Origin: an uncultured Rhizobiaceae group bacterium
GTDB taxonomy: Bacteria; Pseudomonadota; Alphaproteobacteria; Rhizobiales; Rhizobiaceae
DNA: 64,000 nt
Direction of reading: 5' to 3'
Assembly (NCBI GenBank): GCA_947501445.1
Contig: CANMVS010000017.1
Location: 1 to 64,000 of the forward strand
Within the stretch, counting starts at the first letter, position 1. Every line of letters starts with the position of its first letter. Position numbers and translations under genes: made by a program. A model generated the notes under the pieces. The model was not told the DNA's origin and did not search any database. It saw only the letters and a list, made by a program, of their open reading frames with translations. Of the stretch, positions 1 through 64,000 are shown piece by piece.

Positions 1-114
1 GAGCGGACCGCGCAGTTTGCCGACCTGTCGGCCAAACGACTGATGCGGGAGATCAAGGGCCTTGGATATGAGGGCGGTTACACGGCGGTGACGGATTTTC
101 TGCGCGACGTTCGC
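1..114 (+). pseudogene. IS21-type transposase (istA) fragment, truncated
   Basis: Frame 1 is open from the first base and contains RLMREIKGLGYEGGYTAVTD followed by FLRDVR, which resembles the part of IS21-family IstA transposases just before the DDE catalytic domain. The similarity stops at about base 110, where a repeat that occurs again at 468-582 begins. The open frame continues to base 327 with no recognisable protein sequence. The start lies outside the window, so only an internal piece is visible. No istB helper gene or IS21 terminal repeat can be seen downstream. I read it as a decayed, non-functional remnant. The family assignment is by recognition of the motif only. Confidence 0.6.
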
Positions 115-226
115 GTAGCGGCAAGCGCGAACGCGCGTCGGGGCCTATGCCCCGCCCCGTCTGGAGCCAGCGCCGACAGGCGCGATACGGCGCGAAGACA
201 TTTATACAAAGCTATCGATGATCGGG
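111..226. repeat. Structured repeat, copy 1 (abuts the istA fragment)
   Basis: This stretch recurs at 468-582. Bases 151-212 are identical to 508-569 (62 of 62), and the flanks to each side are similar with a few changes. It holds a GC-rich hairpin (GGGGC-ctat-GCCCC) followed by a second run of GCGCC/GGCGC complementary segments. Nothing protein-like is convincing in any frame. It may be a small interspersed element or the edge of an insertion. Bases 227-467, between the copies, carry no gene I can support. Confidence 0.7.
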
Positions 227-467
227 TCGCAACGCAGAAGAGATGTCCTGTGAACACGTGGGTTTGGCAGGCGGGGTTGATTTTTTCTATTCACGGCGCA
301 CCGGCGCTGGCGCGCCTGCCTCCATAGGGGGCGGCCAAATTATTGGCCGGGCCGCGGTCGCGGCCTGATTGAGTGCCATGCAGGATGGCAGCGGGTGCTG
401 CGAACTGTTGAATCTCAAGAGATTTCCCGAGCGGCACACCGTGCTCTATCAAGGGCAAAAGAATTTC

Positions 468-582
468 CGCGAAGCGGCAAGCGCGAATTGCGCGTCGGGC
501 CTGATGGCCCGCCCCGTCTGGAGCCAGCGCCGACAGGCGCGATACGGCGCGAAGACATTTATACAAAGCCATCAGTGATCGG
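468..582. repeat. Structured repeat, copy 2
   Basis: Second copy of the element at 111-226, in the same orientation. The hairpin here is GGGCC-tgat-GGCCC. Its bases differ from copy 1 but pairing is kept, which suggests that the RNA or DNA structure is conserved. The downstream end coincides with the end of the adjacent DUF1127 gene, so it could act at that gene's 3' end on the minus strand. Open frames over both copies look like by-products of GC-rich sequence. Confidence 0.7.
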
Positions 583-599
583 GCTCCACACAAATAACC

Positions 600-875
600 T
601 CACCACCACCTGCGCATTTCAGCACTGAGCGGATCATTCCACGCCTGCTGTTTAATCATTGGCTCAAAACCACGCTTGCGATTGTGCTCAACGTCGCTTT
701 TGCTCATGCCAATGTCATCCAGCAGGTTTGCATCCAGATCTTCCAAAAGCACACAGGTGGCATTGCGTTTGTCACCGGGCCAGAAAACACGCGCCAGTCC
801 CGATATCCAATGCCATGCCCCGTGTGTTGGTGTTGCTGGCTGTGACGGCAAAATCGCATCGCTTTTACAGGTCAT
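600..875 (-). CDS. Small DUF1127-domain protein
   Basis: A 91-residue protein. The C-terminal half carries the DUF1127 (YjiS-like) signature LLEDLDANLLDDIGMSKSDV followed by basic residues. In Agrobacterium and Brucella small DUF1127 proteins have been linked to RNA turnover, phosphate or carbon metabolism and motility, but the biochemical role of this one is not known. The start at MTCK is chosen because GAAAGGCGA lies five bases upstream; an in-frame ATG 23 codons earlier has no comparable site. It is divergent from a LysR regulator at 990, leaving about 115 bp for shared promoters. The N-terminal half is not recognisable. Confidence 0.8.
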   Translation of the reverse strand: MTCKSDAILPSQPATPTHGAWHWISGLARVFWPGDKRNATCVLLEDLDANLLDDIGMSKSDVEHNRKRGFEPMIKQQAWNDPLSAEMRRWW

Positions 876-989
876 GAGTTCGCCTTTCGAATGTTCGAGT
901 GATTGACTATGGATGATTATTGAAGACACTTGCGGGTACTTCAAACGCCTTTGCTTGACATGTAGTGTTAGAAAAAGTCACATAACGAT

Positions 990-1871
990 ATGCCACGCTA
1001 TCTGCCCACACTGAATGCCGTTCGTGCCTTTGAGGCTGCTGGTCGTCATGGAAGCTTCACCGGCGCTGCTGATGAGTTGAACGTGACGCATGCTGCGATA
1101 AGCCGACATGTGCGCGGTTTGGAAAAACAATTGGGTGTGCAACTGTTCAGAAACATTGCCCGGGGCGTTGAACTTACGGAAGATGGCAAATCGTTTCTGG
1201 GCGACATCACGCCAGCCCTGGACCAGATATCCGATGCGTCCGACACGCTGCGGCAAAAGAAATCAGGAACACTGACGATAAGCTGTGAACCGACATTTGC
1301 CATGAAATGGCTGATGCCGCGATTTGGCGAGTTTCAGCAGCAATTTCCGGATTTGGATGTGACGCTGAAATCCACATCGGTATTGGCGGACATTCGCAAC
1401 AACGAGTGTGATCTGGCCATCCGGTATTGTCATCGTGTCGAACGTGGCCTGGATTATGAACTGATTTCGGCATCTCCTGTGTTTCCGCATGGAAGCCCGG
1501 CTTTTGACAAGGTGTCGGAGCCTGCAGAATTATTGCAACACCGCCTGTTGCACGAAGACAAGGGTCATTTATGGACCCGCTGGTTTGAAAGAGCCGGTGA
1601 AGCCAATTTTGTCTTGCCGCGCGCACCCAAGTCATTGGCATCACTGCTGGCAATTGAAGGTGCGCTTGCAGGGCAGGGGATCATTCTGGCCTCGTCTGAA
1701 CTGGTTGCCAATGATGTGCGCAACGGACGATTGAAACGCCTGTCGAATATTGGCCTGGATTGGGGTGGTTATTTCCTCGTCTATCTGACGGAGGTGGGCC
1801 GCAGAAAGCCCGTCCGGGCATTCCGCCGATGGCTCATCGGTGCGACAACAGAGTTTCGTGGCGGTGAATGA
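990..1871 (+). CDS. LysR-family transcriptional regulator, GcvA-like
   Basis: A 293-residue LysR-type regulator of normal length. The N-terminal winged helix-turn-helix reads AVRAFEAAGRHGSFTGAADE then LNVTHAAISRHVRGLEKQLG, the pattern of the GcvA/AmpR branch. A periplasmic-binding-protein-like effector domain follows from about residue 90 to 290. LysR proteins bind T-N11-A sites and usually control a divergent neighbour as well as themselves. The divergent neighbour here is the DUF1127 gene at 600-875. The same arrangement recurs at 46954-48384. The effector cannot be told from sequence. Confidence 0.88.
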   Translation: MPRYLPTLNAVRAFEAAGRHGSFTGAADELNVTHAAISRHVRGLEKQLGVQLFRNIARGVELTEDGKSFLGDITPALDQISDASDTLRQKKSGTLTISCEPTFAMKWLMPRFGEFQQQFPDLDVTLKSTSVLADIRNNECDLAIRYCHRVERGLDYELISASPVFPHGSPAFDKVSEPAELLQHRLLHEDKGHLWTRWFERAGEANFVLPRAPKSLASLLAIEGALAGQGIILASSELVANDVRNGRLKRLSNIGLDWGGYFLVYLTEVGRRKPVRAFRRWLIGATTEFRGGE

Positions 1872-1909
1872 TACCACTGCGCCTCTGCAGTCTGTACGAT
1901 TTTAATTTT

Positions 1910-2392
1910 TCAGTGGGCGATTACTGTCGCGCGCGCGTGTACTGGCGGATTTCGCCGTTTGACCGGCAATTCAGATGCATTTTGTGCATTGCCAACGATG
2001 GAGCGATGCGCAAGAAACACCAGTGCAATCGCCAGGAAACCGCCGAATATGGACAGCCACAAGCCGAAGCCAAACTTTGAGCCACCGGTTTTTTGACTGT
2101 CAATCTGAAAGGAATGAATGTCGGTTTGCAGCAGGTTGCGGATCTGCACGTTCTTCCTGTCCAGCACGGCCTGTTGCAGGGTATTTGTGCCTGTGGCGGC
2201 AGAACCTTTGCCGGCCGCTTCCAACAGGTCGAGGTTCATTTCAAAACGACTGAGCGTGTTGGCAAACTGGCGTTGTGATGTCGCCATTTCGTTCAGGAAA
2301 TGGGTTGCGCCCAGGAGGCTGGCAAAGGCCAGCAGCATGCCAGCGTAACTCAGTGACCGACCAACGCGCTTTTTGTCCACAACACACTCCAT
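1910..2392 (-). CDS. Uncharacterised two-helix membrane protein
   Basis: A 160-residue protein that I cannot assign to a named family. It has a hydrophobic segment near residues 14-30 (AGMLLAFASLLGATHFL) and a second near 108-128 (FGLWLSIFGGFLAIALVFL), with about 75 polar residues between them. This suggests an inner-membrane protein with a periplasmic loop. The loop looks mostly helical and includes LLEAAGKGSAATGTNTLQQA. The tail is short and basic. It is convergent with the LysR gene (38 bp between stops) and separate from the ABC transporter genes downstream. An internal start cannot be excluded. Confidence 0.6.
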   Translation of the reverse strand: MECVVDKKRVGRSLSYAGMLLAFASLLGATHFLNEMATSQRQFANTLSRFEMNLDLLEAAGKGSAATGTNTLQQAVLDRKNVQIRNLLQTDIHSFQIDSQKTGGSKFGFGLWLSIFGGFLAIALVFLAHRSIVGNAQNASELPVKRRNPPVHARATVIAH

Positions 2393-2488
2393 GACATCAG
2401 GTTCGTGCTGTTTTAGACTGCAAAAGGAAGCTGTGGTCTGTGGCCATTGTCACAAATTCTGCGCACGACTTTTCAAATCGAAGCTGCT

Positions 2489-3409
2489 TCAGCGCAACCT
2501 GGGATTAAGGGCATCGCGCAGCCAGTCGCCCAGCAGATTGACCGACAGGGCCAGGGCGAGAAGCGTCAGGGCGGGAAACAGCAAGATCCACCACTCACCA
2601 GAGAACAAAAAACCCTGACCAATGCGAATAAGTGTGCCAAGTGAAGGCTGCGTAACCGGTGCACCGACCCCAAGATACGACAGTGTGGCCTCTGCAATGA
2701 TAGCAAGAGCAAGGCTGATTGTGGCTATGACCATGACGGGCCCCAGAACATTGGGCAGGATATGTCTGATCATGATGAACGCAGGGTGACGGCCGATGAG
2801 CCGTGCCGCCTGAACATATTCCTTATTTTTTTCCACCAGTGTCGCACCGCGCACAACGCGGGCAAACTGCACCCAGTCGGAAAGGCCGATGGCAAGAATG
2901 AGCACCCAGATGGCCATCTCCTCGCGCATGTCCACAGGTGTTATTCCCTTGGCAATACCAAAGATCAGCATGGCAACGAGAATAGCCGGAAATGTCAGTT
3001 GCACGTCGGCGATACGCATGATTGTTGCGCCGATCCACCCACCGACATAACCAGCGATAAGGCCCATTGAAACGCCCAGAACCAGTGCAAAAGCCACAGC
3101 CATGAAGCCGACAAACAGGGACAGGCGCAAACCGTAGAGAATGGTTGAGAAAATGTCCCGCCCCTGGCCATCACTGCCGAGCCAGAACTGGTCACCGGTA
3201 AATGCATTTGGCTCCATCGGTGCTGAAAACCCGTTCATCAGGTTCAATGTTGTCATGTCGTAGGGATTATGGGTTGCGATAAACGGGCTGAACAGGGCAC
3301 CGGCAAGCAGTAAAAAAACAACAACGAAGGATCCCATTGCCAGTTTTGAGCGACGGAATGACCACAGAAAATCGGAGTCCAGTGTGCGGGTGATCGTGGA
3401 CTTGATCAT
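2489..3409 (-). CDS. Peptide/nickel-type ABC transporter permease (DppC/OppC family)
   Basis: A 306-residue inner-membrane permease. The N-terminus has one membrane helix (residues about 25-45) and the OppC-type periplasmic segment FWLGSDGQGRDIFSTILYGL. The permease core has about five more helices and an EAA-type loop (EYVQAARLIGRHPAFIMIRH) that docks on the ATPase. Its start overlaps the stop of the DppB-like gene (ATGA), so the two are translationally coupled. It is the last gene of a minus-strand group with a solute-binding protein and a glutamine synthetase-like gene. No ATPase gene accompanies the group, so the ATPase must come from elsewhere in the genome. The substrate is unknown; dipeptide or amine-type ligands are the usual guesses. 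Confidence 0.9.
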   Translation of the reverse strand: MIKSTITRTLDSDFLWSFRRSKLAMGSFVVVFLLLAGALFSPFIATHNPYDMTTLNLMNGFSAPMEPNAFTGDQFWLGSDGQGRDIFSTILYGLRLSLFVGFMAVAFALVLGVSMGLIAGYVGGWIGATIMRIADVQLTFPAILVAMLIFGIAKGITPVDMREEMAIWVLILAIGLSDWVQFARVVRGATLVEKNKEYVQAARLIGRHPAFIMIRHILPNVLGPVMVIATISLALAIIAEATLSYLGVGAPVTQPSLGTLIRIGQGFLFSGEWWILLFPALTLLALALSVNLLGDWLRDALNPRLR

Positions 3410-4389
3410 ATTTTCACCGCCGCATTGTCATCGCGCAAACGCGGATCAACCGCAAAATAGAGCAGGTCGACCACAAGATTGATGCAGACAAACAGCACTG
3501 AAATCATCATCAGGTAGGCCGCCATAACCGGTATATCGACAAATTGAATGGCGTTGACGAACAAAAGCCCGATTCCCGGCCATTGGAAGACCGTTTCTGT
3601 GACAATGGCAAAGGCAATGATCGACCCCAGTTGCAGACCTGTCACGGTCAGTACCGGGATCAGTGTGTTTTTCAACGCATGGCGAAAATAGATCAGTTTT
3701 TCGGGCAGGCCCCGCGCCCGGGCAAAGCGAACATAATCCTGGCGCAGCACTTCCAGCATCTCCGAGCGCACCAGCCGCATTATCAGTGTCATCTGGTAAA
3801 GCCCCAATGTGATTGCCGGAAGAACCAGTGCCTTGAGACCTGATACGGTCAGGAAGCCGGTACTCCATCCGCCAATTTTAACCACTTCACCACGCCCGAA
3901 ACTGGGTAACAGATCCAATTCAACTGAAAAGAGATAGATTAGCAGAACCCCGATCAGGAAGGTCGGCAGTGAGACACCGATCAGGGAGACAACCATAATC
4001 GTATTGGCCGCAAGCCCGTCGCGTCTTATCGCGGTAAAAACGCCAAGCACAATCCCGATTAAAATGGCCAGCAGGCCTGAAACCCCGGCAAGCTCAAGGG
4101 TGGCAGGCGCCCGTTCAAGCAGAATGTCAAAGACCGGTCTGCTTTGCTGGTAGCTGATACCAAAATTGCCGCGCGCGGCATTGTTCAGGAAGTTGAAATA
4201 TTGCACCACGAACGGGTCATTCAGACCCAGTTCCCCGCGCAACCGCTCAATGTCAACGGTTGAACGTTCCTGGCCGACCATATTGTCAATCGGGTCCCCC
4301 ATGAAGCGGAACATGGCAAAAGCCACCAACCCGACAACCAGCAGAACCACGATGGATTGAATTATGCGGCGTATTGCGTAAGCAAACAT
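3406..4389 (-). CDS. Peptide/nickel-type ABC transporter permease (DppB/OppB family)
   Basis: A 327-residue permease of the DppB/OppB type. It starts with the typical MFAYAIRRIIQSIVVLLVVG membrane helix. Then come a periplasmic region containing GDPIDNMVGQ and LGLNDPFVVQYFNFL, and five further helices. The ATPase-docking loop reads DYVRFARARGLPEKLIYFRH. The end, FAVDPRLRDD, is typical of the family. It pairs with the overlapping DppC-like gene to form the membrane channel and lies 41 bp after the solute-binding protein gene. Order A-B-C is the usual one, but D and F are missing. Confidence 0.92.
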   Translation of the reverse strand: MFAYAIRRIIQSIVVLLVVGLVAFAMFRFMGDPIDNMVGQERSTVDIERLRGELGLNDPFVVQYFNFLNNAARGNFGISYQQSRPVFDILLERAPATLELAGVSGLLAILIGIVLGVFTAIRRDGLAANTIMVVSLIGVSLPTFLIGVLLIYLFSVELDLLPSFGRGEVVKIGGWSTGFLTVSGLKALVLPAITLGLYQMTLIMRLVRSEMLEVLRQDYVRFARARGLPEKLIYFRHALKNTLIPVLTVTGLQLGSIIAFAIVTETVFQWPGIGLLFVNAIQFVDIPVMAAYLMMISVLFVCINLVVDLLYFAVDPRLRDDNAAVKI

Positions 4390-4430
4390 GGTGTTCGCTT
4401 ACGCTTTATTGTCGTGCCGGAGCATCGGCA

Positions 4431-6008
4431 TCAGTTGACGTTGATCCAGCGCAGGATGACAAAATTATCCGGCCGCTGGGTCAGATCGATATTGTCTCTG
4501 GCACCCCAGACCAGCGGCTGAACATAGAGCGGCACATAGGCGTTTTCGTCCTGCAGAACCTTCGCACTGTGATCAAGCATCATCTGGCGTTTGCCATCAT
4601 CGATTTCAGACTGGATGTTGGGCAGCATTGAATCGATGGCAATGTTTGAAAAATCGCCAAAATTCCAGCTTCCCAGCTTCTTTTCCTTATTTGGTGTTGA
4701 TGCCAGAAAACGAAGTGGATGTTCGGCATCAAAAGTGCCGGGCGACCAGCCAAGCAGATACATGTCAAAATTGTCAGCGCGAAGTTCCGGCCAATAGGTG
4801 CGCACCGGCATGGCTTCCAGCTCGGCTTTGATACCAACCTGAGACAACATCGCCGCAATCGCCTGACAAACGGCCTCATCGTTCAAGTAGCGGTCATTGG
4901 GACACTTCAACCCGAAGGAAAACCCGTCCGGATAACCAGCCTCTGCAAGCAGCTTCCTTGCAAGCTCGGGATCATAGGCCGGTCTTTCTGACAGGGATGC
5001 CGAGTAGCCCCGCATGGCCGGGCTGACCAGCTGCGATGCCGGTTGTGCCGCACCGCGCATGATTGTCTTCAAAATTGCATCAACATTCACGGCATGGGAA
5101 ACGGCAGCCCGGACCCGTTGATCCTTGAACGGGTTTGGCTTACCGGCATCAGCGCCATATTTCAAAGCGTCCGCTCCATGCGGAAAGCCGAGCATGATGA
5201 CCCGTGCTTCAATGCCATCGATAACCTTGACGCCATCGCGTTCCTTCAGGCGTGCCGCATCCTGAATGGGCACCGGGTTGATCATATCCACATCACCCGA
5301 AAGCAGGGCAGCAACGGACGTGGCCGGGTTCTGGATCGGTGTGAATTCGGCGCGGGTGATATTGTGTTGTTTTTCGCCCCACCAGCCGTCGTGGGGTTCC
5401 AGCACGGTTTTCAGGCCGGGTTGCCGATCCACCAGCTTGAAGGCGCCGGTGCCATTGGTGTTGAGTGTTGCGTGATTTTCAACTTCCTTGGAGGGAAGCG
5501 CCGCATTGTTGGCTTCCGACCAGCCCTTATCCATGATCATGAAATTCGCGATGGAATCGGGAAAAATCGGATTAGGTGCTTTGGTCAGAAAGTCGATCGT
5601 GTGATCATCAACAATCCTGACCTCGGAGATCGGCGAAAACCACGAAGATGTATCGGCCGCCTCGCTGGAAGCGCGCTGATAGGAAAACAGAACGTCTTCG
5701 GCGGTAAAATCAGAGCCGTCGTGAAATTTTACGCCCTTGCGCAGGTGAAAACGCCAACCCTTGTCATCGAGCGGTTCCCAGCTTTGTGCAAGCGCGCCTT
5801 CAATGGCCATGGCCTGATCGCGGCGCACCAGTCCCTCATAGACATTGTTGAGGAAACCAAGCACTGGCGATGAATTCACCGCATGCGGGTCCATCGTTTG
5901 CGGGTCTGTGCTGGATGCCCAGCGGAAGGTTTCTGCATTGGCTGCGCCAACTGCAAGATTTGCTGTCAATGCGGCAATACACAGCGATAAGGTAATTGTG
6001 GATTTCAT
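4431..6008 (-). CDS. Family 5 ABC transporter solute-binding protein
   Basis: A 525-residue periplasmic binding protein of the dipeptide/oligopeptide (SBP_bac_5) family. A signal peptide is visible at the start: MKSTITLSLCIAALTANLAV, then GAANAETF, with likely cleavage after ANA. Family landmarks include TDPQTMDPHAVNSSPVLGFL, LAQSWEPLDDKGWRFHLRKG and VKFHDGSDFTAEDVLFSYQR. The start at 6008 follows GGGAGA by nine bases; a longer reading would bury the signal peptide. It heads the A-B-C transporter group and lies 115 bp after the glutamine synthetase-like gene. Ligand unknown; peptides, opines, polyamine conjugates and sugars are all bound by members of this family. Confidence 0.92.
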   Translation of the reverse strand: MKSTITLSLCIAALTANLAVGAANAETFRWASSTDPQTMDPHAVNSSPVLGFLNNVYEGLVRRDQAMAIEGALAQSWEPLDDKGWRFHLRKGVKFHDGSDFTAEDVLFSYQRASSEAADTSSWFSPISEVRIVDDHTIDFLTKAPNPIFPDSIANFMIMDKGWSEANNAALPSKEVENHATLNTNGTGAFKLVDRQPGLKTVLEPHDGWWGEKQHNITRAEFTPIQNPATSVAALLSGDVDMINPVPIQDAARLKERDGVKVIDGIEARVIMLGFPHGADALKYGADAGKPNPFKDQRVRAAVSHAVNVDAILKTIMRGAAQPASQLVSPAMRGYSASLSERPAYDPELARKLLAEAGYPDGFSFGLKCPNDRYLNDEAVCQAIAAMLSQVGIKAELEAMPVRTYWPELRADNFDMYLLGWSPGTFDAEHPLRFLASTPNKEKKLGSWNFGDFSNIAIDSMLPNIQSEIDDGKRQMMLDHSAKVLQDENAYVPLYVQPLVWGARDNIDLTQRPDNFVILRWINVN

Positions 6009-6123
6009 ATTCGGGTGTCTCCCTTTGGAAGGATCGTGGCCGAATGCTCTCATTGGGACCAGTTTTGGTCAAGCCTGTCTGTTTGATCAGGTAACAGGCG
6101 ATGCTGCGCCCCGTGTGACACGG

Positions 6124-7569
6124 TCAAACATTCAACAGCAGATATTGGCGCTCCCAGGGGCTGATCACCTCCATGAATGTCTCAAATTCGCCGCGCTTCA
6201 CACCGGAATAGGTATCAATGAATTCGGAGCCAAATACTTCTGCGAAAGCCGGCTCTGCCTCCAGCAGGGCAACCGCTTCCAGCAGCCCGCGCGGCAGCTC
6301 GACAGTCGTACCCTCATTGGCTGTTGTGGCAGTGGGGCTGTCGGGCACAAGTTCGCGTACCATGCCAAGCCACCCGCAAGCCAGCGACGCAGCCAGTGCC
6401 AGATAGGGGTTGGCGTCGGATGATGGCAAACGGTTTTCCACCCGGCGGGACGCGGCGTCAGAATTGGGAACACGAAATGCGACCGTGCGGTTGTCATAGC
6501 CCCATGCATTGTTAACCGGGCAGGCCATGTCAGGTGTCAGGCGCCGATAGGAATTGACGTAAGGGGCCATCATAACCAGCGCTTTTGGCACATAGTGTTG
6601 CATGCCGCCGATGAAATTGAAAAACATGGTCGATGGTGCACCATCCTCATTGCTGAAGATATTGCGTCCGCTGTCCAGATCCACCACCGATTGGTGAATA
6701 TGCAGCGCAGACCCGGCCTGTCCCTGCATCGGTTTGGCCATGAAGGTTGCATAAATGCCGTGTTTGAGCGCAGCCTCGCGTAGCGTTCTCTTGAACATAT
6801 AGACCTGATCTGCAAGCGCCAACGGATCGCCGTGGCGCAGATTGATCTCCAGTTGCGCCGGCCCTTCCTCATGGATCAACGTATCAATTTCCAGGCCCTG
6901 AGCCTCGGAAAAATGGTAGATATCGTCTATCAGCTCATCAAATTCATTGACGCCGGCAATAGAATAGGACTGCCCCCGTGCCATCGTGCGCCCCGAACGG
7001 CCCACCGGTGGTTTCAGCGGATGGTCCGGATCGTCGTTGTGGGCAATCAGATAGAACTCGATCTCCGGTGCGACGATGGGTTTCCAGCCCTTCTTCTCAT
7101 AAAGTCCGATAACCCGTTTGAGCACATTGCGCGGCGCATATTCAACGCCTTTGCCCTTATGATCGACAACATCGCATATGACCTGTGCGGTGGGGTCTGT
7201 TTCCCACGGAACGGCAGACAGGGTCTGCAAATCCGGCATCAGCTTCAAATCACCGTCACGCGGGTCATATCGAAAATTACCCGTTTCCTCCGGGTATTCG
7301 CCGGAAATCGTCTGACGATAGAGTGCAGAAGGCAGCGCCAGCGATGTATTGGAGGTGAATTTTGACGAGGGCATCATTTTGCCGCGGGGCACGCCGGCAA
7401 GATCCGGAGTGATACATTCTATATCCTCAATCCCGCGCCAGTTCAGCCATTCGCTGACCTGCTTCCAGTTTTCCACGCCGCGTATGTTGTCCACATAGGC
7501 CGGTTTACCGGTGGCATTGTTCGGATCAGCAGATTTGCCGGAGGCTGCTTTTTTGGATTTAGGGGCCAT
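6124..7569 (-). CDS. Glutamine synthetase-family ligase (gamma-glutamylpolyamine synthetase-like)
   Basis: A 481-residue protein of the glutamine synthetase superfamily. Landmarks are the metal-binding EIEFYL, the segment GPAQLEINLRHGDPLALADQ, the nucleotide-site ALHIHQSVVD, NSYRRLTPDMACP and the substrate arginine region NRTVAFRVPNSD then RRVENRLPSSDANPYLA. The pattern fits the PuuA/GlnA3-like branch that ligates glutamate to putrescine or other amines rather than housekeeping GlnA. The N-terminal 25 residues are a basic, low-complexity extension. It is upstream of and on the same strand as the ABC transporter genes, so amine or amino acid uptake may be linked. The exact acceptor substrate cannot be read from the sequence. 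Confidence 0.85.
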   Translation of the reverse strand: MAPKSKKAASGKSADPNNATGKPAYVDNIRGVENWKQVSEWLNWRGIEDIECITPDLAGVPRGKMMPSSKFTSNTSLALPSALYRQTISGEYPEETGNFRYDPRDGDLKLMPDLQTLSAVPWETDPTAQVICDVVDHKGKGVEYAPRNVLKRVIGLYEKKGWKPIVAPEIEFYLIAHNDDPDHPLKPPVGRSGRTMARGQSYSIAGVNEFDELIDDIYHFSEAQGLEIDTLIHEEGPAQLEINLRHGDPLALADQVYMFKRTLREAALKHGIYATFMAKPMQGQAGSALHIHQSVVDLDSGRNIFSNEDGAPSTMFFNFIGGMQHYVPKALVMMAPYVNSYRRLTPDMACPVNNAWGYDNRTVAFRVPNSDAASRRVENRLPSSDANPYLALAASLACGWLGMVRELVPDSPTATTANEGTTVELPRGLLEAVALLEAEPAFAEVFGSEFIDTYSGVKRGEFETFMEVISPWERQYLLLNV

Positions 7570-7684
7570 GAAAGTCTCGTTGCCGGATTTACATCTGGCC
7601 TCTCATACCCCATTGCACCCGGTAATAATACCAACGAAGCGCTATTGATTGGTGTTTCGCGTCATAGGGTAAAGGACAAGACCA

Positions 7685-8875
7685 GTGCAGCATTATGATG
7701 TGATCATACTCGGTGCCGGTGCTGCGGGGATGATGTGTGCCATTGAAGCTAGCAGGCGTGGCCGCAAAGTGCTGATCATCGATCACGCAAAGGTACCGGG
7801 AGAAAAAATTCGCATATCCGGTGGTGGCCGCTGTAATTTTACAAACATCCACGCTCAACCGGGCAATTTCATCTCCGCAAACCGGCACTTTTGTATTTCC
7901 GCCCTCAGACGATATACGCAGTATGATTTTGTCGAGCGCATTCAGGCTCGAGGCATTGCCTATCACGAGAAGACGCTTGGTCAGCTGTTTTGTGATGGCA
8001 GCGCGCGCCAGGTGATCGACATGCTGACTGACGACATGCGTGATGCCGGTGTTGAACTGTCTCTTGGCACCACTGTTGAAGGGGTTGAAAGGCAAGGCGA
8101 AGCGTTTCTCCTTCAATTGTCCACTGGCCCGGCAACATGCACATCGCTTGTCGTTGCCACTGGCGGTAAATCAATCCCCAAAATGGGCGCGACCGGCCTT
8201 GGCTATCGCATAGCCGAACAATTTGACATAGCGGTATTGCCGACGCGTCCCGCTTTGGTGCCACTGACATTTGACGAAAACCTGTTGCAACGTCTGGCAC
8301 CTCTTGCCGGAATCTCTGCAGAAGCATCCATTTCATGCAATGGCACAGCCTTTGAAGAAGCCATGCTGTTTACCCACCGCGGCGTCAGTGGTCCGTCCAT
8401 TTTGCAGATATCGTCCTTCTGGCGCGAGGGTGATGAAATCGCCATCGCACTGTTGCCGCAAACTGATATCTACGCGCTGCTGCGTCAGGCCCGTCATGAA
8501 AACGGGCGACAATCCGTACAGACCGTATTGGCACAGGTATTGCCAAAACGTTTGGCGCAGATCATTGCCCAAGGACACGGACAGGGGCAGGGGGCGGAAG
8601 GCAATATCGCCGACATGGGCGATGCGCGCCTGCAGACCATTGCAAACGCCGTTCAGGACTGGCGCATCAAACCGACCGGATCGGAAGGATACCGAACGGC
8701 TGAGGTAACGCTGGGCGGTGTCGACACGGATGAGCTTCATTCAAAAACCATGGCGACCAAGCAAATACCCGGGCTCTATTTCATCGGGGAAGTGGTGGAT
8801 GTGACCGGTTGGCTTGGCGGCTACAATTTCCAGTGGGCATGGTCCTCCGGCTGGGTCGCCGGTCAAAATGCCTGA
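7685..8875 (+). CDS. BaiN/HI0933-family FAD-dependent oxidoreductase
   Basis: A 396-residue flavoprotein of the HI0933/YhiN/BaiN family. The N-terminal Rossmann motif is VIILGAGAAGMMCAIEASRR, followed by the family signature VPGEKIRISGGGRCNFTN. The C-terminus has the second FAD contact GLYFIGEVVDVTGWLGGYNF followed by QWAWSSGWVAG. Start is GTG at 7685, supported by family N-termini (a short Y-D-V-I-I-L lead) and AAGGAC upstream. The family is widespread and generally of unknown physiological substrate; gut BaiN acts on bile acid intermediates, but that role should not be carried over. It is divergent from the glutamine synthetase-like gene. Confidence 0.88.
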   Translation: MQHYDVIILGAGAAGMMCAIEASRRGRKVLIIDHAKVPGEKIRISGGGRCNFTNIHAQPGNFISANRHFCISALRRYTQYDFVERIQARGIAYHEKTLGQLFCDGSARQVIDMLTDDMRDAGVELSLGTTVEGVERQGEAFLLQLSTGPATCTSLVVATGGKSIPKMGATGLGYRIAEQFDIAVLPTRPALVPLTFDENLLQRLAPLAGISAEASISCNGTAFEEAMLFTHRGVSGPSILQISSFWREGDEIAIALLPQTDIYALLRQARHENGRQSVQTVLAQVLPKRLAQIIAQGHGQGQGAEGNIADMGDARLQTIANAVQDWRIKPTGSEGYRTAEVTLGGVDTDELHSKTMATKQIPGLYFIGEVVDVTGWLGGYNFQWAWSSGWVAGQNA

Positions 8876-8908
8876 TATGAGCGCTGACATAAGTTATGCC
8901 ACAACGCG

Positions 8909-11491
8909 TCAGGCAACATTTTCCGCCGCGACCATTTCTTCCCCGTCACTGAAATAGGCGTTTATTATTGTCTGCAGGTTCTGCCGAGGAATGGGCGGGC
9001 TGAACAAAAAGCCCTGCAGCTCGCTGCATTTTTCGGTTCTGAGCACTTCCAGTTGGTCAACGGTCTCAACACCTTCAGCGGTAATATCCATGCCCAGGCA
9101 GGACCCAAGGCCGATGATCGCACGCACCACCGCGCGCGAACCAACACTGTCCTGAATATCGCGCACAAAACTCCTGTCGATCTTGATGCGGCTGAACGGG
9201 AATTTGGTCAGATAGGCCATGCTGGAATAGCCGGTTCCAAAATCATCAAGCGCAATGCGGGTATCCAGCTGATGCAACTGCTGCAGGATTTCAATATTGT
9301 CCTCGGTGTCATTGAGCAAAACACTTTCGGTAATTTCGATTTCCAACCGGCTTGCGCATAGGCCGCTTTGTCGCAAGGCGCGTTCGACGCCACTGACCAA
9401 CCTGCCGCCACTGAATTGAACCGCCGACACATTGACGGCAACAATCAGCGGCTCTGGCCATTTGACCGCTTCGCGGCAGGCCTCGATCATCACCCATTCA
9501 CCCAGTTCTTCGATCAGGCCTATTTCCTCGGCCAATGGTATGAAATCGGCAGGAGACACCATGCCACGGGTGGGGTGGGACCAGCGAATAAGCGCCTCGA
9601 AGCCGCGTAATTGACCTGTTTTGACGCCAATAATCGGTTGATAACAAAGGACGAATTCATTCTCGATAACCGCACGCCGCAGATCCATTTCCAGCGATCG
9701 GCGCTCACTCTCCACCCGGTCCATTTCAGGCTCAAAGAAGCGATAGGCATTGCCCGCGTCCTTTTTCGCCCGATAAAGCGCAAGATCGGCAAATTTCAAT
9801 ATCTGTTGCAGTTCCTGCGCGTCGGCGGGGGCAAATGCAATGCCCACACTGGTGCCAATCCTGACTTCGCGGTTGTTGATCCAATGCGGTTGATTGAGGG
9901 CTGCAATGATCTGGTCAGCGTGCAGGGCAACGTCGTCCCGATTGGAACATCCCTGCATGATGAAGGCAAATTCATCGCCGCCCAGACGGGCCACGGTGTC
10001 GGATGCGCGCTTCAGGTCACGCAATCGCGTGGCGACCCCCTTGAGCAGGTCATCGCCGGCATCATGGCCCAGTGTGTCGTTGATCAGCTTGAAACCATCC
10101 AGATCGATACTGATCACCGCAAAAGGACTGTCCGCGTGCTGCTGACTTTCCACCGCCCGCTCCAGCGCTCTGGTAAAAACGGTTCGGTTTGACAGACCGG
10201 TGAGCGGATCATGGTGCGCCAGATAGGAGATCTGGGCTTCTGCCCGGGTGCGTTCAGTCACATCCACAATGGTTGCCAGGATTGCCGGCTTGCCCTCAAC
10301 CGTGATTTCCCGTTCAAAAACGACGACATCAAGCACATTGCCGGTGGCCGTTTGATGCCGCCAACTGGTCCCGCTGTCTCGGCCGTTGGGGTGCGCCATG
10401 ATGCGGGCATCCTGCTTTGCCAGACGGAAATCCGAAAGCTTGAGCTTGAGGAATTCCTTGCGCTCATAGCCATAAAGGCGCAAAGCGGCATCATTGACCC
10501 GCAGCGCCTGTCGGTCATGGCAGGCCCGCACTACCATGGGCACCGGATTATCATCAAACATCGAGCGGAACAGTGTTTCGCGCGCCTTCAGTGCGCCCAC
10601 ATCCGTCAGCGTCACGGTCAGCAGTTCTCCCGCCATGGAGATGCCTGCCTGCAGTGATGCCGCTTGGCCATCGACACAATATTCAAAGGTAAAGCTGCGT
10701 CGGTCTTCACTTTTGACCGCTTCGCGCAGTGTCTCCACACCGCGGTGCACACCGGCATTTTCCAGCGCCATGGACAATCGCATGGAGCGCAGGTTTTCAG
10801 CGGTTGATCCAAGCAGCCGCGCTGCACCTTCATTGATGCTGAGGATCAGAAAATCCTGCGGCTCATCGCCATCCTGCTCCAGCGCTGTGAGCGCCATGAT
10901 CCCTTCCTGGATGGAATTGATCAGCAAATTTGCCAGATCCGTCTGTTGTGCCCGGGAGCGGGCAAATATCAGGAAAAACTCACCGCTCCACCGTGATGCC
11001 AGTGGCAGCGCCACAAGCTCGACGGTCGAGATCATGCCATCAAGTGTTGACTGGCACAGACGCAGGCACGGACCGGACAGAACCCGCGCGCCATCCAGAA
11101 CCATGCCAATCGACAATTGAAAGCTGTGCGGCAGGTCGTGCAGCGATACGGAATTGCATTTCGACTGAACAATATCTTCGAACCGTGATCCGGCACGCAC
11201 GATTGTGTAATCCGCACCATTCATGCAGCGCACAATCCCAACCTCATCGGCAAATTTGCCCAGGCCCCCAAGCACAAGATCTTCATACAGGGGCAGGGCG
11301 TCCAGCTTTTTTGCCGCGCGCCACTTGCGCAGCAAAATGCGCACGTCATCAAATTCCGTCAATTCACGGGTTTCACACAGATTGCTGACCGCCTCATAAC
11401 TGCTTGCCGCCTTTGATGCCGGCATGACGGCGAGGTCGCTGGATGTGTGCTGCGCTGCTGTATCTTTGGGAGAAGAAATTGGGGAAGGCAT
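8909..11491 (-). CDS. PAS-GGDEF-EAL cyclic-di-GMP turnover protein
   Basis: An 860-residue, apparently cytoplasmic signalling protein with no membrane helix visible. The first 300 residues probably hold degenerate PAS-like sensory modules, and a clearer PAS domain runs from about 305 to 420 (LFRSMFDDNPVPMVVRACHD). The diguanylate cyclase domain has an intact GGDEF motif near residue 505 and an inhibitory I-site RASD exactly five residues before it. The EAL domain (about 600-845) keeps EALIRW, the NVS motif, EITESVL, DDFGTGYSS, KIDRSFV and AEGVET, so phosphodiesterase activity is plausible. Dual activity or one controlling the other are both possible. It is a single gene, convergent with the flavoprotein gene. 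The start at 11491 has no strong competing site. Confidence 0.92.
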   Translation of the reverse strand: MPSPISSPKDTAAQHTSSDLAVMPASKAASSYEAVSNLCETRELTEFDDVRILLRKWRAAKKLDALPLYEDLVLGGLGKFADEVGIVRCMNGADYTIVRAGSRFEDIVQSKCNSVSLHDLPHSFQLSIGMVLDGARVLSGPCLRLCQSTLDGMISTVELVALPLASRWSGEFFLIFARSRAQQTDLANLLINSIQEGIMALTALEQDGDEPQDFLILSINEGAARLLGSTAENLRSMRLSMALENAGVHRGVETLREAVKSEDRRSFTFEYCVDGQAASLQAGISMAGELLTVTLTDVGALKARETLFRSMFDDNPVPMVVRACHDRQALRVNDAALRLYGYERKEFLKLKLSDFRLAKQDARIMAHPNGRDSGTSWRHQTATGNVLDVVVFEREITVEGKPAILATIVDVTERTRAEAQISYLAHHDPLTGLSNRTVFTRALERAVESQQHADSPFAVISIDLDGFKLINDTLGHDAGDDLLKGVATRLRDLKRASDTVARLGGDEFAFIMQGCSNRDDVALHADQIIAALNQPHWINNREVRIGTSVGIAFAPADAQELQQILKFADLALYRAKKDAGNAYRFFEPEMDRVESERRSLEMDLRRAVIENEFVLCYQPIIGVKTGQLRGFEALIRWSHPTRGMVSPADFIPLAEEIGLIEELGEWVMIEACREAVKWPEPLIVAVNVSAVQFSGGRLVSGVERALRQSGLCASRLEIEITESVLLNDTEDNIEILQQLHQLDTRIALDDFGTGYSSMAYLTKFPFSRIKIDRSFVRDIQDSVGSRAVVRAIIGLGSCLGMDITAEGVETVDQLEVLRTEKCSELQGFLFSPPIPRQNLQTIINAYFSDGEEMVAAENVA

Positions 11492-11678
11492 GATGATATC
11501 CTGAACGCCACGTAATGTTCGCTAAAACAGTGAAAACGGCAGCCAGACATCGGCTTCGATAGGACAAATCATTTGTTCAGGCCCGTTTGTAAACACAACC
11601 TGTTATTTCAATCTTAACACGGCCTCGGCGTGTTGGAATATTCGTTAAAAACTGACGCGCGTGTTTAACAGATCATAA

Positions 11679-11708
11679 ACAAACCGCCGCCAGGTGGCAG
11701 CGGTTTGT
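11679..11708 (-). terminator. Stem-loop, possible terminator of the aceA transcript
   Basis: Near-perfect inverted repeat: arms ACAAACCGC and GCGGTTTGT, extended by an inner GGC/GCC pair. On the minus strand it is followed only by TTTATG, so the U-tract is weak. It lies about 105 bp downstream of the small gene after aceA. The rest of the 11492-11813 gap holds no gene I can support. Confidence 0.45.
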
Positions 11709-11813
11709 CAGAATGGCCAGCCGGGAGGCTCAGAAACGACCGGCTCTTCGTTGGATAGCTCCTGTCATACGGCACGGCGCGTGTGCTGCATGACAGTTAA
11801 ACCCTGTTGGTAA

Positions 11814-12053
11814 TCAGGAAACGCCCTGGGTAACGATGACCGGAATGAGCAGGTCGCCCCAGTTGCCATGGCCGCCGTGGTGTCTTGCTGAACGCACGAG
11901 TTCGACGGAGACACCGGCATCAACAGCTTTCATCACCGACTGATTGAGCCGATGCAGGTCATTGGCGACCATGCGGATCGCTGCCTGTTGTTCGGCAGTC
12001 ATGGATGTGGACTGTTCCTCAGCCCGTTCTTTGACGCGTGTCTGCGGTGCCAT
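11814..12053 (-). CDS. Small conserved protein downstream of isocitrate lyase
   Basis: A 79-residue protein of unknown function. The N-terminal third is charged; the middle (AAIRMVANDLHRLNQSVMKA) looks helical; the end has RSARHHGGHGNWGDLLIPVI, rich in His and Gly. From memory, small proteins with a related W-G/A-D ending follow aceA in other rhizobial genomes, so co-function with the glyoxylate cycle is possible; this is not tested here. The start at 12053 is chosen because GGAG lies eight bases upstream; an in-frame ATG 11 codons earlier has no such site. It follows aceA by about 90 bp on the same strand. Confidence 0.65.
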   Translation of the reverse strand: MAPQTRVKERAEEQSTSMTAEQQAAIRMVANDLHRLNQSVMKAVDAGVSVELVRSARHHGGHGNWGDLLIPVIVTQGVS

Positions 12054-12142
12054 TTTCAAGTCTCCTTTTGTGGCGTTTGCAGTCAACAGCTTTTGCTGTT
12101 GTCGGGGTCGTCGGAGCGGATTATTGGCCGCCCCGATGTCGT

Positions 12143-13432
12143 CTATTCGGCAGCAGGTCTGAATTGCGCTGCCTCAGTTGAACCACCCATGGCGGTCGTC
12201 GATGATTTTCCACCTGTGATGGCCATGGAAACAGCGTCGAAATAGCCGGTTCCAACTTCGCGCTGGTGCTTGGTTGCCGTGTAACCGTTGGTTTCACTGG
12301 CAAATTCAGCTTCCTGCAGCTCCGAGTAAGCTGCCATCTGGCGATCCTTGTAGCCGCGTGCCAATTCGAACATGCCATGGTTCAGCTGGTGGAAACCCGC
12401 CAGTGTGATGAACTGGAATTTATACCCCATGGCACCCAGTTCGCGCTGGAATTTGGCGATGGTTGCATCATCAAGGTTCTGTTTCCAGTTAAACGATGGT
12501 GAGCAGTTATAGGCCAGCAGCTGGTCCGGGTGTTCCTTGCGCACGGCCTCGGCAAAACGCCGTGCCTGATCAAGATCGGGTTTGGATGTCTCACACCAGA
12601 TGAGGTCCGTATGGGGCGCATAGGCGATGGCCCGGGCAATGCAGGGCTCAAGGCCGTTCTTGACCTGATAGAAACCCTCTGCGGTGCGGCCTGCATCATA
12701 GTCAACATATGGCTGATCACGCTCGTCAACATCAGACGTCAGCAGTTTTGCTGCTTCCGCGTCGGTGCGGGCGATAACCAGGGTTGGTGTTCCCATGACA
12801 TCGGCAGCAAGCCGCGCCGCATTCAGGTTGCGGATATGGGCTGCGGTTGGAATGAGAACCTTGCCGCCCAGATGGCCACATTTTTTCTCAGAGGCAAGCT
12901 GGTCCTCATAGTGAACCCCGGCCGCACCGGCTTCAATATAGGCCTTCATCAGTTCAAAGGAATTGAGCGGGCCACCAAAGCCGGCTTCCGCGTCGGCAAT
13001 GATCGGTGCAAACCAGGTATCAACGGAAAGCGGTCCGCCTTCTGAGGTTTCAATCTGGTCGGCGCGCTGCAGCGTGCGGTTGATGCGCTTGGCAAGTTCC
13101 GGTCCTGCATTCGCAGGATAAAGAGACTGGTCCGGATACATGGCTGATGCGGTATTGGCATCTGCTGCAACCTGCCAGCCGGACAGGTAAATGGCCTTCA
13201 ATCCGGCACGAACCATCTGCATGGCCTGGTTGCCGGACAGTGCACCCAAAGCGTTGACATAATCGTCATTGTGGATCAGTTGCCACAGACGGTTGGCACC
13301 CATTTCGGCCAGCGAATGCTTGATCTGCACGGAGCCACGCAACCGCTGCACATCGGCGACTGAATAGGGGCGCTCGATGCCGTCAAAACGGCCTTCGGGT
13401 GCGCTTGGTACAAGGTTGTAAAAATCAGTCAT
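12143..13432 (-). CDS. aceA: Isocitrate lyase
   Basis: A 429-residue isocitrate lyase, the glyoxylate-cycle enzyme that splits isocitrate into glyoxylate and succinate, allowing growth on acetate, fatty acids or PHB-derived acetyl-CoA. The catalytic loop [11 protein letters not shown] is intact, and ADAEAGFGG and NCSPSFNW are family signatures. Length is normal for the short bacterial form. The start at MTDFYN follows GGAG by six bases; an upstream in-frame ATG (MEIG) lies on top of that ribosome-binding site. It is divergent from an ScfR/RamB-type regulator, and the 236 bp between them hold repeated TTTGTAAA-like motifs. No malate synthase gene is in the window. Confidence 0.97.
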
Positions 13433-13516
13433 GCCGATCTCCAATCATTTTATTTTGCAGCATCCTGGTTTCGGTATCTGCATTTTTCGTTGAATGTTAT
13501 GTGACTGTTTTTACAA

Positions 13517-13525
13517 TGCACTGCA
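13517..13525. promoter_or_regulatory. TGC-N3-GCA site upstream of aceA
   Basis: The sequence TGCACTGCA is a palindrome of the TGC-N3-GCA type. The PHB regulator PhaR of Paracoccus is known to bind CTGC-N3-GCAG-like sequences. Comparable palindromes occur upstream of the acetoacetyl-CoA synthetase gene (17161-17175) and the phasin gene (28965-28992). A single short site could be chance. Confidence 0.35.
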
Positions 13526-13597
13526 CAAACTGAAAAGAAAATTATGCAAAAACAGCACGATAAAAGGGTCACGCTGTCTTGTTTTTGACAAAACCGG

Positions 13598-13622
13598 TTT
13601 GTAAATTTGTAAAAATTGTAAT
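13598..13622. promoter_or_regulatory. Tandem TTTGTAAA motifs between aceA and scfR-like gene
   Basis: Two adjacent TTTGTAAA octamers (13598-13605 and 13606-13613) are followed by ATTGTAAT (13615-13622), and a further TTGTAAAA lies at 13653-13660, eight bases before the regulator's start. RamB, the actinobacterial relative of the neighbouring regulator, binds TTTGCAAA-rich sites near acetate genes. I infer that these are its operator sites for controlling aceA and itself. Confidence 0.5.
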
Positions 13623-13668
13623 AGGCTGATGGCAGTTAATTTTTGTCAAGAGTTGTAAAACAGGCGAT

Positions 13669-15090
13669 ATGGCTGAACAGAAGATATTTGCGGGTCCACG
13701 GCTGCGGCGCATACGCAACCAGTTTGAACTGACCCAGACCGCCATGGCAGAGGCACTGAGTATTTCGCCTTCCTACCTTAATCTTATCGAGCGTAATCAG
13801 CGGCCGCTGACGGTGCAATTGCTGTTGCGTCTTTCATCCGTCTACAAGATTGATCTGGATGAGTTGCAGGGTGAAAATACCGGCACAACCCGAGCGCTGA
13901 AGGAAGTCTTTTCAGACCCGCTTCTTGTCGATGCATTGCCCGGTGAACAGGAATTGCTGGAGGTCGCCGATGCGGCGCCAAATGCAGCCACAGGTGTTGT
14001 CAAACTGTACCGTGCCTACAAGGAAGCGCAGTCGCGTCTCTCCGACCTGTCTGACCTGCTGGCAAGCGAGGGCCGATTAACGTCCGTTTCAAGCGCGCGG
14101 CTTCCGGTTGATGAAGTGCATGAGGCCTTTGAAAATCGGCCGAACCACTTTGCCGTTATCGAAGAAGCTGCAGAGAATTTTCATGGATCATTAAAACCCG
14201 GTGACGATCTGCCGGGTGCATTGCGTGACTGGCTTGTGCGTGAACATGGTATTGTGGTGCGGCTGTTGCCGGTCCACACGATGCCCAATTGGCGCAGGCG
14301 TTTCGACCGCCATTCGATGCGGCTGTTCCTGTCCGAGCGCCTGTCGCCCTTTGATCAATTGCGTGAAATCGCTGTTGAGGTGTGTCAGCTCGCATTTGGC
14401 GATCTGATTGCGCAGGAACTGTCGCAGCTTAATTTGTCCTCGGATGAAGCCCGCAGGCTTGGTCGTTTTGAGGTGGCGCGTTATGCCGCCCACGCGCTGA
14501 TGATGCCCTATGGTGCATTTCAGGCGGCAGCGGTGCGATTGAAATATGACATTGATGTATTGCGCTCACGCTTTCATGTGTCCTTTGAACAGGTCGTCAA
14601 CCGGCTGACCATGCTGCAACGACAGGGCGCCGCCGGTGTGCCGTTTTTCATGCTTGAAGTGGATAATGCCGGGAACCGGTTTCGACGCGCCGGCGCAAGG
14701 GGCTATCCACATTCTCGTTTTGGTGGTGGCTGTCCAAAGTTGAATATTCATGCAGCCTTTTCACAGCCCGGCCAGATTTTTGTTGAATCGGTGGAAATGC
14801 CTGATGGCGCGGAATTCCTGGTGATCGCCCGCACGCTGGAAGGCCCGCAGATCGCCTTTAACGAACGGGTCCGGCGAACCGCGATCATGATGGCCTGTGA
14901 CATCGGGTTTTGCGATGAGATCATTTATGGTGATGCGGTAAAGGGAAAAGAGCTCAAGCCAACGCAGGTCGGGCCCGCCTGCCGGCTTTGCGAGCGTCAG
15001 GGCTGTCTGTCACGGGCCGAGCCGCCGCTCACAAGACCCTCGGGACTTGATGAAATGATGACCGGACTGAGCGCCTTTGATTTTCAGTAG
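13669..15090 (+). CDS. ScfR/RamB-type regulator (XRE helix-turn-helix plus short-chain acyl-CoA sensing domain)
   Basis: A 473-residue regulator. The XRE-type helix-turn-helix is at residues 8-65 (LTQTAMAEALSISPSYLNLI). An ImmA/IrrE-like middle region has no HExxH metalloprotease motif (the place reads LREIAVEVCQLAF), as in other members of this group. The C-terminal domain has a cysteine cluster PACRLCERQGCLSR. The family includes RamB, a regulator of the glyoxylate cycle in Corynebacterium, and alphaproteobacterial ScfR proteins that control acyl-CoA metabolism. Divergence from aceA fits that role and suggests that it represses or activates aceA. A thiol- or acyl-CoA-responsive cysteine centre is an inference. 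Confidence 0.88.
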   Translation: MAEQKIFAGPRLRRIRNQFELTQTAMAEALSISPSYLNLIERNQRPLTVQLLLRLSSVYKIDLDELQGENTGTTRALKEVFSDPLLVDALPGEQELLEVADAAPNAATGVVKLYRAYKEAQSRLSDLSDLLASEGRLTSVSSARLPVDEVHEAFENRPNHFAVIEEAAENFHGSLKPGDDLPGALRDWLVREHGIVVRLLPVHTMPNWRRRFDRHSMRLFLSERLSPFDQLREIAVEVCQLAFGDLIAQELSQLNLSSDEARRLGRFEVARYAAHALMMPYGAFQAAAVRLKYDIDVLRSRFHVSFEQVVNRLTMLQRQGAAGVPFFMLEVDNAGNRFRRAGARGYPHSRFGGGCPKLNIHAAFSQPGQIFVESVEMPDGAEFLVIARTLEGPQIAFNERVRRTAIMMACDIGFCDEIIYGDAVKGKELKPTQVGPACRLCERQGCLSRAEPPLTRPSGLDEMMTGLSAFDFQ

Positions 15091-15133
15091 CAGCATCCTG
15101 CGACAGGAAAATGCGCATTACCGTTTGGCCATT

Positions 15134-16999
15134 TCAATTTGCCAGAATGGGTGAAATGACCGGCGTTGGCCAGGAGCCACCGACGAAGAACTGAATGCTG
15201 TTTTGAGCCGGATTTTCCTTGGCGGTGTCTTCATCGGCAAAACCCTGATCAAGGACACCAACCAGCGCCAGGCCGCCGCGCTGATAGGGAATAATGCCCG
15301 ACAGGACCAGACGGGTGTTGGCGGCAAGAATTTCACCCTTGGTGATTTCGGCCAGTCCGTTGGAAAAAGTCGCCTCGAATTCAGCACTGTCAAAATCAAA
15401 TGAACCCGCAGAGATGCCACCAAGACCAAAAAAACGTTCCGTAAGCGCAAGTTCCAAAAATTGCGTCGTATCAAAATTTGGAACGGTGCCATCGGTTATT
15501 GAAAGTTCAAATTTACCGTCCAGATCACTCAGACCCGTAGCCCATGTTGGATAATGTGTCGCCAGCGCGATTGTCAGGCTTGCCGTTCCCTGCGGGAATG
15601 GGCCTTCAATATTCAATGCATTCAAGGCCTGTTCGAGATTGATATCGCGCGCCGAAAACTGAATTTCCCCGCCACCTTCGACACCACTTTCTGCCAGTAC
15701 GATGCGCCCCAGCAATGAGCCATCGTATGCTGTGGCATCGCCAATGTCGAACATTGCACGCCCTTCGTCGACACGCGCGGCGGCGGCGACATCTGTCAGT
15801 TCCAGGGGGCCAAGTGTGGCTGATTGGGCGGATAGGCGCATGTCCAGTTTCAATTGGTTCAGAAAAGATGTGTCTATGGTTTTGGCAATGTCTTCACCGG
15901 TTCTGGGCAGCGGCGTGAAGGCGCGCAGGAAAGATGCAATATCCAGGGAATTGAAGGCCAAAGTACCCGATACGCTTGGCCGGCCATCTTCGGTCTGTTT
16001 GAAATCCAGTACACCGATGCCACGGTTGCCCTCCAATTCCAGGATCAGCTTATCCAGCATTGCGCGACCGTTTTGCAGTTGAAGATGCGCATCCAGAGAC
16101 AAGGCGCCGATGGCTTCGCCCGGTTTTATGCTGGTGCCCGACCACTCCAGTGCCTGCCTCATGGACGGGCTTTCCATAGTGAGTGTGCCGGCGACAAGTG
16201 GATCATCGGAAAGACTGGCCTCACCATCGAAGCTGATGTGGATGGGAGCCGATATCAGTTCCATCTTCATGCGGGCAGGTTTTCTTGCCAAAATCAACAG
16301 TGGCTCGCTGGAATCGAGTGAAAGAGAAGCTGCCTCGCCGCGATAGATGCCCTTGATATCAGCGCTCATTCCCGCGTTCAGACGCGGCCAGTTGATCGTC
16401 CCGTTGATGGCGGTGATTTTCTCTTCGCTGTCATTGGCGTGGTCAATATGGGTGAATGTGCCGTTTTCAACGGTGACTTCACCCAGCCTGTATGCCGGTA
16501 CTGCTTGTGCTTTTGCCTGCCCCTCGGTGGCTGTATCTGCATTTTTTACTGTTGCACGCATGCCTTCTGCGATGCGCCCGGTATTGCTGTTCCAGCTCGT
16601 TTCGCCGGTTGAAAACTGTTCAACCGTAAATACCGGTCTGATGAGAACAAAATTGGAAAAGTCAAAATTTCCGGTCAGCACGGACAATATGCTGAAATCT
16701 GCCCGCATGGCATCGGCAAATACAATGGGTGTTGCATCTGGAAACTTGCGCGACGAAACGCTGATTCGGTTCAGCTCGATCTGCGGAACAGGCCAAAACC
16801 CGATTTCGGGTGTATCCAGCAATTGCACTTCATGCCCGGTCCATTGCGAAATTTCGCGTTCCAGCCGGTCGCGAACGGCATCGGTGGAAATTGCAAAGGG
16901 AAGCGCAACGCCACTGATGGCAACAACCAGACCGGCAACGACTGCCAGCGACAGTATCCAGCGAAACCACTGGCGTCGGGTTGACTTCGTCTTCACCAA
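15134..16999 (-). CDS. AsmA-family protein
   Basis: A 621-residue protein with one N-terminal membrane anchor (residues about 12-35, RWILSLAVVAGLVVAISGVA) and a large periplasmic part. The opening after the anchor (DAVRDRLEREISQWTGHEVQ then DTPEIGFWPVPQIELNRISV) is the AsmA N-terminal signature, and the C-terminal part is AsmA_2-like. AsmA relatives are thought to form lipid-transfer bridges between the inner and outer membranes. The initiation codon is TTG or the next codon GTG; no ATG is in frame nearby. It is convergent with the ScfR-like gene and divergent from aacS. A single gene. Confidence 0.85.
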   Translation of the reverse strand: MVKTKSTRRQWFRWILSLAVVAGLVVAISGVALPFAISTDAVRDRLEREISQWTGHEVQLLDTPEIGFWPVPQIELNRISVSSRKFPDATPIVFADAMRADFSILSVLTGNFDFSNFVLIRPVFTVEQFSTGETSWNSNTGRIAEGMRATVKNADTATEGQAKAQAVPAYRLGEVTVENGTFTHIDHANDSEEKITAINGTINWPRLNAGMSADIKGIYRGEAASLSLDSSEPLLILARKPARMKMELISAPIHISFDGEASLSDDPLVAGTLTMESPSMRQALEWSGTSIKPGEAIGALSLDAHLQLQNGRAMLDKLILELEGNRGIGVLDFKQTEDGRPSVSGTLAFNSLDIASFLRAFTPLPRTGEDIAKTIDTSFLNQLKLDMRLSAQSATLGPLELTDVAAAARVDEGRAMFDIGDATAYDGSLLGRIVLAESGVEGGGEIQFSARDINLEQALNALNIEGPFPQGTASLTIALATHYPTWATGLSDLDGKFELSITDGTVPNFDTTQFLELALTERFFGLGGISAGSFDFDSAEFEATFSNGLAEITKGEILAANTRLVLSGIIPYQRGGLALVGVLDQGFADEDTAKENPAQNSIQFFVGGSWPTPVISPILAN

Positions 17000-17160
17000 A
17001 ATTCATCCGCCTTTCAATTCGCAATGTGAAAATAACTGATGTGGTATCAGACAAGATTACGGCATTTTGTGTAACAGGGGTAAAGCCTTGCAGGCCCGAA
17101 TGCAATTCGCACGACCGGTTTTCAGTTGTGCAAACACAAAAACTGGGACGGTGCTTTATT

Positions 17161-17175
17161 TGTTGCGATGCAACA
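17161..17175. promoter_or_regulatory. TGTTGC-N3-GCAACA palindrome upstream of acetoacetyl-CoA synthetase
   Basis: TGTTGCGATGCAACA is a perfect palindrome with a three-base centre, 42 bp before the aacS start codon. It has the TGC-N3-GCA core associated with PhaR-type PHB regulators and resembles the inverted repeat before the phasin gene. A role in control of aacS is inference. Confidence 0.5.
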
Positions 17176-17217
17176 TGCTAAGGAGGCCGCGATTGCAAAC
17201 ATCCCGGGGAGGGTTCC

Positions 17218-19170
17218 ATGAACGACCAGAAACCACTTTGGACACCGTCTGAAGCGAATGTGAAATCCGCTGTCGTTACAGAATTTGCGCAATTTTGCGG
17301 TGAACGCTCCGGTCTTGATTTGGCAAATTACGATGATTTGCATGCCTGGTCGATCACTCAGCGCGCTGATTTCTGGTCTGCGATCTGGGATTTTTGCGGT
17401 GTTGAGGGCCACAAAGGCGAGACAATTCTGCAAAACGGCGATGCCATGCCCGGCGCAAGGTTCTTTCCGGATGCAACGCTCAATTTTGCCCAGAACCTGC
17501 TCGCACAGACCGGTCCTGAGGATGCCATTATATTTCGCGGTGAAGAGAAGGTGCGCACCCGCATGAGTTGGGATACACTTCACGCAGAAGTATCCCGCCT
17601 GCAACAGGCATTGTCGGCGCTTGGCGTCGGCGTTGGTGACCGGGTCGCTGCGATGATGCCCAATGTTCCTGAAACCATTGTGGCAATGCTGGCCACCGCC
17701 TCATTGGGAGCAATATGGTCCTCCTGTTCGCCGGATTTCGGCGACAAGGGCGTCCTCGACCGTTTTGGGCAGATCGAACCCAAGGTGTTTTTTGCCTGTG
17801 ATGGCTATTGGTACAATGGCAAGAAGCAGGATGTGACGCAAAAGCTCGAGATTGTCGAAGCGCAGTTGCAACCGCTTAAGACGGTCATCGTTCCCTATGC
17901 CGGTGATGCGGATGGGCTTGTGGGCCGTCTGGCCAATGCCGTTACGCTGGCCGAATTCACGGCGCCCTTTGATGCACGGGAAATCGCCTTTGAGCAACTT
18001 GCCTTTGAACACCCGCTTTATATTCTGTTCTCCTCCGGAACGACAGGGGTTCCAAAGTGTATTGTCCATTCCGCTGGTGGAACATTGTTACAGCACCTGA
18101 AAGAGCAGCAGCTCCATTGCAGTCTGCGTGTGGGAGAACGCCTGTTTTATTTTACCACATGCGGCTGGATGATGTGGAACTGGCTGGTCACGGGCCTCGC
18201 CAGCAAAGCGACGCTGTGCCTTTATGACGGCTCACCATTCTACCCCGACGGCAATGTACTTTTTGACTATGCCGCTGATGAAAAATTCGAGATTTTTGGC
18301 ACTTCTGCCAAGTTTATTGACGCGGTTCGCAAAGCCGGGCTGACGCCGGGCAAAACCCATGATTTGTCCTCGCTGCGTCTGATGACATCGACCGGTTCGC
18401 CGCTCTCGCCCGAGGGATTTTCATTCGTCTATGAGGGTATCAAAAACGATGTGCATCTGGCATCGATTTCCGGCGGCACGGATATTGTTTCATGCTTTGT
18501 GCTTGGGGTGCCGGTCAAACCTGTCTGGCGCGGTGAAATTCAGGGTGCCGGACTGGGAATGGCTGTTGATGTTTGGAACGATGATGGTAAGCCGGTGACA
18601 GGTGAAAAGGGTGAACTTGTCTGCACTGCGGCATTTCCCGCCATGCCTGTCATGTTCTGGAATGATCCGGGTGATGCGAAATACAAGGCAGCCTATTTCG
18701 AACGTTTTGACAATATCTGGTGCCATGGTGATTTTGCCGAGTGGACCGAACATGGCGGTTTGATAATCCATGGCCGCTCCGACGCAACACTGAACCCTGG
18801 CGGCGTGCGTATTGGCACCGCAGAGATCTATAATCAGGTCGAGCAGATGGACGAAGTGCTCGAGGCTCTGTGCATAGGGCAGGACTGGGAAGATGATGTG
18901 CGCGTTGTCCTGTTTGTCCGGCTGGCCGATGGCCAGTTGCTGGATGAGGATCTGACAAAACGGATCAGGACACGGATCAGAACAGGGGCGTCCCCGCGTC
19001 ACGTACCCGCAATCGTTGTTGCCGTTGCCGATATTCCCCGTACGAAGTCAGGCAAGATCACCGAGCTGGCTGTCCGCGACGTCGTGCATGGCAGGGAAGT
19101 GAAGAACCAGGAAGCACTTGCAAACCCGCAGGCGCTTGCGCTCTTCTCCAATCTGGACGTCCTGAAGTAG
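17218..19170 (+). CDS. aacS: Acetoacetyl-CoA synthetase (acetoacetate-CoA ligase)
   Basis: A 650-residue adenylate-forming enzyme that activates acetoacetate with ATP and CoA, feeding PHB and ketone-body carbon into acetyl-CoA. Motifs: the phosphate loop [18 protein letters not shown], the adenine-site region [11 protein letters not shown], the hinge region WCHGDFAEW and the C-terminal SGKITE with the catalytic lysine. Length and the N-terminal [20 protein letters not shown] are those of AacS rather than acetyl-CoA synthetase. The ATG follows GGGAGGG by five bases. Phasin, isocitrate lyase and ScfR genes in the same window support a PHB/acetyl-CoA context. Its 3' end is followed within 20 bp by a dispersed repeat. 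Confidence 0.95.
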
Positions 19171-19187
19171 AATGCGTGCACCTGGGG

Positions 19188-19282
19188 CGTTTCACGTTTT
19201 GTCAGAAGCGGGACAACGGTGTTGGTCGTTGATTTTGTTGATGCATTCAGGTTTTGCCGATCCCGTCAAAACTTCAATTGCT
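19188..19282 (+). repeat. Dispersed ~95 bp intergenic repeat, copy A
   Basis: First of five copies in this window (others at 19538-19632, 49941-50020 reversed, 53416-53511 and 61393-61488). Each begins with a small stem-loop CGTTTC...GAAACG (here GAAGCG) and ends with a longer one, ATTCAGGTTTTG...CAAAACCTGAAT, weakened in this copy to CAAAACTTCAAT. It starts 18 bp after the aacS stop codon. The family sits at 3' ends and between convergent genes, which suggests a role in transcript ends or nucleoid binding, or a small non-autonomous mobile element. Confidence 0.85.
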
Positions 19283-19390
19283 GTATTGAAGGCACCTGTT
19301 GGCTTCATGCGATTATGGTAAATGAAAGGTAAAGCTGAAATTTACTGTGATCGTGACGACAGGCTGTTGGTTACAATTCGTGAACCATTG

Positions 19391-19406
19391 TTAAGGCCTC
19401 GTTAAC
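19391..19406 (+). promoter_or_regulatory. CtrA-type box (TTAA-N7-TTAAC)
   Basis: TTAAGGCCTCGTTAAC matches the alphaproteobacterial CtrA consensus TTAA-N7-TTAAC exactly. A further GTTAAC lies at 19431-19436. The next transcribed-looking unit is the candidate small RNA ending at 19533; no protein gene begins here. CtrA is the cell-cycle response regulator of this class of bacteria. Confidence 0.55.
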
Positions 19407-19436
19407 ACTCCGATCCCTAATATACGATCAGTTAAC

Positions 19437-19533
19437 GTATTCCTCCCACCTGCTTGGGTTGTACCAAAGCAGTGAATACTTGGCTCCATAGACAGCAATA
19501 ACTCAAAAGGTGCGCCAGTCGCACCTTTTTTTT
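19437..19533 (+). ncRNA. Candidate small RNA ending in a strong intrinsic terminator
   Basis: The strand is chosen from the terminator. The first hairpin has outer arms GTATTC (19437-19442) and GAATAC (19474-19479) and an inner stem CTGCTT-GG/CC-A-AAGCAG, with the pyrimidine-rich internal loop CTCCCAC exposed. An unpaired purine/pyrimidine stretch of about 25 bases follows, then a GC-rich hairpin and eight Ts. There is no open frame. A CT-rich anti-Shine-Dalgarno-like loop is typical of several alphaproteobacterial trans-acting RNAs, but this is not one I can name. The 5' end is not determined and may lie a few bases upstream. Alternatively it is only a remote terminator of aacS. Confidence 0.5.
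19506..19533 (+). terminator. Intrinsic terminator of the candidate small RNA
   Basis: AAAGGTGCG, a five-base loop, then CGCACCTTT running into eight Ts (19526-19533). This is the strongest rho-independent terminator in the window. No stop codon lies close upstream: aacS ends 335 bp earlier. Confidence 0.85.
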
Positions 19534-19537
19534 AGAC

Positions 19538-19632
19538 CGTTTCACCTTTTGTCAGAAACGGGACAACAGTGTCAGCCTTTGATTTTGTTGATGCATTCAG
19601 GTTTTTCCGGTCCCGTCAAAACTTGAATTGCT
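19538..19632 (+). repeat. Dispersed ~95 bp intergenic repeat, copy B
   Basis: Second copy, same orientation as copy A, beginning five bases after the terminator T-tract. Together the two copies bracket the candidate small RNA as direct repeats. It also lies 30 bp beyond the stop codon of the minus-strand oxidoreductase gene. Confidence 0.88.
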
Positions 19633-19661
19633 CCAGACCCACCACAAGACCACACCGGATA

Positions 19662-20663
19662 TCAGACCCTGATCATCACCTTCCCGTGTTTCTTTCGCGG
19701 CGCACGCAGATATTGCCACGCCTCTGTGAATTCCTCCATGCTAAAGACCCTGTCGACATTCGGTTGAATTTGGCCTGAAGCGAGAGCCTGATAGACAAAA
19801 TCCAGCCCCTTCTTCTTCCATTCTGCGTCTTCAATGTAGTGGAACAATGAATAGGGTTTGAAGGTCGCATTTGCCTGATAAAGTTCCATCATCGGCAGCT
19901 CGGGCAGTTTTTCATCGAGCGTACCAAAGGTGAAAATCTGTGCGTCCTTGGCAAGGGCCTTGCTATATTGCGAGATCATACCGGCGCCTATGGAATCAAA
20001 GACGGCATGCACACCCGCACCATCGGTAAATTCCTGTAACGCCTCCGGCAATCCTTCGCCGTGGCCGATGTAAACGTGGCTGGCACCGCCTTTCATAAGG
20101 TATTCGCGGTTGTACTCAAACCTCGAGGTGGCGATCATGTTTGCGCCCCTGATCCTGCCGATTTCCAGTGCCGAATAGCCTGCCGTACTGGTTGCAGCCG
20201 TCACCAGGATGTTTACGCCGGGGGCGGCCCTGGCAAGTTCGGCTATCGGAAAGTATGCCGTCATAAACTGCATCCAGATTGATCCGGCTTCTGTTGCTTC
20301 CATGCCATCTGGTGCCTTGGTGAGATAGCGCGCATCAATTGTCACCGTGTCTCCGCTGACACCCTTCATGTCGTAAAAATAGGGCAGTGTGCAGTAGCGT
20401 TCGCCCATTTCAATACCGGTGACGCCTTCACCAATCTGATCAACGACACCGACCGCCTCGCAGCCGATGCGCGCCGGCAACTGGCTGAAGTTGAAGGAGT
20501 AGCGGCCCTGCATCAGGTCCATGTCACCCCAGTTGAGAGCAAATGCTTCAACCTTCAATCGGACCTCGCCAGGACCTGCCTGTTTCGGTGTATATTCCCT
20601 CAATTTGATACCGGACAATCCGGAATATTCCGTGACGACCCATTCGCGATTGGAATTTGGCAT
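19662..20663 (-). CDS. Zinc-free medium-chain dehydrogenase (quinone oxidoreductase-like)
   Basis: A 333-residue member of the medium-chain dehydrogenase/reductase superfamily. The N-terminal GroES-like domain includes FALNWGDMDLMQGRYSFNFS and the segment GCEAVGVVDQIGEGVTGIEM. The NADP-binding region reads VTAATSTAGYSALEIGRIRG. The cysteine and histidine zinc ligands of true alcohol dehydrogenases are absent, so it is of the quinone oxidoreductase type, reducing quinones or enones with NADPH. The start at MPNSNREW follows GGAG by nine bases; the open frame runs further upstream without a start site. It is a single gene and the substrate is unknown. Confidence 0.85.
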   Translation of the reverse strand: MPNSNREWVVTEYSGLSGIKLREYTPKQAGPGEVRLKVEAFALNWGDMDLMQGRYSFNFSQLPARIGCEAVGVVDQIGEGVTGIEMGERYCTLPYFYDMKGVSGDTVTIDARYLTKAPDGMEATEAGSIWMQFMTAYFPIAELARAAPGVNILVTAATSTAGYSALEIGRIRGANMIATSRFEYNREYLMKGGASHVYIGHGEGLPEALQEFTDGAGVHAVFDSIGAGMISQYSKALAKDAQIFTFGTLDEKLPELPMMELYQANATFKPYSLFHYIEDAEWKKKGLDFVYQALASGQIQPNVDRVFSMEEFTEAWQYLRAPRKKHGKVMIRV

Positions 20664-21027
20664 TGATTTCGGCTCCCTGATTTTCGATTTGTGTCTGATT
20701 TGCCTGTGCCGGGGACAAGTCCTTCGTTGCGTTACGTACAACGCAGCAGTCACCGACCTATCCCATTCCTGACATGCCGAAAGCGGCAAAGGATGGTCGG
20801 TTCGCAGCCTCCCTTAACCTTGATATTGCAAATTATACAAACTTTATGCAAGAGAAATTTTGTGACCGCTACACAACAGGAAACAAGCAAAGCACACAGA
20901 TTGCATCCCAACCCTTGCGTAAAAACGCAGTTCCCTGTTGGCAAACGGCCACTCACAATTGCCGGTAATGCTTGCAAAGAGCGCCTCATGGACTGCACTG
21001 TCAAAAAGCGGTTTTATTGCGGTAAAT

Positions 21028-21055
21028 TGCCAGGCATGGTGCAATATGCCTGGCA
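21028..21055 (+). promoter_or_regulatory. Perfect 10-bp inverted repeat touching the ribosome-binding site of the MFS gene
   Basis: Arms TGCCAGGCAT and ATGCCTGGCA with an eight-base loop. The right arm ends one base into the AGGAGA ribosome-binding site (21055-21060) of the following gene. As RNA, the hairpin would restrict ribosome access; as DNA, it could be a dimeric repressor operator. The rest of the 20664-21067 gap holds a possible promoter (AT-rich, about 20825-20850) and no gene. Confidence 0.6.
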
Positions 21056-21067
21056 GGAGAAAACTGA

Positions 21068-22240
21068 TTGCGCCCTGAACAACCCTATCTCAGCCTGATG
21101 GTCCTCATTGCTACATCGCTTGTATGTGCTGTGCTTGGTTCAATACATGCGTTTTCTGTCTTTCTTGAGCCGCTGGAAATTGAGTTTGCCGCATCAAGAA
21201 CCGTCGTCTCGCTAACCTATTCGCTGGCGTTGGTTTCATTGACATGTGCCGTGTTGATTGGCCCCAGGTTCTTTGCCCGCTGGTCTGCCGCATCCTTCAT
21301 TCTATTCGTATGTACCCTGGCTGCCTGCGGGTCATTGCTGGCAGGCATGGCCGGCTCGCTGCCGGTGATCTGGCTTGGATACAGTTTGATCTTTGGTGCA
21401 GCCAACGGGTTGGGCTATGGTTTTGGTCTGCAAATTGTCGCGCAGGTCAATCCCGGCCGCGAGGGTATGGCGATGGGCATTGTCACGGCTGCCTATGCGT
21501 TAGGAGCGGTCCTTTCACCGGCATTGTTCAATCTGGCCATTGAGACACGCGGATTTGCGGCCGCGATGCTGTCTCTGGCCGGGGTTCTTGTGGGCGTGGG
21601 GGTGCTTGGTGCCGCACTCCTGCACAAGGCCGGCGCAAAATTCCAGGCTGAAAAACAAATGGCAGCGGGCCGGTTTTCAACCGCCTATGGCGTTCCACTC
21701 CTGTGGCTCGGCTACTTCGCCGGCGTGCTCGCGGGACTGATGGTCATTGGCCATGCGGCCGGAATTGCAGCCTCCTTGAGCCCCGGCATGAAGACCTGGA
21801 TGGCGCCGGTGATCATTGCTGCCTGCAACCTTCTTGGCAGTCTGATTGCTGGCCGTCTTGCCGACAGATTGCCGCTGGCCGGTGTACTGGCAGCGCTTGC
21901 GCTTTTGACAACCGTGGCACTTGCCGCGCTTGCGGTCTTTGCAGGTGTCACAGTTCTGGTGGTTGGTCTGGCATTGGTTGGATTTGCCTATGGCGGCACC
22001 ATCGCAGCCTATCCGGCGGCCATTGCAAAACTTTTTGGCATAGAGCAAAGCGCCAGAATATACGGGCGTGTCTTCACCGCCTGGGGGTGTGCAGGATTGA
22101 TTGGTCCATGGATTGCGGGTTTTCTTTTTGACTGGAGTGGAGACTACCGGTTTGCGCTGCTCACAGCCGCCTCAATGGGCTTGATTTCTGTATTGGTGGT
22201 AACCGTATTATTCAGGCGAGGACGTTATTCCGCCATGTGA
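21068..22240 (+). CDS. Major facilitator superfamily transporter
   Basis: A 390-residue inner-membrane protein with about 12 hydrophobic segments, the size and pattern of the MFS. The first helix is LSLMVLIATSLVCAVLGSIH, and the loop after helix 2 is replaced by short charged turns. A central hydrophilic break (about 185-205, HKAGAKFQAEKQMAAGRFS) separates the two six-helix halves. It resembles oxalate/formate antiporter-like or monocarboxylate carriers, but the substrate is not determinable. The start is TTG at 21068, supported by AGGAGA seven bases upstream. A 10-bp inverted repeat precedes that site and probably regulates it. Confidence 0.85.
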   Translation: MRPEQPYLSLMVLIATSLVCAVLGSIHAFSVFLEPLEIEFAASRTVVSLTYSLALVSLTCAVLIGPRFFARWSAASFILFVCTLAACGSLLAGMAGSLPVIWLGYSLIFGAANGLGYGFGLQIVAQVNPGREGMAMGIVTAAYALGAVLSPALFNLAIETRGFAAAMLSLAGVLVGVGVLGAALLHKAGAKFQAEKQMAAGRFSTAYGVPLLWLGYFAGVLAGLMVIGHAAGIAASLSPGMKTWMAPVIIAACNLLGSLIAGRLADRLPLAGVLAALALLTTVALAALAVFAGVTVLVVGLALVGFAYGGTIAAYPAAIAKLFGIEQSARIYGRVFTAWGCAGLIGPWIAGFLFDWSGDYRFALLTAASMGLISVLVVTVLFRRGRYSAM

Positions 22241-22328
22241 TCAGTCTGGAAAAGTCACGCTGCAGCCTTATGGACATTGCCCTTTTGGTTGTCTATTTCT
22301 CGTCGCTGTACAAGCATGGGGTGACATC

Positions 22329-23138
22329 ATGAATGGACCAGACAGAACAAAACAACTCACCACAGCCAATCTGGCTGCCTGGGAGCAAGCTGCACCCATC
22401 CATCGCCGACATAATCAGGCACATTTGCTGGAAGCATTCAGGACGCCCGGGTATTCCTGCCTTGACCAGATCGAGACCAAACAGCTTGAAACATTGGGGC
22501 TTGACGGAAAGGACGTTGCACAGATTTGTTGTAACAATGGCTGCGAGCTTCTGTCCGTCAAAAATATGGGTGCCGGGCGCTGCGTAGGTTTTGATGGTTC
22601 TCCCGGATTTGTGGCTCAGGGCCGCGAATTGGCACAAGCCAGTGGTCTGGATGTTACATTTGTCTGTACGGATATCTATGACATAGATGAAGCCTATGCC
22701 TTCAATTTTGATCTGGTGACCATTACCATTGGAGTCTTGAGCTGGATGCCTGATCTGCCACGGTTTTTTTCAAAAGTTGCAAACCTCATCAAACCCGGTG
22801 GTGCCTTGTTCATCTATGAGCAGCATCCGATTCTTGAGATGATCAAACCGGGTGATGCGCAAGAACCCATTGACTGGGAATTGTCATATTTCACCAAGGA
22901 GCCTTACGTGGATACGGACGGGCTCGACTATTATGGCGGTGAAAAATACGATGCAAAACCGGCCACATCATTCTCCCACACCATGGCAGAAATCATCATG
23001 GCCAGCGTCAATAACGGTCTGGCGGTTGAACATTTTGAGGAGTTCCCGCATCACATTTCCAACTGCTGGTGGAATGTCGAGGAAGCCGGGATCGGCCTGC
23101 CCATGTGTTATACGCTGGTGCTGCGAAAAAACGTTTGA
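22329..23138 (+). CDS. Class I SAM-dependent methyltransferase
   Basis: A 269-residue cytoplasmic protein. The methyltransferase fold runs from about residue 55 to 180. Motif I is altered from the usual glycine-rich form (VAQICCNNGCELLSVKNMGA), followed by the acidic residue in CVGFDGSPGF. The segment FDLVTITIGVLSWMPDLPRF is the post-I motif region, and IKPGGALFIYEQHPIL is motif III. The altered motif with two adjacent cysteines is typical of one subgroup of small-molecule methyltransferases. The acceptor is unknown. It is close downstream of the MFS gene (88 bp) and may share its function, for example modifying and exporting a compound. Confidence 0.8.
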   Translation: MNGPDRTKQLTTANLAAWEQAAPIHRRHNQAHLLEAFRTPGYSCLDQIETKQLETLGLDGKDVAQICCNNGCELLSVKNMGAGRCVGFDGSPGFVAQGRELAQASGLDVTFVCTDIYDIDEAYAFNFDLVTITIGVLSWMPDLPRFFSKVANLIKPGGALFIYEQHPILEMIKPGDAQEPIDWELSYFTKEPYVDTDGLDYYGGEKYDAKPATSFSHTMAEIIMASVNNGLAVEHFEEFPHHISNCWWNVEEAGIGLPMCYTLVLRKNV

Positions 23139-23175
23139 GCTACATCAGCCGCGCCTGATATTCGCGAAAACACAC

Positions 23176-23213
23176 GCCCTTTTGACGCGGAGCGATTCAT
23201 CGCAAAAAGGGGC
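23176..23213 (+). terminator. Stem-loop after the methyltransferase gene
   Basis: GCCCTTTT at 23176 can pair with AAAAGGGGC near 23213 with one bulge, enclosing a smaller CGAT-tc-ATCG hairpin. The tail is ATTTATTC rather than a clean T-run. It lies between convergent genes and could serve both. Confidence 0.4.
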
Positions 23214-23280
23214 ATTTATTCAATATGCCTTTTATGTCAGTTCAAGCAGTGTGGCAGGGCCAGGGTTTCGTAATAAACCT

Positions 23281-24981
23281 CTAACGGCGGACAAATGCGC
23301 GGAACCGGCTGCTGCTGTTGATCATGCTGCGCGAAGCAATAATGACCGGAATGATCCCGACCAGCACGATGATCAGCGATGCCACGGAGGCATCTTCCAC
23401 CTTGGCGCGCGATGCATCTTCATAGACCAGCGTTGCCAATGTGTTGAAATTGAAAGGACGCAGCAAAAGGGTTGCAGAGAGTTCCTTCATGGTATCAACA
23501 AAAACCAGCAGAGCAGCGGTAATAACCGCCGGTCGCATCATCGGCAACAAAATTGACCGGAATGTCTGGTTGGCGTTGCAGCCAAGTGTGCGGGCGGCCA
23601 TGTCCAGATGAGGGGAGAGTTTTTGAAAGCCGGACTCGATGGACCCTTCCGCCATGGTCAAAAAGCGAATGCTGCAGGCATAGACTATTGCCAGGCCTGA
23701 TCCGGTGAGCAACAGCCCAACGGAAAAGCCGAAGGAGGCACGGGTGATTGTATTGACCCAATTATCAAATGCGGCGAGCGGAATTAGTACGCCGAGTGCC
23801 AGCACCGTGCCGGGAATGGCATATCCGAAAGAAGCGATCTTGCCGGTCAGGGAAACGACGGGTTTGCGTGAGACACGTGCCGCATAGGCCAGAACAAACG
23901 CCAGCAACACGGTCAGGACAGCTGTGGCACTGGACACAAGCAGACTGTCCAGCAGCGCTGCGTAAATGCGTCCTTCCAGCAACTGGTCCAATCGTTTGAC
24001 CGCATAGCCACCGAGCACGAAGGCGGGAATGCCAAATCCAAACAATACCGGCAGCGCACATAATGCGGTCGCCACCCAGCGGGCAGAACCCTTGAGTGCA
24101 ACGGGTATGGCGTCATGAACCGCGCTGGTTGTCCGGCTGATGTTGAAACGCTGGCGGCGGCGCGCCCAGCGTTCCACCGACACGGCTGCTGCAGCAATGA
24201 AAAGCATGACGCAGGCAATCTGGGCAGCGCCGGCAAGATTGCCGCGATTGAGCCACGTGTCATAGATAGCGAAGGTCAGCGTATTTACGCCCAGATATTC
24301 CACCGCGCCAATATCATTGATTGTTTCCATCAGCGCCAGTGTAATACCGATCGCCAGAGCAGGGCGCGCCATTGGCAGTTGAATGCGCAGGAACACGGAA
24401 AAACGTGATGCGCCCAGTGTTCGCGCCACATCACTGGCGGATTTTCCCTGCATCATAAATAAGGCGCGTGTTGTCAGATAGACATAGGGATAAAGAACCG
24501 TAGACAGAACCAGAATTGCACCAGAAAGGGAGCGCACCGGCGGGAACCAGTATTCGCCGCCCGTCTGAAACCCGAATATCGCCCTTATCGCCGATTGTAC
24601 CGGGCCGGTGTAATCCAGAAACTCCCCATAGGCATAGGCTGCCAGATAGGTCGGAACGGCAAAAGGCAGCACCAGGGCCCAGGCGAGCGTACGCCGAAAT
24701 GGAAACTCGAACGAGACCACAAGCCAGGCACTCAGAATGCCCATGGTGCCGGCCAGCAAAGCCACACCGCAAAGCAGCAGCAGGGTCGTCCAGACCGCAC
24801 CCGGAACCACATAGCGGATGAGATGCGGCCACTCATCGGTGTGACCGGCCAGAGCCAGATAGAGTAGAGCGGCAACAGGGATCAGCACGAAGACAGCGAT
24901 AAAAACCGCAAAAGACAACAGGACGGGATTCGTCCCTGCCTTTGCATTGTTCTGATAGCGTGCCAGCGGCGAAGTGAGCAT
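23281..24981 (-). CDS. Ferric iron-type ABC transporter permease (FbpB/AfuB family)
   Basis: A 566-residue inner-membrane protein made of two fused permease halves, about 12 helices in all. Each half has an ATPase-docking loop: SASDVARTLGASRFSVFLRI in the first and DMAARTLGCNANQTFRSILL in the second. The fused two-domain form is typical of FbpB/SfuB iron(III) importers and of ThiP. An iron role is favoured by an Irr/ICE-like palindrome at 25122-25150. The start at ATG 24981 gives a family-like N-terminus; a TTG at 25044 would add 21 residues. No binding protein or ATPase gene is adjacent, which is unusual, so partners must be elsewhere. Confidence 0.88.
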   Translation of the reverse strand: MLTSPLARYQNNAKAGTNPVLLSFAVFIAVFVLIPVAALLYLALAGHTDEWPHLIRYVVPGAVWTTLLLLCGVALLAGTMGILSAWLVVSFEFPFRRTLAWALVLPFAVPTYLAAYAYGEFLDYTGPVQSAIRAIFGFQTGGEYWFPPVRSLSGAILVLSTVLYPYVYLTTRALFMMQGKSASDVARTLGASRFSVFLRIQLPMARPALAIGITLALMETINDIGAVEYLGVNTLTFAIYDTWLNRGNLAGAAQIACVMLFIAAAAVSVERWARRRQRFNISRTTSAVHDAIPVALKGSARWVATALCALPVLFGFGIPAFVLGGYAVKRLDQLLEGRIYAALLDSLLVSSATAVLTVLLAFVLAYAARVSRKPVVSLTGKIASFGYAIPGTVLALGVLIPLAAFDNWVNTITRASFGFSVGLLLTGSGLAIVYACSIRFLTMAEGSIESGFQKLSPHLDMAARTLGCNANQTFRSILLPMMRPAVITAALLVFVDTMKELSATLLLRPFNFNTLATLVYEDASRAKVEDASVASLIIVLVGIIPVIIASRSMINSSSRFRAFVRR

Positions 24982-25121
24982 TAACGATATGGCCTGATCG
25001 ATGAACCGACTTGCAGTCCTGAATAGATGACGTCGCTTCGGCAATTGAAATGCCGATGTGATCGGATGGTGTCATGTTTCGAAGCAGAATTGCACGGCCA
25101 GGTCAAGAAAAACTGTAAAAT

Positions 25122-25150
25122 CAATAGTTTAGAATAGTTCTAATCTATTG
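25122..25150. promoter_or_regulatory. Irr/ICE-like palindrome upstream of the iron permease gene
   Basis: A 29-bp inverted repeat with one mismatch: outer arms CAATAG and CTATTG enclose TTTAGAA-TAG-TTCTAAT. As I recall it, the Irr iron-control element of rhizobia has the form TTTAGAA...TTCTAAA. It is about 140 bp before the ATG chosen for the permease (78 bp before the TTG). Irr represses uptake genes or activates others depending on haem and iron status. The identity of the binder is inference. Confidence 0.6.
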
Positions 25151-25176
25151 AGCGGGTGGCCGAACCGACGCCTATT

Positions 25177-28100
25177 TTATTGGGCAAGAACCCGTTGTGA
25201 AGGAAAGACGATTTCCACAAGTGTTCCCTGACCAGGCTGCGAATTCATCGCAAATTGGGCACGGTTGGCCTCTGCCATCGCCTTGGCCAATGGCAGGCCA
25301 AGGCCCGTTCCGTCACCGCGCTGTTGCTGAGAACCGTCAACCTGTTTGAAGGGTTTCATGGCCTGTTCCAGCTGGTGACGGGTCATGCCGACACCCGTGT
25401 CACGAATACGCACAAAAACACTGCCATTGGGTTCATAGGCCGTTGAAACAACAATCTGTCCGCCTGCCGGTGTAAACCGTATGGCGTTCGACAGAATATT
25501 GATGGCAATCTGCTTGATGGATCGCAAATCAGCAACAACATCCGGTACCGACGACGAAAGGCTGGTGCGTACAATGACCCTTTGACTATTGGCCTGGGGT
25601 TGAAGGATCGAGACTGTTTCCAGCAGAGCATTGTTTAAAGAAACCGCCCCAAAGTCCAATTCCTGCTCACCTGCTTCGATCTTTGAAATATCCAGCAGAT
25701 CATTGACAATATCCAGAACATGATTGCCCGAACGCCCGATGTCATGGGCATATTCCACATAGCGTGGGCTGCCCATGGGGCCAAACCGTTCGGCGGCCAT
25801 CAATTCTGAAAAACCGATTATTGCGTTCAGCGGCGTTCTTATTTCATGGCTGACGCGGGCCAGAAAATCGCTTTTATGCGCACTGGCTGTCTCAGCTTCG
25901 CGTTTTGCCGTGCGCAGTTCTTCTTCTGCGCGTTTCCATTGGGTAATGTCGCGCATGACGGCGCAATATCCGTTGGAACCGGTAAGGCGGCCAATGGTCA
26001 TGAAGAGTGGCAGGAAGCCTCCCGAGGCTTCACGTCCGATCACTTCACGCCCATCGTTGAGAACACTGGCAACACCGTTGCCGGTCAGGCCGGAGAGATA
26101 GTCCTTGACGGCGCGCTGGCTTTCATGGGCGAACAGCATCGCAAAAGGTTTGCCGTTGGTTTCGCTGTCATCATAGTCAAACAAGGCGCTGGCTGAGTGG
26201 TTCATGGAACGCATGATGCCATCCTGATCCAACAGGACAACACCGTCAGTTGCCGTTTCAAGAATGGAGCGCAGTTCATCAACCTCAACCTGAAGTGCAG
26301 AGGTCTTTGCCGCATTGGCTTCGTTATCAAGAAGCTCATGTGTAGCGGATTCCACGCGTTCCAGATCATGGTCCACCGTGCCATCGGTTTCTTCGGCCGG
26401 TGGTGGCGCGAGCGTCAGGGCAAGCATCAGGGCATTGCCATCTTCCCAGCCGATTGAGCGCAGTTTGACACGCACTGCCACGGTTTCACCATTTGCACAG
26501 CGCAAAGACAAATTGCCATTGGATGATGCGATGTCTTCATCATTGTCGTTGCTGTCTTCAAACAGTGCGGCAACACCGCCGGATTGATTGAGCTCGGCTT
26601 TGGACAAAATGCCGGTCAGCAACCGAAATTCTTCATTGATGTAGTAGACCAAGGTGCCATCATGAACCACGACAGGTGTTGGCAATTGCTCAAGAATTGC
26701 TGCTGTCACACCATTGGCGCGTTGTGGCTCAGCCCCGGGCTCTGGTTTGCCGGTCTCGCGCGGAAGATCGGGTGATGCGTCCGTTGCGACCGGTATTGGT
26801 GGCAAATCGTTCGAAGGGTCGATTGCATCGGCTGCTTCGTCCCTTTCTACAGGGGGTAAACCTGTCTGCCCGGACAGGTTCGATGCGGCATCCGGGTTTA
26901 CCGGTGGTAATTTTCGTTTGCCAAAGGGTTGCGATACAGCCTCGTCAGCTTCATCGCGTGTTTTGTTTAATCGCGCGGCGATCTCACGAAATGCCTGCTT
27001 TTCCGTTTGACTGAGCCCGTCTCTGGATTTTGAGCGGCGTTCCTCGAGCTGAATGACCTTGTCGGTCTGTCTTCGGTTCGGTGTCTGCGCAATTTTAAGT
27101 GCAGGTTTTTCGTTTTTGCTGCCGTCATCCGTAATCGACAAATCGGCTGGTTCTTCACCTGCAGACGTCAGGGATGGCGCATCTGGTTCCGCATCTGATG
27201 TTGCTCCACGATCAGAATGGGGCTCTTCTTCAACCGGCAATTCATCGGCAACGGATGTCCTGCCAAACTGTGGGTTGCTGATCAGTGCCATGCCGATCTT
27301 TTCCGGATCGCTTTGTGCATCACCGGCTCTGACAATGCCGAAACCGCGAAATCCGTCAAACTCCCTGTCGCGGGAATAGGTCGGCAGGGCGGCCAAATCG
27401 ACCGGGACACATAGATCTGTTCCCTGAACGGGCCACAGCACTGATTTGCCGGACCATGTGTCACGTTTGCGCAGAAGATCAGATATTGTGTGGTCTGCGT
27501 CGATATTGAACACCTGGGCAACATCGGTGAATTTGCGACCCTCTACATCGGCAGCATTGGGACCAACGGCATTGGCAAATTCTGCCGATATCTCACTGAA
27601 TACCCCATCCGCATCGATTTTCCAGACAAACCTCGATGGTCTTTGCTGCGGATTAAAGACAAAAGTATCATCCTCCGCGATTGGCGTTGATGGGCTCAGT
27701 TTCGGCAAAGGTTCTGCCGTCTCTTCATCCTCGCGCGTGGCATCGGCATAGGGCACATCGTCATTTTCAATCGGTGGATGTTCACCCTCATGATCCGAAC
27801 CGGGTGTGACAATCGTATCCGGCACCATATTCAGCACAGACGGTATCGGTGTGATTGGAGTTACGGGTTCTTCCGGTGGTTCGATCGTTGTTTCGAAAAC
27901 GGAGTGTGAGCCGTCGTCCGCTGCCGGCTCTTCAGGTGTGGCTTCTTCGGATACCGGTGTGTCCGGTGTCGGTTCCTCCGACGCGTATTTTGCCGCCAGC
28001 TGTTTTACATCCGTCAGCGGCAGGTCCGGCTCATCTTCATGGTGCACAGGTTCTGCGGGTTGAGGATCCAGATTGCCAATCGACATTTCAACGGCAAATA

Positions 28101-28749
28101 ACAGATGCAATGCCGGTTCGTCGCTGACCCGAGCAATTGCTGCCGGCAGCAGACCAAGTGCTGTCCTGACCGGATGTTTGACAAGGCGGTCGTGTGCATC
28201 GGAGACATCATCCACGATCCTTGCGCGCACGGATGCGTCCATATGCAGGTGATCAAATGATCTGGTTGCAACAAGAATTGCACCATCGCGGTCAAGAACC
28301 GCAGCATGGGTATCCATTTCCTCAAAGCCGTCGAGAATGCAGGCTGCCTGTGCACCGGCAGTCGTGGCGGGTTCTGACATTGGCGCAGTCAATAAAAATA
28401 CATTGTTTCCATCCGCCAGAACAATCTTCTGCAGACGTGCCGAGGTCAGCGGGCGGCGAAAACCCTTGCCGGTCCGCATAACCAGATTGCATGCATCTGC
28501 GGACGGGCTGCGCAAGATATTTCTTGAAGCAGATTGCAACTGACGAAAGGCCGGCGTTGTCGCACTTAAACCCTCATCCATGAACTCATAGAGGCCATCA
28601 TGGCCAAAGAGCCGGGCACCGGCACCATTGACCCACAAAATGGTATCCAGCGATTGCGAAAATACCACGACCGCCTCGCCAGCGACATAGTGATCGCGGA
28701 CTTTGTCGTGAACGGCTATGTCGATGAAAGGGTATTGCCCCGTCGGCAT
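25177..28749 (-). CDS. PAS-containing histidine kinase of the PleC/DivJ/PdhS group
   Basis: A 1190-residue, apparently soluble sensor kinase. A PAS-like module opens the protein (about 15-130). A long, acidic, proline-rich linker (about 230-370) carries many PEEP-like stretches. Two or more further PAS modules follow; the last lies at about 815-940 (ILETATDGVVLLDQDGIMRS). The dimerisation and phosphoacceptor segment FLARVSHEIRTPLNAIIGFS sits near 960-980, and the ATPase domain has NILSNAIRFTP, DTGVGM and GTGLGLPLAKA. This H-box pattern is shared by PleC, DivJ and PdhS, which act on DivK in cell-cycle and polarity control. DivK as partner here is inference; no response regulator is adjacent. 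A CtrA-like box lies 123 bp upstream. Confidence 0.88.
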   Translation of the reverse strand: MPTGQYPFIDIAVHDKVRDHYVAGEAVVVFSQSLDTILWVNGAGARLFGHDGLYEFMDEGLSATTPAFRQLQSASRNILRSPSADACNLVMRTGKGFRRPLTSARLQKIVLADGNNVFLLTAPMSEPATTAGAQAACILDGFEEMDTHAAVLDRDGAILVATRSFDHLHMDASVRARIVDDVSDAHDRLVKHPVRTALGLLPAAIARVSDEPALHLLFAVEMSIGNLDPQPAEPVHHEDEPDLPLTDVKQLAAKYASEEPTPDTPVSEEATPEEPAADDGSHSVFETTIEPPEEPVTPITPIPSVLNMVPDTIVTPGSDHEGEHPPIENDDVPYADATREDEETAEPLPKLSPSTPIAEDDTFVFNPQQRPSRFVWKIDADGVFSEISAEFANAVGPNAADVEGRKFTDVAQVFNIDADHTISDLLRKRDTWSGKSVLWPVQGTDLCVPVDLAALPTYSRDREFDGFRGFGIVRAGDAQSDPEKIGMALISNPQFGRTSVADELPVEEEPHSDRGATSDAEPDAPSLTSAGEEPADLSITDDGSKNEKPALKIAQTPNRRQTDKVIQLEERRSKSRDGLSQTEKQAFREIAARLNKTRDEADEAVSQPFGKRKLPPVNPDAASNLSGQTGLPPVERDEAADAIDPSNDLPPIPVATDASPDLPRETGKPEPGAEPQRANGVTAAILEQLPTPVVVHDGTLVYYINEEFRLLTGILSKAELNQSGGVAALFEDSNDNDEDIASSNGNLSLRCANGETVAVRVKLRSIGWEDGNALMLALTLAPPPAEETDGTVDHDLERVESATHELLDNEANAAKTSALQVEVDELRSILETATDGVVLLDQDGIMRSMNHSASALFDYDDSETNGKPFAMLFAHESQRAVKDYLSGLTGNGVASVLNDGREVIGREASGGFLPLFMTIGRLTGSNGYCAVMRDITQWKRAEEELRTAKREAETASAHKSDFLARVSHEIRTPLNAIIGFSELMAAERFGPMGSPRYVEYAHDIGRSGNHVLDIVNDLLDISKIEAGEQELDFGAVSLNNALLETVSILQPQANSQRVIVRTSLSSSVPDVVADLRSIKQIAINILSNAIRFTPAGGQIVVSTAYEPNGSVFVRIRDTGVGMTRHQLEQAMKPFKQVDGSQQQRGDGTGLGLPLAKAMAEANRAQFAMNSQPGQGTLVEIVFPSQRVLAQ

Positions 28750-28871
28750 GGCTGATCCTGTTTTTGTGTTTCCGAAGTTGCGGGCTGATTGCTTTCAGCC
28801 TCTATCATTCGGAACTGCCTCTTTCAAACCGGCGTTGTCATGATATCCAACGGACGGCCCACCAATCAATA

Positions 28872-28886
28872 TTAAGAGTTTGTTAA
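28872..28886. promoter_or_regulatory. CtrA-like box (TTAA-N7-TTAA) upstream of the histidine kinase gene
   Basis: TTAAGAGTTTGTTAA fits TTAA-N7-TTAA, lacking only the final C of the full CtrA consensus on this strand. It sits in the gap between the divergent kinase gene and the phasin gene, nearer the kinase start. CtrA control of a DivK-pathway kinase would be a feedback loop. Confidence 0.45.
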
Positions 28887-28964
28887 TACGTTGCTATGGC
28901 ATTGCGGTCCAGTTGAACCCGTTGATTTTGGGGTCATTCCTGACAACAGGGTTAATAGGAATGG

Positions 28965-28992
28965 TGCATTGCAAAATTTATGTTGCAATGCA
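28965..28992. promoter_or_regulatory. 10-bp inverted repeat upstream of the phasin gene (PhaR-like operator)
   Basis: Perfect arms TGCATTGCAA and TTGCAATGCA separated by eight bases. Each arm itself contains TGC-N3-GCA. PhaR, the PHB-responsive repressor, is known to bind TGC-rich palindromes upstream of phasin genes and to be released by PHB. The AT-rich TCTTTATATAG stretch just downstream (about 29000-29012) could hold the -10 region. Confidence 0.6.
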
Positions 28993-29080
28993 CAAAAAAA
29001 TCTTTATATAGAATTCAAGATCAAAATCTTCCCGCAAAGGGTGCCTCATGAGAGGGCCCTTAACCAAAGGAGCGCTTATT

Positions 29081-29536
29081 ATGGCTACCAAGAAAACAGT
29101 TACTGAAGACGCATTCGCATTCGCAGCATTCGACCCTGCAAACATGACCGAATCCTATCGTGAATTTGCTGAAAAAGGTGTTGCTCAGTCAAAAGAAGCT
29201 TATGACAAGCTGAAAACTGCGACTGAAGACGCAACAAAGTCTGTTGAGCAGACACTTGAAACTGCCCAGGCTGGCACCGTTGAACTGGGTATGAAGGCTA
29301 TCGATGCCGTTCGCACCAACGCTGACACATCGCTTTCGCACATTGAAGCACTGATGGGTGTTAAATCCGTCGCTCAATTGTTCGAACTGCAGACAAGCTT
29401 TGTTCGCAAGCAGGTTGAAGCCACAGCCGAGCAGGTCAAAACATTTCATGAAGCTACCCGCAAGGTTGCTGAAGATGTTTCCAAGCCTGCCAAGGCTGCT
29501 TATGAGAATGCAGCAAAAAACTTCAAGGCAACCTGA
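29081..29536 (+). CDS. Phasin (PHB granule-associated protein)
   Basis: A 151-residue, all-helical, Ala- and Lys/Glu-rich protein of the phasin 2 family. It contains FAFAAFDPANMTESYREFAE, then AEKGVAQSKEAYDKLKTATE and the middle segment VKSVAQLFELQTSFVRKQVE typical of rhizobial phasins. Phasins coat polyhydroxybutyrate granules and limit their size. The ATG at 29081 follows AGGAG by eight bases, whereas the upstream in-frame ATG lacks a site. It is followed by a strong terminator, so it is transcribed alone. Codon use is highly biased (GCT, GAA, AAG), consistent with high expression. The upstream palindrome suggests PhaR control. Confidence 0.92.
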   Translation: MATKKTVTEDAFAFAAFDPANMTESYREFAEKGVAQSKEAYDKLKTATEDATKSVEQTLETAQAGTVELGMKAIDAVRTNADTSLSHIEALMGVKSVAQLFELQTSFVRKQVEATAEQVKTFHEATRKVAEDVSKPAKAAYENAAKNFKAT

Positions 29537-29570
29537 ACCCTGTTCAACAAAGGCCCTTGATTATCTTTTG

Positions 29571-29602
29571 AAAGCCGGTCCGTTTTGGTCCGGCTTTTTT
29601 TT
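29571..29602 (+). terminator. Intrinsic terminator of the phasin gene
   Basis: AAAGCCGG pairs with CCGGCTTT around an 11-base loop, and eight Ts follow, ending at 29602. It begins 34 bases after the phasin stop codon. Confidence 0.9.
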
Positions 29603-29680
29603 GTGCTTTGTCCACCTGCACCCCCTTGCCAAAAGGTCTGTAGGAACGTATGTGACGCGTCAGTATTTTAAGCGCATTGT

Positions 29681-29758
29681 GCGGTTGTAGCTCAGTTAGG
29701 TTAGAGCGCTGGATTGTGGATCCAGAGGTCGGTGGTTCGAGTCCACCCAACCGTACCA
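29681..29758 (+). tRNA. tRNA-His (anticodon GTG), CCA encoded
   Basis: A complete cloverleaf: acceptor GCGGTTG/CAACCGT, D arm AGCTCAGTT-AGG-TTAGAGC, anticodon stem CTGGA-TTGTGGA-TCCAG with anticodon GTG, T arm GGTGG-TTCGAGT-CCACC and a genome-encoded CCA. The base before position 1 is T and the discriminator is A, so the usual G-1:C73 identity pair is missing. That loss is a known trait of most Alphaproteobacteria, whose HisRS has adapted to it. Confidence 0.97.
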
Positions 29759-29964
29759 TTTCATGCCGCTCACGCATCGGTCTGACAAGGCCACACTGGC
29801 GTTGCTGATATACTCACCTGAAACATGCCTGACAAAAACCACTATTTGATTCTTTTGGCGTCTGATTGTCGGCTGAGCGGGTAAGCGATTCCCTACCGGG
29901 CTGTTTTCGTCTAAGAGTCTGTTAAGCCAAATAGTTGCATTGATCAGGGGAACCAGAGTCAGGC

Positions 29965-32532
29965 ATGGAGCAGAAACAGCATTCAATGAATCTCAGGACG
30001 GTCCTGACCGGCATTGGTGCCGTGGCGATTACCGGTTTTTCCTTTTATCTTCTGCATCATTTTACGGCCAATATTTCACTTGCTGACGTCATGACCGACA
30101 TTCGCAACACACCCAACAGTGATGTTGCATTGGCCATTGTTGCAATGGTGATCAGTTTCATTGCCATTGCCTTTTATGAAATTCTTGCGGTGCGAACCGT
30201 GGCGCCGGGTCGCGTATCCTATGGAACCGCCGCCTGGGCCGGGATTGCCGGCTTCGCCATATCGGACGTCGCCGGATTTCACGTCCTGACCGGCGGTGCG
30301 CTGCGCTATCGGGTATATAGCCACAAAGGGCTGGAAATCTCGCTCATTGGCCAGATTGTTGCACTGGCGTGGTTATCCTTGTGGCTGGGCATGCTGTTTC
30401 TGGTGGGTTGTGCACTGGCTTTTTATCCCGGCGGTATCCTGTTCTTCAAAGACCTGCCGAATGACGTCATACGTGCCGTCGGATTTTTGGTGCTTGCAGT
30501 GTTCGCGGTGTATATATTCTGGATTGCGCGCGGCGACAGGTCATTTGTGTTGCGTGGTCTGAAAATACAATTGCCGAGATTGCCAACGAGCCTGATGCAG
30601 TTATGCGCCGGTGTTGTCGATATCGCTGCATCGGCTGCCACTTTATATGTCCTGCTGCCAGCAGACACGGTTGGTTCGGTAAGCGGCTATTTTGTCATTT
30701 ATATCTGCGCCGTTATTTTGGGTGCCATCAGCCACTCGCCTGGTGGGCTGGGTGTGTTTGAGGCAACGGTGATGGCGGGATTGGGCGTTACCGGGCGGTC
30801 GGACGTCATTGGCGCGCTGGTGCTGTATCGTTTTATCTATTACTTCCTGCCGCTGGTTCCTGTTTCCCTGACATTATTGTTTCTGGAAGTTTCGCGTGGG
30901 CATAAGGTCATTCGGCAATCGATCAGGGATGTTGGCAAGGCATCGGAGCCGCTGGTACCGCCGCTCGTCGCGGGGCTGGTCTTCATTGGCGGTCTGATCC
31001 TGTTGATTTCCGGTTCACTGCCAGCAACAACCCTGCGACATGAGTGGGTCAAGGTGGTTTTGCCGCTGCCATTTGTTGAATCGTCCCATCTGTTGGCAAG
31101 CCTCGTCGGTATTGCGCTTCTGGTGGTTGCACACGGGTTGATGCGGCGCAGGCAAAGTGCGTTTCAGATGGCGCTATTGCTTTTGGGTGCTGGTGCCGTG
31201 TTCGCTCTGACCAAGGGGCTCGACTTTGAGGAAGCCGGGTTGCTGGCTGCTATCATTGTCGTTCTGATACCATTTCGCGATGCGTTCTACCGAAAATCCG
31301 GCGAATCGCTGTTTGCAGTCACCCCGTCGTGGCTGGCGGTCATCGCCATAACCACCGGGGCGGCTGTATGGTTGGGTTTCTTTGCCTATCGACATGTCGA
31401 TTATTCGGATCAGATGTGGTGGGCCTTTACCTGGAGCGGCGATGCTTCGCGTTTTCTGCGCGGCAGTGTTGCCCTTGTGGCAGTGGTGTTTGCGCTGGGT
31501 TTCTACATGATATTGAACCGCCGAAGCATACCGTCATCCCTACCGGTCGACGTGCCCGATGCGGTTCGTGATATCGTCAAATCCGCGCCGAATGCCGACG
31601 CGACAATTGCTCTTTTGGGCGATAAACAGTTTCTCCTATCCGAGGATAACAGTGCCTTTTTGATGTATGGGATTACCGGCGGCAGCTATATCGCCAAGGG
31701 CGATCCGATCGGAGACCAGAGCCAGGGTGCCGCACTTGCCTGGAAATTCAGGGAAATGGCCGATCAGGGTGGTTATCGCGCGGCTTTTTATTCCGTGGGA
31801 TCTGACAACCTGCCACTCTATCTTGATATGGGACTTTCTGTTCTCAAAATCGGTGAAGTGGCCCGGGTAGATCTGCCCACTTTCACACTCGACAAACCCA
31901 AGCATAAAAAGCTGCGCTATGCACTCAACAGATCGAGAAAGGATGGTCTCGAATTTGTCATAGTGCCAAAGGAGGACGTTCCATCAATCATCGATGCGCT
32001 GAAAACCGTGTCTGACGCCTGGCTGGCCATTAAGTCTGGTACAGAAAAACAATTTGCGCTCGGCAATTTCAATCCGGACTATTTGAGCAATTTTGATTGT
32101 GCCACCATACAAAAAGACGGTCAGATTGTTGCCTTTGCCAATATTCTCGCTGGTTCACAAAAGGCGGAAATGTCCATCGATCTCATGCGCTACCAACCGG
32201 ATGTATCGCCCGTGATGATGGATTTCTTGTTCGTGGAAATGCTGCTTTATGCGCAGGAGCAGGGGTATCAATGGTTTAATCTTGGCGCTGCGCCACTTGC
32301 GGGCCTGTCCAACCATCCGCTTGCAACAACCTGGAACCGCATTGGTACGATAATCTATCAAAGGGGCGAGGATTTTTATCATTTTGAGGGGCTTCGTGCC
32401 TTCAAGGAGAAATTTGAACCGGTGTGGACACCGCATTATCTGGCCTGTCCAGGCGGTTTGGCGGTGCCTAAGGTTCTGTTCGATGTTACCGCCCTGATTT
32501 CCGGTGGTCGTATGAAGGTGGTTAAACGATGA
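29965..32532 (+). CDS. lpiA: LpiA/MprF: lysyl-phosphatidylglycerol synthase with flippase domain
   Basis: An 855-residue integral membrane enzyme. The N-terminal part (to about residue 510) has roughly 14 hydrophobic helices and forms the flippase domain, with the subfamily segment YGTAAWAGIAGFAISDVAGF and SHSPGGLGVFEATVMAGLGV. The cytoplasmic synthase domain follows (about 530-840, with FLMYGITGGSYIAKGDPIGD, YALNRSRKDGLEF and WFNLGAAPLAGL). It transfers lysine from Lys-tRNA to phosphatidylglycerol, lowering the negative charge of the membrane. In rhizobia and Agrobacterium this gene is acid-induced and co-transcribed with acvB, as the four-base overlap with the next gene suggests here. Confidence 0.93.
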   Translation: MEQKQHSMNLRTVLTGIGAVAITGFSFYLLHHFTANISLADVMTDIRNTPNSDVALAIVAMVISFIAIAFYEILAVRTVAPGRVSYGTAAWAGIAGFAISDVAGFHVLTGGALRYRVYSHKGLEISLIGQIVALAWLSLWLGMLFLVGCALAFYPGGILFFKDLPNDVIRAVGFLVLAVFAVYIFWIARGDRSFVLRGLKIQLPRLPTSLMQLCAGVVDIAASAATLYVLLPADTVGSVSGYFVIYICAVILGAISHSPGGLGVFEATVMAGLGVTGRSDVIGALVLYRFIYYFLPLVPVSLTLLFLEVSRGHKVIRQSIRDVGKASEPLVPPLVAGLVFIGGLILLISGSLPATTLRHEWVKVVLPLPFVESSHLLASLVGIALLVVAHGLMRRRQSAFQMALLLLGAGAVFALTKGLDFEEAGLLAAIIVVLIPFRDAFYRKSGESLFAVTPSWLAVIAITTGAAVWLGFFAYRHVDYSDQMWWAFTWSGDASRFLRGSVALVAVVFALGFYMILNRRSIPSSLPVDVPDAVRDIVKSAPNADATIALLGDKQFLLSEDNSAFLMYGITGGSYIAKGDPIGDQSQGAALAWKFREMADQGGYRAAFYSVGSDNLPLYLDMGLSVLKIGEVARVDLPTFTLDKPKHKKLRYALNRSRKDGLEFVIVPKEDVPSIIDALKTVSDAWLAIKSGTEKQFALGNFNPDYLSNFDCATIQKDGQIVAFANILAGSQKAEMSIDLMRYQPDVSPVMMDFLFVEMLLYAQEQGYQWFNLGAAPLAGLSNHPLATTWNRIGTIIYQRGEDFYHFEGLRAFKEKFEPVWTPHYLACPGGLAVPKVLFDVTALISGGRMKVVKR

Positions 32533-33212
32533 GGTTTCTCCTCACTGTTGTTTTACTGCTGTTGGGCGTTGCCAAGGTCGCGGCTGATGCACCATTTCCC
32601 AATTTGCCAATCCATCTCACCCAGCCACGTGGAGGGGTGAAGGCTGTGGTCATTTTGTGGTCCGGTGATGGTGGATGGAGCAGGGCGATGCAACGTATGG
32701 CGGATGCGCTGGCGGCACGAGGTTACGGTGTTGTTGGTGTCAATTCACTGCGTTATTTCTGGTACGAACAGGCACCCGATGTCATGGCCCGTGATACGGC
32801 TCTTCTGGCAGAGCATTTTACCAGAGAATGGAACAGCGACCGTGTGGTGCTGGCTGGTTATTCCTTTGGGGCAGATACATTGCCTTTTGCCTGGCCGTTG
32901 TTTGATCCGCAACTGCGCGAACAGACAGCACTTGTTGCATTGCTCAGCCCCTTCTTGCGCACCGAGTTCAAGGTTACCCTATTGGCCATGTTCGGTTTCG
33001 TGCACGGTTCTCACGATGTCAGCGTGGCGATCAATGAACTGCCCGTACAGCGTCTTTTGTGCCTGAGCGGGGAAGAGGAGACAGATATGGCCTGCGACCC
33101 GTCGGCTGCCTATCGCAATGTAACCGTGCCGGGCGGGCACAGTTACAATGGTGATGCCGGCCTGATCAGCCAGATTTTGGATCAGGCATTCGATGATTTC
33201 GAAACTGAATAA
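32529..33212 (+). CDS. acvB: AcvB/VirJ-type periplasmic hydrolase
   Basis: A 227-residue protein with a signal peptide (LLTVVLLLLGVAKVAADAPF). The mature part is an alpha/beta hydrolase of the VirJ family: VVILWSGDGGWSRAMQRMAD, the nucleophile elbow VLAGYSFGADTLPF and a late His in PGGHSYNGD. Agrobacterium AcvB has been shown to hydrolyse lysyl-phosphatidylglycerol and to sit in an operon with lpiA. This copy is short, about half the length of AcvB, and matches only the C-terminal VirJ-like domain. It overlaps lpiA by ATGA. I infer that it trims aminoacyl lipids made by its partner. Confidence 0.85.
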   Translation: MRFLLTVVLLLLGVAKVAADAPFPNLPIHLTQPRGGVKAVVILWSGDGGWSRAMQRMADALAARGYGVVGVNSLRYFWYEQAPDVMARDTALLAEHFTREWNSDRVVLAGYSFGADTLPFAWPLFDPQLREQTALVALLSPFLRTEFKVTLLAMFGFVHGSHDVSVAINELPVQRLLCLSGEEETDMACDPSAAYRNVTVPGGHSYNGDAGLISQILDQAFDDFETE

Positions 33213-33235
33213 CCAACGCAAATGATATGCCGCAG

Positions 33236-33736
33236 CTAACTCTTTGACGCTGCGAATTCTTCCGGTTTCAACGAAGTGACGTCACCATCATCAACGTAAT
33301 GCATCGTGCCATTTGCCCAAAAACCGGATTTACCAATTGTTGGAAAACGGGCAACGTCTGTCGACGTCCGCTCACCACCCATCAGATAAATCAGATCCTG
33401 TGAACCATTGTTGACAAGATGATGAACAGCGCCATCAATTGCAAAGCCGGCGTAATCACCTGGCCCGATGTTGGTGCTTTCACCATCAATGCTCAGCGTG
33501 CCTTCCCCTTCGATTACAAAGATGAATTCTTCCTGTCCCATATGGGAGTGTGGAAGAAACCCTTCCTTTCCGGCCGGAATACGGCCAAGGCTGACGCCGA
33601 GGTTTTTCATCCCTGTTCTGTCCGATAACGGAAGAATCCGCATTTCCGAATTGGTATTGAATGGATGGCTGAAGTGAAATGTCCGTTCAACAGGAATTTG
33701 CGATGTGCGTACAACGTATTTATCTGTTTTCGACAT
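33236..33736 (-). CDS. Cupin-domain protein
   Basis: A 166-residue protein with one cupin beta-barrel. The metal-site motifs are LPHSHMGQEEFIFVIEGEGT and later GDYAGFAIDGAVHHLVNNGS, so the His-His-Glu...His set is present and a divalent metal is likely. Start at 33736 follows AAGGAG by seven bases; the longer open frame upstream has no site and its translation looks random. The 351 bp upstream (33737-34087) contain no other gene that I can support apart from the leader of the next gene. It resembles sugar- or dioxygenase-type cupins, but the reaction is not known. Convergent with acvB. Confidence 0.82.
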   Translation of the reverse strand: MSKTDKYVVRTSQIPVERTFHFSHPFNTNSEMRILPLSDRTGMKNLGVSLGRIPAGKEGFLPHSHMGQEEFIFVIEGEGTLSIDGESTNIGPGDYAGFAIDGAVHHLVNNGSQDLIYLMGGERTSTDVARFPTIGKSGFWANGTMHYVDDGDVTSLKPEEFAASKS

Positions 33737-34036
33737 GGGAAAGCTCCTTGGCTCCACATTGGAGCAACTGACGTACAACCCGAAATGGCATGTACTAAAA
33801 AATGCAGCACCGATGCCATTTGACAAGCATGAAAGATAATAAAACTGCTGCGGTATGGATGATGCCCAAAGCCCGGCTCGTTTCACCACTGGGTCGGTGC
33901 GCGATCCGCCTGGAACGCCGGCTACACTCGCATGAAATGCGCTATGCCAGCCGAAAAATTCGAATGATGTGAAGGGTGCTATTTTGAGTTCCTTTGGGAT
34001 GAATGCCATCTGCTGGTAAATTGTGCTAGGAATTAG

Positions 34037-34076
34037 CCGGTAGCCGGGCTGAGTTTGACGTAATGTGCCCTACCGG
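34037..34076 (+). promoter_or_regulatory. Hairpin in the leader of the LuxR/LAL-like gene
   Basis: CCGGTA at 34037 pairs with TACCGG at 34071, and GGGC pairs with GCCC inside it across a three-base bulge. The hairpin ends one base before the GTGGGAG ribosome-binding region of the gene starting at 34088. It could modulate translation of that regulator. Confidence 0.5.
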
Positions 34077-34087
34077 GTGGGAGCCGC

Positions 34088-35998
34088 ATGGAACCGATAA
34101 TACGGGAAATGGCCACTGACCTGCTGTTGCAGCTCGATGAAGAGGAAAAGTCGGTGCTGGCGACAGCAGCCCAATCGTTGGATGGGGCCACCTTTGGAAA
34201 CAGCCATGCAGCGCAGCGATTGGCTGAAAAACTGCCATCCAGTGTGCAATTGCAACACGATACTGGCCATATTGCCTTTCGATCACAGGCGCTGCGCGAT
34301 GCCTTTGGCACAGTTTTGCGCAATGAAACGGGTGAAAGCCAGTTGGCTTGTGCAATGGCACTTTATGCAAACGGAAAGTTTGTAGAGGCTATTGAACTGG
34401 CGCAATCCGCGGGTGAGTATTCTCAAGCGCTGGAATGGTTCCGTGAACAGGGAAACAGCTTTTTCATGCACCTGCATGGATTGGATGCCTGCCAGCGGAT
34501 CATCGGAAATTTCCCGGTTGAAATGAAGCAGAACAACGCCAGCCTGATACTCGCTCTGGCAATGCATGCCTTGAAATCCGGCAGTGTCAACCGCGCCCGT
34601 CACATCATTCAGCAATATTACGGCCGACAGGCGCTGGACCTTGGCTGGGTTGTCAAAAACAATGGTGAATATTCCCGCGAGTTCAGATCATTTCGGCTGG
34701 TTATGTCGATCTATGAAGATGCAACGGTCAGCAATGCAGTGCGTGATGCCATGTTCAACCTGCTTGGCGAATTTGAACTGGATGATCACCTCAACCGCGG
34801 CGGCGTTTACAACACTATGCTTGAAGTATGCATACAGCGTCAGCAACTGGATGCGGCCGAAGAAATGGCCAATCGTGCGATCCATCACTATAAGCTTGCA
34901 AATGCGCATCTTCTCGTCTTCTACATTGAACTTCATCGCGCGGTTTTCTCGCTCGTTCGGGGGGTGATCTCCGAGGTGGAAAGTGCCACACAGGCTGCTG
35001 ATCTGGCGCTGTCACAAGTCACATTCAACACCCCGACGGATCATCGGCTCCTGGGATTGATCAAGGCGGTTCTGTCATACGAAAAGGGCGATTCTGTCCA
35101 GCTGGTCCGCTTCCTCAATGAAGAGTTTGACAAATTTGCCTATGGCGAATTGTGGCCAACGATTACCGAACTTGCGCTCTATTACGGCTCACTTGCCATC
35201 AGTGGTGAGCTCGGCATATCCGCAGCGCGCGCCTTTCTTGATAAGTGGCGCATCCAGGAATGGCGCTCGCGACGGTTCAATTTTGTTATCACGGTGCGTC
35301 AGGTCGACATACTACAGGATCACAACCGCTGGCAGGAAGCCTGCGATCTGCTCACCAGCGTTCAGTCCCGCATTAACCTGACGTGGGTCGAAAGCGCTGA
35401 GGAGGCGCTGGGCCTGCTTGATGATACGCGTGAAATTGCCGTCGCATTTGCCTGGATGCGACATCTTATTCGTGATTCAACAAAGGATCCGATGCGCCTG
35501 CGCCAGCTTGAGCATTTCCAAAGCAATCCTCATATCAACGACCGCCAGCGCAGCACGCTGACCCTGTGGATCGCCTATCTCGCACGTGCACAAAAGGATA
35601 TGACGCGTGCACGAAGCCAGTTTACCAAAGTGCTGGAACATGCCGCCCGCATGGGTGTTGTCAGTCATTTGGTCGGGGACCGGGATATTCTGGATAAGCT
35701 GATGGACGACAAGCGCATCAGTCAATTCGCCCGCGCTGTGCCGGGTGCTGGCGATATTTTGCGCAAACTCGATGGGTTTCATGCCGGTAGCCGTCAAAAT
35801 ACGTCAGGCCTTACACGACAGGAAATGCGGGTGCTTTTGCTGGTAGCGGAAGGGGCTTCAAACAAGTTTGCAGCCCGACAACTCAACCTTTCGGAAGCAA
35901 CTGTGAAGTTCCATCTCGGCAATGTTTTCCGCAAAATGGGATGCCGAAAGCGAACAGAAGCGGTGGCCGCCGCGCGTGCCCTGAATTGGGTTTCTTAG
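34088..35998 (+). CDS. LuxR-type regulator resembling MalT/LAL proteins without the NTPase domain
   Basis: A 636-residue protein. The C-terminal helix-turn-helix is of the LuxR/GerE class (LTRQEMRVLLLVAEGASNKF then AARQLNLSEATVKFHLGNVF). Residues about 80-560 are helical, TPR-like repeats. The first 60 residues resemble the segment that follows the NACHT-like ATPase of MalT-type (LAL) regulators, but the Walker motifs are absent and upstream DNA does not encode them. Full LALs are about 900 residues. It lies 170 bp before, and on the same strand as, the transport operon starting at 36169, and is the obvious candidate regulator. Ligand sensing by the repeat region is inference. Confidence 0.8.
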   Translation: MEPIIREMATDLLLQLDEEEKSVLATAAQSLDGATFGNSHAAQRLAEKLPSSVQLQHDTGHIAFRSQALRDAFGTVLRNETGESQLACAMALYANGKFVEAIELAQSAGEYSQALEWFREQGNSFFMHLHGLDACQRIIGNFPVEMKQNNASLILALAMHALKSGSVNRARHIIQQYYGRQALDLGWVVKNNGEYSREFRSFRLVMSIYEDATVSNAVRDAMFNLLGEFELDDHLNRGGVYNTMLEVCIQRQQLDAAEEMANRAIHHYKLANAHLLVFYIELHRAVFSLVRGVISEVESATQAADLALSQVTFNTPTDHRLLGLIKAVLSYEKGDSVQLVRFLNEEFDKFAYGELWPTITELALYYGSLAISGELGISAARAFLDKWRIQEWRSRRFNFVITVRQVDILQDHNRWQEACDLLTSVQSRINLTWVESAEEALGLLDDTREIAVAFAWMRHLIRDSTKDPMRLRQLEHFQSNPHINDRQRSTLTLWIAYLARAQKDMTRARSQFTKVLEHAARMGVVSHLVGDRDILDKLMDDKRISQFARAVPGAGDILRKLDGFHAGSRQNTSGLTRQEMRVLLLVAEGASNKFAARQLNLSEATVKFHLGNVFRKMGCRKRTEAVAAARALNWVS

Positions 35999-36022
35999 AC
36001 TTTTGGCGCACAAAAAATACCA

Positions 36023-36054
36023 AAAACCTATACCGATTTGATGAAAACCTATAC
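36023..36054 (+). promoter_or_regulatory. Direct repeats AAAACCTATAC spaced by 21 bp upstream of the transport operon
   Basis: The 11-mer AAAACCTATAC occurs at 36023-36033 and again at 36044-36054, that is two helical turns apart. Such same-face direct repeats are typical of activator sites, and MalT-type regulators bind direct repeats. It sits 115 bp before the first permease start. Binding by the LAL-like protein just upstream is inference. Confidence 0.5.
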
Positions 36055-36168
36055 TTTTCAGCGATTGTGACAAATGAATTGAAGCAGCAGTCTATGGCCA
36101 GATAATTCATCGGGTTGAGATTGGGACGGCGAAAATTCTCCAATCTGCCCTTGTCAGGCGGGCGGGAC

Positions 36169-37197
36169 ATGCAGACAAACCCCATCAATTTGATGCTCAG
36201 GCGGCTTATCGGCTTTGCTGGTGTCATGCTGGTCCTGTCTGCGATGATTTTCATTTTGGCGCGCATTGTACCGGGTGATCCGGCCCGCATTGCACTGGGT
36301 CCGCGGGCCTCACAGCAGCAGGTCGACGAGATGCGCGTCGAGATGGGGCTGGATGCACCTCTTTATCAACAATATGGCGAATACGTCTGGAATGGGCTTA
36401 GGGGCGACTTCGGCAAATCCCTGATATCAGGCCGCTCTGTCAGTGATGAGATTTTGACGTTGCTGCCAGCAACGCTGGAACTTGTGATTGTCACCGTATT
36501 GCTGATTGTCCTTTTGTCGATACCGCTTGGCGTGTTGACAGCGCGTTACCGCAATACCTGGATAGATAATTTCGGCCGGTTTTTCTCGATCGTCGGCGTT
36601 ACCATGCCGAGTTTTTTGTTTGCAATATTGCTGCAACTTCTGGCTGCCAACTATCTGACGGACTGGCCGGTGCTCGGGCGCATCGACTATCGCCTGACCA
36701 TACCGGACGGACCGACTGGCATGTTGCTGGTGGACTCTCTTGTGCATGGCGATTGGCGACTATTTGGCAGCGCCCTGCAACACCTGGCATTTCCAGCACT
36801 GGCGCTGGCCATGGCCGGGATCGGACAGATAACCCGGATCACCCGCTCGGCAATGATAGAGCATCAGCGCCGTGACCATGTTCTGACACTCAAGTCATTC
36901 GGTGTGCCGGACCATGTTATCATTTTCAGATACCTGCTGAAACTTTCATCCATAGCGCCGCTGACCATTATGGGGCTGGAATTTGCCTCGCTGATTGGCA
37001 ATGCCTTTGTTGTGGAGCTTGTATTCTCCTGGGGTGGGTTTGCCTCCTATGGGCTTGAGGCCATTTTGCAAAAGGACCTCAATGCCGTGATGGCCGTTGT
37101 TCTAGTGTCCGGGTTCTTTTTTGTCGTCGCCAATCTGGTGATTGATGCTGTTTTGTTGGTGATCGATCCGCGCCTGCGTTTCAAGGAGGCCGATTGA
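36169..37197 (+). CDS. Oligopeptide-type ABC permease (DppB/OppB family), first gene of operon
   Basis: A 342-residue inner-membrane permease with six helices. The N-terminal region has FILARIVPGDPARIALGPRA and LGLDAPLYQQYGEYV, which mark the DppB/OppB branch. The docking loop is DHVLTLKSFGVPDHVIIFRY, and the end is LLVIDPRLRFKEAD. The ATG at 36169 is preceded by a purine-rich GGCGGG. A TTG 18 codons upstream gives an unlikely N-terminus. It overlaps the next permease gene by ATGA and begins an operon of seven genes with tight spacing. Confidence 0.92.
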   Translation: MQTNPINLMLRRLIGFAGVMLVLSAMIFILARIVPGDPARIALGPRASQQQVDEMRVEMGLDAPLYQQYGEYVWNGLRGDFGKSLISGRSVSDEILTLLPATLELVIVTVLLIVLLSIPLGVLTARYRNTWIDNFGRFFSIVGVTMPSFLFAILLQLLAANYLTDWPVLGRIDYRLTIPDGPTGMLLVDSLVHGDWRLFGSALQHLAFPALALAMAGIGQITRITRSAMIEHQRRDHVLTLKSFGVPDHVIIFRYLLKLSSIAPLTIMGLEFASLIGNAFVVELVFSWGGFASYGLEAILQKDLNAVMAVVLVSGFFFVVANLVIDAVLLVIDPRLRFKEAD

Positions 37198-38072
37198 TGT
37201 CGATTGTGTCCAATGACAGTCCGGCGGTGCTTTCAACACGCTACATGGCCTGGTATCGTTTTTCCCGCAATCCGTCGGCTGTCATCGGTGGCTTGATGGT
37301 GCTGTCGGTATTCTTTGTCGCCCTGTTTGCACCACTGCTGGTGCCCTATCCCGATGACGTGGGTGCCGCGGTGAATTTCCGTATCAGGCATATGCCACCC
37401 GACTGGTCCCACTGGATGGGCACGGACAAGGTTGGCCGGGATATCCTGACCCGCGTCATCTATGGATTTCGCATATCACTCCTGCTTGTTGTCGGGGTTT
37501 TGGGTGTCGCCGTGCCTGTTGGCACTGCTCTTGGTATGATGGCCGGATATTTCAGCGGACTGACCGAGAAAATCATAACCGGCTTTACCAATGTGATGCT
37601 GGCCATTCCGCCGCTGATCATGGCATTGGCCATCGGCAATGTGCTGGAACCAAACCTGACCAACGCCATGCTGGCCATCACCCTGCTGTGGTGGACTTGG
37701 CATGCCCGGTTGATTTACCGGGTATCGAAATCGATTGCGACAGAAGATTTTGTCGAGGCGGCAAGGCTTGCCGGGGCCAGCCACTGGCATGTGCTCACGC
37801 GGGAAATTCTGCCCAATTGCGTGTCGGTTATTTCGGTCAAGACCACACTTGATGCAGCTTTTGTCATTCTGTTTGGCGCAACACTGTCGTTCCTCGGCCT
37901 GGGGGTGAAACCGCCTACGCCGGACCTTGGTTCGATGGTGGCTGATGGACGTCAGTTTCTGCCTGAAATGTGGTGGGAAGTGCTGGGGCCGGGGTTTGCC
38001 ATATTCTATGCGACGCTTGGGTTCAACCTGCTCGGCGATGGTCTTCGCGACATGTTTGACGTGGAGGTTTGA
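37194..38072 (+). CDS. Oligopeptide-type ABC permease (DppC/OppC family)
   Basis: A 292-residue permease. The N-terminal helix (SAVIGGLMVLSVFFVALFAP) is followed by the periplasmic landmark HWMGTDKVGRDILTRVIYGF. The docking loop EDFVEAARLAGASHWHVLTR and the C-terminal AIFYATLGFNLLGDGLRDMF are characteristic. It overlaps both neighbouring genes and forms a channel with the DppB-like partner. It differs clearly from the DppC-like protein at 2489-3409, so the two transporters are not recent duplicates. Confidence 0.92.
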   Translation: MMSIVSNDSPAVLSTRYMAWYRFSRNPSAVIGGLMVLSVFFVALFAPLLVPYPDDVGAAVNFRIRHMPPDWSHWMGTDKVGRDILTRVIYGFRISLLLVVGVLGVAVPVGTALGMMAGYFSGLTEKIITGFTNVMLAIPPLIMALAIGNVLEPNLTNAMLAITLLWWTWHARLIYRVSKSIATEDFVEAARLAGASHWHVLTREILPNCVSVISVKTTLDAAFVILFGATLSFLGLGVKPPTPDLGSMVADGRQFLPEMWWEVLGPGFAIFYATLGFNLLGDGLRDMFDVEV

Positions 38073-38074
38073 GG

Positions 38075-39754
38075 ATGAGCAAGCTTCTTGAAATACAAAA
38101 TCTCAGCGTTTCCTTCCGCAACTACGGTCTGCAGAACAATGTATTGAACAAGGTCGCTCTGGCTGTGCCGGAAGGTGGGCGTGTTGCCCTGATCGGTGAA
38201 ACCGGTTCGGGCAAGTCGGTAACCAGCAAGGCCATATTGGGGACATTGCCACCCAATGCGATCATCGAAAGTGGCTCCATTCGCTTTGACGGTGAAGATG
38301 TGCTGATGCTGTCGCACAGCAGACGTGAAGCGATGAAGGGCACAGCATTTTCGATTATCATGCAGGACCCGCTGAGTTCGTTCAATCCGGTGTTTCGTAT
38401 CGGGCGCCACCTTGATGACGTCCTGCGGTTTGCCGATCGGCGCCTTGGCGAAAAATCGGGTGTGTCCGATCGCCGTGAGCGTATCGATCAGGTCCTGCGG
38501 CAGGTTCAGCTTTCTGACACCAGACGGGTTTTCAATGCCTATCCCGCGCAACTATCAGGCGGCATGCGCCAGCGTGTGCTGATCGCTCTGGCACTGCTGC
38601 ACCAGCCGCGCCTGCTGATCGCTGATGAACCCGGAACAGCTCTGGACGTGACAACCCAGGACGAAATCATGAAGCTGATCAATCGGCTGGTGTCCGACAA
38701 TGGTCTGTCACTATTGATGATCACGCATAATCTTGGCGTTGTGCGCAAGATGGCTGATGATATTTATGTCATGCGTCAGGGCGAAATTGTGGAATCGGGG
38801 CAATTCTCATCCCTTTTGAAAGCCCCAAAAAAGGCCTATACGCGCGCGCTCATCGCAGCAATTCCACCACTTTATGGTGCCGGGGTTAAGGATCAGCAGC
38901 CGATTGAAGATGAGCCCATCGTCACATTGTCAAATGTATCGAAGACCTTCAGTGAAAAACTGTTGATCGGTAAAGGACAGTCCCATCAGGCGGTGAAGGA
39001 TGTTTCCCTGACACTTGCACGCGGCGAAATATTTGGCCTTGCCGGTGAATCGGGCTCAGGCAAAACGACGGTTGCGCGCATGATAATGGGATTGATCAAT
39101 CCGAGCGCAGGAAGCATTTCGGTTGATGGCTTTGAGGTGGGCGCACAACGTGATGGCACCGACCTTCGCAGCCTCATCCAGATTGTCTATCAGAACCCGG
39201 GCACCTCTCTCAACCCGAAACGGTCCGTGGGGCAGACCCTGCAGGTGCCCTTGATATTTGCCGGTCTCGACCGGCAGGCAATAGAAATCCGGGTTCAGGA
39301 ACTTCTGTCCCAGGTAGAGCTACCGGCGCACTTTGTTTCAAAATATCCACACGAACTGTCCGGTGGTCAAAAACAGCGTGTCGCCATTGCCCGTGCTCTG
39401 GCCGCCAATCCTAAAATTATTGTATTGGACGAACCCACATCAGCCCTTGATGTGTCCGTCCAGAAAAATGTTATCGATCTGCTCCAGCGCCTGCGTGATG
39501 AGTTGTCTCTGACCTATCTGTTCATCTCTCACGACCTTTCGCTGATGCGCAATTTCTGCAGTCGCATTGCCATCATGTTGCGCGGTGAACTTGTCGAAAT
39601 CGGTGAACCCCGGACTGTCTTTGCTGATCCTCAACAGGCCTATACCCGCGCGTTGATTGCGGCAGTGCCGGTGATGAGTGACGAGGAAGACCGGTTGAAA
39701 CCGGAATCCAAACCAGAAGAACGACGCCGGTTTCTCGCCGATGCGATCGTTTGA
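38075..39754 (+). CDS. Fused DppD-DppF-type ABC transporter ATPase
   Basis: A 559-residue protein with two complete ATPase domains. The first (about 5-265) has Walker A GETGSGKSV, signature LSGGMRQRV and Walker B LLIADEPGTALDV. The second (about 290-545) has GESGSGKTTVA, LSGGQKQRVAIARAL and IIVLDEPTSALDV. Both catalytic glutamates are present. Fusion of the two ATPases is common in alphaproteobacterial peptide and glutathione-type importers. The ATG at 38075 lies three bases beyond the previous stop codon; TTG at 38069 is less likely. The first domain has EPGTALDV where EPTTALDV is usual, probably harmless. The first half might also serve the ATPase-less transporter at 2489-6008, but that is speculation. 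Confidence 0.93.
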   Translation: MSKLLEIQNLSVSFRNYGLQNNVLNKVALAVPEGGRVALIGETGSGKSVTSKAILGTLPPNAIIESGSIRFDGEDVLMLSHSRREAMKGTAFSIIMQDPLSSFNPVFRIGRHLDDVLRFADRRLGEKSGVSDRRERIDQVLRQVQLSDTRRVFNAYPAQLSGGMRQRVLIALALLHQPRLLIADEPGTALDVTTQDEIMKLINRLVSDNGLSLLMITHNLGVVRKMADDIYVMRQGEIVESGQFSSLLKAPKKAYTRALIAAIPPLYGAGVKDQQPIEDEPIVTLSNVSKTFSEKLLIGKGQSHQAVKDVSLTLARGEIFGLAGESGSGKTTVARMIMGLINPSAGSISVDGFEVGAQRDGTDLRSLIQIVYQNPGTSLNPKRSVGQTLQVPLIFAGLDRQAIEIRVQELLSQVELPAHFVSKYPHELSGGQKQRVAIARALAANPKIIVLDEPTSALDVSVQKNVIDLLQRLRDELSLTYLFISHDLSLMRNFCSRIAIMLRGELVEIGEPRTVFADPQQAYTRALIAAVPVMSDEEDRLKPESKPEERRRFLADAIV

Positions 39755-39780
39755 TTATGAAGTCAAAAAGTTAGGAGAAC

Positions 39781-41349
39781 ATGGTGTATCGATTGGGAAT
39801 TGATGTTGGTGGAACCAACACGGATGCGGTCATCATGCATGGTCGCGCGGTGCTTGCCGGTTTCAAGGCTTCCACGACCCCGGATGTAACAACCGGCGTG
39901 ATTGAAGCGCTTGAGGGTGCGATCAGCAAAGCTGGTGTCGATCGGGCAAAAATTGACAAGGTGATGATTGGCACGACCCATTTCACCAATGCCGTTATTG
40001 AGCGCAAACACCTCAATGCGGTCGCTGCCGTTCGTCTCGGACTACCGGCGACAGCCTGTTTGCCGCCGATGGTTGACTGGCCGAGTGATCTGCGTGAAGC
40101 GTCCGGAAACACCGGTTATATGGTGCGTGGCGGCTACGAATTTGACGGCCGGGAAATCGCCCCGTTGGATACCGATGAAATTGACCGCATTTGTGATGAC
40201 ATCAATACCCGCAAAATTCAGGTGGCCTCGGTCAGCTCTGTTTTCAGCCCTATCAACCGGCAGATGGAGGAGGCAGCACGCGACCAGATGCTGCAAAAGT
40301 GCCCGGATCTTTCGGTCGTACTGTCAAGTGATATCGGGCGCATAGGCCTTCTGGAACGTGAGAGTGCTGCGATCATGAATGCCAGTCTTCTGGCCTTGAG
40401 CGTGCGCACGGTAGACGCATTTTCCGCAGCCCTGATCTCCGCAGGGTTAACGTGCGATTTTTACATTACCCAAAATGACGGAACCTTGATGAATGCCCAG
40501 ACCGTCAAACGTTTCCCGGTTCTGACATTTGCCTCCGGTCCAACCAATTCAATGCGCGGAGCGGCTTTTCTCACCGGTGAAAAGAGCGGTATTGTCGTTG
40601 ATATCGGCGGTACAACGACCGATGTCGGCGCACTTCAACAGGGCTTTCCACGCCAGGCGGCAACTGTTGTTGATATTGGTGGTGTGCGCACAAATTTCCG
40701 CATGCCCGATGTCTTCTCGATTGGTCTTGGGGGCGGTTCGCTGGTCAAGCGTCAGCACGATGAGCAGGTAACTGTTGGGCCGCAATCGGTTGGCTATCGG
40801 ATTACCAGTCAGGCCCAGGTGTTTGGCGGAGATACGCTGACGGCCACCGACATCGTAGTTGCACTTGGAGAGGGCGGCATCGGTGATGCATCCAGGGTGG
40901 CCAACCTCGACCCGCAGGTGCTTGGCAAGGCCCGCGAAGCCATTACCCAAATGCTTGAACGCGCTGTGGAGCGCAGCCGCATATCGCCTGAGCCCATTCC
41001 TGTTATTGCGGTCGGCGGCGGGTCGATACTCATGCCCGATAAACTGGCAGATCTTGATGTCATTCGCCCGGAAAATTTTTCGGTTGCCAATGCGGTTGGC
41101 GCGGCCATTGCCCAAATCAGCGGCGAGGTCGATCGAATATATGCGCTTGAAAACGGACTGACCCGCGAGGAATGCCTGGAGCAGGCAGCGGCGGAAGCCA
41201 CACAAAAGGCAGTCGCGTCCGGCGCAATTCTGGAGACGATTGAAACGATAGAGCGCGAAGATGTGCCGCTTGCCTATCTGCCGGGCAATGCCACACGCAT
41301 CCACGTCAAGGTCGTCGGTGAGATGGAGGGTGCAGATGCTAACCCGTAA
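39781..41349 (+). CDS. Hydantoinase/oxoprolinase-family protein (HyuA-like, short form)
   Basis: A 522-residue protein of the hydantoinase A/5-oxoprolinase family, which opens cyclic amides with ATP. The N-terminal phosphate-binding loop reads RLGIDVGGTNTDAVIMHGRA and the second one GIVVDIGGTTTDVGALQQGF. HFTNAVIERKHL, IGLGGGSLVKR and IAVGGGSIL are further family marks. It is about 150 residues shorter than HyuA of hydantoin operons and has no HyuB partner. Proteins of this short type are found beside DUF917 genes, as here. The start codon ATG at 39781 follows TTAGGAGAAC. It lies 27 bp after the ATPase gene. The actual ring opened is unknown. Confidence 0.85.
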   Translation: MVYRLGIDVGGTNTDAVIMHGRAVLAGFKASTTPDVTTGVIEALEGAISKAGVDRAKIDKVMIGTTHFTNAVIERKHLNAVAAVRLGLPATACLPPMVDWPSDLREASGNTGYMVRGGYEFDGREIAPLDTDEIDRICDDINTRKIQVASVSSVFSPINRQMEEAARDQMLQKCPDLSVVLSSDIGRIGLLERESAAIMNASLLALSVRTVDAFSAALISAGLTCDFYITQNDGTLMNAQTVKRFPVLTFASGPTNSMRGAAFLTGEKSGIVVDIGGTTTDVGALQQGFPRQAATVVDIGGVRTNFRMPDVFSIGLGGGSLVKRQHDEQVTVGPQSVGYRITSQAQVFGGDTLTATDIVVALGEGGIGDASRVANLDPQVLGKAREAITQMLERAVERSRISPEPIPVIAVGGGSILMPDKLADLDVIRPENFSVANAVGAAIAQISGEVDRIYALENGLTREECLEQAAAEATQKAVASGAILETIETIEREDVPLAYLPGNATRIHVKVVGEMEGADANP

Positions 41350-42463
41350 CGCCGGCCTGATGACGCTGGATGAAAATGATGTTGAAGCGCTTGAAATCGG
41401 TTCTGCAATTATGGGGACCGGCGGTGGCGGCAATCCGTACATCGGTAAGCTGCGTGCCCTGCAGGTTCTGCGTGAAGGCCGGCAAATGCGTATCATGCCG
41501 CTGGACGCGTTGCCTGATGATGCCAAAGTCGTCTCTTTGGGTGGTATTGGTGCACCGCTGATATCCCACGAACGCATCAAGGAAGGCAGAGAGGGCCTGC
41601 GCTGCATCCGTGCACTGGAAGAAAGGCTTGGTTTCAAAATCGATGCCATCGCCTGTGAGGAAATCGGCGGTCAAAATGCCATGGAACCGCTTATTGTTGC
41701 CGCGCTGGCTGACCTGCCGGTTGTCGATTGCGATGGCATGGGGCGCGCATTCCCTGAGATGCAGATGACGACCTATTCAATCTATGGTCACCGCAGTACA
41801 CCCAGTGTCATGTGTGATCTGCATGGCAATGTGGTCATATTCGACCATGCTGTTACCGAGCTCTGGCACGAGCGGCTGGCCCGAGCCTGCGTCATTGCCC
41901 AGGGCGGTGCATCGACCCTTGCCAGTGCGCCAATGGCCGGCGTTTTTGTCAAAAGATTTGCCATTCCCCATTCGTACAGCCGCGCGATTGCGCTCGGAAA
42001 TACAGTGCGCGAGGCACAAAAGAACAATGATGATCCTGTCGCCGCCATTTGTCGAACCGAAGGCGGGCAATGTGTTTTTACCGGCAAGATCAGCGATGTC
42101 AAACGGCAGTTACAGGGCGGGTTTGTTACCGGAGAGGCGTCAATTGAAGGTTTCGATGTCTTTCAGGATGATCAGGCCAAGATAACAATTCAAAATGAAT
42201 ATCTGGTCTTTTCGCGCAACGGTATCACCGAAGTCATTGTGCCGGACCTGATTGTTATTCTCGACATTGATTCAGGTGAGGCCATCTCCACCGAACTGCT
42301 GCGTTATGGCCAACGCATCAGCGTTCTTGCGCTGCCCTGTCATGCGTTATTGCGCACCCCGGAAGCACTGGCGGTCGTTGGTCCTGGTGGGTTTGGGCTT
42401 GGGAATCTCAATTATCTGCCCCTGCAGGATGCGGGTGTAACGCAGGAAGGAACAGATGCATGA
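41336..42463 (+). CDS. DUF917-family protein, paralogue 1
   Basis: A 375-residue protein of family DUF917. The N-terminal GSAIMGTGGGGNPYIGKL and the segment VDCDGMGRAFPEMQMTTYSI are its signatures. From memory, the family has been renamed after an S-methyl-thiohydantoin desulfurase domain, which would fit a thiohydantoin or hydantoin pathway; I cannot check this here. The start at 41336 overlaps the end of the HyuA-like gene by 14 bp and follows GGAGGG. It is clearly paralogous to the next gene, and the two may form a hetero-oligomer. No signal peptide; cytoplasmic. Confidence 0.83.
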   Translation: MLTRNAGLMTLDENDVEALEIGSAIMGTGGGGNPYIGKLRALQVLREGRQMRIMPLDALPDDAKVVSLGGIGAPLISHERIKEGREGLRCIRALEERLGFKIDAIACEEIGGQNAMEPLIVAALADLPVVDCDGMGRAFPEMQMTTYSIYGHRSTPSVMCDLHGNVVIFDHAVTELWHERLARACVIAQGGASTLASAPMAGVFVKRFAIPHSYSRAIALGNTVREAQKNNDDPVAAICRTEGGQCVFTGKISDVKRQLQGGFVTGEASIEGFDVFQDDQAKITIQNEYLVFSRNGITEVIVPDLIVILDIDSGEAISTELLRYGQRISVLALPCHALLRTPEALAVVGPGGFGLGNLNYLPLQDAGVTQEGTDA

Positions 42464-43548
42464 CCGCGTTTACTATTGGTGAAGATGACATGGAAGCGAT
42501 CGCCACGGGCGGGGCTTTTTTGGGAACCGGGGGCGGAGGTGATCCCTATATCGGCAAACTGATGGCGCAATCGGCGATCAGTCAATTTGGCCCTGTTAAG
42601 GTCCTTCCGGCAGAAAGTGTGCCCGACGACTGGTTGTGTGTGCCGGTCTGCATGATGGGGGCACCGACTGTAATGGTCGAGAAATTGCCCAGCGGTGATG
42701 AGGCAGGCAGGGCGCTTGAACAATTGGAGGCATTTCTCGGGCGCAAGGCAGATGCACTGATATGCATTGAGGCCGGCGGCTTGAACTCGACGATCCCATT
42801 TGCCGTGGCCGCTGCCACGGGATTGCCGCTGATTGATGGCGATGGCATGGGCCGGGCCTTTCCGGAGCTGCAGATGGTCAGTTTTACCATGCAGGGCGTT
42901 TCCGCCACCCCCATGGTCATCGCTGATGAAAAGGGCAATTCCTCCGTTATCAACGCCGTCTCAAACCTGTGGACGGAACGATTGGCCAGGTCGCAAACCG
43001 TCGAAATGGGCGGTGCTGCACTTGTTGCACTTTATCCCATGAGTGGCGCCCAGGTGAAGCAGGGGATATTGCGCAATACGCTTTCCCTCATTCGGGAAAT
43101 CGGGCAGATCATCGTTGGTGAGCGGGCAGAAAACCGGAACCCCGCAGACGCGCTTGTATCCCGGTTGAATGGCAAACGCCTGCTGACCGGCAGGGTTGTC
43201 GATATAGAGCGAAAAACCGAAGGCGGCTTTGCGCGTGGCCAGGCCATCCTCAATGGCATGGATGAGCATGAGGGACAGACCTTCAGGGTCAATTTTCAAA
43301 ATGAATTTCTTATCGCACTGAACGAGGCTGATCAGCCATTGGCTGTAACGCCGGATCTGATTTGTGCCGTTGATGCGGATGGCGGCCTTCCGGTGACAAC
43401 CGAGCAACTGCGATTCGGCCTGGCGGTGACCATGATTGGCCTGCCGTGCGATCCGCAATGGCGAACGCAGGCGGGCATTGATCTGGTTGGACCGGATTAT
43501 TTCGGCTACCCGCAAGCCTATTCGCCGCTAGAGCAACTACCACTTTGA
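42460..43548 (+). CDS. DUF917-family protein, paralogue 2
   Basis: A 362-residue paralogue of the preceding gene, overlapping it by ATGA. Signatures: GGAFLGTGGGGDPYIGKLMA and LIDGDGMGRAFPELQMVSFT. The C-terminal half has the cofactor-free look of the family: LTGRVVDIERKTEGGFARGQ and FRVNFQNEFLIALNEADQPL. Tandem DUF917 pairs with a HyuA-like gene and an ABC importer are seen in other bacteria, though the complete reaction is not established. Being translationally coupled to its paralogue suggests an equimolar complex. Confidence 0.83.
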   Translation: MTAFTIGEDDMEAIATGGAFLGTGGGGDPYIGKLMAQSAISQFGPVKVLPAESVPDDWLCVPVCMMGAPTVMVEKLPSGDEAGRALEQLEAFLGRKADALICIEAGGLNSTIPFAVAAATGLPLIDGDGMGRAFPELQMVSFTMQGVSATPMVIADEKGNSSVINAVSNLWTERLARSQTVEMGGAALVALYPMSGAQVKQGILRNTLSLIREIGQIIVGERAENRNPADALVSRLNGKRLLTGRVVDIERKTEGGFARGQAILNGMDEHEGQTFRVNFQNEFLIALNEADQPLAVTPDLICAVDADGGLPVTTEQLRFGLAVTMIGLPCDPQWRTQAGIDLVGPDYFGYPQAYSPLEQLPL

Positions 43549-43608
43549 AGGGCAGCAATGCCACGGGAACACAGTATTGACCACGAAACGAAGAAGAAGG
43601 AGTGTAAA

Positions 43609-45186
43609 ATGACGAAACTCAATAAGACTCTGGCACTTGCCGCGGCCCTGGCCGCTTCGACGGCCTTTACGATACCGACCTACGCCGACGACAAGGTGTC
43701 GCTGGTGGTAAACACAGTGCAGATTTTCGGCACAATAGATCCGGCTAAGATCAATGATTACACGGAATATATGGCCGCTGTAAATCTTTATGATGGCCTG
43801 ACGACGGTCAATAGCGACGGGCAGGTTGTACCGCAACTTGCTGAAAGCTGGACCGTATCAGACGACAATAAAACCTACACATTCAAGCTCAAATTAGGCG
43901 CGACATTTCAGGATGGCAGCCCGGTTGAAGCAAAGGATGTTGTATACTCGCTCAAGCGGCTTGTCTCAATCAATGAAGGGCCCGCCCATCTCTTTGCCGA
44001 TCTGATCATGGCAGACAGTATTACCGCCACAGACAGCCAGACAGTCGAGATTGGATTGAACAAGGTCTACTCGCCATTTTTGTCCAATACGCCGCTGATC
44101 CTGGTGGTCAATTCCGATCTTGTTGCCTCACAAAATGACGGTGAGTGGGCTGAAACCTATCTGGCGGACAATTCTGCCGGGGCAGGGCCTTACAGCCTTG
44201 ATGCCTGGACCCGGGGCGCGCAGATGCAGATGAGCCGATATGTGGATTACCATGCCGGTTGGCCCAAGCAACAACCGATTGATGACCTGCGTTTCGTGGT
44301 GACCCGCGATGAGGCGACAATCAAGGCGCTGGCCACCAAGGGCGAGTTGGGCATGTCATCACAGTATCAGGGCAATGAAACCTATGATGCGATTGAAAAA
44401 CTGGATGACTACAAAATCATCTCAGCCGACACGGCAACGGGCTTTTATCTGAAACTGAACAATCAGGTTCCACCAACAGATGATGTTCATATTCGCCGGG
44501 CTATTGCCTATGCCATGGATTATGACACCATTCGTGACGTAATCTATCCCGGTGGTGAGCTGCGTGGACCATTGGCTTCCGTTTTCGCTGACGCCTATCT
44601 GGATTCACTCCCGGCGCCTGAATACAATCTGGAGAAAGCCAGAGAGGAAGTGGCAAAATCCAAATATGCCGATCAGGGGCCGATCAAGATTTCACATGCC
44701 TATGTGGCAAAAACGGCTTTCGAAGAAGAGATCGGATTGCTGTTCAAGTCAACCCTGGACAGCCTTGGCTTCGAGGTGGATCTGCAACCTGAACCCTGGA
44801 ACCGCATAACCGAGATTGCGGCCTCGATCGAGACAACGCCCAATGTCTCACAGGTCTTCTACGGCCCGACATATCCCTCACCTGATTCGGTGTTTTATGT
44901 ACAGTATCACTCCAAGGCCAAAGGCACCTGGGCATCGATGGAATGGGTTCTGGATGACGACATTGATGCGATGATTGACAAATCGCGCAGCACGACAGAT
45001 CCGGTCGAGCAAAATGACCTGTATAAATCCATTCAGCAAAAACTTCACGAGATGCAGTCGGATGTATTTCTGCTGACCCAGAAAAAACGCTTTGCGGCAA
45101 ACAAGTGTCTGCAGGGATATGCCTGGGTTCCCATGCAAAGCTGGGATACGGATTTTTCCCGTTTCTGGTGGAATTGTGATGAGTAA
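43609..45186 (+). CDS. Family 5 ABC transporter solute-binding protein, last gene of the operon
   Basis: A 525-residue binding protein of the SBP_bac_5 family. A signal peptide opens it (LNKTLALAAALAASTAFTIP then TYADD, cleavage after TYA). Landmarks: FGTIDPAKINDYTEYMAAVN, LAESWTVSDDNKTYTFKLKL and ATFQDGSPVEAKDVVYSLKR. Start at 43609 follows AAGGAG by seven bases; the longer open frame would mask the signal peptide. It delivers the ligand to the permeases encoded at 36169-38072. It is at the far end of the operon, unlike the usual first place. The ligand is probably linked to the HyuA-DUF917 enzymes. Confidence 0.92.
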   Translation: MTKLNKTLALAAALAASTAFTIPTYADDKVSLVVNTVQIFGTIDPAKINDYTEYMAAVNLYDGLTTVNSDGQVVPQLAESWTVSDDNKTYTFKLKLGATFQDGSPVEAKDVVYSLKRLVSINEGPAHLFADLIMADSITATDSQTVEIGLNKVYSPFLSNTPLILVVNSDLVASQNDGEWAETYLADNSAGAGPYSLDAWTRGAQMQMSRYVDYHAGWPKQQPIDDLRFVVTRDEATIKALATKGELGMSSQYQGNETYDAIEKLDDYKIISADTATGFYLKLNNQVPPTDDVHIRRAIAYAMDYDTIRDVIYPGGELRGPLASVFADAYLDSLPAPEYNLEKAREEVAKSKYADQGPIKISHAYVAKTAFEEEIGLLFKSTLDSLGFEVDLQPEPWNRITEIAASIETTPNVSQVFYGPTYPSPDSVFYVQYHSKAKGTWASMEWVLDDDIDAMIDKSRSTTDPVEQNDLYKSIQQKLHEMQSDVFLLTQKKRFAANKCLQGYAWVPMQSWDTDFSRFWWNCDE

Positions 45187-45273
45187 CCAAAGAGGCAAGT
45201 CGCTTCTTTCATTGCATCGAAATTGATCTTTCGAAAGGCACTGCCGTCCCAGCTCCCGGTGACGCAGGCCAGG

Positions 45274-45299
45274 GCTCCCGGTCATAGTCGACCGGGGGC
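45274..45299. terminator. Stem-loop between convergent genes
   Basis: A 10-bp stem including GCTCCCGGTC and GACCGGGGGC around a six-base loop. No T-tract follows on either strand. It lies between the binding-protein gene and xseA stop codons, where a shared rho-independent terminator would be expected; the function is uncertain. Confidence 0.4.
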
Positions 45300-45321
45300 A
45301 CAAATTTAAAAAAGACAGGCT

Positions 45322-46905
45322 CTAAAACAGATTACCCTGATCCTTGCCGCCATCGGCAGATTTACTGCGGGCCTTTTGTCCTGATTGCTTGCGCGGGCGA
45401 TCACCGGATGTCGTCATGGCATCGATCCGACCATCCGCAAACTCGATTGATACGGCCTCGCCAGCGGCAAGCAGGGCAGCCCTGTCGAGTGCAACGTCCT
45501 TGTCGTTGCGCACCACTGCATAGCCACGGTTGAGGACATTTTTGTAGGATAGCGAACTCATCACTCGTGTTGCTTCCTGAAGCCGTCGGTTTTGTCTTTC
45601 ACCTATTAATGAGATGGCTGCATCGGCTCGTTTGGCAATGACCTGCAATCTGTCACCGTTGCGCGCTATACGCTCGGTTGCCGGACGCAGGCTCAACCGT
45701 GTCGTTGCATTTGCCAGCCTTGCGGACAGCCTGTCCTGCTGTCTTTCGGCAAGGCGGTCAGCGCGGGTGCCGAGATCATTGACCTTTCGTGATTTTTCCA
45801 GAACCTGCCGTTGCAGTGTTGCAGGTGTGAGTTGGGCTGAACGGCGCTCAAACTGCTGTCGCTTGTTTGCGGTATTGAGTTGCAGCGCACGCCCCAGTCC
45901 GCCTGCACCCTCGTCGAACCGCCTGCGTGGCAGCGCCAGAAGCATATCCAAAGAGGGCAGGGCGCGGGCAAGCGAGCGAACATTCTGGCGGTAGGTATCC
46001 AGTGACCGTGACATGCCGCCAGCAAGTCTTGCCGTTAACGTGACGAGCGTGACCTCCAGTTCAGCTTTAACCGGCACCGCCATTTCCGCCGCACCTGTGG
46101 GTGTCGGTGCCCGCACGTCGGCGACATGATCAATCAACGTCCAGTCGGTTTCATGGCCGACGGCTGATATCAGCGGGATGTCCGATTGCGAGGCGGCCCG
46201 CACAACGGCTTCATCGTTAAAGCCCCAAAGGTCTTCCAGACTGCCGCCGCCACGCGCTACAATGAGCAATTCCGGTCTGGCGATCGCGCTTGTTCTGTCC
46301 AACGCATTGAAACCGCGTATGGCAGCAGCCACTTCATCGCCACTTGTCTCGCCCTGAACCCTCACGGGCCAAACGATGACATGGACCGGAAACCGGTCTG
46401 AAATTCTGTGCAGGATATCGCGAATGACTGCGCCCGTTGGCGATGTGACAACACCAATGACTTTGGGAAGATGGGGAAGGAGTTGTTTTCGTGCATCATC
46501 AAACAACCCTTCTGCTGCAAGTTTTTTCTTGCGCTCTTCCAGCAGTGCCATCAGTGCTCCGGCACCAGCAGGCTCAAGAGATTCAATCACAATCTGATAT
46601 TTTGAGGACCCAGGATAGGTTGTCACCTTGCCGGTGGCAATCATCTCCATTCCCTCTTCGGGTTTGAATTTCAGCTTGGAAAATGAACCGCGCCAGATAA
46701 CCGCTTCAATGCGTGCCCTGTCGTCTTTAAGAGAAAAATAAGCGTGGCCCGATGAGTGCGGTCCACGGTAACCGGAAATCTCACCGCGAATACGCACATG
46801 GCCAAACACGTCCTCTACGGTGCGTTTGATTGATCCCGAAATTTCACTGACCGAATATTCGGCAACATTGCTCGGCGAATCGCCAAGACCCTTAGCTTTT
46901 GTCAT
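45322..46905 (-). CDS. xseA: Exodeoxyribonuclease VII large subunit
   Basis: A 527-residue subunit of the single-strand-specific exonuclease VII. The N-terminal OB-fold ([40 protein letters not shown]) is followed by the catalytic core with [36 protein letters not shown] and [20 protein letters not shown] then [13 protein letters not shown] long coiled coil runs from about residue 290 to 430. Basic C-terminal tail. Length is at the upper end for the family. The small subunit gene xseB is not in the window. The enzyme trims single strands during mismatch repair and DNA damage recovery. Confidence 0.96.
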
Positions 46906-46953
46906 CGCGCCATTGCGCCCTGATCAGATGCCCTAGTCAAGTTGATATTGGAC

Positions 46954-47898
46954 CTACCAGCTTGAAAACATCTGAGCGCTGCGTGCCCGTTTACGGCTGG
47001 ATTTATGAACCGAAGGAGAATCCGGCGCCTCTTCAGCGGAGGTCATATTATCGAGGCTGGCTGCAATGTGATCGGTTATGGCATCCATCAAAACGGTGGC
47101 AACGCCGGGCCGGCGGATCATGCCGATTTCAGCCGGTGGCAGCGGCGGATAGCCATCTGCAGATGTCAGGATGCGCATACCCGGTCTAAGCGCAGATTCA
47201 GGCAGAAGCGAAACCGCCAGACCGGCAAGCACGGCAGAAGCAACAACAGTGGACGACCAGCTGGTAAACAGAACTGAATATTCCCGCCCGACACTATCAA
47301 GGGCTGCGCAGCCAAGCTGCCGCCAATCACAATTGCGTCGGCCCACTGCAAGAGGTACAGGGCTCTCCGTGTGCACAGCATGGGCCAGTGACGTTACCCA
47401 CAGGAGCGGTTCGGAACGCACCATGATTGAGTTGCGCACCTTGGGATTATGGGTGACGAGCGCGATATCCAGCTCGTTTCTGTTCAGTTTGTCCGTCAGT
47501 TCCTTGGACGGTTCGCAGGTGATGGACAGTTCAACATTCGGATTGGACTTTGCAAAACGCGCGATGATATCCGGCATATAACGATCGGCATAATCATCCG
47601 GTGTACCGATGCGTATGGTGCCCGCCAGCGCCTCATCGTCAAATGCTGCAAGCGTCTCGTTGTTGAGCCGGACAAGCTTGCGCGCATAGGCCAGTAACCG
47701 TTCACCATCGCCGGTCAGCCTGTTCACCCGGCCATTTTTTTCAAACAGCGCCTTGCCAACCCGTTCCTCCAGTCTGCGCATCTGCATGGAGACGGCTGAC
47801 TGGGTTTTGTTCACTTCGTCTGCCGCCCGGGTAAAACTGCCCATGTCAACGATGGTTATAAAGGTTCTCAACTGGTCAATATCAAGCGGCGCGGCCAT
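46954..47898 (-). CDS. LysR-family transcriptional regulator
   Basis: A 314-residue LysR-type regulator. The helix-turn-helix (IDQLRTFITIVDMGSFTRAA then DEVNKTQSAVSMQMRRLEER) belongs to a branch that includes rhizobial regulators of DUF1127 genes such as VtlR/LsrB-like proteins, though I cannot confirm orthology. Effector domain from about residue 90 to 290. The C-terminus is an unusual Ser/Arg-rich tail. It is divergent from a DUF1127 gene across 210 bp that contain AT-rich, partly palindromic DNA (ATGATCATTATCATT at about 47918-47932). VtlR of Brucella is known to activate small DUF1127 genes and the sRNA AbcR2. Confidence 0.87.
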   Translation of the reverse strand: MAAPLDIDQLRTFITIVDMGSFTRAADEVNKTQSAVSMQMRRLEERVGKALFEKNGRVNRLTGDGERLLAYARKLVRLNNETLAAFDDEALAGTIRIGTPDDYADRYMPDIIARFAKSNPNVELSITCEPSKELTDKLNRNELDIALVTHNPKVRNSIMVRSEPLLWVTSLAHAVHTESPVPLAVGRRNCDWRQLGCAALDSVGREYSVLFTSWSSTVVASAVLAGLAVSLLPESALRPGMRILTSADGYPPLPPAEIGMIRRPGVATVLMDAITDHIAASLDNMTSAEEAPDSPSVHKSSRKRARSAQMFSSW

Positions 47899-48108
47899 GG
47901 CGTTCTTTCATCAAATAAAATGATCATTATCATTAGAAACATTCACTGGATTAATTAGTCCAAGTTTGAAATTATGTCCATGCGCATTACGTGGTGGTGC
48001 CGGGGTGACCTGTTTTCAAAAATTTTCAAACCAAACATCGAACGTTGAAACGCGCCCCGATTACAGAAACCTGCTGTCTGAATTGCAGGTTCGGAAAGGA
48101 GAGACGAT

Positions 48109-48384
48109 ATGACTAGTCTACACAAGAGTTTCGAGACGGATGCTGCGGGCAAACGAACAGGCAACTGGGGCACAGTGTGGTCGGTAATTGTCTCCCTGTT
48201 CTTGCGTTATCAAAATCGGCGCGCGGTTTTCAAACTGCATGATTTTAATGACCATCAGCTCCGGGATATCGGCCTGACACGCGATGATCTCCTGTACGCT
48301 TCACGGGGCAACCTGTTTGATGATCATTCAATGGATCTGACCCGGGCTGCGCTGCGGCGACGGGCCCGATTGAACGTCATTTAA
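48109..48384 (+). CDS. Small DUF1127-domain protein, second copy
   Basis: A 91-residue protein with the DUF1127 signature KLHDFNDHQLRDIGLTRDDL in the middle and a basic end (RAALRRRARLNVI). The start follows AAAGGAGAGACGAT, a strong ribosome-binding site. It is divergent from a LysR gene, like the DUF1127 gene at 600-875, but the two proteins share only the domain motif. Its function is unknown; related proteins influence RNA metabolism and carbon use. A hairpin with a short T-run follows 70 bp downstream. Confidence 0.85.
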   Translation: MTSLHKSFETDAAGKRTGNWGTVWSVIVSLFLRYQNRRAVFKLHDFNDHQLRDIGLTRDDLLYASRGNLFDDHSMDLTRAALRRRARLNVI

Positions 48385-48453
48385 TTCCAGTCGGGGCAGT
48401 TTGTCCTCCCAAGCATTACTTCCCCAGCGGCGCGCGCCCTGCGCTCCGCACTT

Positions 48454-48486
48454 CCCGACGGCTGCTGTGACAGTCGTCGGGCTTTT
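48454..48486 (+). terminator. Intrinsic terminator of the DUF1127 gene
   Basis: CCCGACGGCTG pairs with CAGTCGTCGGG with one mismatch around a six-base loop; a CTTTT tail follows. It lies between the convergent DUF1127 and DUF1194 genes. Confidence 0.75.
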
Positions 48487-48535
48487 GAGCCGGAATCCAT
48501 AACGTTGACAGTGTCATGGACATCTCCAAATCAAA

Positions 48536-49393
48536 TCAACTTGCGCTACAATCAAACTGCTCATTTATCAGGTGCGTTTTTCCCTCGGGTGGCAGCGTCA
48601 GGCCAACCGTGTGAACAGGCGCTTTGAGCGGCTGTGTATCAGCACCTGCAATTTCCAGAACCAGCTTTTGCTGTAAGGCTTGCGGAAACTCTTCCCAGGA
48701 TTTTGCTGTGATGAAAAAGGCACCGGGACCGCCAATCACGCATTGACGATAATATTGCTGCAAATGCCCACGCCCTAGTCGCCGAAATTCGTGCGGTTTC
48801 ATCAGCAGCGGCAATCCATTGATGACAATGCCCTGTGAAACGAGCCAATCACGGGCCCTGTCCACACGCTCACCCTGATTATTGGGTCCGTCTCCAGAGA
48901 TATCCAGAACTTTCTTTGCCGCTTTGGCAGGGCTTTGTGTGAACAAATCAGCAGCAAAAATCATCGCAGATGAAATCGACGTCGTATCATAGGGGCGATG
49001 CGAAATTTGCTGCAGGTCACGTGAAAAAGCGTGGGATTCTTCCACAGAGCTCACAATTGTCCACGGCACGACAATCTGCTGAAAACCTGATCCGGACCAC
49101 TCGAAGTAAGTTACGGCAATCGCACCATTCAGACCATTGAGAATGGAATCAATTACCTTTTTCGAGCGAAATGCCTCCACGTAACCGCGGCGCTGCAGGG
49201 CGCGTTCGCTATCATCAATTGAGCTTGAAACGTCGACCGCCAGCACCAGTTCCAGATCAACCTGCAATCTTTGCTGCGCCGATGGTTCGGCCACCAGGAA
49301 AAATGTCAAAATGCTGTTCAGCATAAATAATGTGCTGATACGGCTTGATCCCTGCCGCGTTTTCCATCGCAGCTTTGATTGCCGATGGCCCAT
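48536..49393 (-). CDS. DUF1194-family exported VWA-like protein
   Basis: A 285-residue protein. A hydrophobic segment (TLFMLNSILTFFLVAEPSAQ) after a basic N-terminus looks like a long signal peptide. The rest is a von Willebrand factor A-like fold with the metal-site motif LAVDVSSSIDDSE near residue 52, and later GDGPNNQGERVDRARDWLVS. It matches family DUF1194. The start at 49393 follows GGGAG by nine bases. Function unknown; MIDAS-type folds typically bind proteins via a divalent cation. A single gene, divergent from the VOC gene. Confidence 0.83.
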   Translation of the reverse strand: MGHRQSKLRWKTRQGSSRISTLFMLNSILTFFLVAEPSAQQRLQVDLELVLAVDVSSSIDDSERALQRRGYVEAFRSKKVIDSILNGLNGAIAVTYFEWSGSGFQQIVVPWTIVSSVEESHAFSRDLQQISHRPYDTTSISSAMIFAADLFTQSPAKAAKKVLDISGDGPNNQGERVDRARDWLVSQGIVINGLPLLMKPHEFRRLGRGHLQQYYRQCVIGGPGAFFITAKSWEEFPQALQQKLVLEIAGADTQPLKAPVHTVGLTLPPEGKTHLINEQFDCSAS

Positions 49394-49541
49394 GCCCCGT
49401 TACTCCCGCGCGATGTGTGTCCCGATTGAAGCTTGCCACGACCTTTGAATTTCTCCAAATTGATGCGATGCGATCCTGTGGTTTGCCGGTTTTGACCATG
49501 GTATCATGCGGCATATACCGGTCATTTCAGGGAGTAAGCTT

Positions 49542-49913
49542 GTGAAATTGGGTGCATTTTCGGTAAGTCTCGCAGTCAGGGATCTGGAGGCGTCCAGAAT
49601 TTTTTATGAAAAACTTGGTTTTCATGTCTTTGGAGGCGATGCCGCACAGGGTTGGCTGATAATCAAGAATGCCAGCAGCACCATAGGGCTGTTTCAGGGC
49701 ATGTTTGACAAGAATATGCTGACCTTTAATCCCGGATGGGATGAAAATGCACAGAACTTGAACGAATTCACTGACGTCCGGGAACTCCAGCAACACTTGA
49801 AAACTGCAGGCATTACGCTCGAGAGTGAAGCGGATGAAACCTCTACGGGACCAGCAAGTTTTCTCGTTCTTGATCCTGATGGTAACCCGGTGCTTGTCGA
49901 TCAGCACGTATAG
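49542..49913 (+). CDS. VOC-superfamily (glyoxalase/bleomycin resistance-like) protein
   Basis: A 123-residue protein with the beta-alpha-beta modules of the vicinal oxygen chelate fold. It begins KLGAFSVSLAVRDLEASRIF followed by YEKLGFHVFGG, and ends FLVLDPDGNPVLVDQHV. Start is GTG at 49542, chosen because GGGAG lies seven bases before it and because relatives begin with exactly this K-L-G-A-F-S stretch. Members bind a metal and act as lyases, dioxygenases or resistance proteins; the substrate cannot be told. Single-domain, so probably a dimer. Confidence 0.85.
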   Translation: MKLGAFSVSLAVRDLEASRIFYEKLGFHVFGGDAAQGWLIIKNASSTIGLFQGMFDKNMLTFNPGWDENAQNLNEFTDVRELQQHLKTAGITLESEADETSTGPASFLVLDPDGNPVLVDQHV

Positions 49914-49940
49914 ATCAACCGGTTCATGCCGGTCACCTGT

Positions 49941-50020
49941 GCAATTCAGGTTTTGCCGGGATCGACAAAACCTGAATGTATCAAAAAATCAACGGCCGAC
50001 ACCGTTGTCGCATTTCTGGA
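49941..50020 (-). repeat. Dispersed ~95 bp intergenic repeat, copy E (reversed, incomplete)
   Basis: Reverse-oriented copy of the element at 19188, 19538, 53416 and 61393. The long stem-loop (CAATTCAGGTTTTG...CAAAACCTGAAT) and the internal GACAACGGTGTCGGCC stretch are clear. The CGTTTC...GAAACG end is degenerate or interrupted. It starts 27 bp after the VOC gene stop codon and lies beside the RTX gene remnant. Confidence 0.75.
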
Positions 50021-50350
50021 ATACCTTCAATAATCGCTAATCCATGGCCGTGAAACCTGAAATTGATGGCTCTCGCATTACCAATTTGTAATGGCAAGCC
50101 TGTTGATCCGGGGAAATATATTACCACCTTACCACTCAGCCGGTTTTTGGTTGAGGTTCCATCAAAATCAAAGCCCGGGAATTTGTTGTTTGTTGCATAA
50201 AGGCACGGATTGCTGCGTGCCTTGGCGGACGTATTAAATGCTGAATTGCTCAGGAGATTTGAAGGGGGCATGTTTGAGTTTGACAAAGCGACCGGAAGCG
50301 ATCCGGATGGGCCGAACGGCGGTATTGTTAAGACGAGACAAGCGGAAGTC

Positions 50351-50600
50351 CTGCCCCTGGCGGGTACCGCGTCGAATATGGCGTCTGTTGATGAGTACAG
50401 GATTATCCTGTCTGCACAGGCTTATGGTCTGCACGCTCTGGTTGGCAGGGAAGATATCGAACTCCGATGCCTTGCTATTTTTGAAACTGACAAGGGGCTG
50501 GCTTTTCAGTTGGGATGATCAGGGGACTATAACAGTCGTTCGTGAAGGCTACACGCCTGATGACTGGCACATACAATTGGACAATCTTGAAATCGTTTGA
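50351..50600 (+). pseudogene. Remnant of an RTX-type gene, frameshifted
   Basis: The translated sequence (ASVDEYRIILSAQAYGLHAL then VGREDIELRCLAIFETDKGL) matches the C-terminus of the intact RTX protein encoded just downstream (KIVLSAEAYGLEDFIGKDDI). At about 50506 one C is missing relative to the intact gene (TTTTC versus TTTTCC). After the resulting frame change the end WDDQGTITVVREGYTPDDWH matches again, down to the final LDNLEIV and stop. Bases 50021-50350 hold no recognisable RTX repeats. It is a 3' relic of a paralogous gene. Confidence 0.8.
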
Positions 50601-50769
50601 GTGATGAAGAGCTCCAGGTGAAAGCAGCTAAACAGGTGCGTGCAACAGGGGCAATGTCAGATATGCGAAATCACCAAATCTGCGCACCCGAATAACGATG
50701 TTTTCTAAAATCTGTGATTGCAAATTGCCTGGTCTACAGCATTTGCGCCCTATGACCGGAGACCTGCAA

Positions 50770-53409
50770 ATGACTGATTACGGCGATAGAAAGTCAATTG
50801 CATTGGCAGATGAATTCATTACTGAAGAAATTTTCAGCGCTGCAACTGTTCAAATCAGCACAATTCTGTACACAGATGATGCGTCAGGCAATGCTGCTTC
50901 AACTGCACAACCCGATGCTGCAGACAATCCGGTTGTTCTGTTACAGGCTGCGACAGATGAAACCACTTTTGATTATGATACCGCCAATCAAATTGGTGCC
51001 GGTGACGGCGGTGATGTCCTCATAGGCAGATCGGGTGTCGACTGGCTTCAGGGTGGTGATGGAGATGACATCCTTGACGGTGATATGGGCAATGACCTGC
51101 TTGATGGCGGTTATGGCAATGATACGGCATCCTATACGTTTTCCACCTCTGGCATTATTGCTGATTTGAATGCGATGGACGCCGGTTCATTCAAATATCA
51201 TGCGCTTGTCAGTGACGGTTTTGGCACGCAGGATATTCTCTACAGCATTGAAAATATTGAAGGCAGCGCGCATGACGACATCATCACAGGCAACGCGCTT
51301 GATAATATTCTGATTGGCAATGATGGCAATGACACGCTTTCCAGTGGTTTTGGATTTGATGTTCTGAGTGGCGGCAATGGGGACGACGTGCTCATAACAG
51401 GTGGCGGCCAGACCATCATGACCGGTGGCGAGGGTGCAGACACCTTCATGCTGCAGGGCGGCGAAAGCATCATAACCGATTTTGTTCCCGGCGAAGATCG
51501 TATCCACATTTCAACCAACGCCTATGGCTTTGGTGATGCCAAAGGCAATGGCGGCATTGGTGTTGACGACCTCAGTTTTGTTGTCACGGCTGATGGGTTG
51601 CAAATATATGAATATAACAATTTTGAAAATCTCATCGTAACGCTGGAATTTGATAATATCGTTGATCTGGAGGCAATACTTTCCTCAATCGATATAACGG
51701 GTGGTGGGTTTGTGCCTGAGTTGGCAGCCGAGACGGTGATCACCGTACATCCGGATGGTTCGGATCCGACATTCGAGGCAACAATAGAGGCGGCAGCCGC
51801 CTATGAGAATTTTGATGCAATAAAGAGCCACACGGAAAATCATGGCGCGCACACTTATGAACGCAAGGATATTGGCCCCTATGTTATGTCCGAGGATGAG
51901 GTGGAATTCGATAATAATTACATTAAGGGGATCGTCGATGTCCCTGGCTCAAATGTAACGATGAAATTCCATTCACTCATAATAGGCAATGCGCGAGACA
52001 ATATTATTTATGGCAATAAAGACCGCAATAAAATGGGCGGTGTGGAGGACACGATCTTCCTGGGCATCGGCAATGACACGGCCTTTGGCTTTGACAACAA
52101 GGACATCATTTATGGGGAGGCCGATCAGGATACGCTGTATGGCGGCAAGGACGAGGATCAATTGTTCGGAGGCAGTGACGGGGATCGGCTTTTCGGTGAC
52201 GAGGACAATGATGTCCTCAGTGGTGATGGCGGAAATGATATCCTTGATGGTGGGACTGGCGATGACCGGCTTTTCGGTGGCGAGGGTATTGATACGGCGT
52301 CCTATGTGAATTCCACAGGTGGTATTCACATTGATATGTCAGATACCGGCGGCGGGCCCATCGCCGAGGATGGCATGGGCGGACAGGACACATTCGATAG
52401 TATAGAGAACGTTGATGGCAGTGCCCATGACGATGTGATTACCGGCGATGCGGGTACCAATGTTCTGAACGGCAATGGTGGCAACGACCGGCTTTCGGGT
52501 GATGGCGGCGATGATGTTCTGCATGGAGGTGAAGGTGTTGACTGGCTGCTTGGTGGCGACGGAGACGATGTGCTCTATGGAGATGAAGGCGATGATTGGC
52601 TGGAAGGCGACAGTGGTACTGACTTTCTCCATGGTGGCAGTGGGATCGATACGGCATCCTACGCCAATGCCCTTGGCGGGATCACAGTTGATCTTTCAGT
52701 AACGAGCGCAACCGACGGGTCTGTGCTGGTTGAAGACGGCTACGGATCACAGGATCATTTATTCGATATTGAAAATATCACCGGCAGTGCTTTTAGCGAC
52801 ACAATTACCGGGAACAGCGGTGCCAATGTCATTGATGGCGGTGCTGGTGCAGACATTCTGGATGGTGGCGACGGGATGGACACGCTGAATTTTAACAGCG
52901 CGAATTCCGGCGTCATTGTTGACCTCGGTGCGCAGATGGTCTTTGACGACGGTTTTGGTACGCAGGACGATATATTCAATTTTGAGGGTGTGGTCGGCAG
53001 TGCCTATGATGACCATATCACCGGCAGCGCGTCAGCCGATACGCTGGCAGGAGGCGCTGGCAACGACCGGCTAATTGGTGGTGACGGTGATGATCGGTTT
53101 TTTACAAATGCAGGCAGCGACATACTGAGCGGCGGTGCTGGCGCCGATACGTTCACATTCGCGGGTGGCAGCAGCACCATCACCGACTTTCAGGTTGGAG
53201 AAGACAAGATCGTTTTGTCAGCTGAAGCCTATGGTCTTGAAGATTTTATCGGCAAGGATGATATCGAGTTTTGGGATCTGGCCTTTTTCGAAACGGACAA
53301 CGGCATCGGATTTTCCAGTTGGGATGACCAGGGCACGGCAATCGTGGTCCTTGAGGGTTACACGCTGGACGACTGGCAAATGGTGTTGGACAACATTGAG
53401 ATCGTTTGA
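50770..53409 (+). CDS. RTX-type hemolysin-like calcium-binding repeat protein
   Basis: An 879-residue acidic protein containing at least five blocks of Gly-Asp-rich nonapeptides (GGDGDDILDG, GGNGDDVLI, GGSDGDRLFG, GDEGDDWLEG, GGAGNDRLIG). These fold as calcium-filled beta-rolls. Repeated TASY...NIEGSAHDDVITG units separate them. There is no signal peptide, as expected for type I secretion, and the last residues (MVLDNIEIV) would form the secretion signal. No enzymatic domain is recognisable, so it may be an adhesin or surface-layer protein. The start at MTDYGDRK follows GGAG by eight bases. No secretion genes are adjacent. Confidence 0.88.
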   Translation: MTDYGDRKSIALADEFITEEIFSAATVQISTILYTDDASGNAASTAQPDAADNPVVLLQAATDETTFDYDTANQIGAGDGGDVLIGRSGVDWLQGGDGDDILDGDMGNDLLDGGYGNDTASYTFSTSGIIADLNAMDAGSFKYHALVSDGFGTQDILYSIENIEGSAHDDIITGNALDNILIGNDGNDTLSSGFGFDVLSGGNGDDVLITGGGQTIMTGGEGADTFMLQGGESIITDFVPGEDRIHISTNAYGFGDAKGNGGIGVDDLSFVVTADGLQIYEYNNFENLIVTLEFDNIVDLEAILSSIDITGGGFVPELAAETVITVHPDGSDPTFEATIEAAAAYENFDAIKSHTENHGAHTYERKDIGPYVMSEDEVEFDNNYIKGIVDVPGSNVTMKFHSLIIGNARDNIIYGNKDRNKMGGVEDTIFLGIGNDTAFGFDNKDIIYGEADQDTLYGGKDEDQLFGGSDGDRLFGDEDNDVLSGDGGNDILDGGTGDDRLFGGEGIDTASYVNSTGGIHIDMSDTGGGPIAEDGMGGQDTFDSIENVDGSAHDDVITGDAGTNVLNGNGGNDRLSGDGGDDVLHGGEGVDWLLGGDGDDVLYGDEGDDWLEGDSGTDFLHGGSGIDTASYANALGGITVDLSVTSATDGSVLVEDGYGSQDHLFDIENITGSAFSDTITGNSGANVIDGGAGADILDGGDGMDTLNFNSANSGVIVDLGAQMVFDDGFGTQDDIFNFEGVVGSAYDDHITGSASADTLAGGAGNDRLIGGDGDDRFFTNAGSDILSGGAGADTFTFAGGSSTITDFQVGEDKIVLSAEAYGLEDFIGKDDIEFWDLAFFETDNGIGFSSWDDQGTAIVVLEGYTLDDWQMVLDNIEIV

Positions 53410-53415
53410 CCAGAC

Positions 53416-53511
53416 CGTTTCACGTTTTGTCAGAAACGCGATAACGGTGTCCTCCTTGGATTTTATTGATGCATTCAGGTTTCGCCAATTTCGTCAAAGC
53501 CTGAATTGTTC
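53416..53511 (+). repeat. Dispersed ~95 bp intergenic repeat, copy C
   Basis: Begins seven bases after the RTX stop codon and ends 14 bp before the stop codon of the convergent DUF937 gene. The leading stem CGTTTC...GAAACG is intact; the second stem is weakened (CAGGTTTCG...CAAAGCCTG). Its place between two convergent genes fits a terminating or shielding role. Confidence 0.85.
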
Positions 53512-53524
53512 AAACGAGGGGCGT

Positions 53525-54316
53525 TTATTTCTGTTTGTCCATGCCCTTCAGGTAGCCATCAAATATCGTATCCATGTTTTTCTGGTAATCCTGCTGCACT
53601 TTGGCACCTGCATCAAACATCTGACCGAAAAACTGCTCATAGGGGTTTGCCGCATCTTCCGGTTTTTCTGCCGGTTCAGGCGGCATGCCCGGAATGCCTG
53701 CCTGCATCATATTTGCCATCATATCGGCAAAAGGGTTGGCCATCTGATCATTTTTCGACGCACCGCCGCCAAACATGTTTTCCATCATCTGACCCAGGGG
53801 GTTTGCCGCCTGACCGGTTGTGCTGGTCTGGCCCATCATCTGACTGAACATATCGGCGAAAATGTTTCCGGAACTGGGGGTTGATAGACCGGAAAGACCG
53901 GAAGCCTGTTTAAACAGTCCACCCATGAGTGTGGATGCCATGACGGGCAGCATTTGCTTGTAGATATCCTGGGCGATGCCGGTGGCCTGTTCGGCCTGTT
54001 TGGCAACGGCGCGTGAAATTTCTTTCGATCCGAACAGGTGTCCCAAAATCGCATTGCCTTCGCTAATGCCCTTGGGAGAAAAGGCCGCGCTCAAATTGTC
54101 AAAATAGTCCGCATGGTGCCCATCAGAAAGCGCCTGCATGAAATTGCCAATATCCATTGGATTGGAGGTATTGCGTTTTAAACCGGTCGAAAATGCCGGC
54201 AAAAGGGCGCCCCAGGCCTTGGTGATCTGGTCCTGATCCAATCCAAATTGCGCCGCCATGGTTTTGGCAGCTTCGCCATTTTGGGCCTGCATCATCATTT
54301 CAAATAGCGGCAACAT
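53525..54316 (-). CDS. DUF937-family protein
   Basis: A 263-residue protein of the DUF937 type. The N-terminal 150 residues are helical (MLPLFEMMMQAQNGEAAKTM then AAQFGLDQDQITKAWGALLP). The rest is rich in Met, Ala, Gly and Pro (MENMFGGGASKNDQMANPFA). No enzyme motif is visible. DUF937 proteins are of unknown function, sometimes linked to acid tolerance or YidB-like roles. Single gene, convergent with the RTX gene across a dispersed repeat. Confidence 0.8.
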   Translation of the reverse strand: MLPLFEMMMQAQNGEAAKTMAAQFGLDQDQITKAWGALLPAFSTGLKRNTSNPMDIGNFMQALSDGHHADYFDNLSAAFSPKGISEGNAILGHLFGSKEISRAVAKQAEQATGIAQDIYKQMLPVMASTLMGGLFKQASGLSGLSTPSSGNIFADMFSQMMGQTSTTGQAANPLGQMMENMFGGGASKNDQMANPFADMMANMMQAGIPGMPPEPAEKPEDAANPYEQFFGQMFDAGAKVQQDYQKNMDTIFDGYLKGMDKQK

Positions 54317-54440
54317 TTTCTCAAATCTCCCTGACGCATGCGGATAAGCAAACTACGAGCAGCCTGCTGTGTAGCATCATAGGACCAGATTTGGAGCGAT
54401 CAGGCAAATATTGAATGGCTGCAACAGCCTTCATACAAGC

Positions 54441-55814
54441 CTAATAGGCGTATTCCTTGAAGACCGGATCAACGGACCCGCCCCAGCGGCCATGGTAAAG
54501 GTCAAGCAGCTCGCCAGCAGCCGTTTTCCCACGGGCCACGGTTTCCTCAAGCGGTGCAAGGAAATGGGCTTCATCGTTGCCATCTTCATTCAACTGCTTG
54601 CGTGCCTGAAGTCCATTGCGCGAAATTGCCAGTACCTCACGCGATATCTGATGCAGGCTTTTTCCTGCAATTTCGGCATCCAGACCAAGGGTCGGCACAC
54701 TGTCACGCAGCGCCTGAACATCCGCAGCGCTCCAGTTTCGGGTCAATTGTTCTGCCGCATCCAACGCATCATCATCATAAAGCAGGCCAACCCAGAATGC
54801 CGGAAGTGCACAAATCCGGCGCCATGGACCACCATCTGCACCGCGCATTTCCAGAAACTGTTTGAGTCGAACCTCCGGAAACAGGGTCGAAAGGTGGTTG
54901 GTCCAGTCACCCATGGTGGGCATGCCATCAGACACTTCGTTGCGCAGTGCACCATTCATGAACTGGCGAAAGGTCACATGTGTGCAATCGTGGTAGTGGC
55001 CATCACGCAGGATGAAATACATCGGTACATCCAACGCCCACTCGACATAATCAGCAAAACCGAAATCATCGGAAAATACGAAGGGCAGTATCCCGGAACG
55101 GTTATTGTCTGTGTCGCGCCAGATGTCGGAACGCCAAGAAAGCAGACCGTTGGGTTTGCCTTCGGTAAAGGGTGACAGTGCAAATAGTGCCGTTGCCAGT
55201 GGCTGAAGGCGTGTGGAAACCTGCATCTTGCGGCGCATGTCACGCTCGCTGGAAAAATCCAGATTAACCTGGATCGTGCAGGTGCGGTACATCATGTCCA
55301 GGCCCTGCTTGCCTACCTTCGGCATGTAGTTGGTCATGATGTCGTAACGTGATTTGGGCATGCGCGGGGTTTGTTCGCGCGTCCATACAGGACTGCCGCC
55401 CAGCCCCAAAAAACCGATACCAAGGGGTTCGGCAATTTCGCGCAGTTGCGCCAGATGCGCGTTTGATTCACGACAGGTCTGGTGAATATTGACAAGCGGT
55501 GCTCCGGACAGTTCAAACTGCCCGCCCGGCTCCAGCGATATCGCACCCATGCCGGTTGGTTCAACCAGACCGATGATATTGCCTTCATCGGTTATTGGCT
55601 CCCAGCCGAGCACATCGCGCATACCCATCAGCAGTGCAGATATGGAATGTTCGCCACGATAGGGCACAGGGGAATGATCATTGAGAAAAAATGCAAATTT
55701 CTCGTGCTCTGTCCCGATCCGGAAATTCTGCTTCGGCTTGCAGCCTTCCGCCAGATGGGCAATCAGTTCATCGCGTGATGAAATCGGTGTCTGGTCAATT
55801 GTATCGCGGGCCAT
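54441..55814 (-). CDS. gshA: Glutamate-cysteine ligase (plant/alphaproteobacterial type)
   Basis: A 457-residue enzyme that joins glutamate and cysteine with ATP, the first step of glutathione synthesis. The GCS2/plant-type signatures are present: FRIGTEHEKFAFFLNDHSPV, EPTGMGAISLEPGGQFELSG, MYRTCTIQVNLDFSSERDMR and RSDIWRDTDNNRSGILPFVF. Length matches the class found in rhizobia and plants. ATG at 55814 is preferred to a TTG two codons earlier. It follows rsmE on the same strand, a gene order common in this order of bacteria, though 321 bp separate them. Redox regulation of the plant enzyme by a disulfide should not be assumed. Confidence 0.95.
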   Translation of the reverse strand: MARDTIDQTPISSRDELIAHLAEGCKPKQNFRIGTEHEKFAFFLNDHSPVPYRGEHSISALLMGMRDVLGWEPITDEGNIIGLVEPTGMGAISLEPGGQFELSGAPLVNIHQTCRESNAHLAQLREIAEPLGIGFLGLGGSPVWTREQTPRMPKSRYDIMTNYMPKVGKQGLDMMYRTCTIQVNLDFSSERDMRRKMQVSTRLQPLATALFALSPFTEGKPNGLLSWRSDIWRDTDNNRSGILPFVFSDDFGFADYVEWALDVPMYFILRDGHYHDCTHVTFRQFMNGALRNEVSDGMPTMGDWTNHLSTLFPEVRLKQFLEMRGADGGPWRRICALPAFWVGLLYDDDALDAAEQLTRNWSAADVQALRDSVPTLGLDAEIAGKSLHQISREVLAISRNGLQARKQLNEDGNDEAHFLAPLEETVARGKTAAGELLDLYHGRWGGSVDPVFKEYAY

Positions 55815-55987
55815 GGGCAAATAATCTCAAACTGCGGCCAATGGGGCAGTCGCTATACAGCGACCGTTGAATGGAGTTAGCTGCTTGAACTGCTTTGCCG
55901 CACTGTGCAAGCAAAAACCGTTGATCGCAGTGTTCAGTAAAAGTTGATTTATGCCAAGCGGCACCGATATTGGCCCATTTGATGGGT

Positions 55988-56011
55988 CTATGCCAGTGAC
56001 GCCTGGCATAG
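55988..56011. promoter_or_regulatory. Perfect 9-bp inverted repeat upstream of gshA
   Basis: Arms CTATGCCAG and CTGGCATAG with a six-base loop, 174 bp before the gshA start codon. The site also has a second small hairpin (CCCAT-ttg-ATGGG) beside it. It could be the end of the rsmE transcript (no T-run) or an operator. The rest of the 55815-56134 gap holds no gene that I can support. Confidence 0.45.
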
Positions 56012-56134
56012 TACATGCTTCTTTAAATCCAAATCGATATTCAGCGCCAAAGCGCCTGTATAAGGTCTGGTCTATCGGGCCAGCCGATTTACTCACCTTA
56101 TGAACATGAAAGCGTATCTTGATCAAATTCATGT

Positions 56135-56869
56135 CTACCAGTCGCCTATCGTTGCCTGCAAAACGGCCATTGCAGCAACGGCTGCAGTATCAGCACGCAG
56201 GATGCGTGGACCCAGCGGTATCGCCGTAACGAATGCGCAAGACTGTAGCAAATGGCGTTCTTCATCGGAAAATCCACCTTCCGGACCCAATAAAAGTGCA
56301 CGTTTGTTCTCTTTGACAGACTGTAGAATGGACATCGGGTTGTGTGTATTGGCGGCCTCGTCACAGTAAATGATGCGCCTGTCGGCATCCCAGTTTTCAA
56401 GCAGTTTGACCAGTTTTATGGGCTCATGGCAGTTTGGAATGGACAGTATGCCGCATTGCTCCGCAGCCTCAATGGCATTGGCGTGCAACCGGTGTGCATT
56501 AATCCGGCTGGATTGTGTGTGATGGGTCAAAACCGGTTGAATGACACCGGCGCCCATCTCCACAGCCTTTTGTACGGTATAATCCAGTCGCGCCTGTTTC
56601 AGCGGTGCAAACAGATAATGAAGGTCGGATGGTGCAGGTTGTGGCCTGACGGCCTGTTCAATATGCAGCGCGAGCCTTTTCTTGCCCGTCAAGGCAATGC
56701 GGGCCGTCCATTCTCCATCACGACCGTTAAACAAAAGAACCTCATCGCCTTCGCTCTTGCGCAGGACATTGGCCAGATAGTTGAACTGATCTTTGCTTGC
56801 GGCAATGGCTGTGTCAGCGCGCAGGTCTTCGGTCACAAACAACCTTTGCATTTTAAAGTTGGCGCGCAT
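56135..56869 (-). CDS. rsmE: 16S rRNA m3U1498 methyltransferase
   Basis: A 244-residue SPOUT-class methyltransferase. The C-terminal knot shows [16 protein letters not shown] and [20 protein letters not shown], which bind S-adenosylmethionine. The N-terminal PUA-like part contains [20 protein letters not shown]. It methylates N3 of U1498 in the 30S decoding region. The start at MRANFK follows GGAG by five bases; a further upstream ATG would add six residues. It precedes gshA on the same strand. Confidence 0.95.
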
Positions 56870-56926
56870 GGCTACTCCATCAGGCATTCTCCGGTGGACT
56901 GTCTGTGCATGACATTGCCTTTGAAT

Positions 56927-57571
56927 TCAAGTCAGTGCCGAGGGATGAATAAATGGCTGATACCCTGCATGTAAAGCTGCGACAATCGATGGCGGGGTTA
57001 AAAGCCGGTAAGCGCTATTTTGCGCGCCGTGCTGTTTTACCGGGAAACCGTCCGATTGTGCATAGCCCTCGATGTGCCATTGCCGAATGCCGCCGGGCGC
57101 TACGCAAAAATACCGATCGTCATGCGCAAACATGGCACCAATCGGCAGGCCGTCAATCTGTTCACCCGAAAGGGGTGCTGGCTGTATGTTGCCAGACAGT
57201 CGTTCCCCATGCAGGCAAATGTCCATAGCGTCCGCGCCCATCGTCGGGCGTTTCAGTGCGACAGAAAAAGCCGCAGCAAATGTCTTGGCCTTCTCACGCT
57301 GGCATTCGAAGCAGGGCCTGTGCCCGGCGGCCAATGCGGTAACCTCATCCAGAAAAAACAGTTCGGTGTAGCTGTTGGGTGCCATTATCTCGCGATGGCG
57401 ACCGCGAAAACGGGTCACACAGATAATCCAGCGCCTGCTGGCCCAGCGGCGTTTTGTCAAACTTCTGGTCTCGGCATTGTGAATGCGCCCACCCCGGTTG
57501 CCCATCAACAGGCCTCTGGCGGGGTTTGATACGATGTCACCAGACGGGGTAACCCTGTTTTGCAAACTCAT
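56927..57571 (-). CDS. Uncharacterised protein with a short Cys motif (RPCFECQR)
   Basis: A 214-residue protein that I do not assign to a named family, although I believe homologues occur in other Rhizobiales. The first 45 residues contain PARGLLMGNRGGRIHNAETR. A Trp/Arg-rich segment (RRWASRRWIICVTRFRGRHR) follows, then YTELFFLDEVTALAAGHRPC and FECQREKAKTF. The AAGHRPCxxC pattern is reminiscent of the zinc site of Ada-type proteins, which hints at nucleic acid binding; that is only suggestive. It lies 57 bp upstream of rsmE on the same strand and could be co-transcribed. No signal peptide. Confidence 0.75.
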   Translation of the reverse strand: MSLQNRVTPSGDIVSNPARGLLMGNRGGRIHNAETRSLTKRRWASRRWIICVTRFRGRHREIMAPNSYTELFFLDEVTALAAGHRPCFECQREKAKTFAAAFSVALKRPTMGADAMDICLHGERLSGNIQPAPLSGEQIDGLPIGAMFAHDDRYFCVAPGGIRQWHIEGYAQSDGFPVKQHGAQNSAYRLLTPPSIVAALHAGYQPFIHPSALT

Positions 57572-57599
57572 GGCTGGGTAATTTCGCGATGTTTATTGA

Positions 57600-58223
57600 T
57601 CATTCCCAAATCGATACATCCTTGCCCTGTGCGCGCAACCGATCTGCGCGGGCATTGAGAAAGTTTTGAAAATGTGCATCGCGATAGTGACCATCGGCCA
57701 CATATTCAAACATCGACACAAAATGAAATGGTTTGAAATAGCCCGGTACAGTCATAGCGGATAGTTCCGAGCCTCGCCTGTCACCCGACAGATCAGTCTG
57801 TTTTGAAAAGAACAGAACGGTTGGCGTGAAGATGACATTCCACCTTTTGGCCAGGTCACGTTCTTCCATTGTCTGGCCATCAAAGTCCGTCACTTCGCGG
57901 GCACCATACAGGTCCAACTGCACAATCTCGAACCGGTCGCGTATGTAATCGACTATTTCGCGATCACGCAGGTTGACCTGATGCAATTCGCGGCAATAGG
58001 GACAACCATTTTGCTCAAAGATAACCACCAGTCCCTTGCCAGCCTCGGCGGCCTCTGACAGATCTTCACCAAGATCGAGAAAGGATTGAAGAAACCACTC
58101 GGGCTTGTGCATGCCATCGTCACCAACCGGTGCTTCTGGCAGTAAGGTATCATCGGCGCGCGCAAGGGGTTGGATCAGTGTGGACATGGCGAGAAAAAGC
58201 ACAGCCATAATACTGAATTTCAT
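57600..58223 (-). CDS. Periplasmic thioredoxin-like protein (SoxW-type)
   Basis: A 207-residue exported protein. Signal peptide MKFSIMAVLFLAMSTLIQPL followed by ARAD. The thioredoxin fold has the active site NGCPYCRELHQVNLRD near residue 75 and the cis-proline region FTPTVLFF. The CPYC centre and the periplasmic location point to reduction of disulfides or sulfur intermediates, as in SoxW. No sox genes are nearby. It lies 28 bp after the uncharacterised gene on the same strand, and may share its transcript. Confidence 0.85.
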   Translation of the reverse strand: MKFSIMAVLFLAMSTLIQPLARADDTLLPEAPVGDDGMHKPEWFLQSFLDLGEDLSEAAEAGKGLVVIFEQNGCPYCRELHQVNLRDREIVDYIRDRFEIVQLDLYGAREVTDFDGQTMEERDLAKRWNVIFTPTVLFFSKQTDLSGDRRGSELSAMTVPGYFKPFHFVSMFEYVADGHYRDAHFQNFLNARADRLRAQGKDVSIWE

Positions 58224-58341
58224 CTGCGTTTCTCCCCTTCTGGCTGCTGGTGATTGCCTTGATCACCAGGACCGGTTTGCTTTGTGTTACCCATTTATAG
58301 CGTCAATTGGCCTTGGTGCTCAAACTGGCATTGTTTGAAAT

Positions 58342-58974
58342 TCAAACTGTCCGGCGGGTCAGCGCTGAAAACAATCCCGCACCAATCAGAAAAACCGCCC
58401 CGGTCCGTGTTGCCGTCTGCAGGACGGATGGTTTGCGGATAATGTGTCGGGCACCGCTGGCAAGTGTCGCATAGGCCCAGGCATTGAAGATGCCGAGCAG
58501 TACGAAAATGCCCACAAATACAGCAGCTTGCGGCGCAAAATTCGCCGACGGTGTGATGAATTGCGGCACGAAGGCGACAAAGAAGATGATGCCTTTTGGA
58601 TTAAGCAGGGTTACAAGAAAAGAATCCCGAAATATCGGCCAACGTCTGTTTTCCGAAACGTCGGTTTCTATCTGTGGCACGCTGACCGGCGTGCGCCACA
58701 TCTTTATGCCGATATAGATCAAATAGGCAGCGCCAACCCACTTGATCACCGAGAATATGGTCGCAGATGCAGCCAGAATGGTGCCAACCCCGATGATAGA
58801 AAGACTGGCTGCTGCCAGGTCCCCAAGCCCAACACCCAGAACGCTGGCAAGCGCCACGCGCTTTCCATGTGCCAGTGCCTGTGAGATGACCATGATAATG
58901 GTCGGACCAGGAATAATGAGAAGAACAAAACTGGCAATTGAAAACGTTAAAAGGGTCTCAATGGAAACGGGCAT
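58342..58974 (-). CDS. LysE/RhtB-family exporter
   Basis: A 210-residue inner-membrane protein with six helices. The N-terminal family mark is IPGPTIIMVISQALAHGKRV, followed by LGDLAAASLSIIGVGTILAA and LNPKGIIFFVAFVPQFI. LysE/RhtB carriers export amino acids such as lysine, threonine or homoserine and related compounds. The substrate here is not evident. The N-terminal Met precedes the first helix directly. Same strand as the GntR regulator gene 62 bp upstream, which may regulate it. Confidence 0.9.
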   Translation of the reverse strand: MPVSIETLLTFSIASFVLLIIPGPTIIMVISQALAHGKRVALASVLGVGLGDLAAASLSIIGVGTILAASATIFSVIKWVGAAYLIYIGIKMWRTPVSVPQIETDVSENRRWPIFRDSFLVTLLNPKGIIFFVAFVPQFITPSANFAPQAAVFVGIFVLLGIFNAWAYATLASGARHIIRKPSVLQTATRTGAVFLIGAGLFSALTRRTV

Positions 58975-59036
58975 GTATCAATCCTGAACGAAGGGTGCTT
59001 CAAGTGGGACACAATGTCAGATCAGCGTCAGGGTCG

Positions 59037-59837
59037 TCAATTACCGTCCCTGATTCCTTCGGAATTGCCCGATCTTTGTTGAAGGCGCAGATTGGAAACC
59101 CGTTCCCAGTCATCGGCACGTTCGGCCTTGCGTAGTGCCTGTGCCACATATTCCATATGCGATTCTGCCGCCTTTTTTGCACTTTGCGCATTGCCCGCAA
59201 CAATCGCATCATAAATTGCAACGTGCTGCTCCAGGAGTGATCCGCTGGAAGTGGAGTATTTATAGACCAGTGAGCGGTTGAAAAAGACGCCATTGCTCAG
59301 CAGGCGATAGCATGAGCGCAGCGTATGCAACAAAATAATATTATGTGCAGCTTCGCCAACGGTGGTGTGAAATTCGACGTCCAGGGTCGCTTCGAGTTCA
59401 AAATTATCTGTGTCATGGGCACTGCGCATGGCATTGATAATATCGGTGAGCCGGCTCCTGTCAGCCTGGGTTGCCCGTTGGGCAGCAAAACCGGCCGTTA
59501 CACCTTCAATCTCACGCCTGTATTCCAGATAATCAAAGGTTGCCCGGCGATGACGCGCGATCAGATCCATCACCGGTTGACTGAAAATTTCGCCAATGAC
59601 ATCGGCAATAAATGTACCGCCGCCATGACGGCTTACCAGCAAATCACGCTGCTCGAGTATCTTCAATGCCTCTCGCAGGATGGGACGCGATACATCCATT
59701 TGTCTTGACAGTTCGCGCTCTGCAGGCAGACGGTCGTTGACCCGCAATACACCTTCCAGAATGAGCTGTTCAATCTGCAGAACGATCTCATCTGCGGTGC
59801 GGTTGTGTTCAATGCGCGAAAAAATTTGTTTGCCCAT
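59037..59837 (-). CDS. GntR-family regulator of the FCD (FadR/PdhR/LldR) type
   Basis: A 266-residue regulator. The winged helix-turn-helix is at 15-75 (LRVNDRLPAERELSRQMDVS then RPILREALKILEQRDLLVSR). The FCD effector domain has the metal-binding Asp/His layout: FELEATLDVEFHTTVGEAAH, and the late HVAIYDAIVAGNAQSAKKAA followed by ESHMEYV. ATG at 59837 is preferred to a TTG six codons earlier. It precedes a LysE-type exporter gene and is itself preceded by an inverted repeat TGGTCAA-N5-TTGTCCA, probably its own operator. FCD proteins usually sense a small organic acid such as lactate, pyruvate or glycolate. Confidence 0.9.
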   Translation of the reverse strand: MGKQIFSRIEHNRTADEIVLQIEQLILEGVLRVNDRLPAERELSRQMDVSRPILREALKILEQRDLLVSRHGGGTFIADVIGEIFSQPVMDLIARHRRATFDYLEYRREIEGVTAGFAAQRATQADRSRLTDIINAMRSAHDTDNFELEATLDVEFHTTVGEAAHNIILLHTLRSCYRLLSNGVFFNRSLVYKYSTSSGSLLEQHVAIYDAIVAGNAQSAKKAAESHMEYVAQALRKAERADDWERVSNLRLQQRSGNSEGIRDGN

Positions 59838-59937
59838 CCTGGTGAAGTGCTCCAATCCTTTGAAGGCAGTATCTGAAATGTTTCGTTGAACCGGTTTTGC
59901 GTCAGCACGTCACGATGCTAACAAAGGCAATTGAAAT

Positions 59938-59956
59938 TGGTCAACAAAATTGTCCA
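59938..59956. promoter_or_regulatory. Inverted repeat, probable operator of the GntR-type gene
   Basis: TGGTCAA (59938-59944) and TTGTCCA (59950-59956) are inverted, with one mismatch per arm and five bases between. FadR/LldR-type regulators bind TGGT-N-ACCA-like palindromes of about this length. It lies 101 bp upstream of the regulator's start codon. Confidence 0.5.
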
Positions 59957-60110
59957 GTTGCATTGTTATCTGATCAGCATTTCCAAAGATGACACTTTGA
60001 CGCAACGGTGCCCCTGTACAAACCGCTATTACAGCTTGCGTGTTAATCCCGACGCGGCATAGATATAATCCCAGGTTCCATTGAAATAACTGCAATTGCA
60101 GGGGCTACGC

Positions 60111-61382
60111 ATGGTAAACGGCAGTTTTGGGTTTCCCATTGCCAGAGATCGACCGCTCGCGCTTGGTGAAATCCACGCGCGGCCATACCCGCTTATCAGT
60201 TCACCCCGCGTCATTATTCAACTGGCATTCATGACGGATGGTGGCGCGTCCGTTGACAATGCAGTGCTTGCCCAACTGAGCAGGGCACGCGGTGTTGCTG
60301 CGCCCCAGGCGGATGCGCGTCACTATGTCATGGGTTGGGGAACAGGGTCTTTGCGCTGGGAGCGCCATACGGAGTTCTCGACCTATTTTTATGAGGGACC
60401 GGTACCGGCGACCTACGGCGACACCATCACCGACCATCCTTTTGGTGACGGTTTCAGCCCACCGGGCAGTCTGATCTCCGGTGTTCGGTTGGAAGTGCGC
60501 AAATGGACGCAGACGGCAGAAGAAGCCGTTGGCTCGTTCGATCCTGCCAGTCTTTGTTTTTCAAAGGTCGAAAATGGTGCGGCGGCGGCCATAACCGATT
60601 TTCGACAGGACAAGGATGGATTAACGCGCATTTTACTGCTGGAAAAAGGCCTGGCGCCAGCCCGCGTTGGTGCACTGGCCCAGCGTTTGATTGAAATTGA
60701 GACCTATCGAACGCTGGCAATGCTGGCCTTCCCGCTGGCGAATGCGCTTTCTCCACAGATGCGCCGGATTGAGGATGATCTGACGATTATTACCCAGCGC
60801 ATGCGACAGGAAGTCAAAACCGGCAGTGATGAGATGCTCGGCGAAATCACCACGCTGGCGGCAGAGCTTGAAGCCAGTGCGGCTGCCAGTCTTTACCGCT
60901 TTGGTGCCAGCCGTGCCTATAACGGTATTGTCGAAGAGCGTATTGCCTCTTTGAACGAAGAGGCGATGTCCGGATATGAGACATGGGGCGCATTTTTGCA
61001 GCGCCGGCTTGCCCCGGCCATGCGCACCTGTCGTTCACTTGAGGAGCGACAGGCGGGTATTTCACGAAAGCTGGCACGCGCCACGGCATTGTTGCGAAGC
61101 TGGGTTGATCTGCAGCTTGAAAAGCAAAACAGCGAACTCCTGTCCTCGATGAACCGACGGGCAAAGCTGCAACTGCGCCTGCAACAGACGGTGGAAGGGC
61201 TCTCGGTTGCTGCCGTTTCCTACTATGTGGTTGGTCTGGTTGGCTATGTTGCCAAAGCGGCTAAAGATGCGGGCCTGCCAGTCAATCCGGGGTTGGCAAC
61301 CGGTATCTCGGTGCCGATCATACTCCTTATTGTGTGGCATCTGGTGCGCCGTATTCGAAAACAGCACAGCGATGAAAAATAA
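60111..61382 (+). CDS. DUF3422-family membrane-anchored protein
   Basis: A 423-residue protein. The N-terminal SFGFPIARDRPLALGEIHAR then PYPLISSPRVIIQLAFMTDG and the segment RHTEFSTYFYEGPV are typical of DUF3422. The middle has long helices (about 215-355). Two hydrophobic segments near the end (VAAVSYYVVGLVGYVAKAAK and ISVPIILLIVWHLVRRIRK) anchor it in the membrane, with most of the protein probably in the cytoplasm. Function unknown. The start at 60111 follows AGGGGCT. Single gene, followed at once by a dispersed repeat. Confidence 0.85.
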   Translation: MVNGSFGFPIARDRPLALGEIHARPYPLISSPRVIIQLAFMTDGGASVDNAVLAQLSRARGVAAPQADARHYVMGWGTGSLRWERHTEFSTYFYEGPVPATYGDTITDHPFGDGFSPPGSLISGVRLEVRKWTQTAEEAVGSFDPASLCFSKVENGAAAAITDFRQDKDGLTRILLLEKGLAPARVGALAQRLIEIETYRTLAMLAFPLANALSPQMRRIEDDLTIITQRMRQEVKTGSDEMLGEITTLAAELEASAAASLYRFGASRAYNGIVEERIASLNEEAMSGYETWGAFLQRRLAPAMRTCRSLEERQAGISRKLARATALLRSWVDLQLEKQNSELLSSMNRRAKLQLRLQQTVEGLSVAAVSYYVVGLVGYVAKAAKDAGLPVNPGLATGISVPIILLIVWHLVRRIRKQHSDEK

Positions 61383-61392
61383 TCTGCTGGAC

Positions 61393-61488
61393 TGTTTCAC
61401 GTTTTGTCAGAAACGGGACAACGGTATCGGCCATTGATTTTGTCGATGCATTCAGATTTTGCCGCACCCGTTAAAACCTGAATTACTC
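61393..61488 (+). repeat. Dispersed ~95 bp intergenic repeat, copy D
   Basis: Begins 11 bases after the DUF3422 stop codon and ends five bases before the stop codon of the convergent LysR gene, so it fills this gap almost completely. The first stem has one change (TGTTTC...GAAACG). The second is ATTCAGATTTTG...TAAAACCTGAAT. Confidence 0.88.
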
Positions 61489-61492
61489 CTGT

Positions 61493-62389
61493 TCAGTTCT
61501 CCCAATAGGGGCGGGGGCCGAACAATTCACTCATGTAGTCCACAAATACGCGCACTTTGGTCGGCAGGAAGCGCCGGCTGGCATAGACGGCATGGACGGC
61601 TGCATTGCGTGATCCGACATAGGCTGGCATCACCTGCACAAGTCGCCCGTCTGCCAATTCTCTGGAAATGTCCCAGGTTGATCGAAGCGCAATGCCAAGA
61701 CCTGCAATCACGCACTCGCGGATGACTTCGCTGGAATTTGTCGCCAGTGAACCGGTTGGACGATAAATCAGCGGCCCATCTGGGCTTTCCAGTTTCCATG
61801 GCTCATTGTTATGCGGTGGCAGACATATATGCCGGTCCAGATCCTCAATCGAGGTTGGCATTCCGTGGGTGGCTATATAGCCTGGTGTGGCGCATAAAAT
61901 ACGACGAACCGGTGCAAGACGCCGCGCGACAAGGCTTGAATCAGACAACTCGCCAATGCGGATGGCAACATCAAATCCTTCGGCGACGATATCAACAAAT
62001 CTGTCGGTGATTGCCAGATTGACGGACAGATCGGGATTTGCCCCCATAAACGCCTTGAGGTGAGGGGCGATATGCATGCGACCGAAGGACGTGGGCGCAG
62101 AAATTTTCAACACACCACGCGCCTGTTGTGAGCGTCGCGACACAAATGCATCCGCCTCTTCCATTCCCGCAAGCACCGCGACAATGCGCTCATAGTAACC
62201 CTGACCAGCCTCGGTCAGTGATATCTGCCGGGTTGTTCTCTGGATCAGACGCGTGCCGATGCGATCTTCCAGACGTCGCAGCTTTTTCGATACCACGGCA
62301 GGTGACAATCCAAGAACACGGCCAGCGGCAGTAAGGCTGCCTGAGGCAACCACCTGTGCAAAAACCTCCAGATCGTCAAATTTACTCAT
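61493..62389 (-). CDS. LysR-family transcriptional regulator
   Basis: A 298-residue LysR-type regulator of the large branch related to DmlR. The helix-turn-helix runs from residue 4 to 62 (FDDLEVFAQVVASGSLTAAG then RVLGLSPAVVSKKLRRLEDR). The effector domain starts near residue 90 (GVLKISAPTSFGRMHIAPHL). The start at MSKFDDLE follows the family pattern; the open frame runs 114 codons further upstream with no site. It is divergent from the glcD-like gene across 229 bp and probably regulates it; glycolate, D-lactate or a related 2-hydroxy acid is a possible signal. Confidence 0.87.
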   Translation of the reverse strand: MSKFDDLEVFAQVVASGSLTAAGRVLGLSPAVVSKKLRRLEDRIGTRLIQRTTRQISLTEAGQGYYERIVAVLAGMEEADAFVSRRSQQARGVLKISAPTSFGRMHIAPHLKAFMGANPDLSVNLAITDRFVDIVAEGFDVAIRIGELSDSSLVARRLAPVRRILCATPGYIATHGMPTSIEDLDRHICLPPHNNEPWKLESPDGPLIYRPTGSLATNSSEVIRECVIAGLGIALRSTWDISRELADGRLVQVMPAYVGSRNAAVHAVYASRRFLPTKVRVFVDYMSELFGPRPYWEN

Positions 62390-62618
62390 GTCCGAATTGA
62401 TCCATAAAGGGTGAATTTCCAGGCGCTGCCTGTTCATTGAGTGTTGTATGGGCCATCTGATTGGATGGCAAATCGATGGTTTAAGGCAACCTGATTTCCG
62501 CAGCCAGTAAAATGCCGCCATGGGGTGGATTTGGCGGCGCAACCAAACAAAGAGCGCTTTGATCTTGACTGGTAAAGAATTTTGACCAATTATAAAATCG
62601 CCTGACAGGGAGAGAACA

Positions 62619-64000
62619 ATGACGTCCCCCAAAATGCCCGATCCACATGACGAAGTCATGCAGCGGCGTGCAATAATCGTGTCGGACCTGAAGGCCATGG
62701 TGCCTGGAGAAGGGGTCGTTGATGCAACCAATGAGATGCGGGCCTTTGAAACAGACGGGCTGACAGCCTATCGGCAGTTGCCGCTGGTTGTTGTGTTGCC
62801 GCAAACTGTTGAGCAGGTGTCCAAAGTTCTCAAATATTGCAACGCCAATAATATTCGCGTCGTACCGCGTGGTTCCGGAACATCGCTCTCCGGAGGGGCA
62901 TTGCCTCTGGAAGATGCGGTTCTGCTTGTGCTGTCGCGTTTTAACCGCGTGCTGGATATCGATTATGACAACCGTGTTGCCGTCGTTCAGCCGGGCGTCA
63001 CAAATCTGGGTATTTCCAATGCGGTTGCCAGCAGGGGTTTTTATTACGCGCCAGACCCATCCTCGCAGATTGCCTGTTCGATTGGCGGCAATGTTGCAGA
63101 AAATGCCGGTGGCGTGCACTGCCTCAAATATGGGCTGACCACCAACAATGTACTCGGCCTGCAAATGGTGCTGATAACGGGTGAGGTGATCCGGCTTGGC
63201 GGCAAACATCTGGACAGCGAGGGCTATGATATTCTTGGGCTGATGACCGGGTCGGAAGGCCTGCTCGCCGTGGTAACGGAAGTGACAGTGCGTATTCTGC
63301 AAAAACCTGAAACCGCGCGCGCCATGCTTGTTGGCTTTCCATCCAGCGAGGAGGCCGGTCAATGTGTCGCTGACATAATCGGCGCAGGTATTATTCCAGG
63401 TGGCATCGAGATGATGGACAAATTGGCCATTCAGGCAGCAGAGGATTTTGTCCATGCCGGTTATCCATTGGACGTGGAGGCACTGCTGATTGTCGAATTG
63501 GACGGGCCTGAGGCGGAGGTGGGTTTTCTGATAGATCAGGTCGTGGAGATTGCCGAACGCAATGGTGCATCCATGTCCCGCGTATCGGGCAGCGAAGAAG
63601 AACGGCAAACATTCTGGGCCGGTCGCAAAGCAGCCTTTCCAGCAGTCGGGCGCATATCGCCGGATTATTATTGTATGGATGGGACCATACCGAGAAAGGC
63701 TTTACCGCAGGTTCTTGCGGGCATGCGGCGCATGTCTGAAAAATATGGGTTGGCGGTTGCCAATGTTTTTCATGCCGGTGATGGCAATCTTCATCCGCTT
63801 ATCCTGTATGATGCCAATATCCCGGGTGAACTTGAAAAAGCCGAGGATTTTGGAAACGATATTTTGCGGCTGTGTGTTGAGGTCGGTGGCGTTCTGACCG
63901 GTGAACATGGTGTTGGTGTGGAAAAACGTGACCTGATGCCAGCCATGTTCAACAAGGAAGATCTGGACCAGCAAATCAGAATTAAATGTGCCTTTGATAC
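62619..64000 (+). CDS. glcD: FAD-linked 2-hydroxyacid oxidase, GlcD-like (cut by window end)
   Basis: A 460-residue open frame that continues past the window. The N-terminal FAD_binding_4 domain carries VVLPQTVEQVSKVLKYC, RVVPRGSGTSLSGGALPLED and NVAENAGGVHCLKYGLTTNN. The C-terminal oxidase domain has ANVFHAGDGNLHP and VGGVLTGEHGVGVEKRDLM. These are the marks of glycolate oxidase subunit GlcD and related D-2-hydroxyacid dehydrogenases. ATG at 62619 follows GGGAGAG. Only the last few dozen residues should be missing. If glcE and glcF follow, it is a glycolate oxidase; otherwise a D-lactate or D-2-hydroxyglutarate dehydrogenase. Confidence 0.9.
   Translation, partial: MTSPKMPDPHDEVMQRRAIIVSDLKAMVPGEGVVDATNEMRAFETDGLTAYRQLPLVVVLPQTVEQVSKVLKYCNANNIRVVPRGSGTSLSGGALPLEDAVLLVLSRFNRVLDIDYDNRVAVVQPGVTNLGISNAVASRGFYYAPDPSSQIACSIGGNVAENAGGVHCLKYGLTTNNVLGLQMVLITGEVIRLGGKHLDSEGYDILGLMTGSEGLLAVVTEVTVRILQKPETARAMLVGFPSSEEAGQCVADIIGAGIIPGGIEMMDKLAIQAAEDFVHAGYPLDVEALLIVELDGPEAEVGFLIDQVVEIAERNGASMSRVSGSEEERQTFWAGRKAAFPAVGRISPDYYCMDGTIPRKALPQVLAGMRRMSEKYGLAVANVFHAGDGNLHPLILYDANIPGELEKAEDFGNDILRLCVEVGGVLTGEHGVGVEKRDLMPAMFNKEDLDQQIRIKCAFD

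What the first reader, a model, noticed from the sequence alone, without database searches (positions are those of the whole stretch)
19188..19632. Candidate CtrA-linked small RNA bracketed by two copies of a dispersed repeat
The 490 bp gap between aacS and the convergent oxidoreductase gene has no protein gene, but contains a perfect TTAA-N7-TTAAC box (19391), a second GTTAAC (19431), a hairpin with an exposed CTCCCAC loop (19437-19479), a linker and a strong intrinsic terminator (19506-19533). The unit is flanked by direct copies of the 95 bp repeat. Box, structured RNA and terminator in this order look like an independently transcribed RNA. An anti-Shine-Dalgarno-like loop would suit a trans-acting regulator of mRNAs.
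Basis: partly seen in the sequence, partly recalled or inferred. Interest (0 to 1): 0.75.

Follow-up and report, generated by a model that had tools for sequence, protein, structure and literature searches.

The report
CtrA-box small RNA beside aacS
A short non-coding RNA gene next to the metabolic gene aacS is kept in many related bacteria, usually with a likely binding site for the cell-cycle master switch CtrA at a fixed distance in front of it, which suggests that the cell cycle controls this RNA.

Summary
The unit lies 3' of aacS in the window and all seven congeneric genomes, and diverged relatives lie 3' of aacS across GTDB Rhizobiaceae. A covariance model hits 281 of 394 family genomes at E<=0.001 (weak hits unchecked). 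A model built without the genus still ranks the window unit first in 64 kb (E 0.00066).

The CtrA link is strongly supported. Of 74 non-redundant upstream regions from other genera, 53 carry exact TAA-N7-TTAA and 15 more have one mismatch; other spacings give 0-3. The box lies 27-29 nt before the RNA's 5' end, as at measured CtrA-activated promoters. Nine of nine fetched lower-scoring units without aacS upstream keep the exact box. CtrA is encoded here; other perfect boxes of this genome lie beside ftsZ, ftsK, rpoD and flagellin, among others.

Not supported: the CTCCCAC anti-Shine-Dalgarno loop (not conserved) and a role for the repeats. Proposed: a CtrA-activated, ~104-nt, trans-acting sRNA whose conserved unpaired GACAGCA linker pairs with unknown targets. 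No Rfam family matched. Expression, CtrA binding and targets are untested.

The parts
19391..19406 (+). CtrA box TTAA-N7-TTAAC, about -39 to -24 from the predicted start
   Evidence: only perfect site in 64 kb; the congeners have TTAA-N7-TTAG; TAA-N7-TTAA at matching place in 53 of 74 other representatives
19418..19423 (+). -10-like element TAATAT (TAnnAT kept in the genus)
   Evidence: invariant T79, A80, A83, T84 in the alignment of 7 genus members; role inferred
19430..19533 (+). proposed small RNA, about 104 nt; start A19430 inferred from the 24-nt box-to-start distance
   Evidence: fold z -3.2; model R1 hit 19434-19534 (window was in its seed); model R2 without the genus hits 19489-19534
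19431..19485 (+). 5' hairpin; core helix 19437-19442 with 19474-19479 (GTATTC/GAATAC)
   Evidence: fold; weak covariation, inconclusive inside the genus
19491..19497 (+). GACAGCA linker, unpaired in the predicted fold, proposed seed
   Evidence: ACAGCA kept in the genus and in most of the 41 aligned units; role inferred
19505..19533 (+). intrinsic terminator
   Evidence: fold; 5 of 7 pairs with compensatory changes over 41 units
17218..19170 (+). aacS, conserved upstream neighbour
   Evidence: unit within 500 nt 3' of aacS in 8 of 8 genus loci
19188..19282 (+). 95-bp dispersed repeat, copy 1; judged not part of the RNA gene
19538..19632 (+). 95-bp dispersed repeat, copy 2; judged not part of the RNA gene

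Best explanation
The region encodes a stand-alone small non-coding RNA of about 104 nt (about 19430-19533, plus strand), a diverged member of an aacS-adjacent sRNA family of Rhizobiaceae in the GTDB sense. Phosphorylated CtrA binds TTAA-N7-TTAAC at about -39 to -24 and recruits RNA polymerase to a promoter with only a -10-like element, so transcription should follow CtrA activity in the cell cycle. The RNA folds into a 5' hairpin, an unpaired GACAGCA linker and a strong terminator. It most likely acts in trans by pairing the linker with mRNAs, perhaps with Hfq on the U tail. Shown here: conservation, fixed box geometry, terminator covariation, linkage, and a CtrA gene. Inferred: CtrA binding and activation, the start site, trans action, the seed, Hfq, and every target.
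For: Unit in all 7 congeners by one of two queries, 3' of aacS. 42 of 88 aacS-downstream regions carry it; R1 adds L040, L042, L045 and L061, not in its seed. R2, built without the genus, finds the window unit (E 0.00066) and 8 of 8 genus loci. TAA-N7-TTAA: 23 of 42 units against 0-3 at other spacings and at most 4 in 200 shuffles (one of the 23, L020, lies in inserted DNA); 50 of 60 and 21 of 30 model hits whose upstream DNA was not modelled; 53 of 74 after redundancy removal, at 27-29 nt. 9 of 9 lower-scoring units without aacS in the fetched upstream DNA keep the exact box. The gap of 23-25 nt matches 23-24 nt at R. sphaeroides CtrA promoters (PMC6180460 passages). CtrA 84% identical. Other perfect boxes lie by ftsZ, ftsK, rpoD, flagellin.
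Against: No transcript or CtrA binding was seen. The seven congeners have one mismatch (TTAG), and the window genus has a 4-nt longer gap unless the start lies at 19430. Hairpin 1 is not conserved in two congeners and its covariation is inconclusive in the genus (249 of 3000 permutations as good). R2 matches only the linker and terminator in the window. In the congener G005 R1 gave no hit with the strict filters. Several perfect boxes of the genome lie by genes with no known cell-cycle role, or overlap frames. No pairing signal with aacS or ctrA.
Confidence: 0.75

Rival explanations
1. It is the 3' UTR and terminator of aacS, perhaps processed into an RNA, and the box is incidental or only a CtrA site on the chromosome.
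For: 51 of 60 and 29 of 30 fetched model hits lie 3' of aacS; no sigma-70-type promoter was found by the simple scan.
Against: Box and RNA 5' end keep a fixed distance of 27-29 nt. 9 of 9 lower-scoring units without aacS upstream, and the one such unit of the top 30, keep the exact box.
Confidence: 0.1
2. The RNA gene is real but the box is used by another regulator, or CtrA represses rather than activates it.
For: No binding data; some spacer letters are also conserved (0.9-1.2 bits at four of seven positions), which CtrA would not need; the congeners read TTAG.
Against: The N7 spacing and half-sites equal the S. meliloti CtrA consensus TAA-N7-TTAAC (PMC3616915 passages). In Caulobacter full sites near -35 activate, half-sites over -10 repress (PMC4287350 passages). 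Other perfect boxes of this genome lie by ftsZ, ftsK, rpoD and flagellin.
Confidence: 0.12
3. The RNA works through its CTCCCAC loop as an anti-Shine-Dalgarno regulator, like the alphaR8 or cuckoo-type RNAs.
For: UUCCUCCCA at 19440-19448 resembles the alphaR8 10-mer UUUCCUCCCU (PMC12559287 passages) and lies in a loop of the fold.
Against: CCTCC/CTCCC in 2 of 8 genus members and in 16 of 74 representatives, against 11.2 +/- 2.6 by shuffling.
Confidence: 0.08

Closest known systems
CcnA (Caulobacter crescentus, CtrA-dependent ncRNA)
   Same: Stand-alone ncRNA with a predicted CtrA site and CtrA-dependent expression (PMC8959179 passages).
   Different: Lies in the replication origin and acts through a CCCC loop on ctrA and gcrA mRNAs; here aacS-linked, no such loop conserved, no pairing signal with the ctrA leader. 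The authors did not clearly detect a homologue in S. meliloti.
GspR and EcpR1 (S. meliloti cell-cycle sRNAs)
   Same: sRNAs tied to cell-cycle genes in Rhizobiaceae (PMC5928217 passages; PMC7143759 passages).
   Different: GspR lies between SMc03844 and SMc03845 and was found only in Sinorhizobium; EcpR1 is described as ppGpp-induced (legend). No CtrA-box promoter is described in what I saw.
alphaR8 family (MmgR, SisA-D)
   Same: Hairpin, C/U-rich stretch and terminator; MmgR is linked to storage carbon.
   Different: alphaR8 is linked to an FGase gene and shares a 10-mer; here aacS-linked, and the C/U-rich stretch is not conserved.
SmelC165 (S. meliloti trans-sRNA)
   Same: About 116 nt, Rhizobiaceae-wide without A. 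tumefaciens, complete microsynteny, poly-U end (PMC3927594 passages and sections; coordinates from PMC7143759 table).
   Different: Neighbours not named in the text I saw; atypical terminator stem; 1.38 Mb to tmRNA against 1.68-1.91 Mb in six genomes of two unnamed genera. Identity neither shown nor excluded.

Membership tests
CtrA-activated promoter | TAA-N7-TTAAC / TTAA-N7-TTAA box | tested here: met
   perfect in the window; one mismatch in 7 of 7 congeners; 53 of 74 exact elsewhere
CtrA-activated promoter | box near -35, end 23-24 nt before the start | tested here: met
   23-25 nt to the RNA 5' end in the exact cases; starts are inferred from sequence, not mapped; 4 nt more in the window genus unless the start is 19430
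CtrA-activated promoter | CtrA binding and CtrA-dependent transcription | not testable with these tools
   needs ChIP, footprint or depletion data
trans-encoded sRNA | own promoter, no ORF, intrinsic terminator, conserved structure | tested here: met
   transcription itself not shown
trans-encoded sRNA | base-pairing with target mRNAs | not tested
   only the aacS start region (32 loci) and the ctrA leader were tried, without signal
CcnA | homologous sequence, location at the origin, CCCC loop A | tested here: not met
   location next to aacS; no CCCC in the window RNA; sequence homology itself not tested
alphaR8 (MmgR/SisA) | single-stranded UUUCCUCCCU core and FGase linkage | tested here: not met
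   similar stretch in the window but CCTCC/CTCCC in 2 of 8 genus members; aacS-linked
any Rfam 15 family | covariance-model match at gathering score | tested here: not met
   permissive searches gave only weak hits below gathering scores in the window and none in 6 homologous loci
SmelC165 | same locus in S. meliloti 1021 | tested here: inconclusive

The most novel reading that the evidence does not exclude
A family-wide RNA arm of the CtrA regulon: most Rhizobiaceae make a cell-cycle-phased sRNA from a CtrA promoter of fixed geometry, and its GACAGCA seed resets cell-cycle, envelope or storage-carbon mRNAs before division, doing in this family what CcnA does in Caulobacter.
Probability: 0.35. 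Interest if true: 0.8.

Novelty: new member of a known kind. Interest (0 to 1): 0.62.

Why it matters
CtrA is the best studied cell-cycle switch of these bacteria. In the main text of the S. meliloti CtrA study the words sRNA, small RNA and non-coding do not occur. A CtrA box held at one distance from an sRNA over many genera would add a conserved RNA output to that circuit, testable at once in existing CtrA-depletion strains and published ChIP-seq data.

Tried and rejected
Rfam: no family at gathering score in the window or in 16 aacS loci; permissive searches gave four weak hits in the window region (best STnc40, E 0.3) and none in 6 loci. BLASTN outside the genus: 0 of 53 genomes; none in plasmids. 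Solved by reading aacS-downstream DNA (32 of 80 loci printed) and by covariance models. RNAalifold on the genus recovered only the terminator. Covariation of hairpin 1: permutation 0 of 2000 over the family, not corrected for relatedness, but 249 of 3000 in the genus. Pairing with the aacS start region (32 loci, mean z -0.22) or the ctrA leader (88 of 300 shuffles as good): none. Small protein: no ATG frame of 8 or more codons in the window RNA, differing ones in the four relatives tried. SmelC165 as the same locus: distances did not fit. The strict motif count (36 of 88) includes a probable false hit, L019, which one search did not keep.

Rows dropped: L020 (inserted DNA) from the alignment; the eight genus loci, L049, L029 and L036 from the count of 74 (L029 and L036 have the exact box but no AAC anchor). 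The 60 loci were picked by me from the printed hits for spread of genera, not at random, out of 281 genomes with hits.

Full report
Observation. The 490-bp gap between aacS (ends 19170) and the convergent oxidoreductase frame (19662) holds no plausible protein gene. TTAA-N7-TTAAC at 19391 is the only perfect site in 64 kb, where shuffles expect 0.11; the genome has 19 distinct perfect sites (26 rows). The hairpin, linker and terminator fold as described. The repeats are real: 95 bp, 89% alike, from an element with at least 41 matches in the genome. A simple scan found no sigma-70-type promoter and missed the terminator.

Relatives in the genus. BLASTN with the unit finds 6 of 7 congeners, and a congener's unit finds the seventh, G003. 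In 8 of 8 genus loci the unit starts within 500 nt 3' of aacS. I listed frames in four of them: in G006, G005 and G002 the next gene is a convergent transporter permease; G001 has another gene there. In the window that permease is at 23281-25044, so the 19.66-23.2 kb genes look like later arrivals or a rearrangement. Conserved pieces in the alignment of 7 members are TTAA-N5-CGTTA, TAnnATA, TTAA, ACAGCA and the terminator. The seven congeners read TTAA-N7-TTAG, one mismatch from the box. The CTCCCAC loop is not kept.

A wider family. DNA 3' of aacS in 80 loci of other genera (32 of them printed) often shows the same order: box, AACTTGAG-like 5' end, variable 5' hairpin, (G)ACAGCA linker, strong terminator. 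A regex-plus-folding rule finds 42 of 88 loci (8 genus, 34 others). Model R1, built from 41 of these including the window, adds L040, L042, L045 and L061, which were not in its seed. It gave no hit at E<=0.001 in the two Brucella loci, the Falsochrobactrum locus or many loci of other families. R1 hits 281 of 394 family genomes and 89 of 109 genera at E<=0.001; hits near 1e-4 were not checked and some will be chance, and the strict filters missed the congener G005. In the own genome the next best hit has E 0.003, so the gene looks single-copy. Model R2, built without the window's genus, still finds the window unit first in 64 kb (E 0.00066, only over linker and terminator; next hits 0.015 and 0.044) and all eight genus loci (E 4e-6 to 0.0036).

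The box. In the 42 units, TAA-N7-TTAA occurs in 23, while every other spacing from 0 to 15 occurs in 0-3; 200 shuffles gave at most 4. One of the 23 (L020) lies in inserted DNA. In loci fetched from model hits, where the model does not include upstream DNA, 50 of 60 and 21 of 30 have the exact box; other spacings occur in 0-5 of 60 and 0 of 30. Several of the 30 are close to seed sequences. Pooling 121 upstream regions and removing those 80% or more identical leaves 74: 53 exact, 15 with one mismatch, 6 with more; the exact ones sit 27, 28 or 29 nt (6, 41, 6) before the RNA. The seven half-site letters carry 1.15-2.0 bits. The two letters before the box and four of the seven spacer letters also carry 0.9-1.2 bits; the other flanking letters carry 0.03-0.54. 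This alignment was anchored on the best box within 7 offsets, which favours the box. Nine of the 60 have no aacS detected in the 1.3 kb upstream, and all nine keep the exact box, as does the one such unit of the top 30. So the box goes with the RNA, not with aacS.

Geometry and regulator. PMC6180460 (passages) reports 23-24 nt between CtrA-site end and start in R. sphaeroides. PMC4287350 (passages) places activating full sites near -35 and repressing half-sites over -10, and counts 6 non-coding RNAs among Caulobacter promoters with CtrA motifs. Here TTAA ends 23-25 nt before the RNA's conserved 5' end. Applied to the window, the start is A19430 (inferred). The S. meliloti consensus is TAA-N7-TTAAC (PMC3616915 passages). 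In agrobacteria, predicted CtrA sites were reported to lie further upstream than in Caulobacter (PMC10469942 passages), which does not fit this geometry as well. As a control I scanned 20 frames next to the other 18 perfect sites: ftsZ and lpxC, ftsK, a primary sigma factor, histidine kinases, flagellin, a response regulator, an L,D-transpeptidase and a DUF1465 protein (RcdA family, recalled). Others look unrelated (Cas1, FeeM, an AAA protein, polyprenyl synthase, adenine glycosylase, hydrolases), two have no Pfam match, and some sites overlap frames.

Structure. The terminator stem changes from GGTGCG/CGCACC in the genus to GGCAGC, GGGCGG and GGCGTC forms elsewhere, with compensatory changes at 5 of 7 pairs. 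The 5' stem changes from GTATTC/GAATAC in the window, G006 and G007 to CTTGAG with CTCAAG or CTCGAG in other genera, but the permutation support is confounded by relatedness and is lacking inside the genus, and G001 and G004 fold no better than shuffles.

Function. The most constant unpaired part is the GACAGCA linker, which I propose as the seed; Ensifer- and Pararhizobium-type units read TTAGCAT there. I found no pairing signal with the aacS start region or the ctrA leader, and no target was identified. Relatives by role are CcnA, EcpR1 and GspR; none matches in the features that I could compare. Ten paper searches listed no paper that I recognised as describing an aacS-linked or CtrA-driven sRNA in this family. 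I read passages or sections of ten papers, not whole texts. Subscription papers and supplements were not seen, so the transcript may be listed somewhere under another name; SmelC165 is the nearest candidate and was not confirmed.

Noticed in passing
19188-19282, 19538-19632: 95-bp dispersed repeat with at least 41 matches at 91% or more identity in this genome; no strong fold on either strand; two copies bracket the sRNA.
   Followed up: partly
19662-23200: Oxidoreductase, transporter-like and methyltransferase-like frames stand between the sRNA and the iron-transport-like permease; in three congeners the permease follows the sRNA directly.
   Followed up: partly
29519-29603: Weak R1/R2 match (E 0.0045 and 0.015), mainly a terminator hairpin, just upstream of a tRNA at 29681-29755.
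   Followed up: no
L194, L207, L212, L222, L226, L246: Units with no aacS detected upstream whose boxes read TTAA-N7-TTAAA or TTAAT; some genomes have more than one model hit, so relocated or duplicated copies may exist.
   Followed up: partly
L255:2000 and L265:1998: Perfect CtrA-type boxes next to a Cas1-like gene and an N-acyl amino acid synthase (FeeM) gene of this genome.
   Followed up: no
L020:4544-4765: The sRNA unit of this Rhizobium locus is interrupted by about 100 bp of extra sequence with inverted-repeat character by eye.
   Followed up: no
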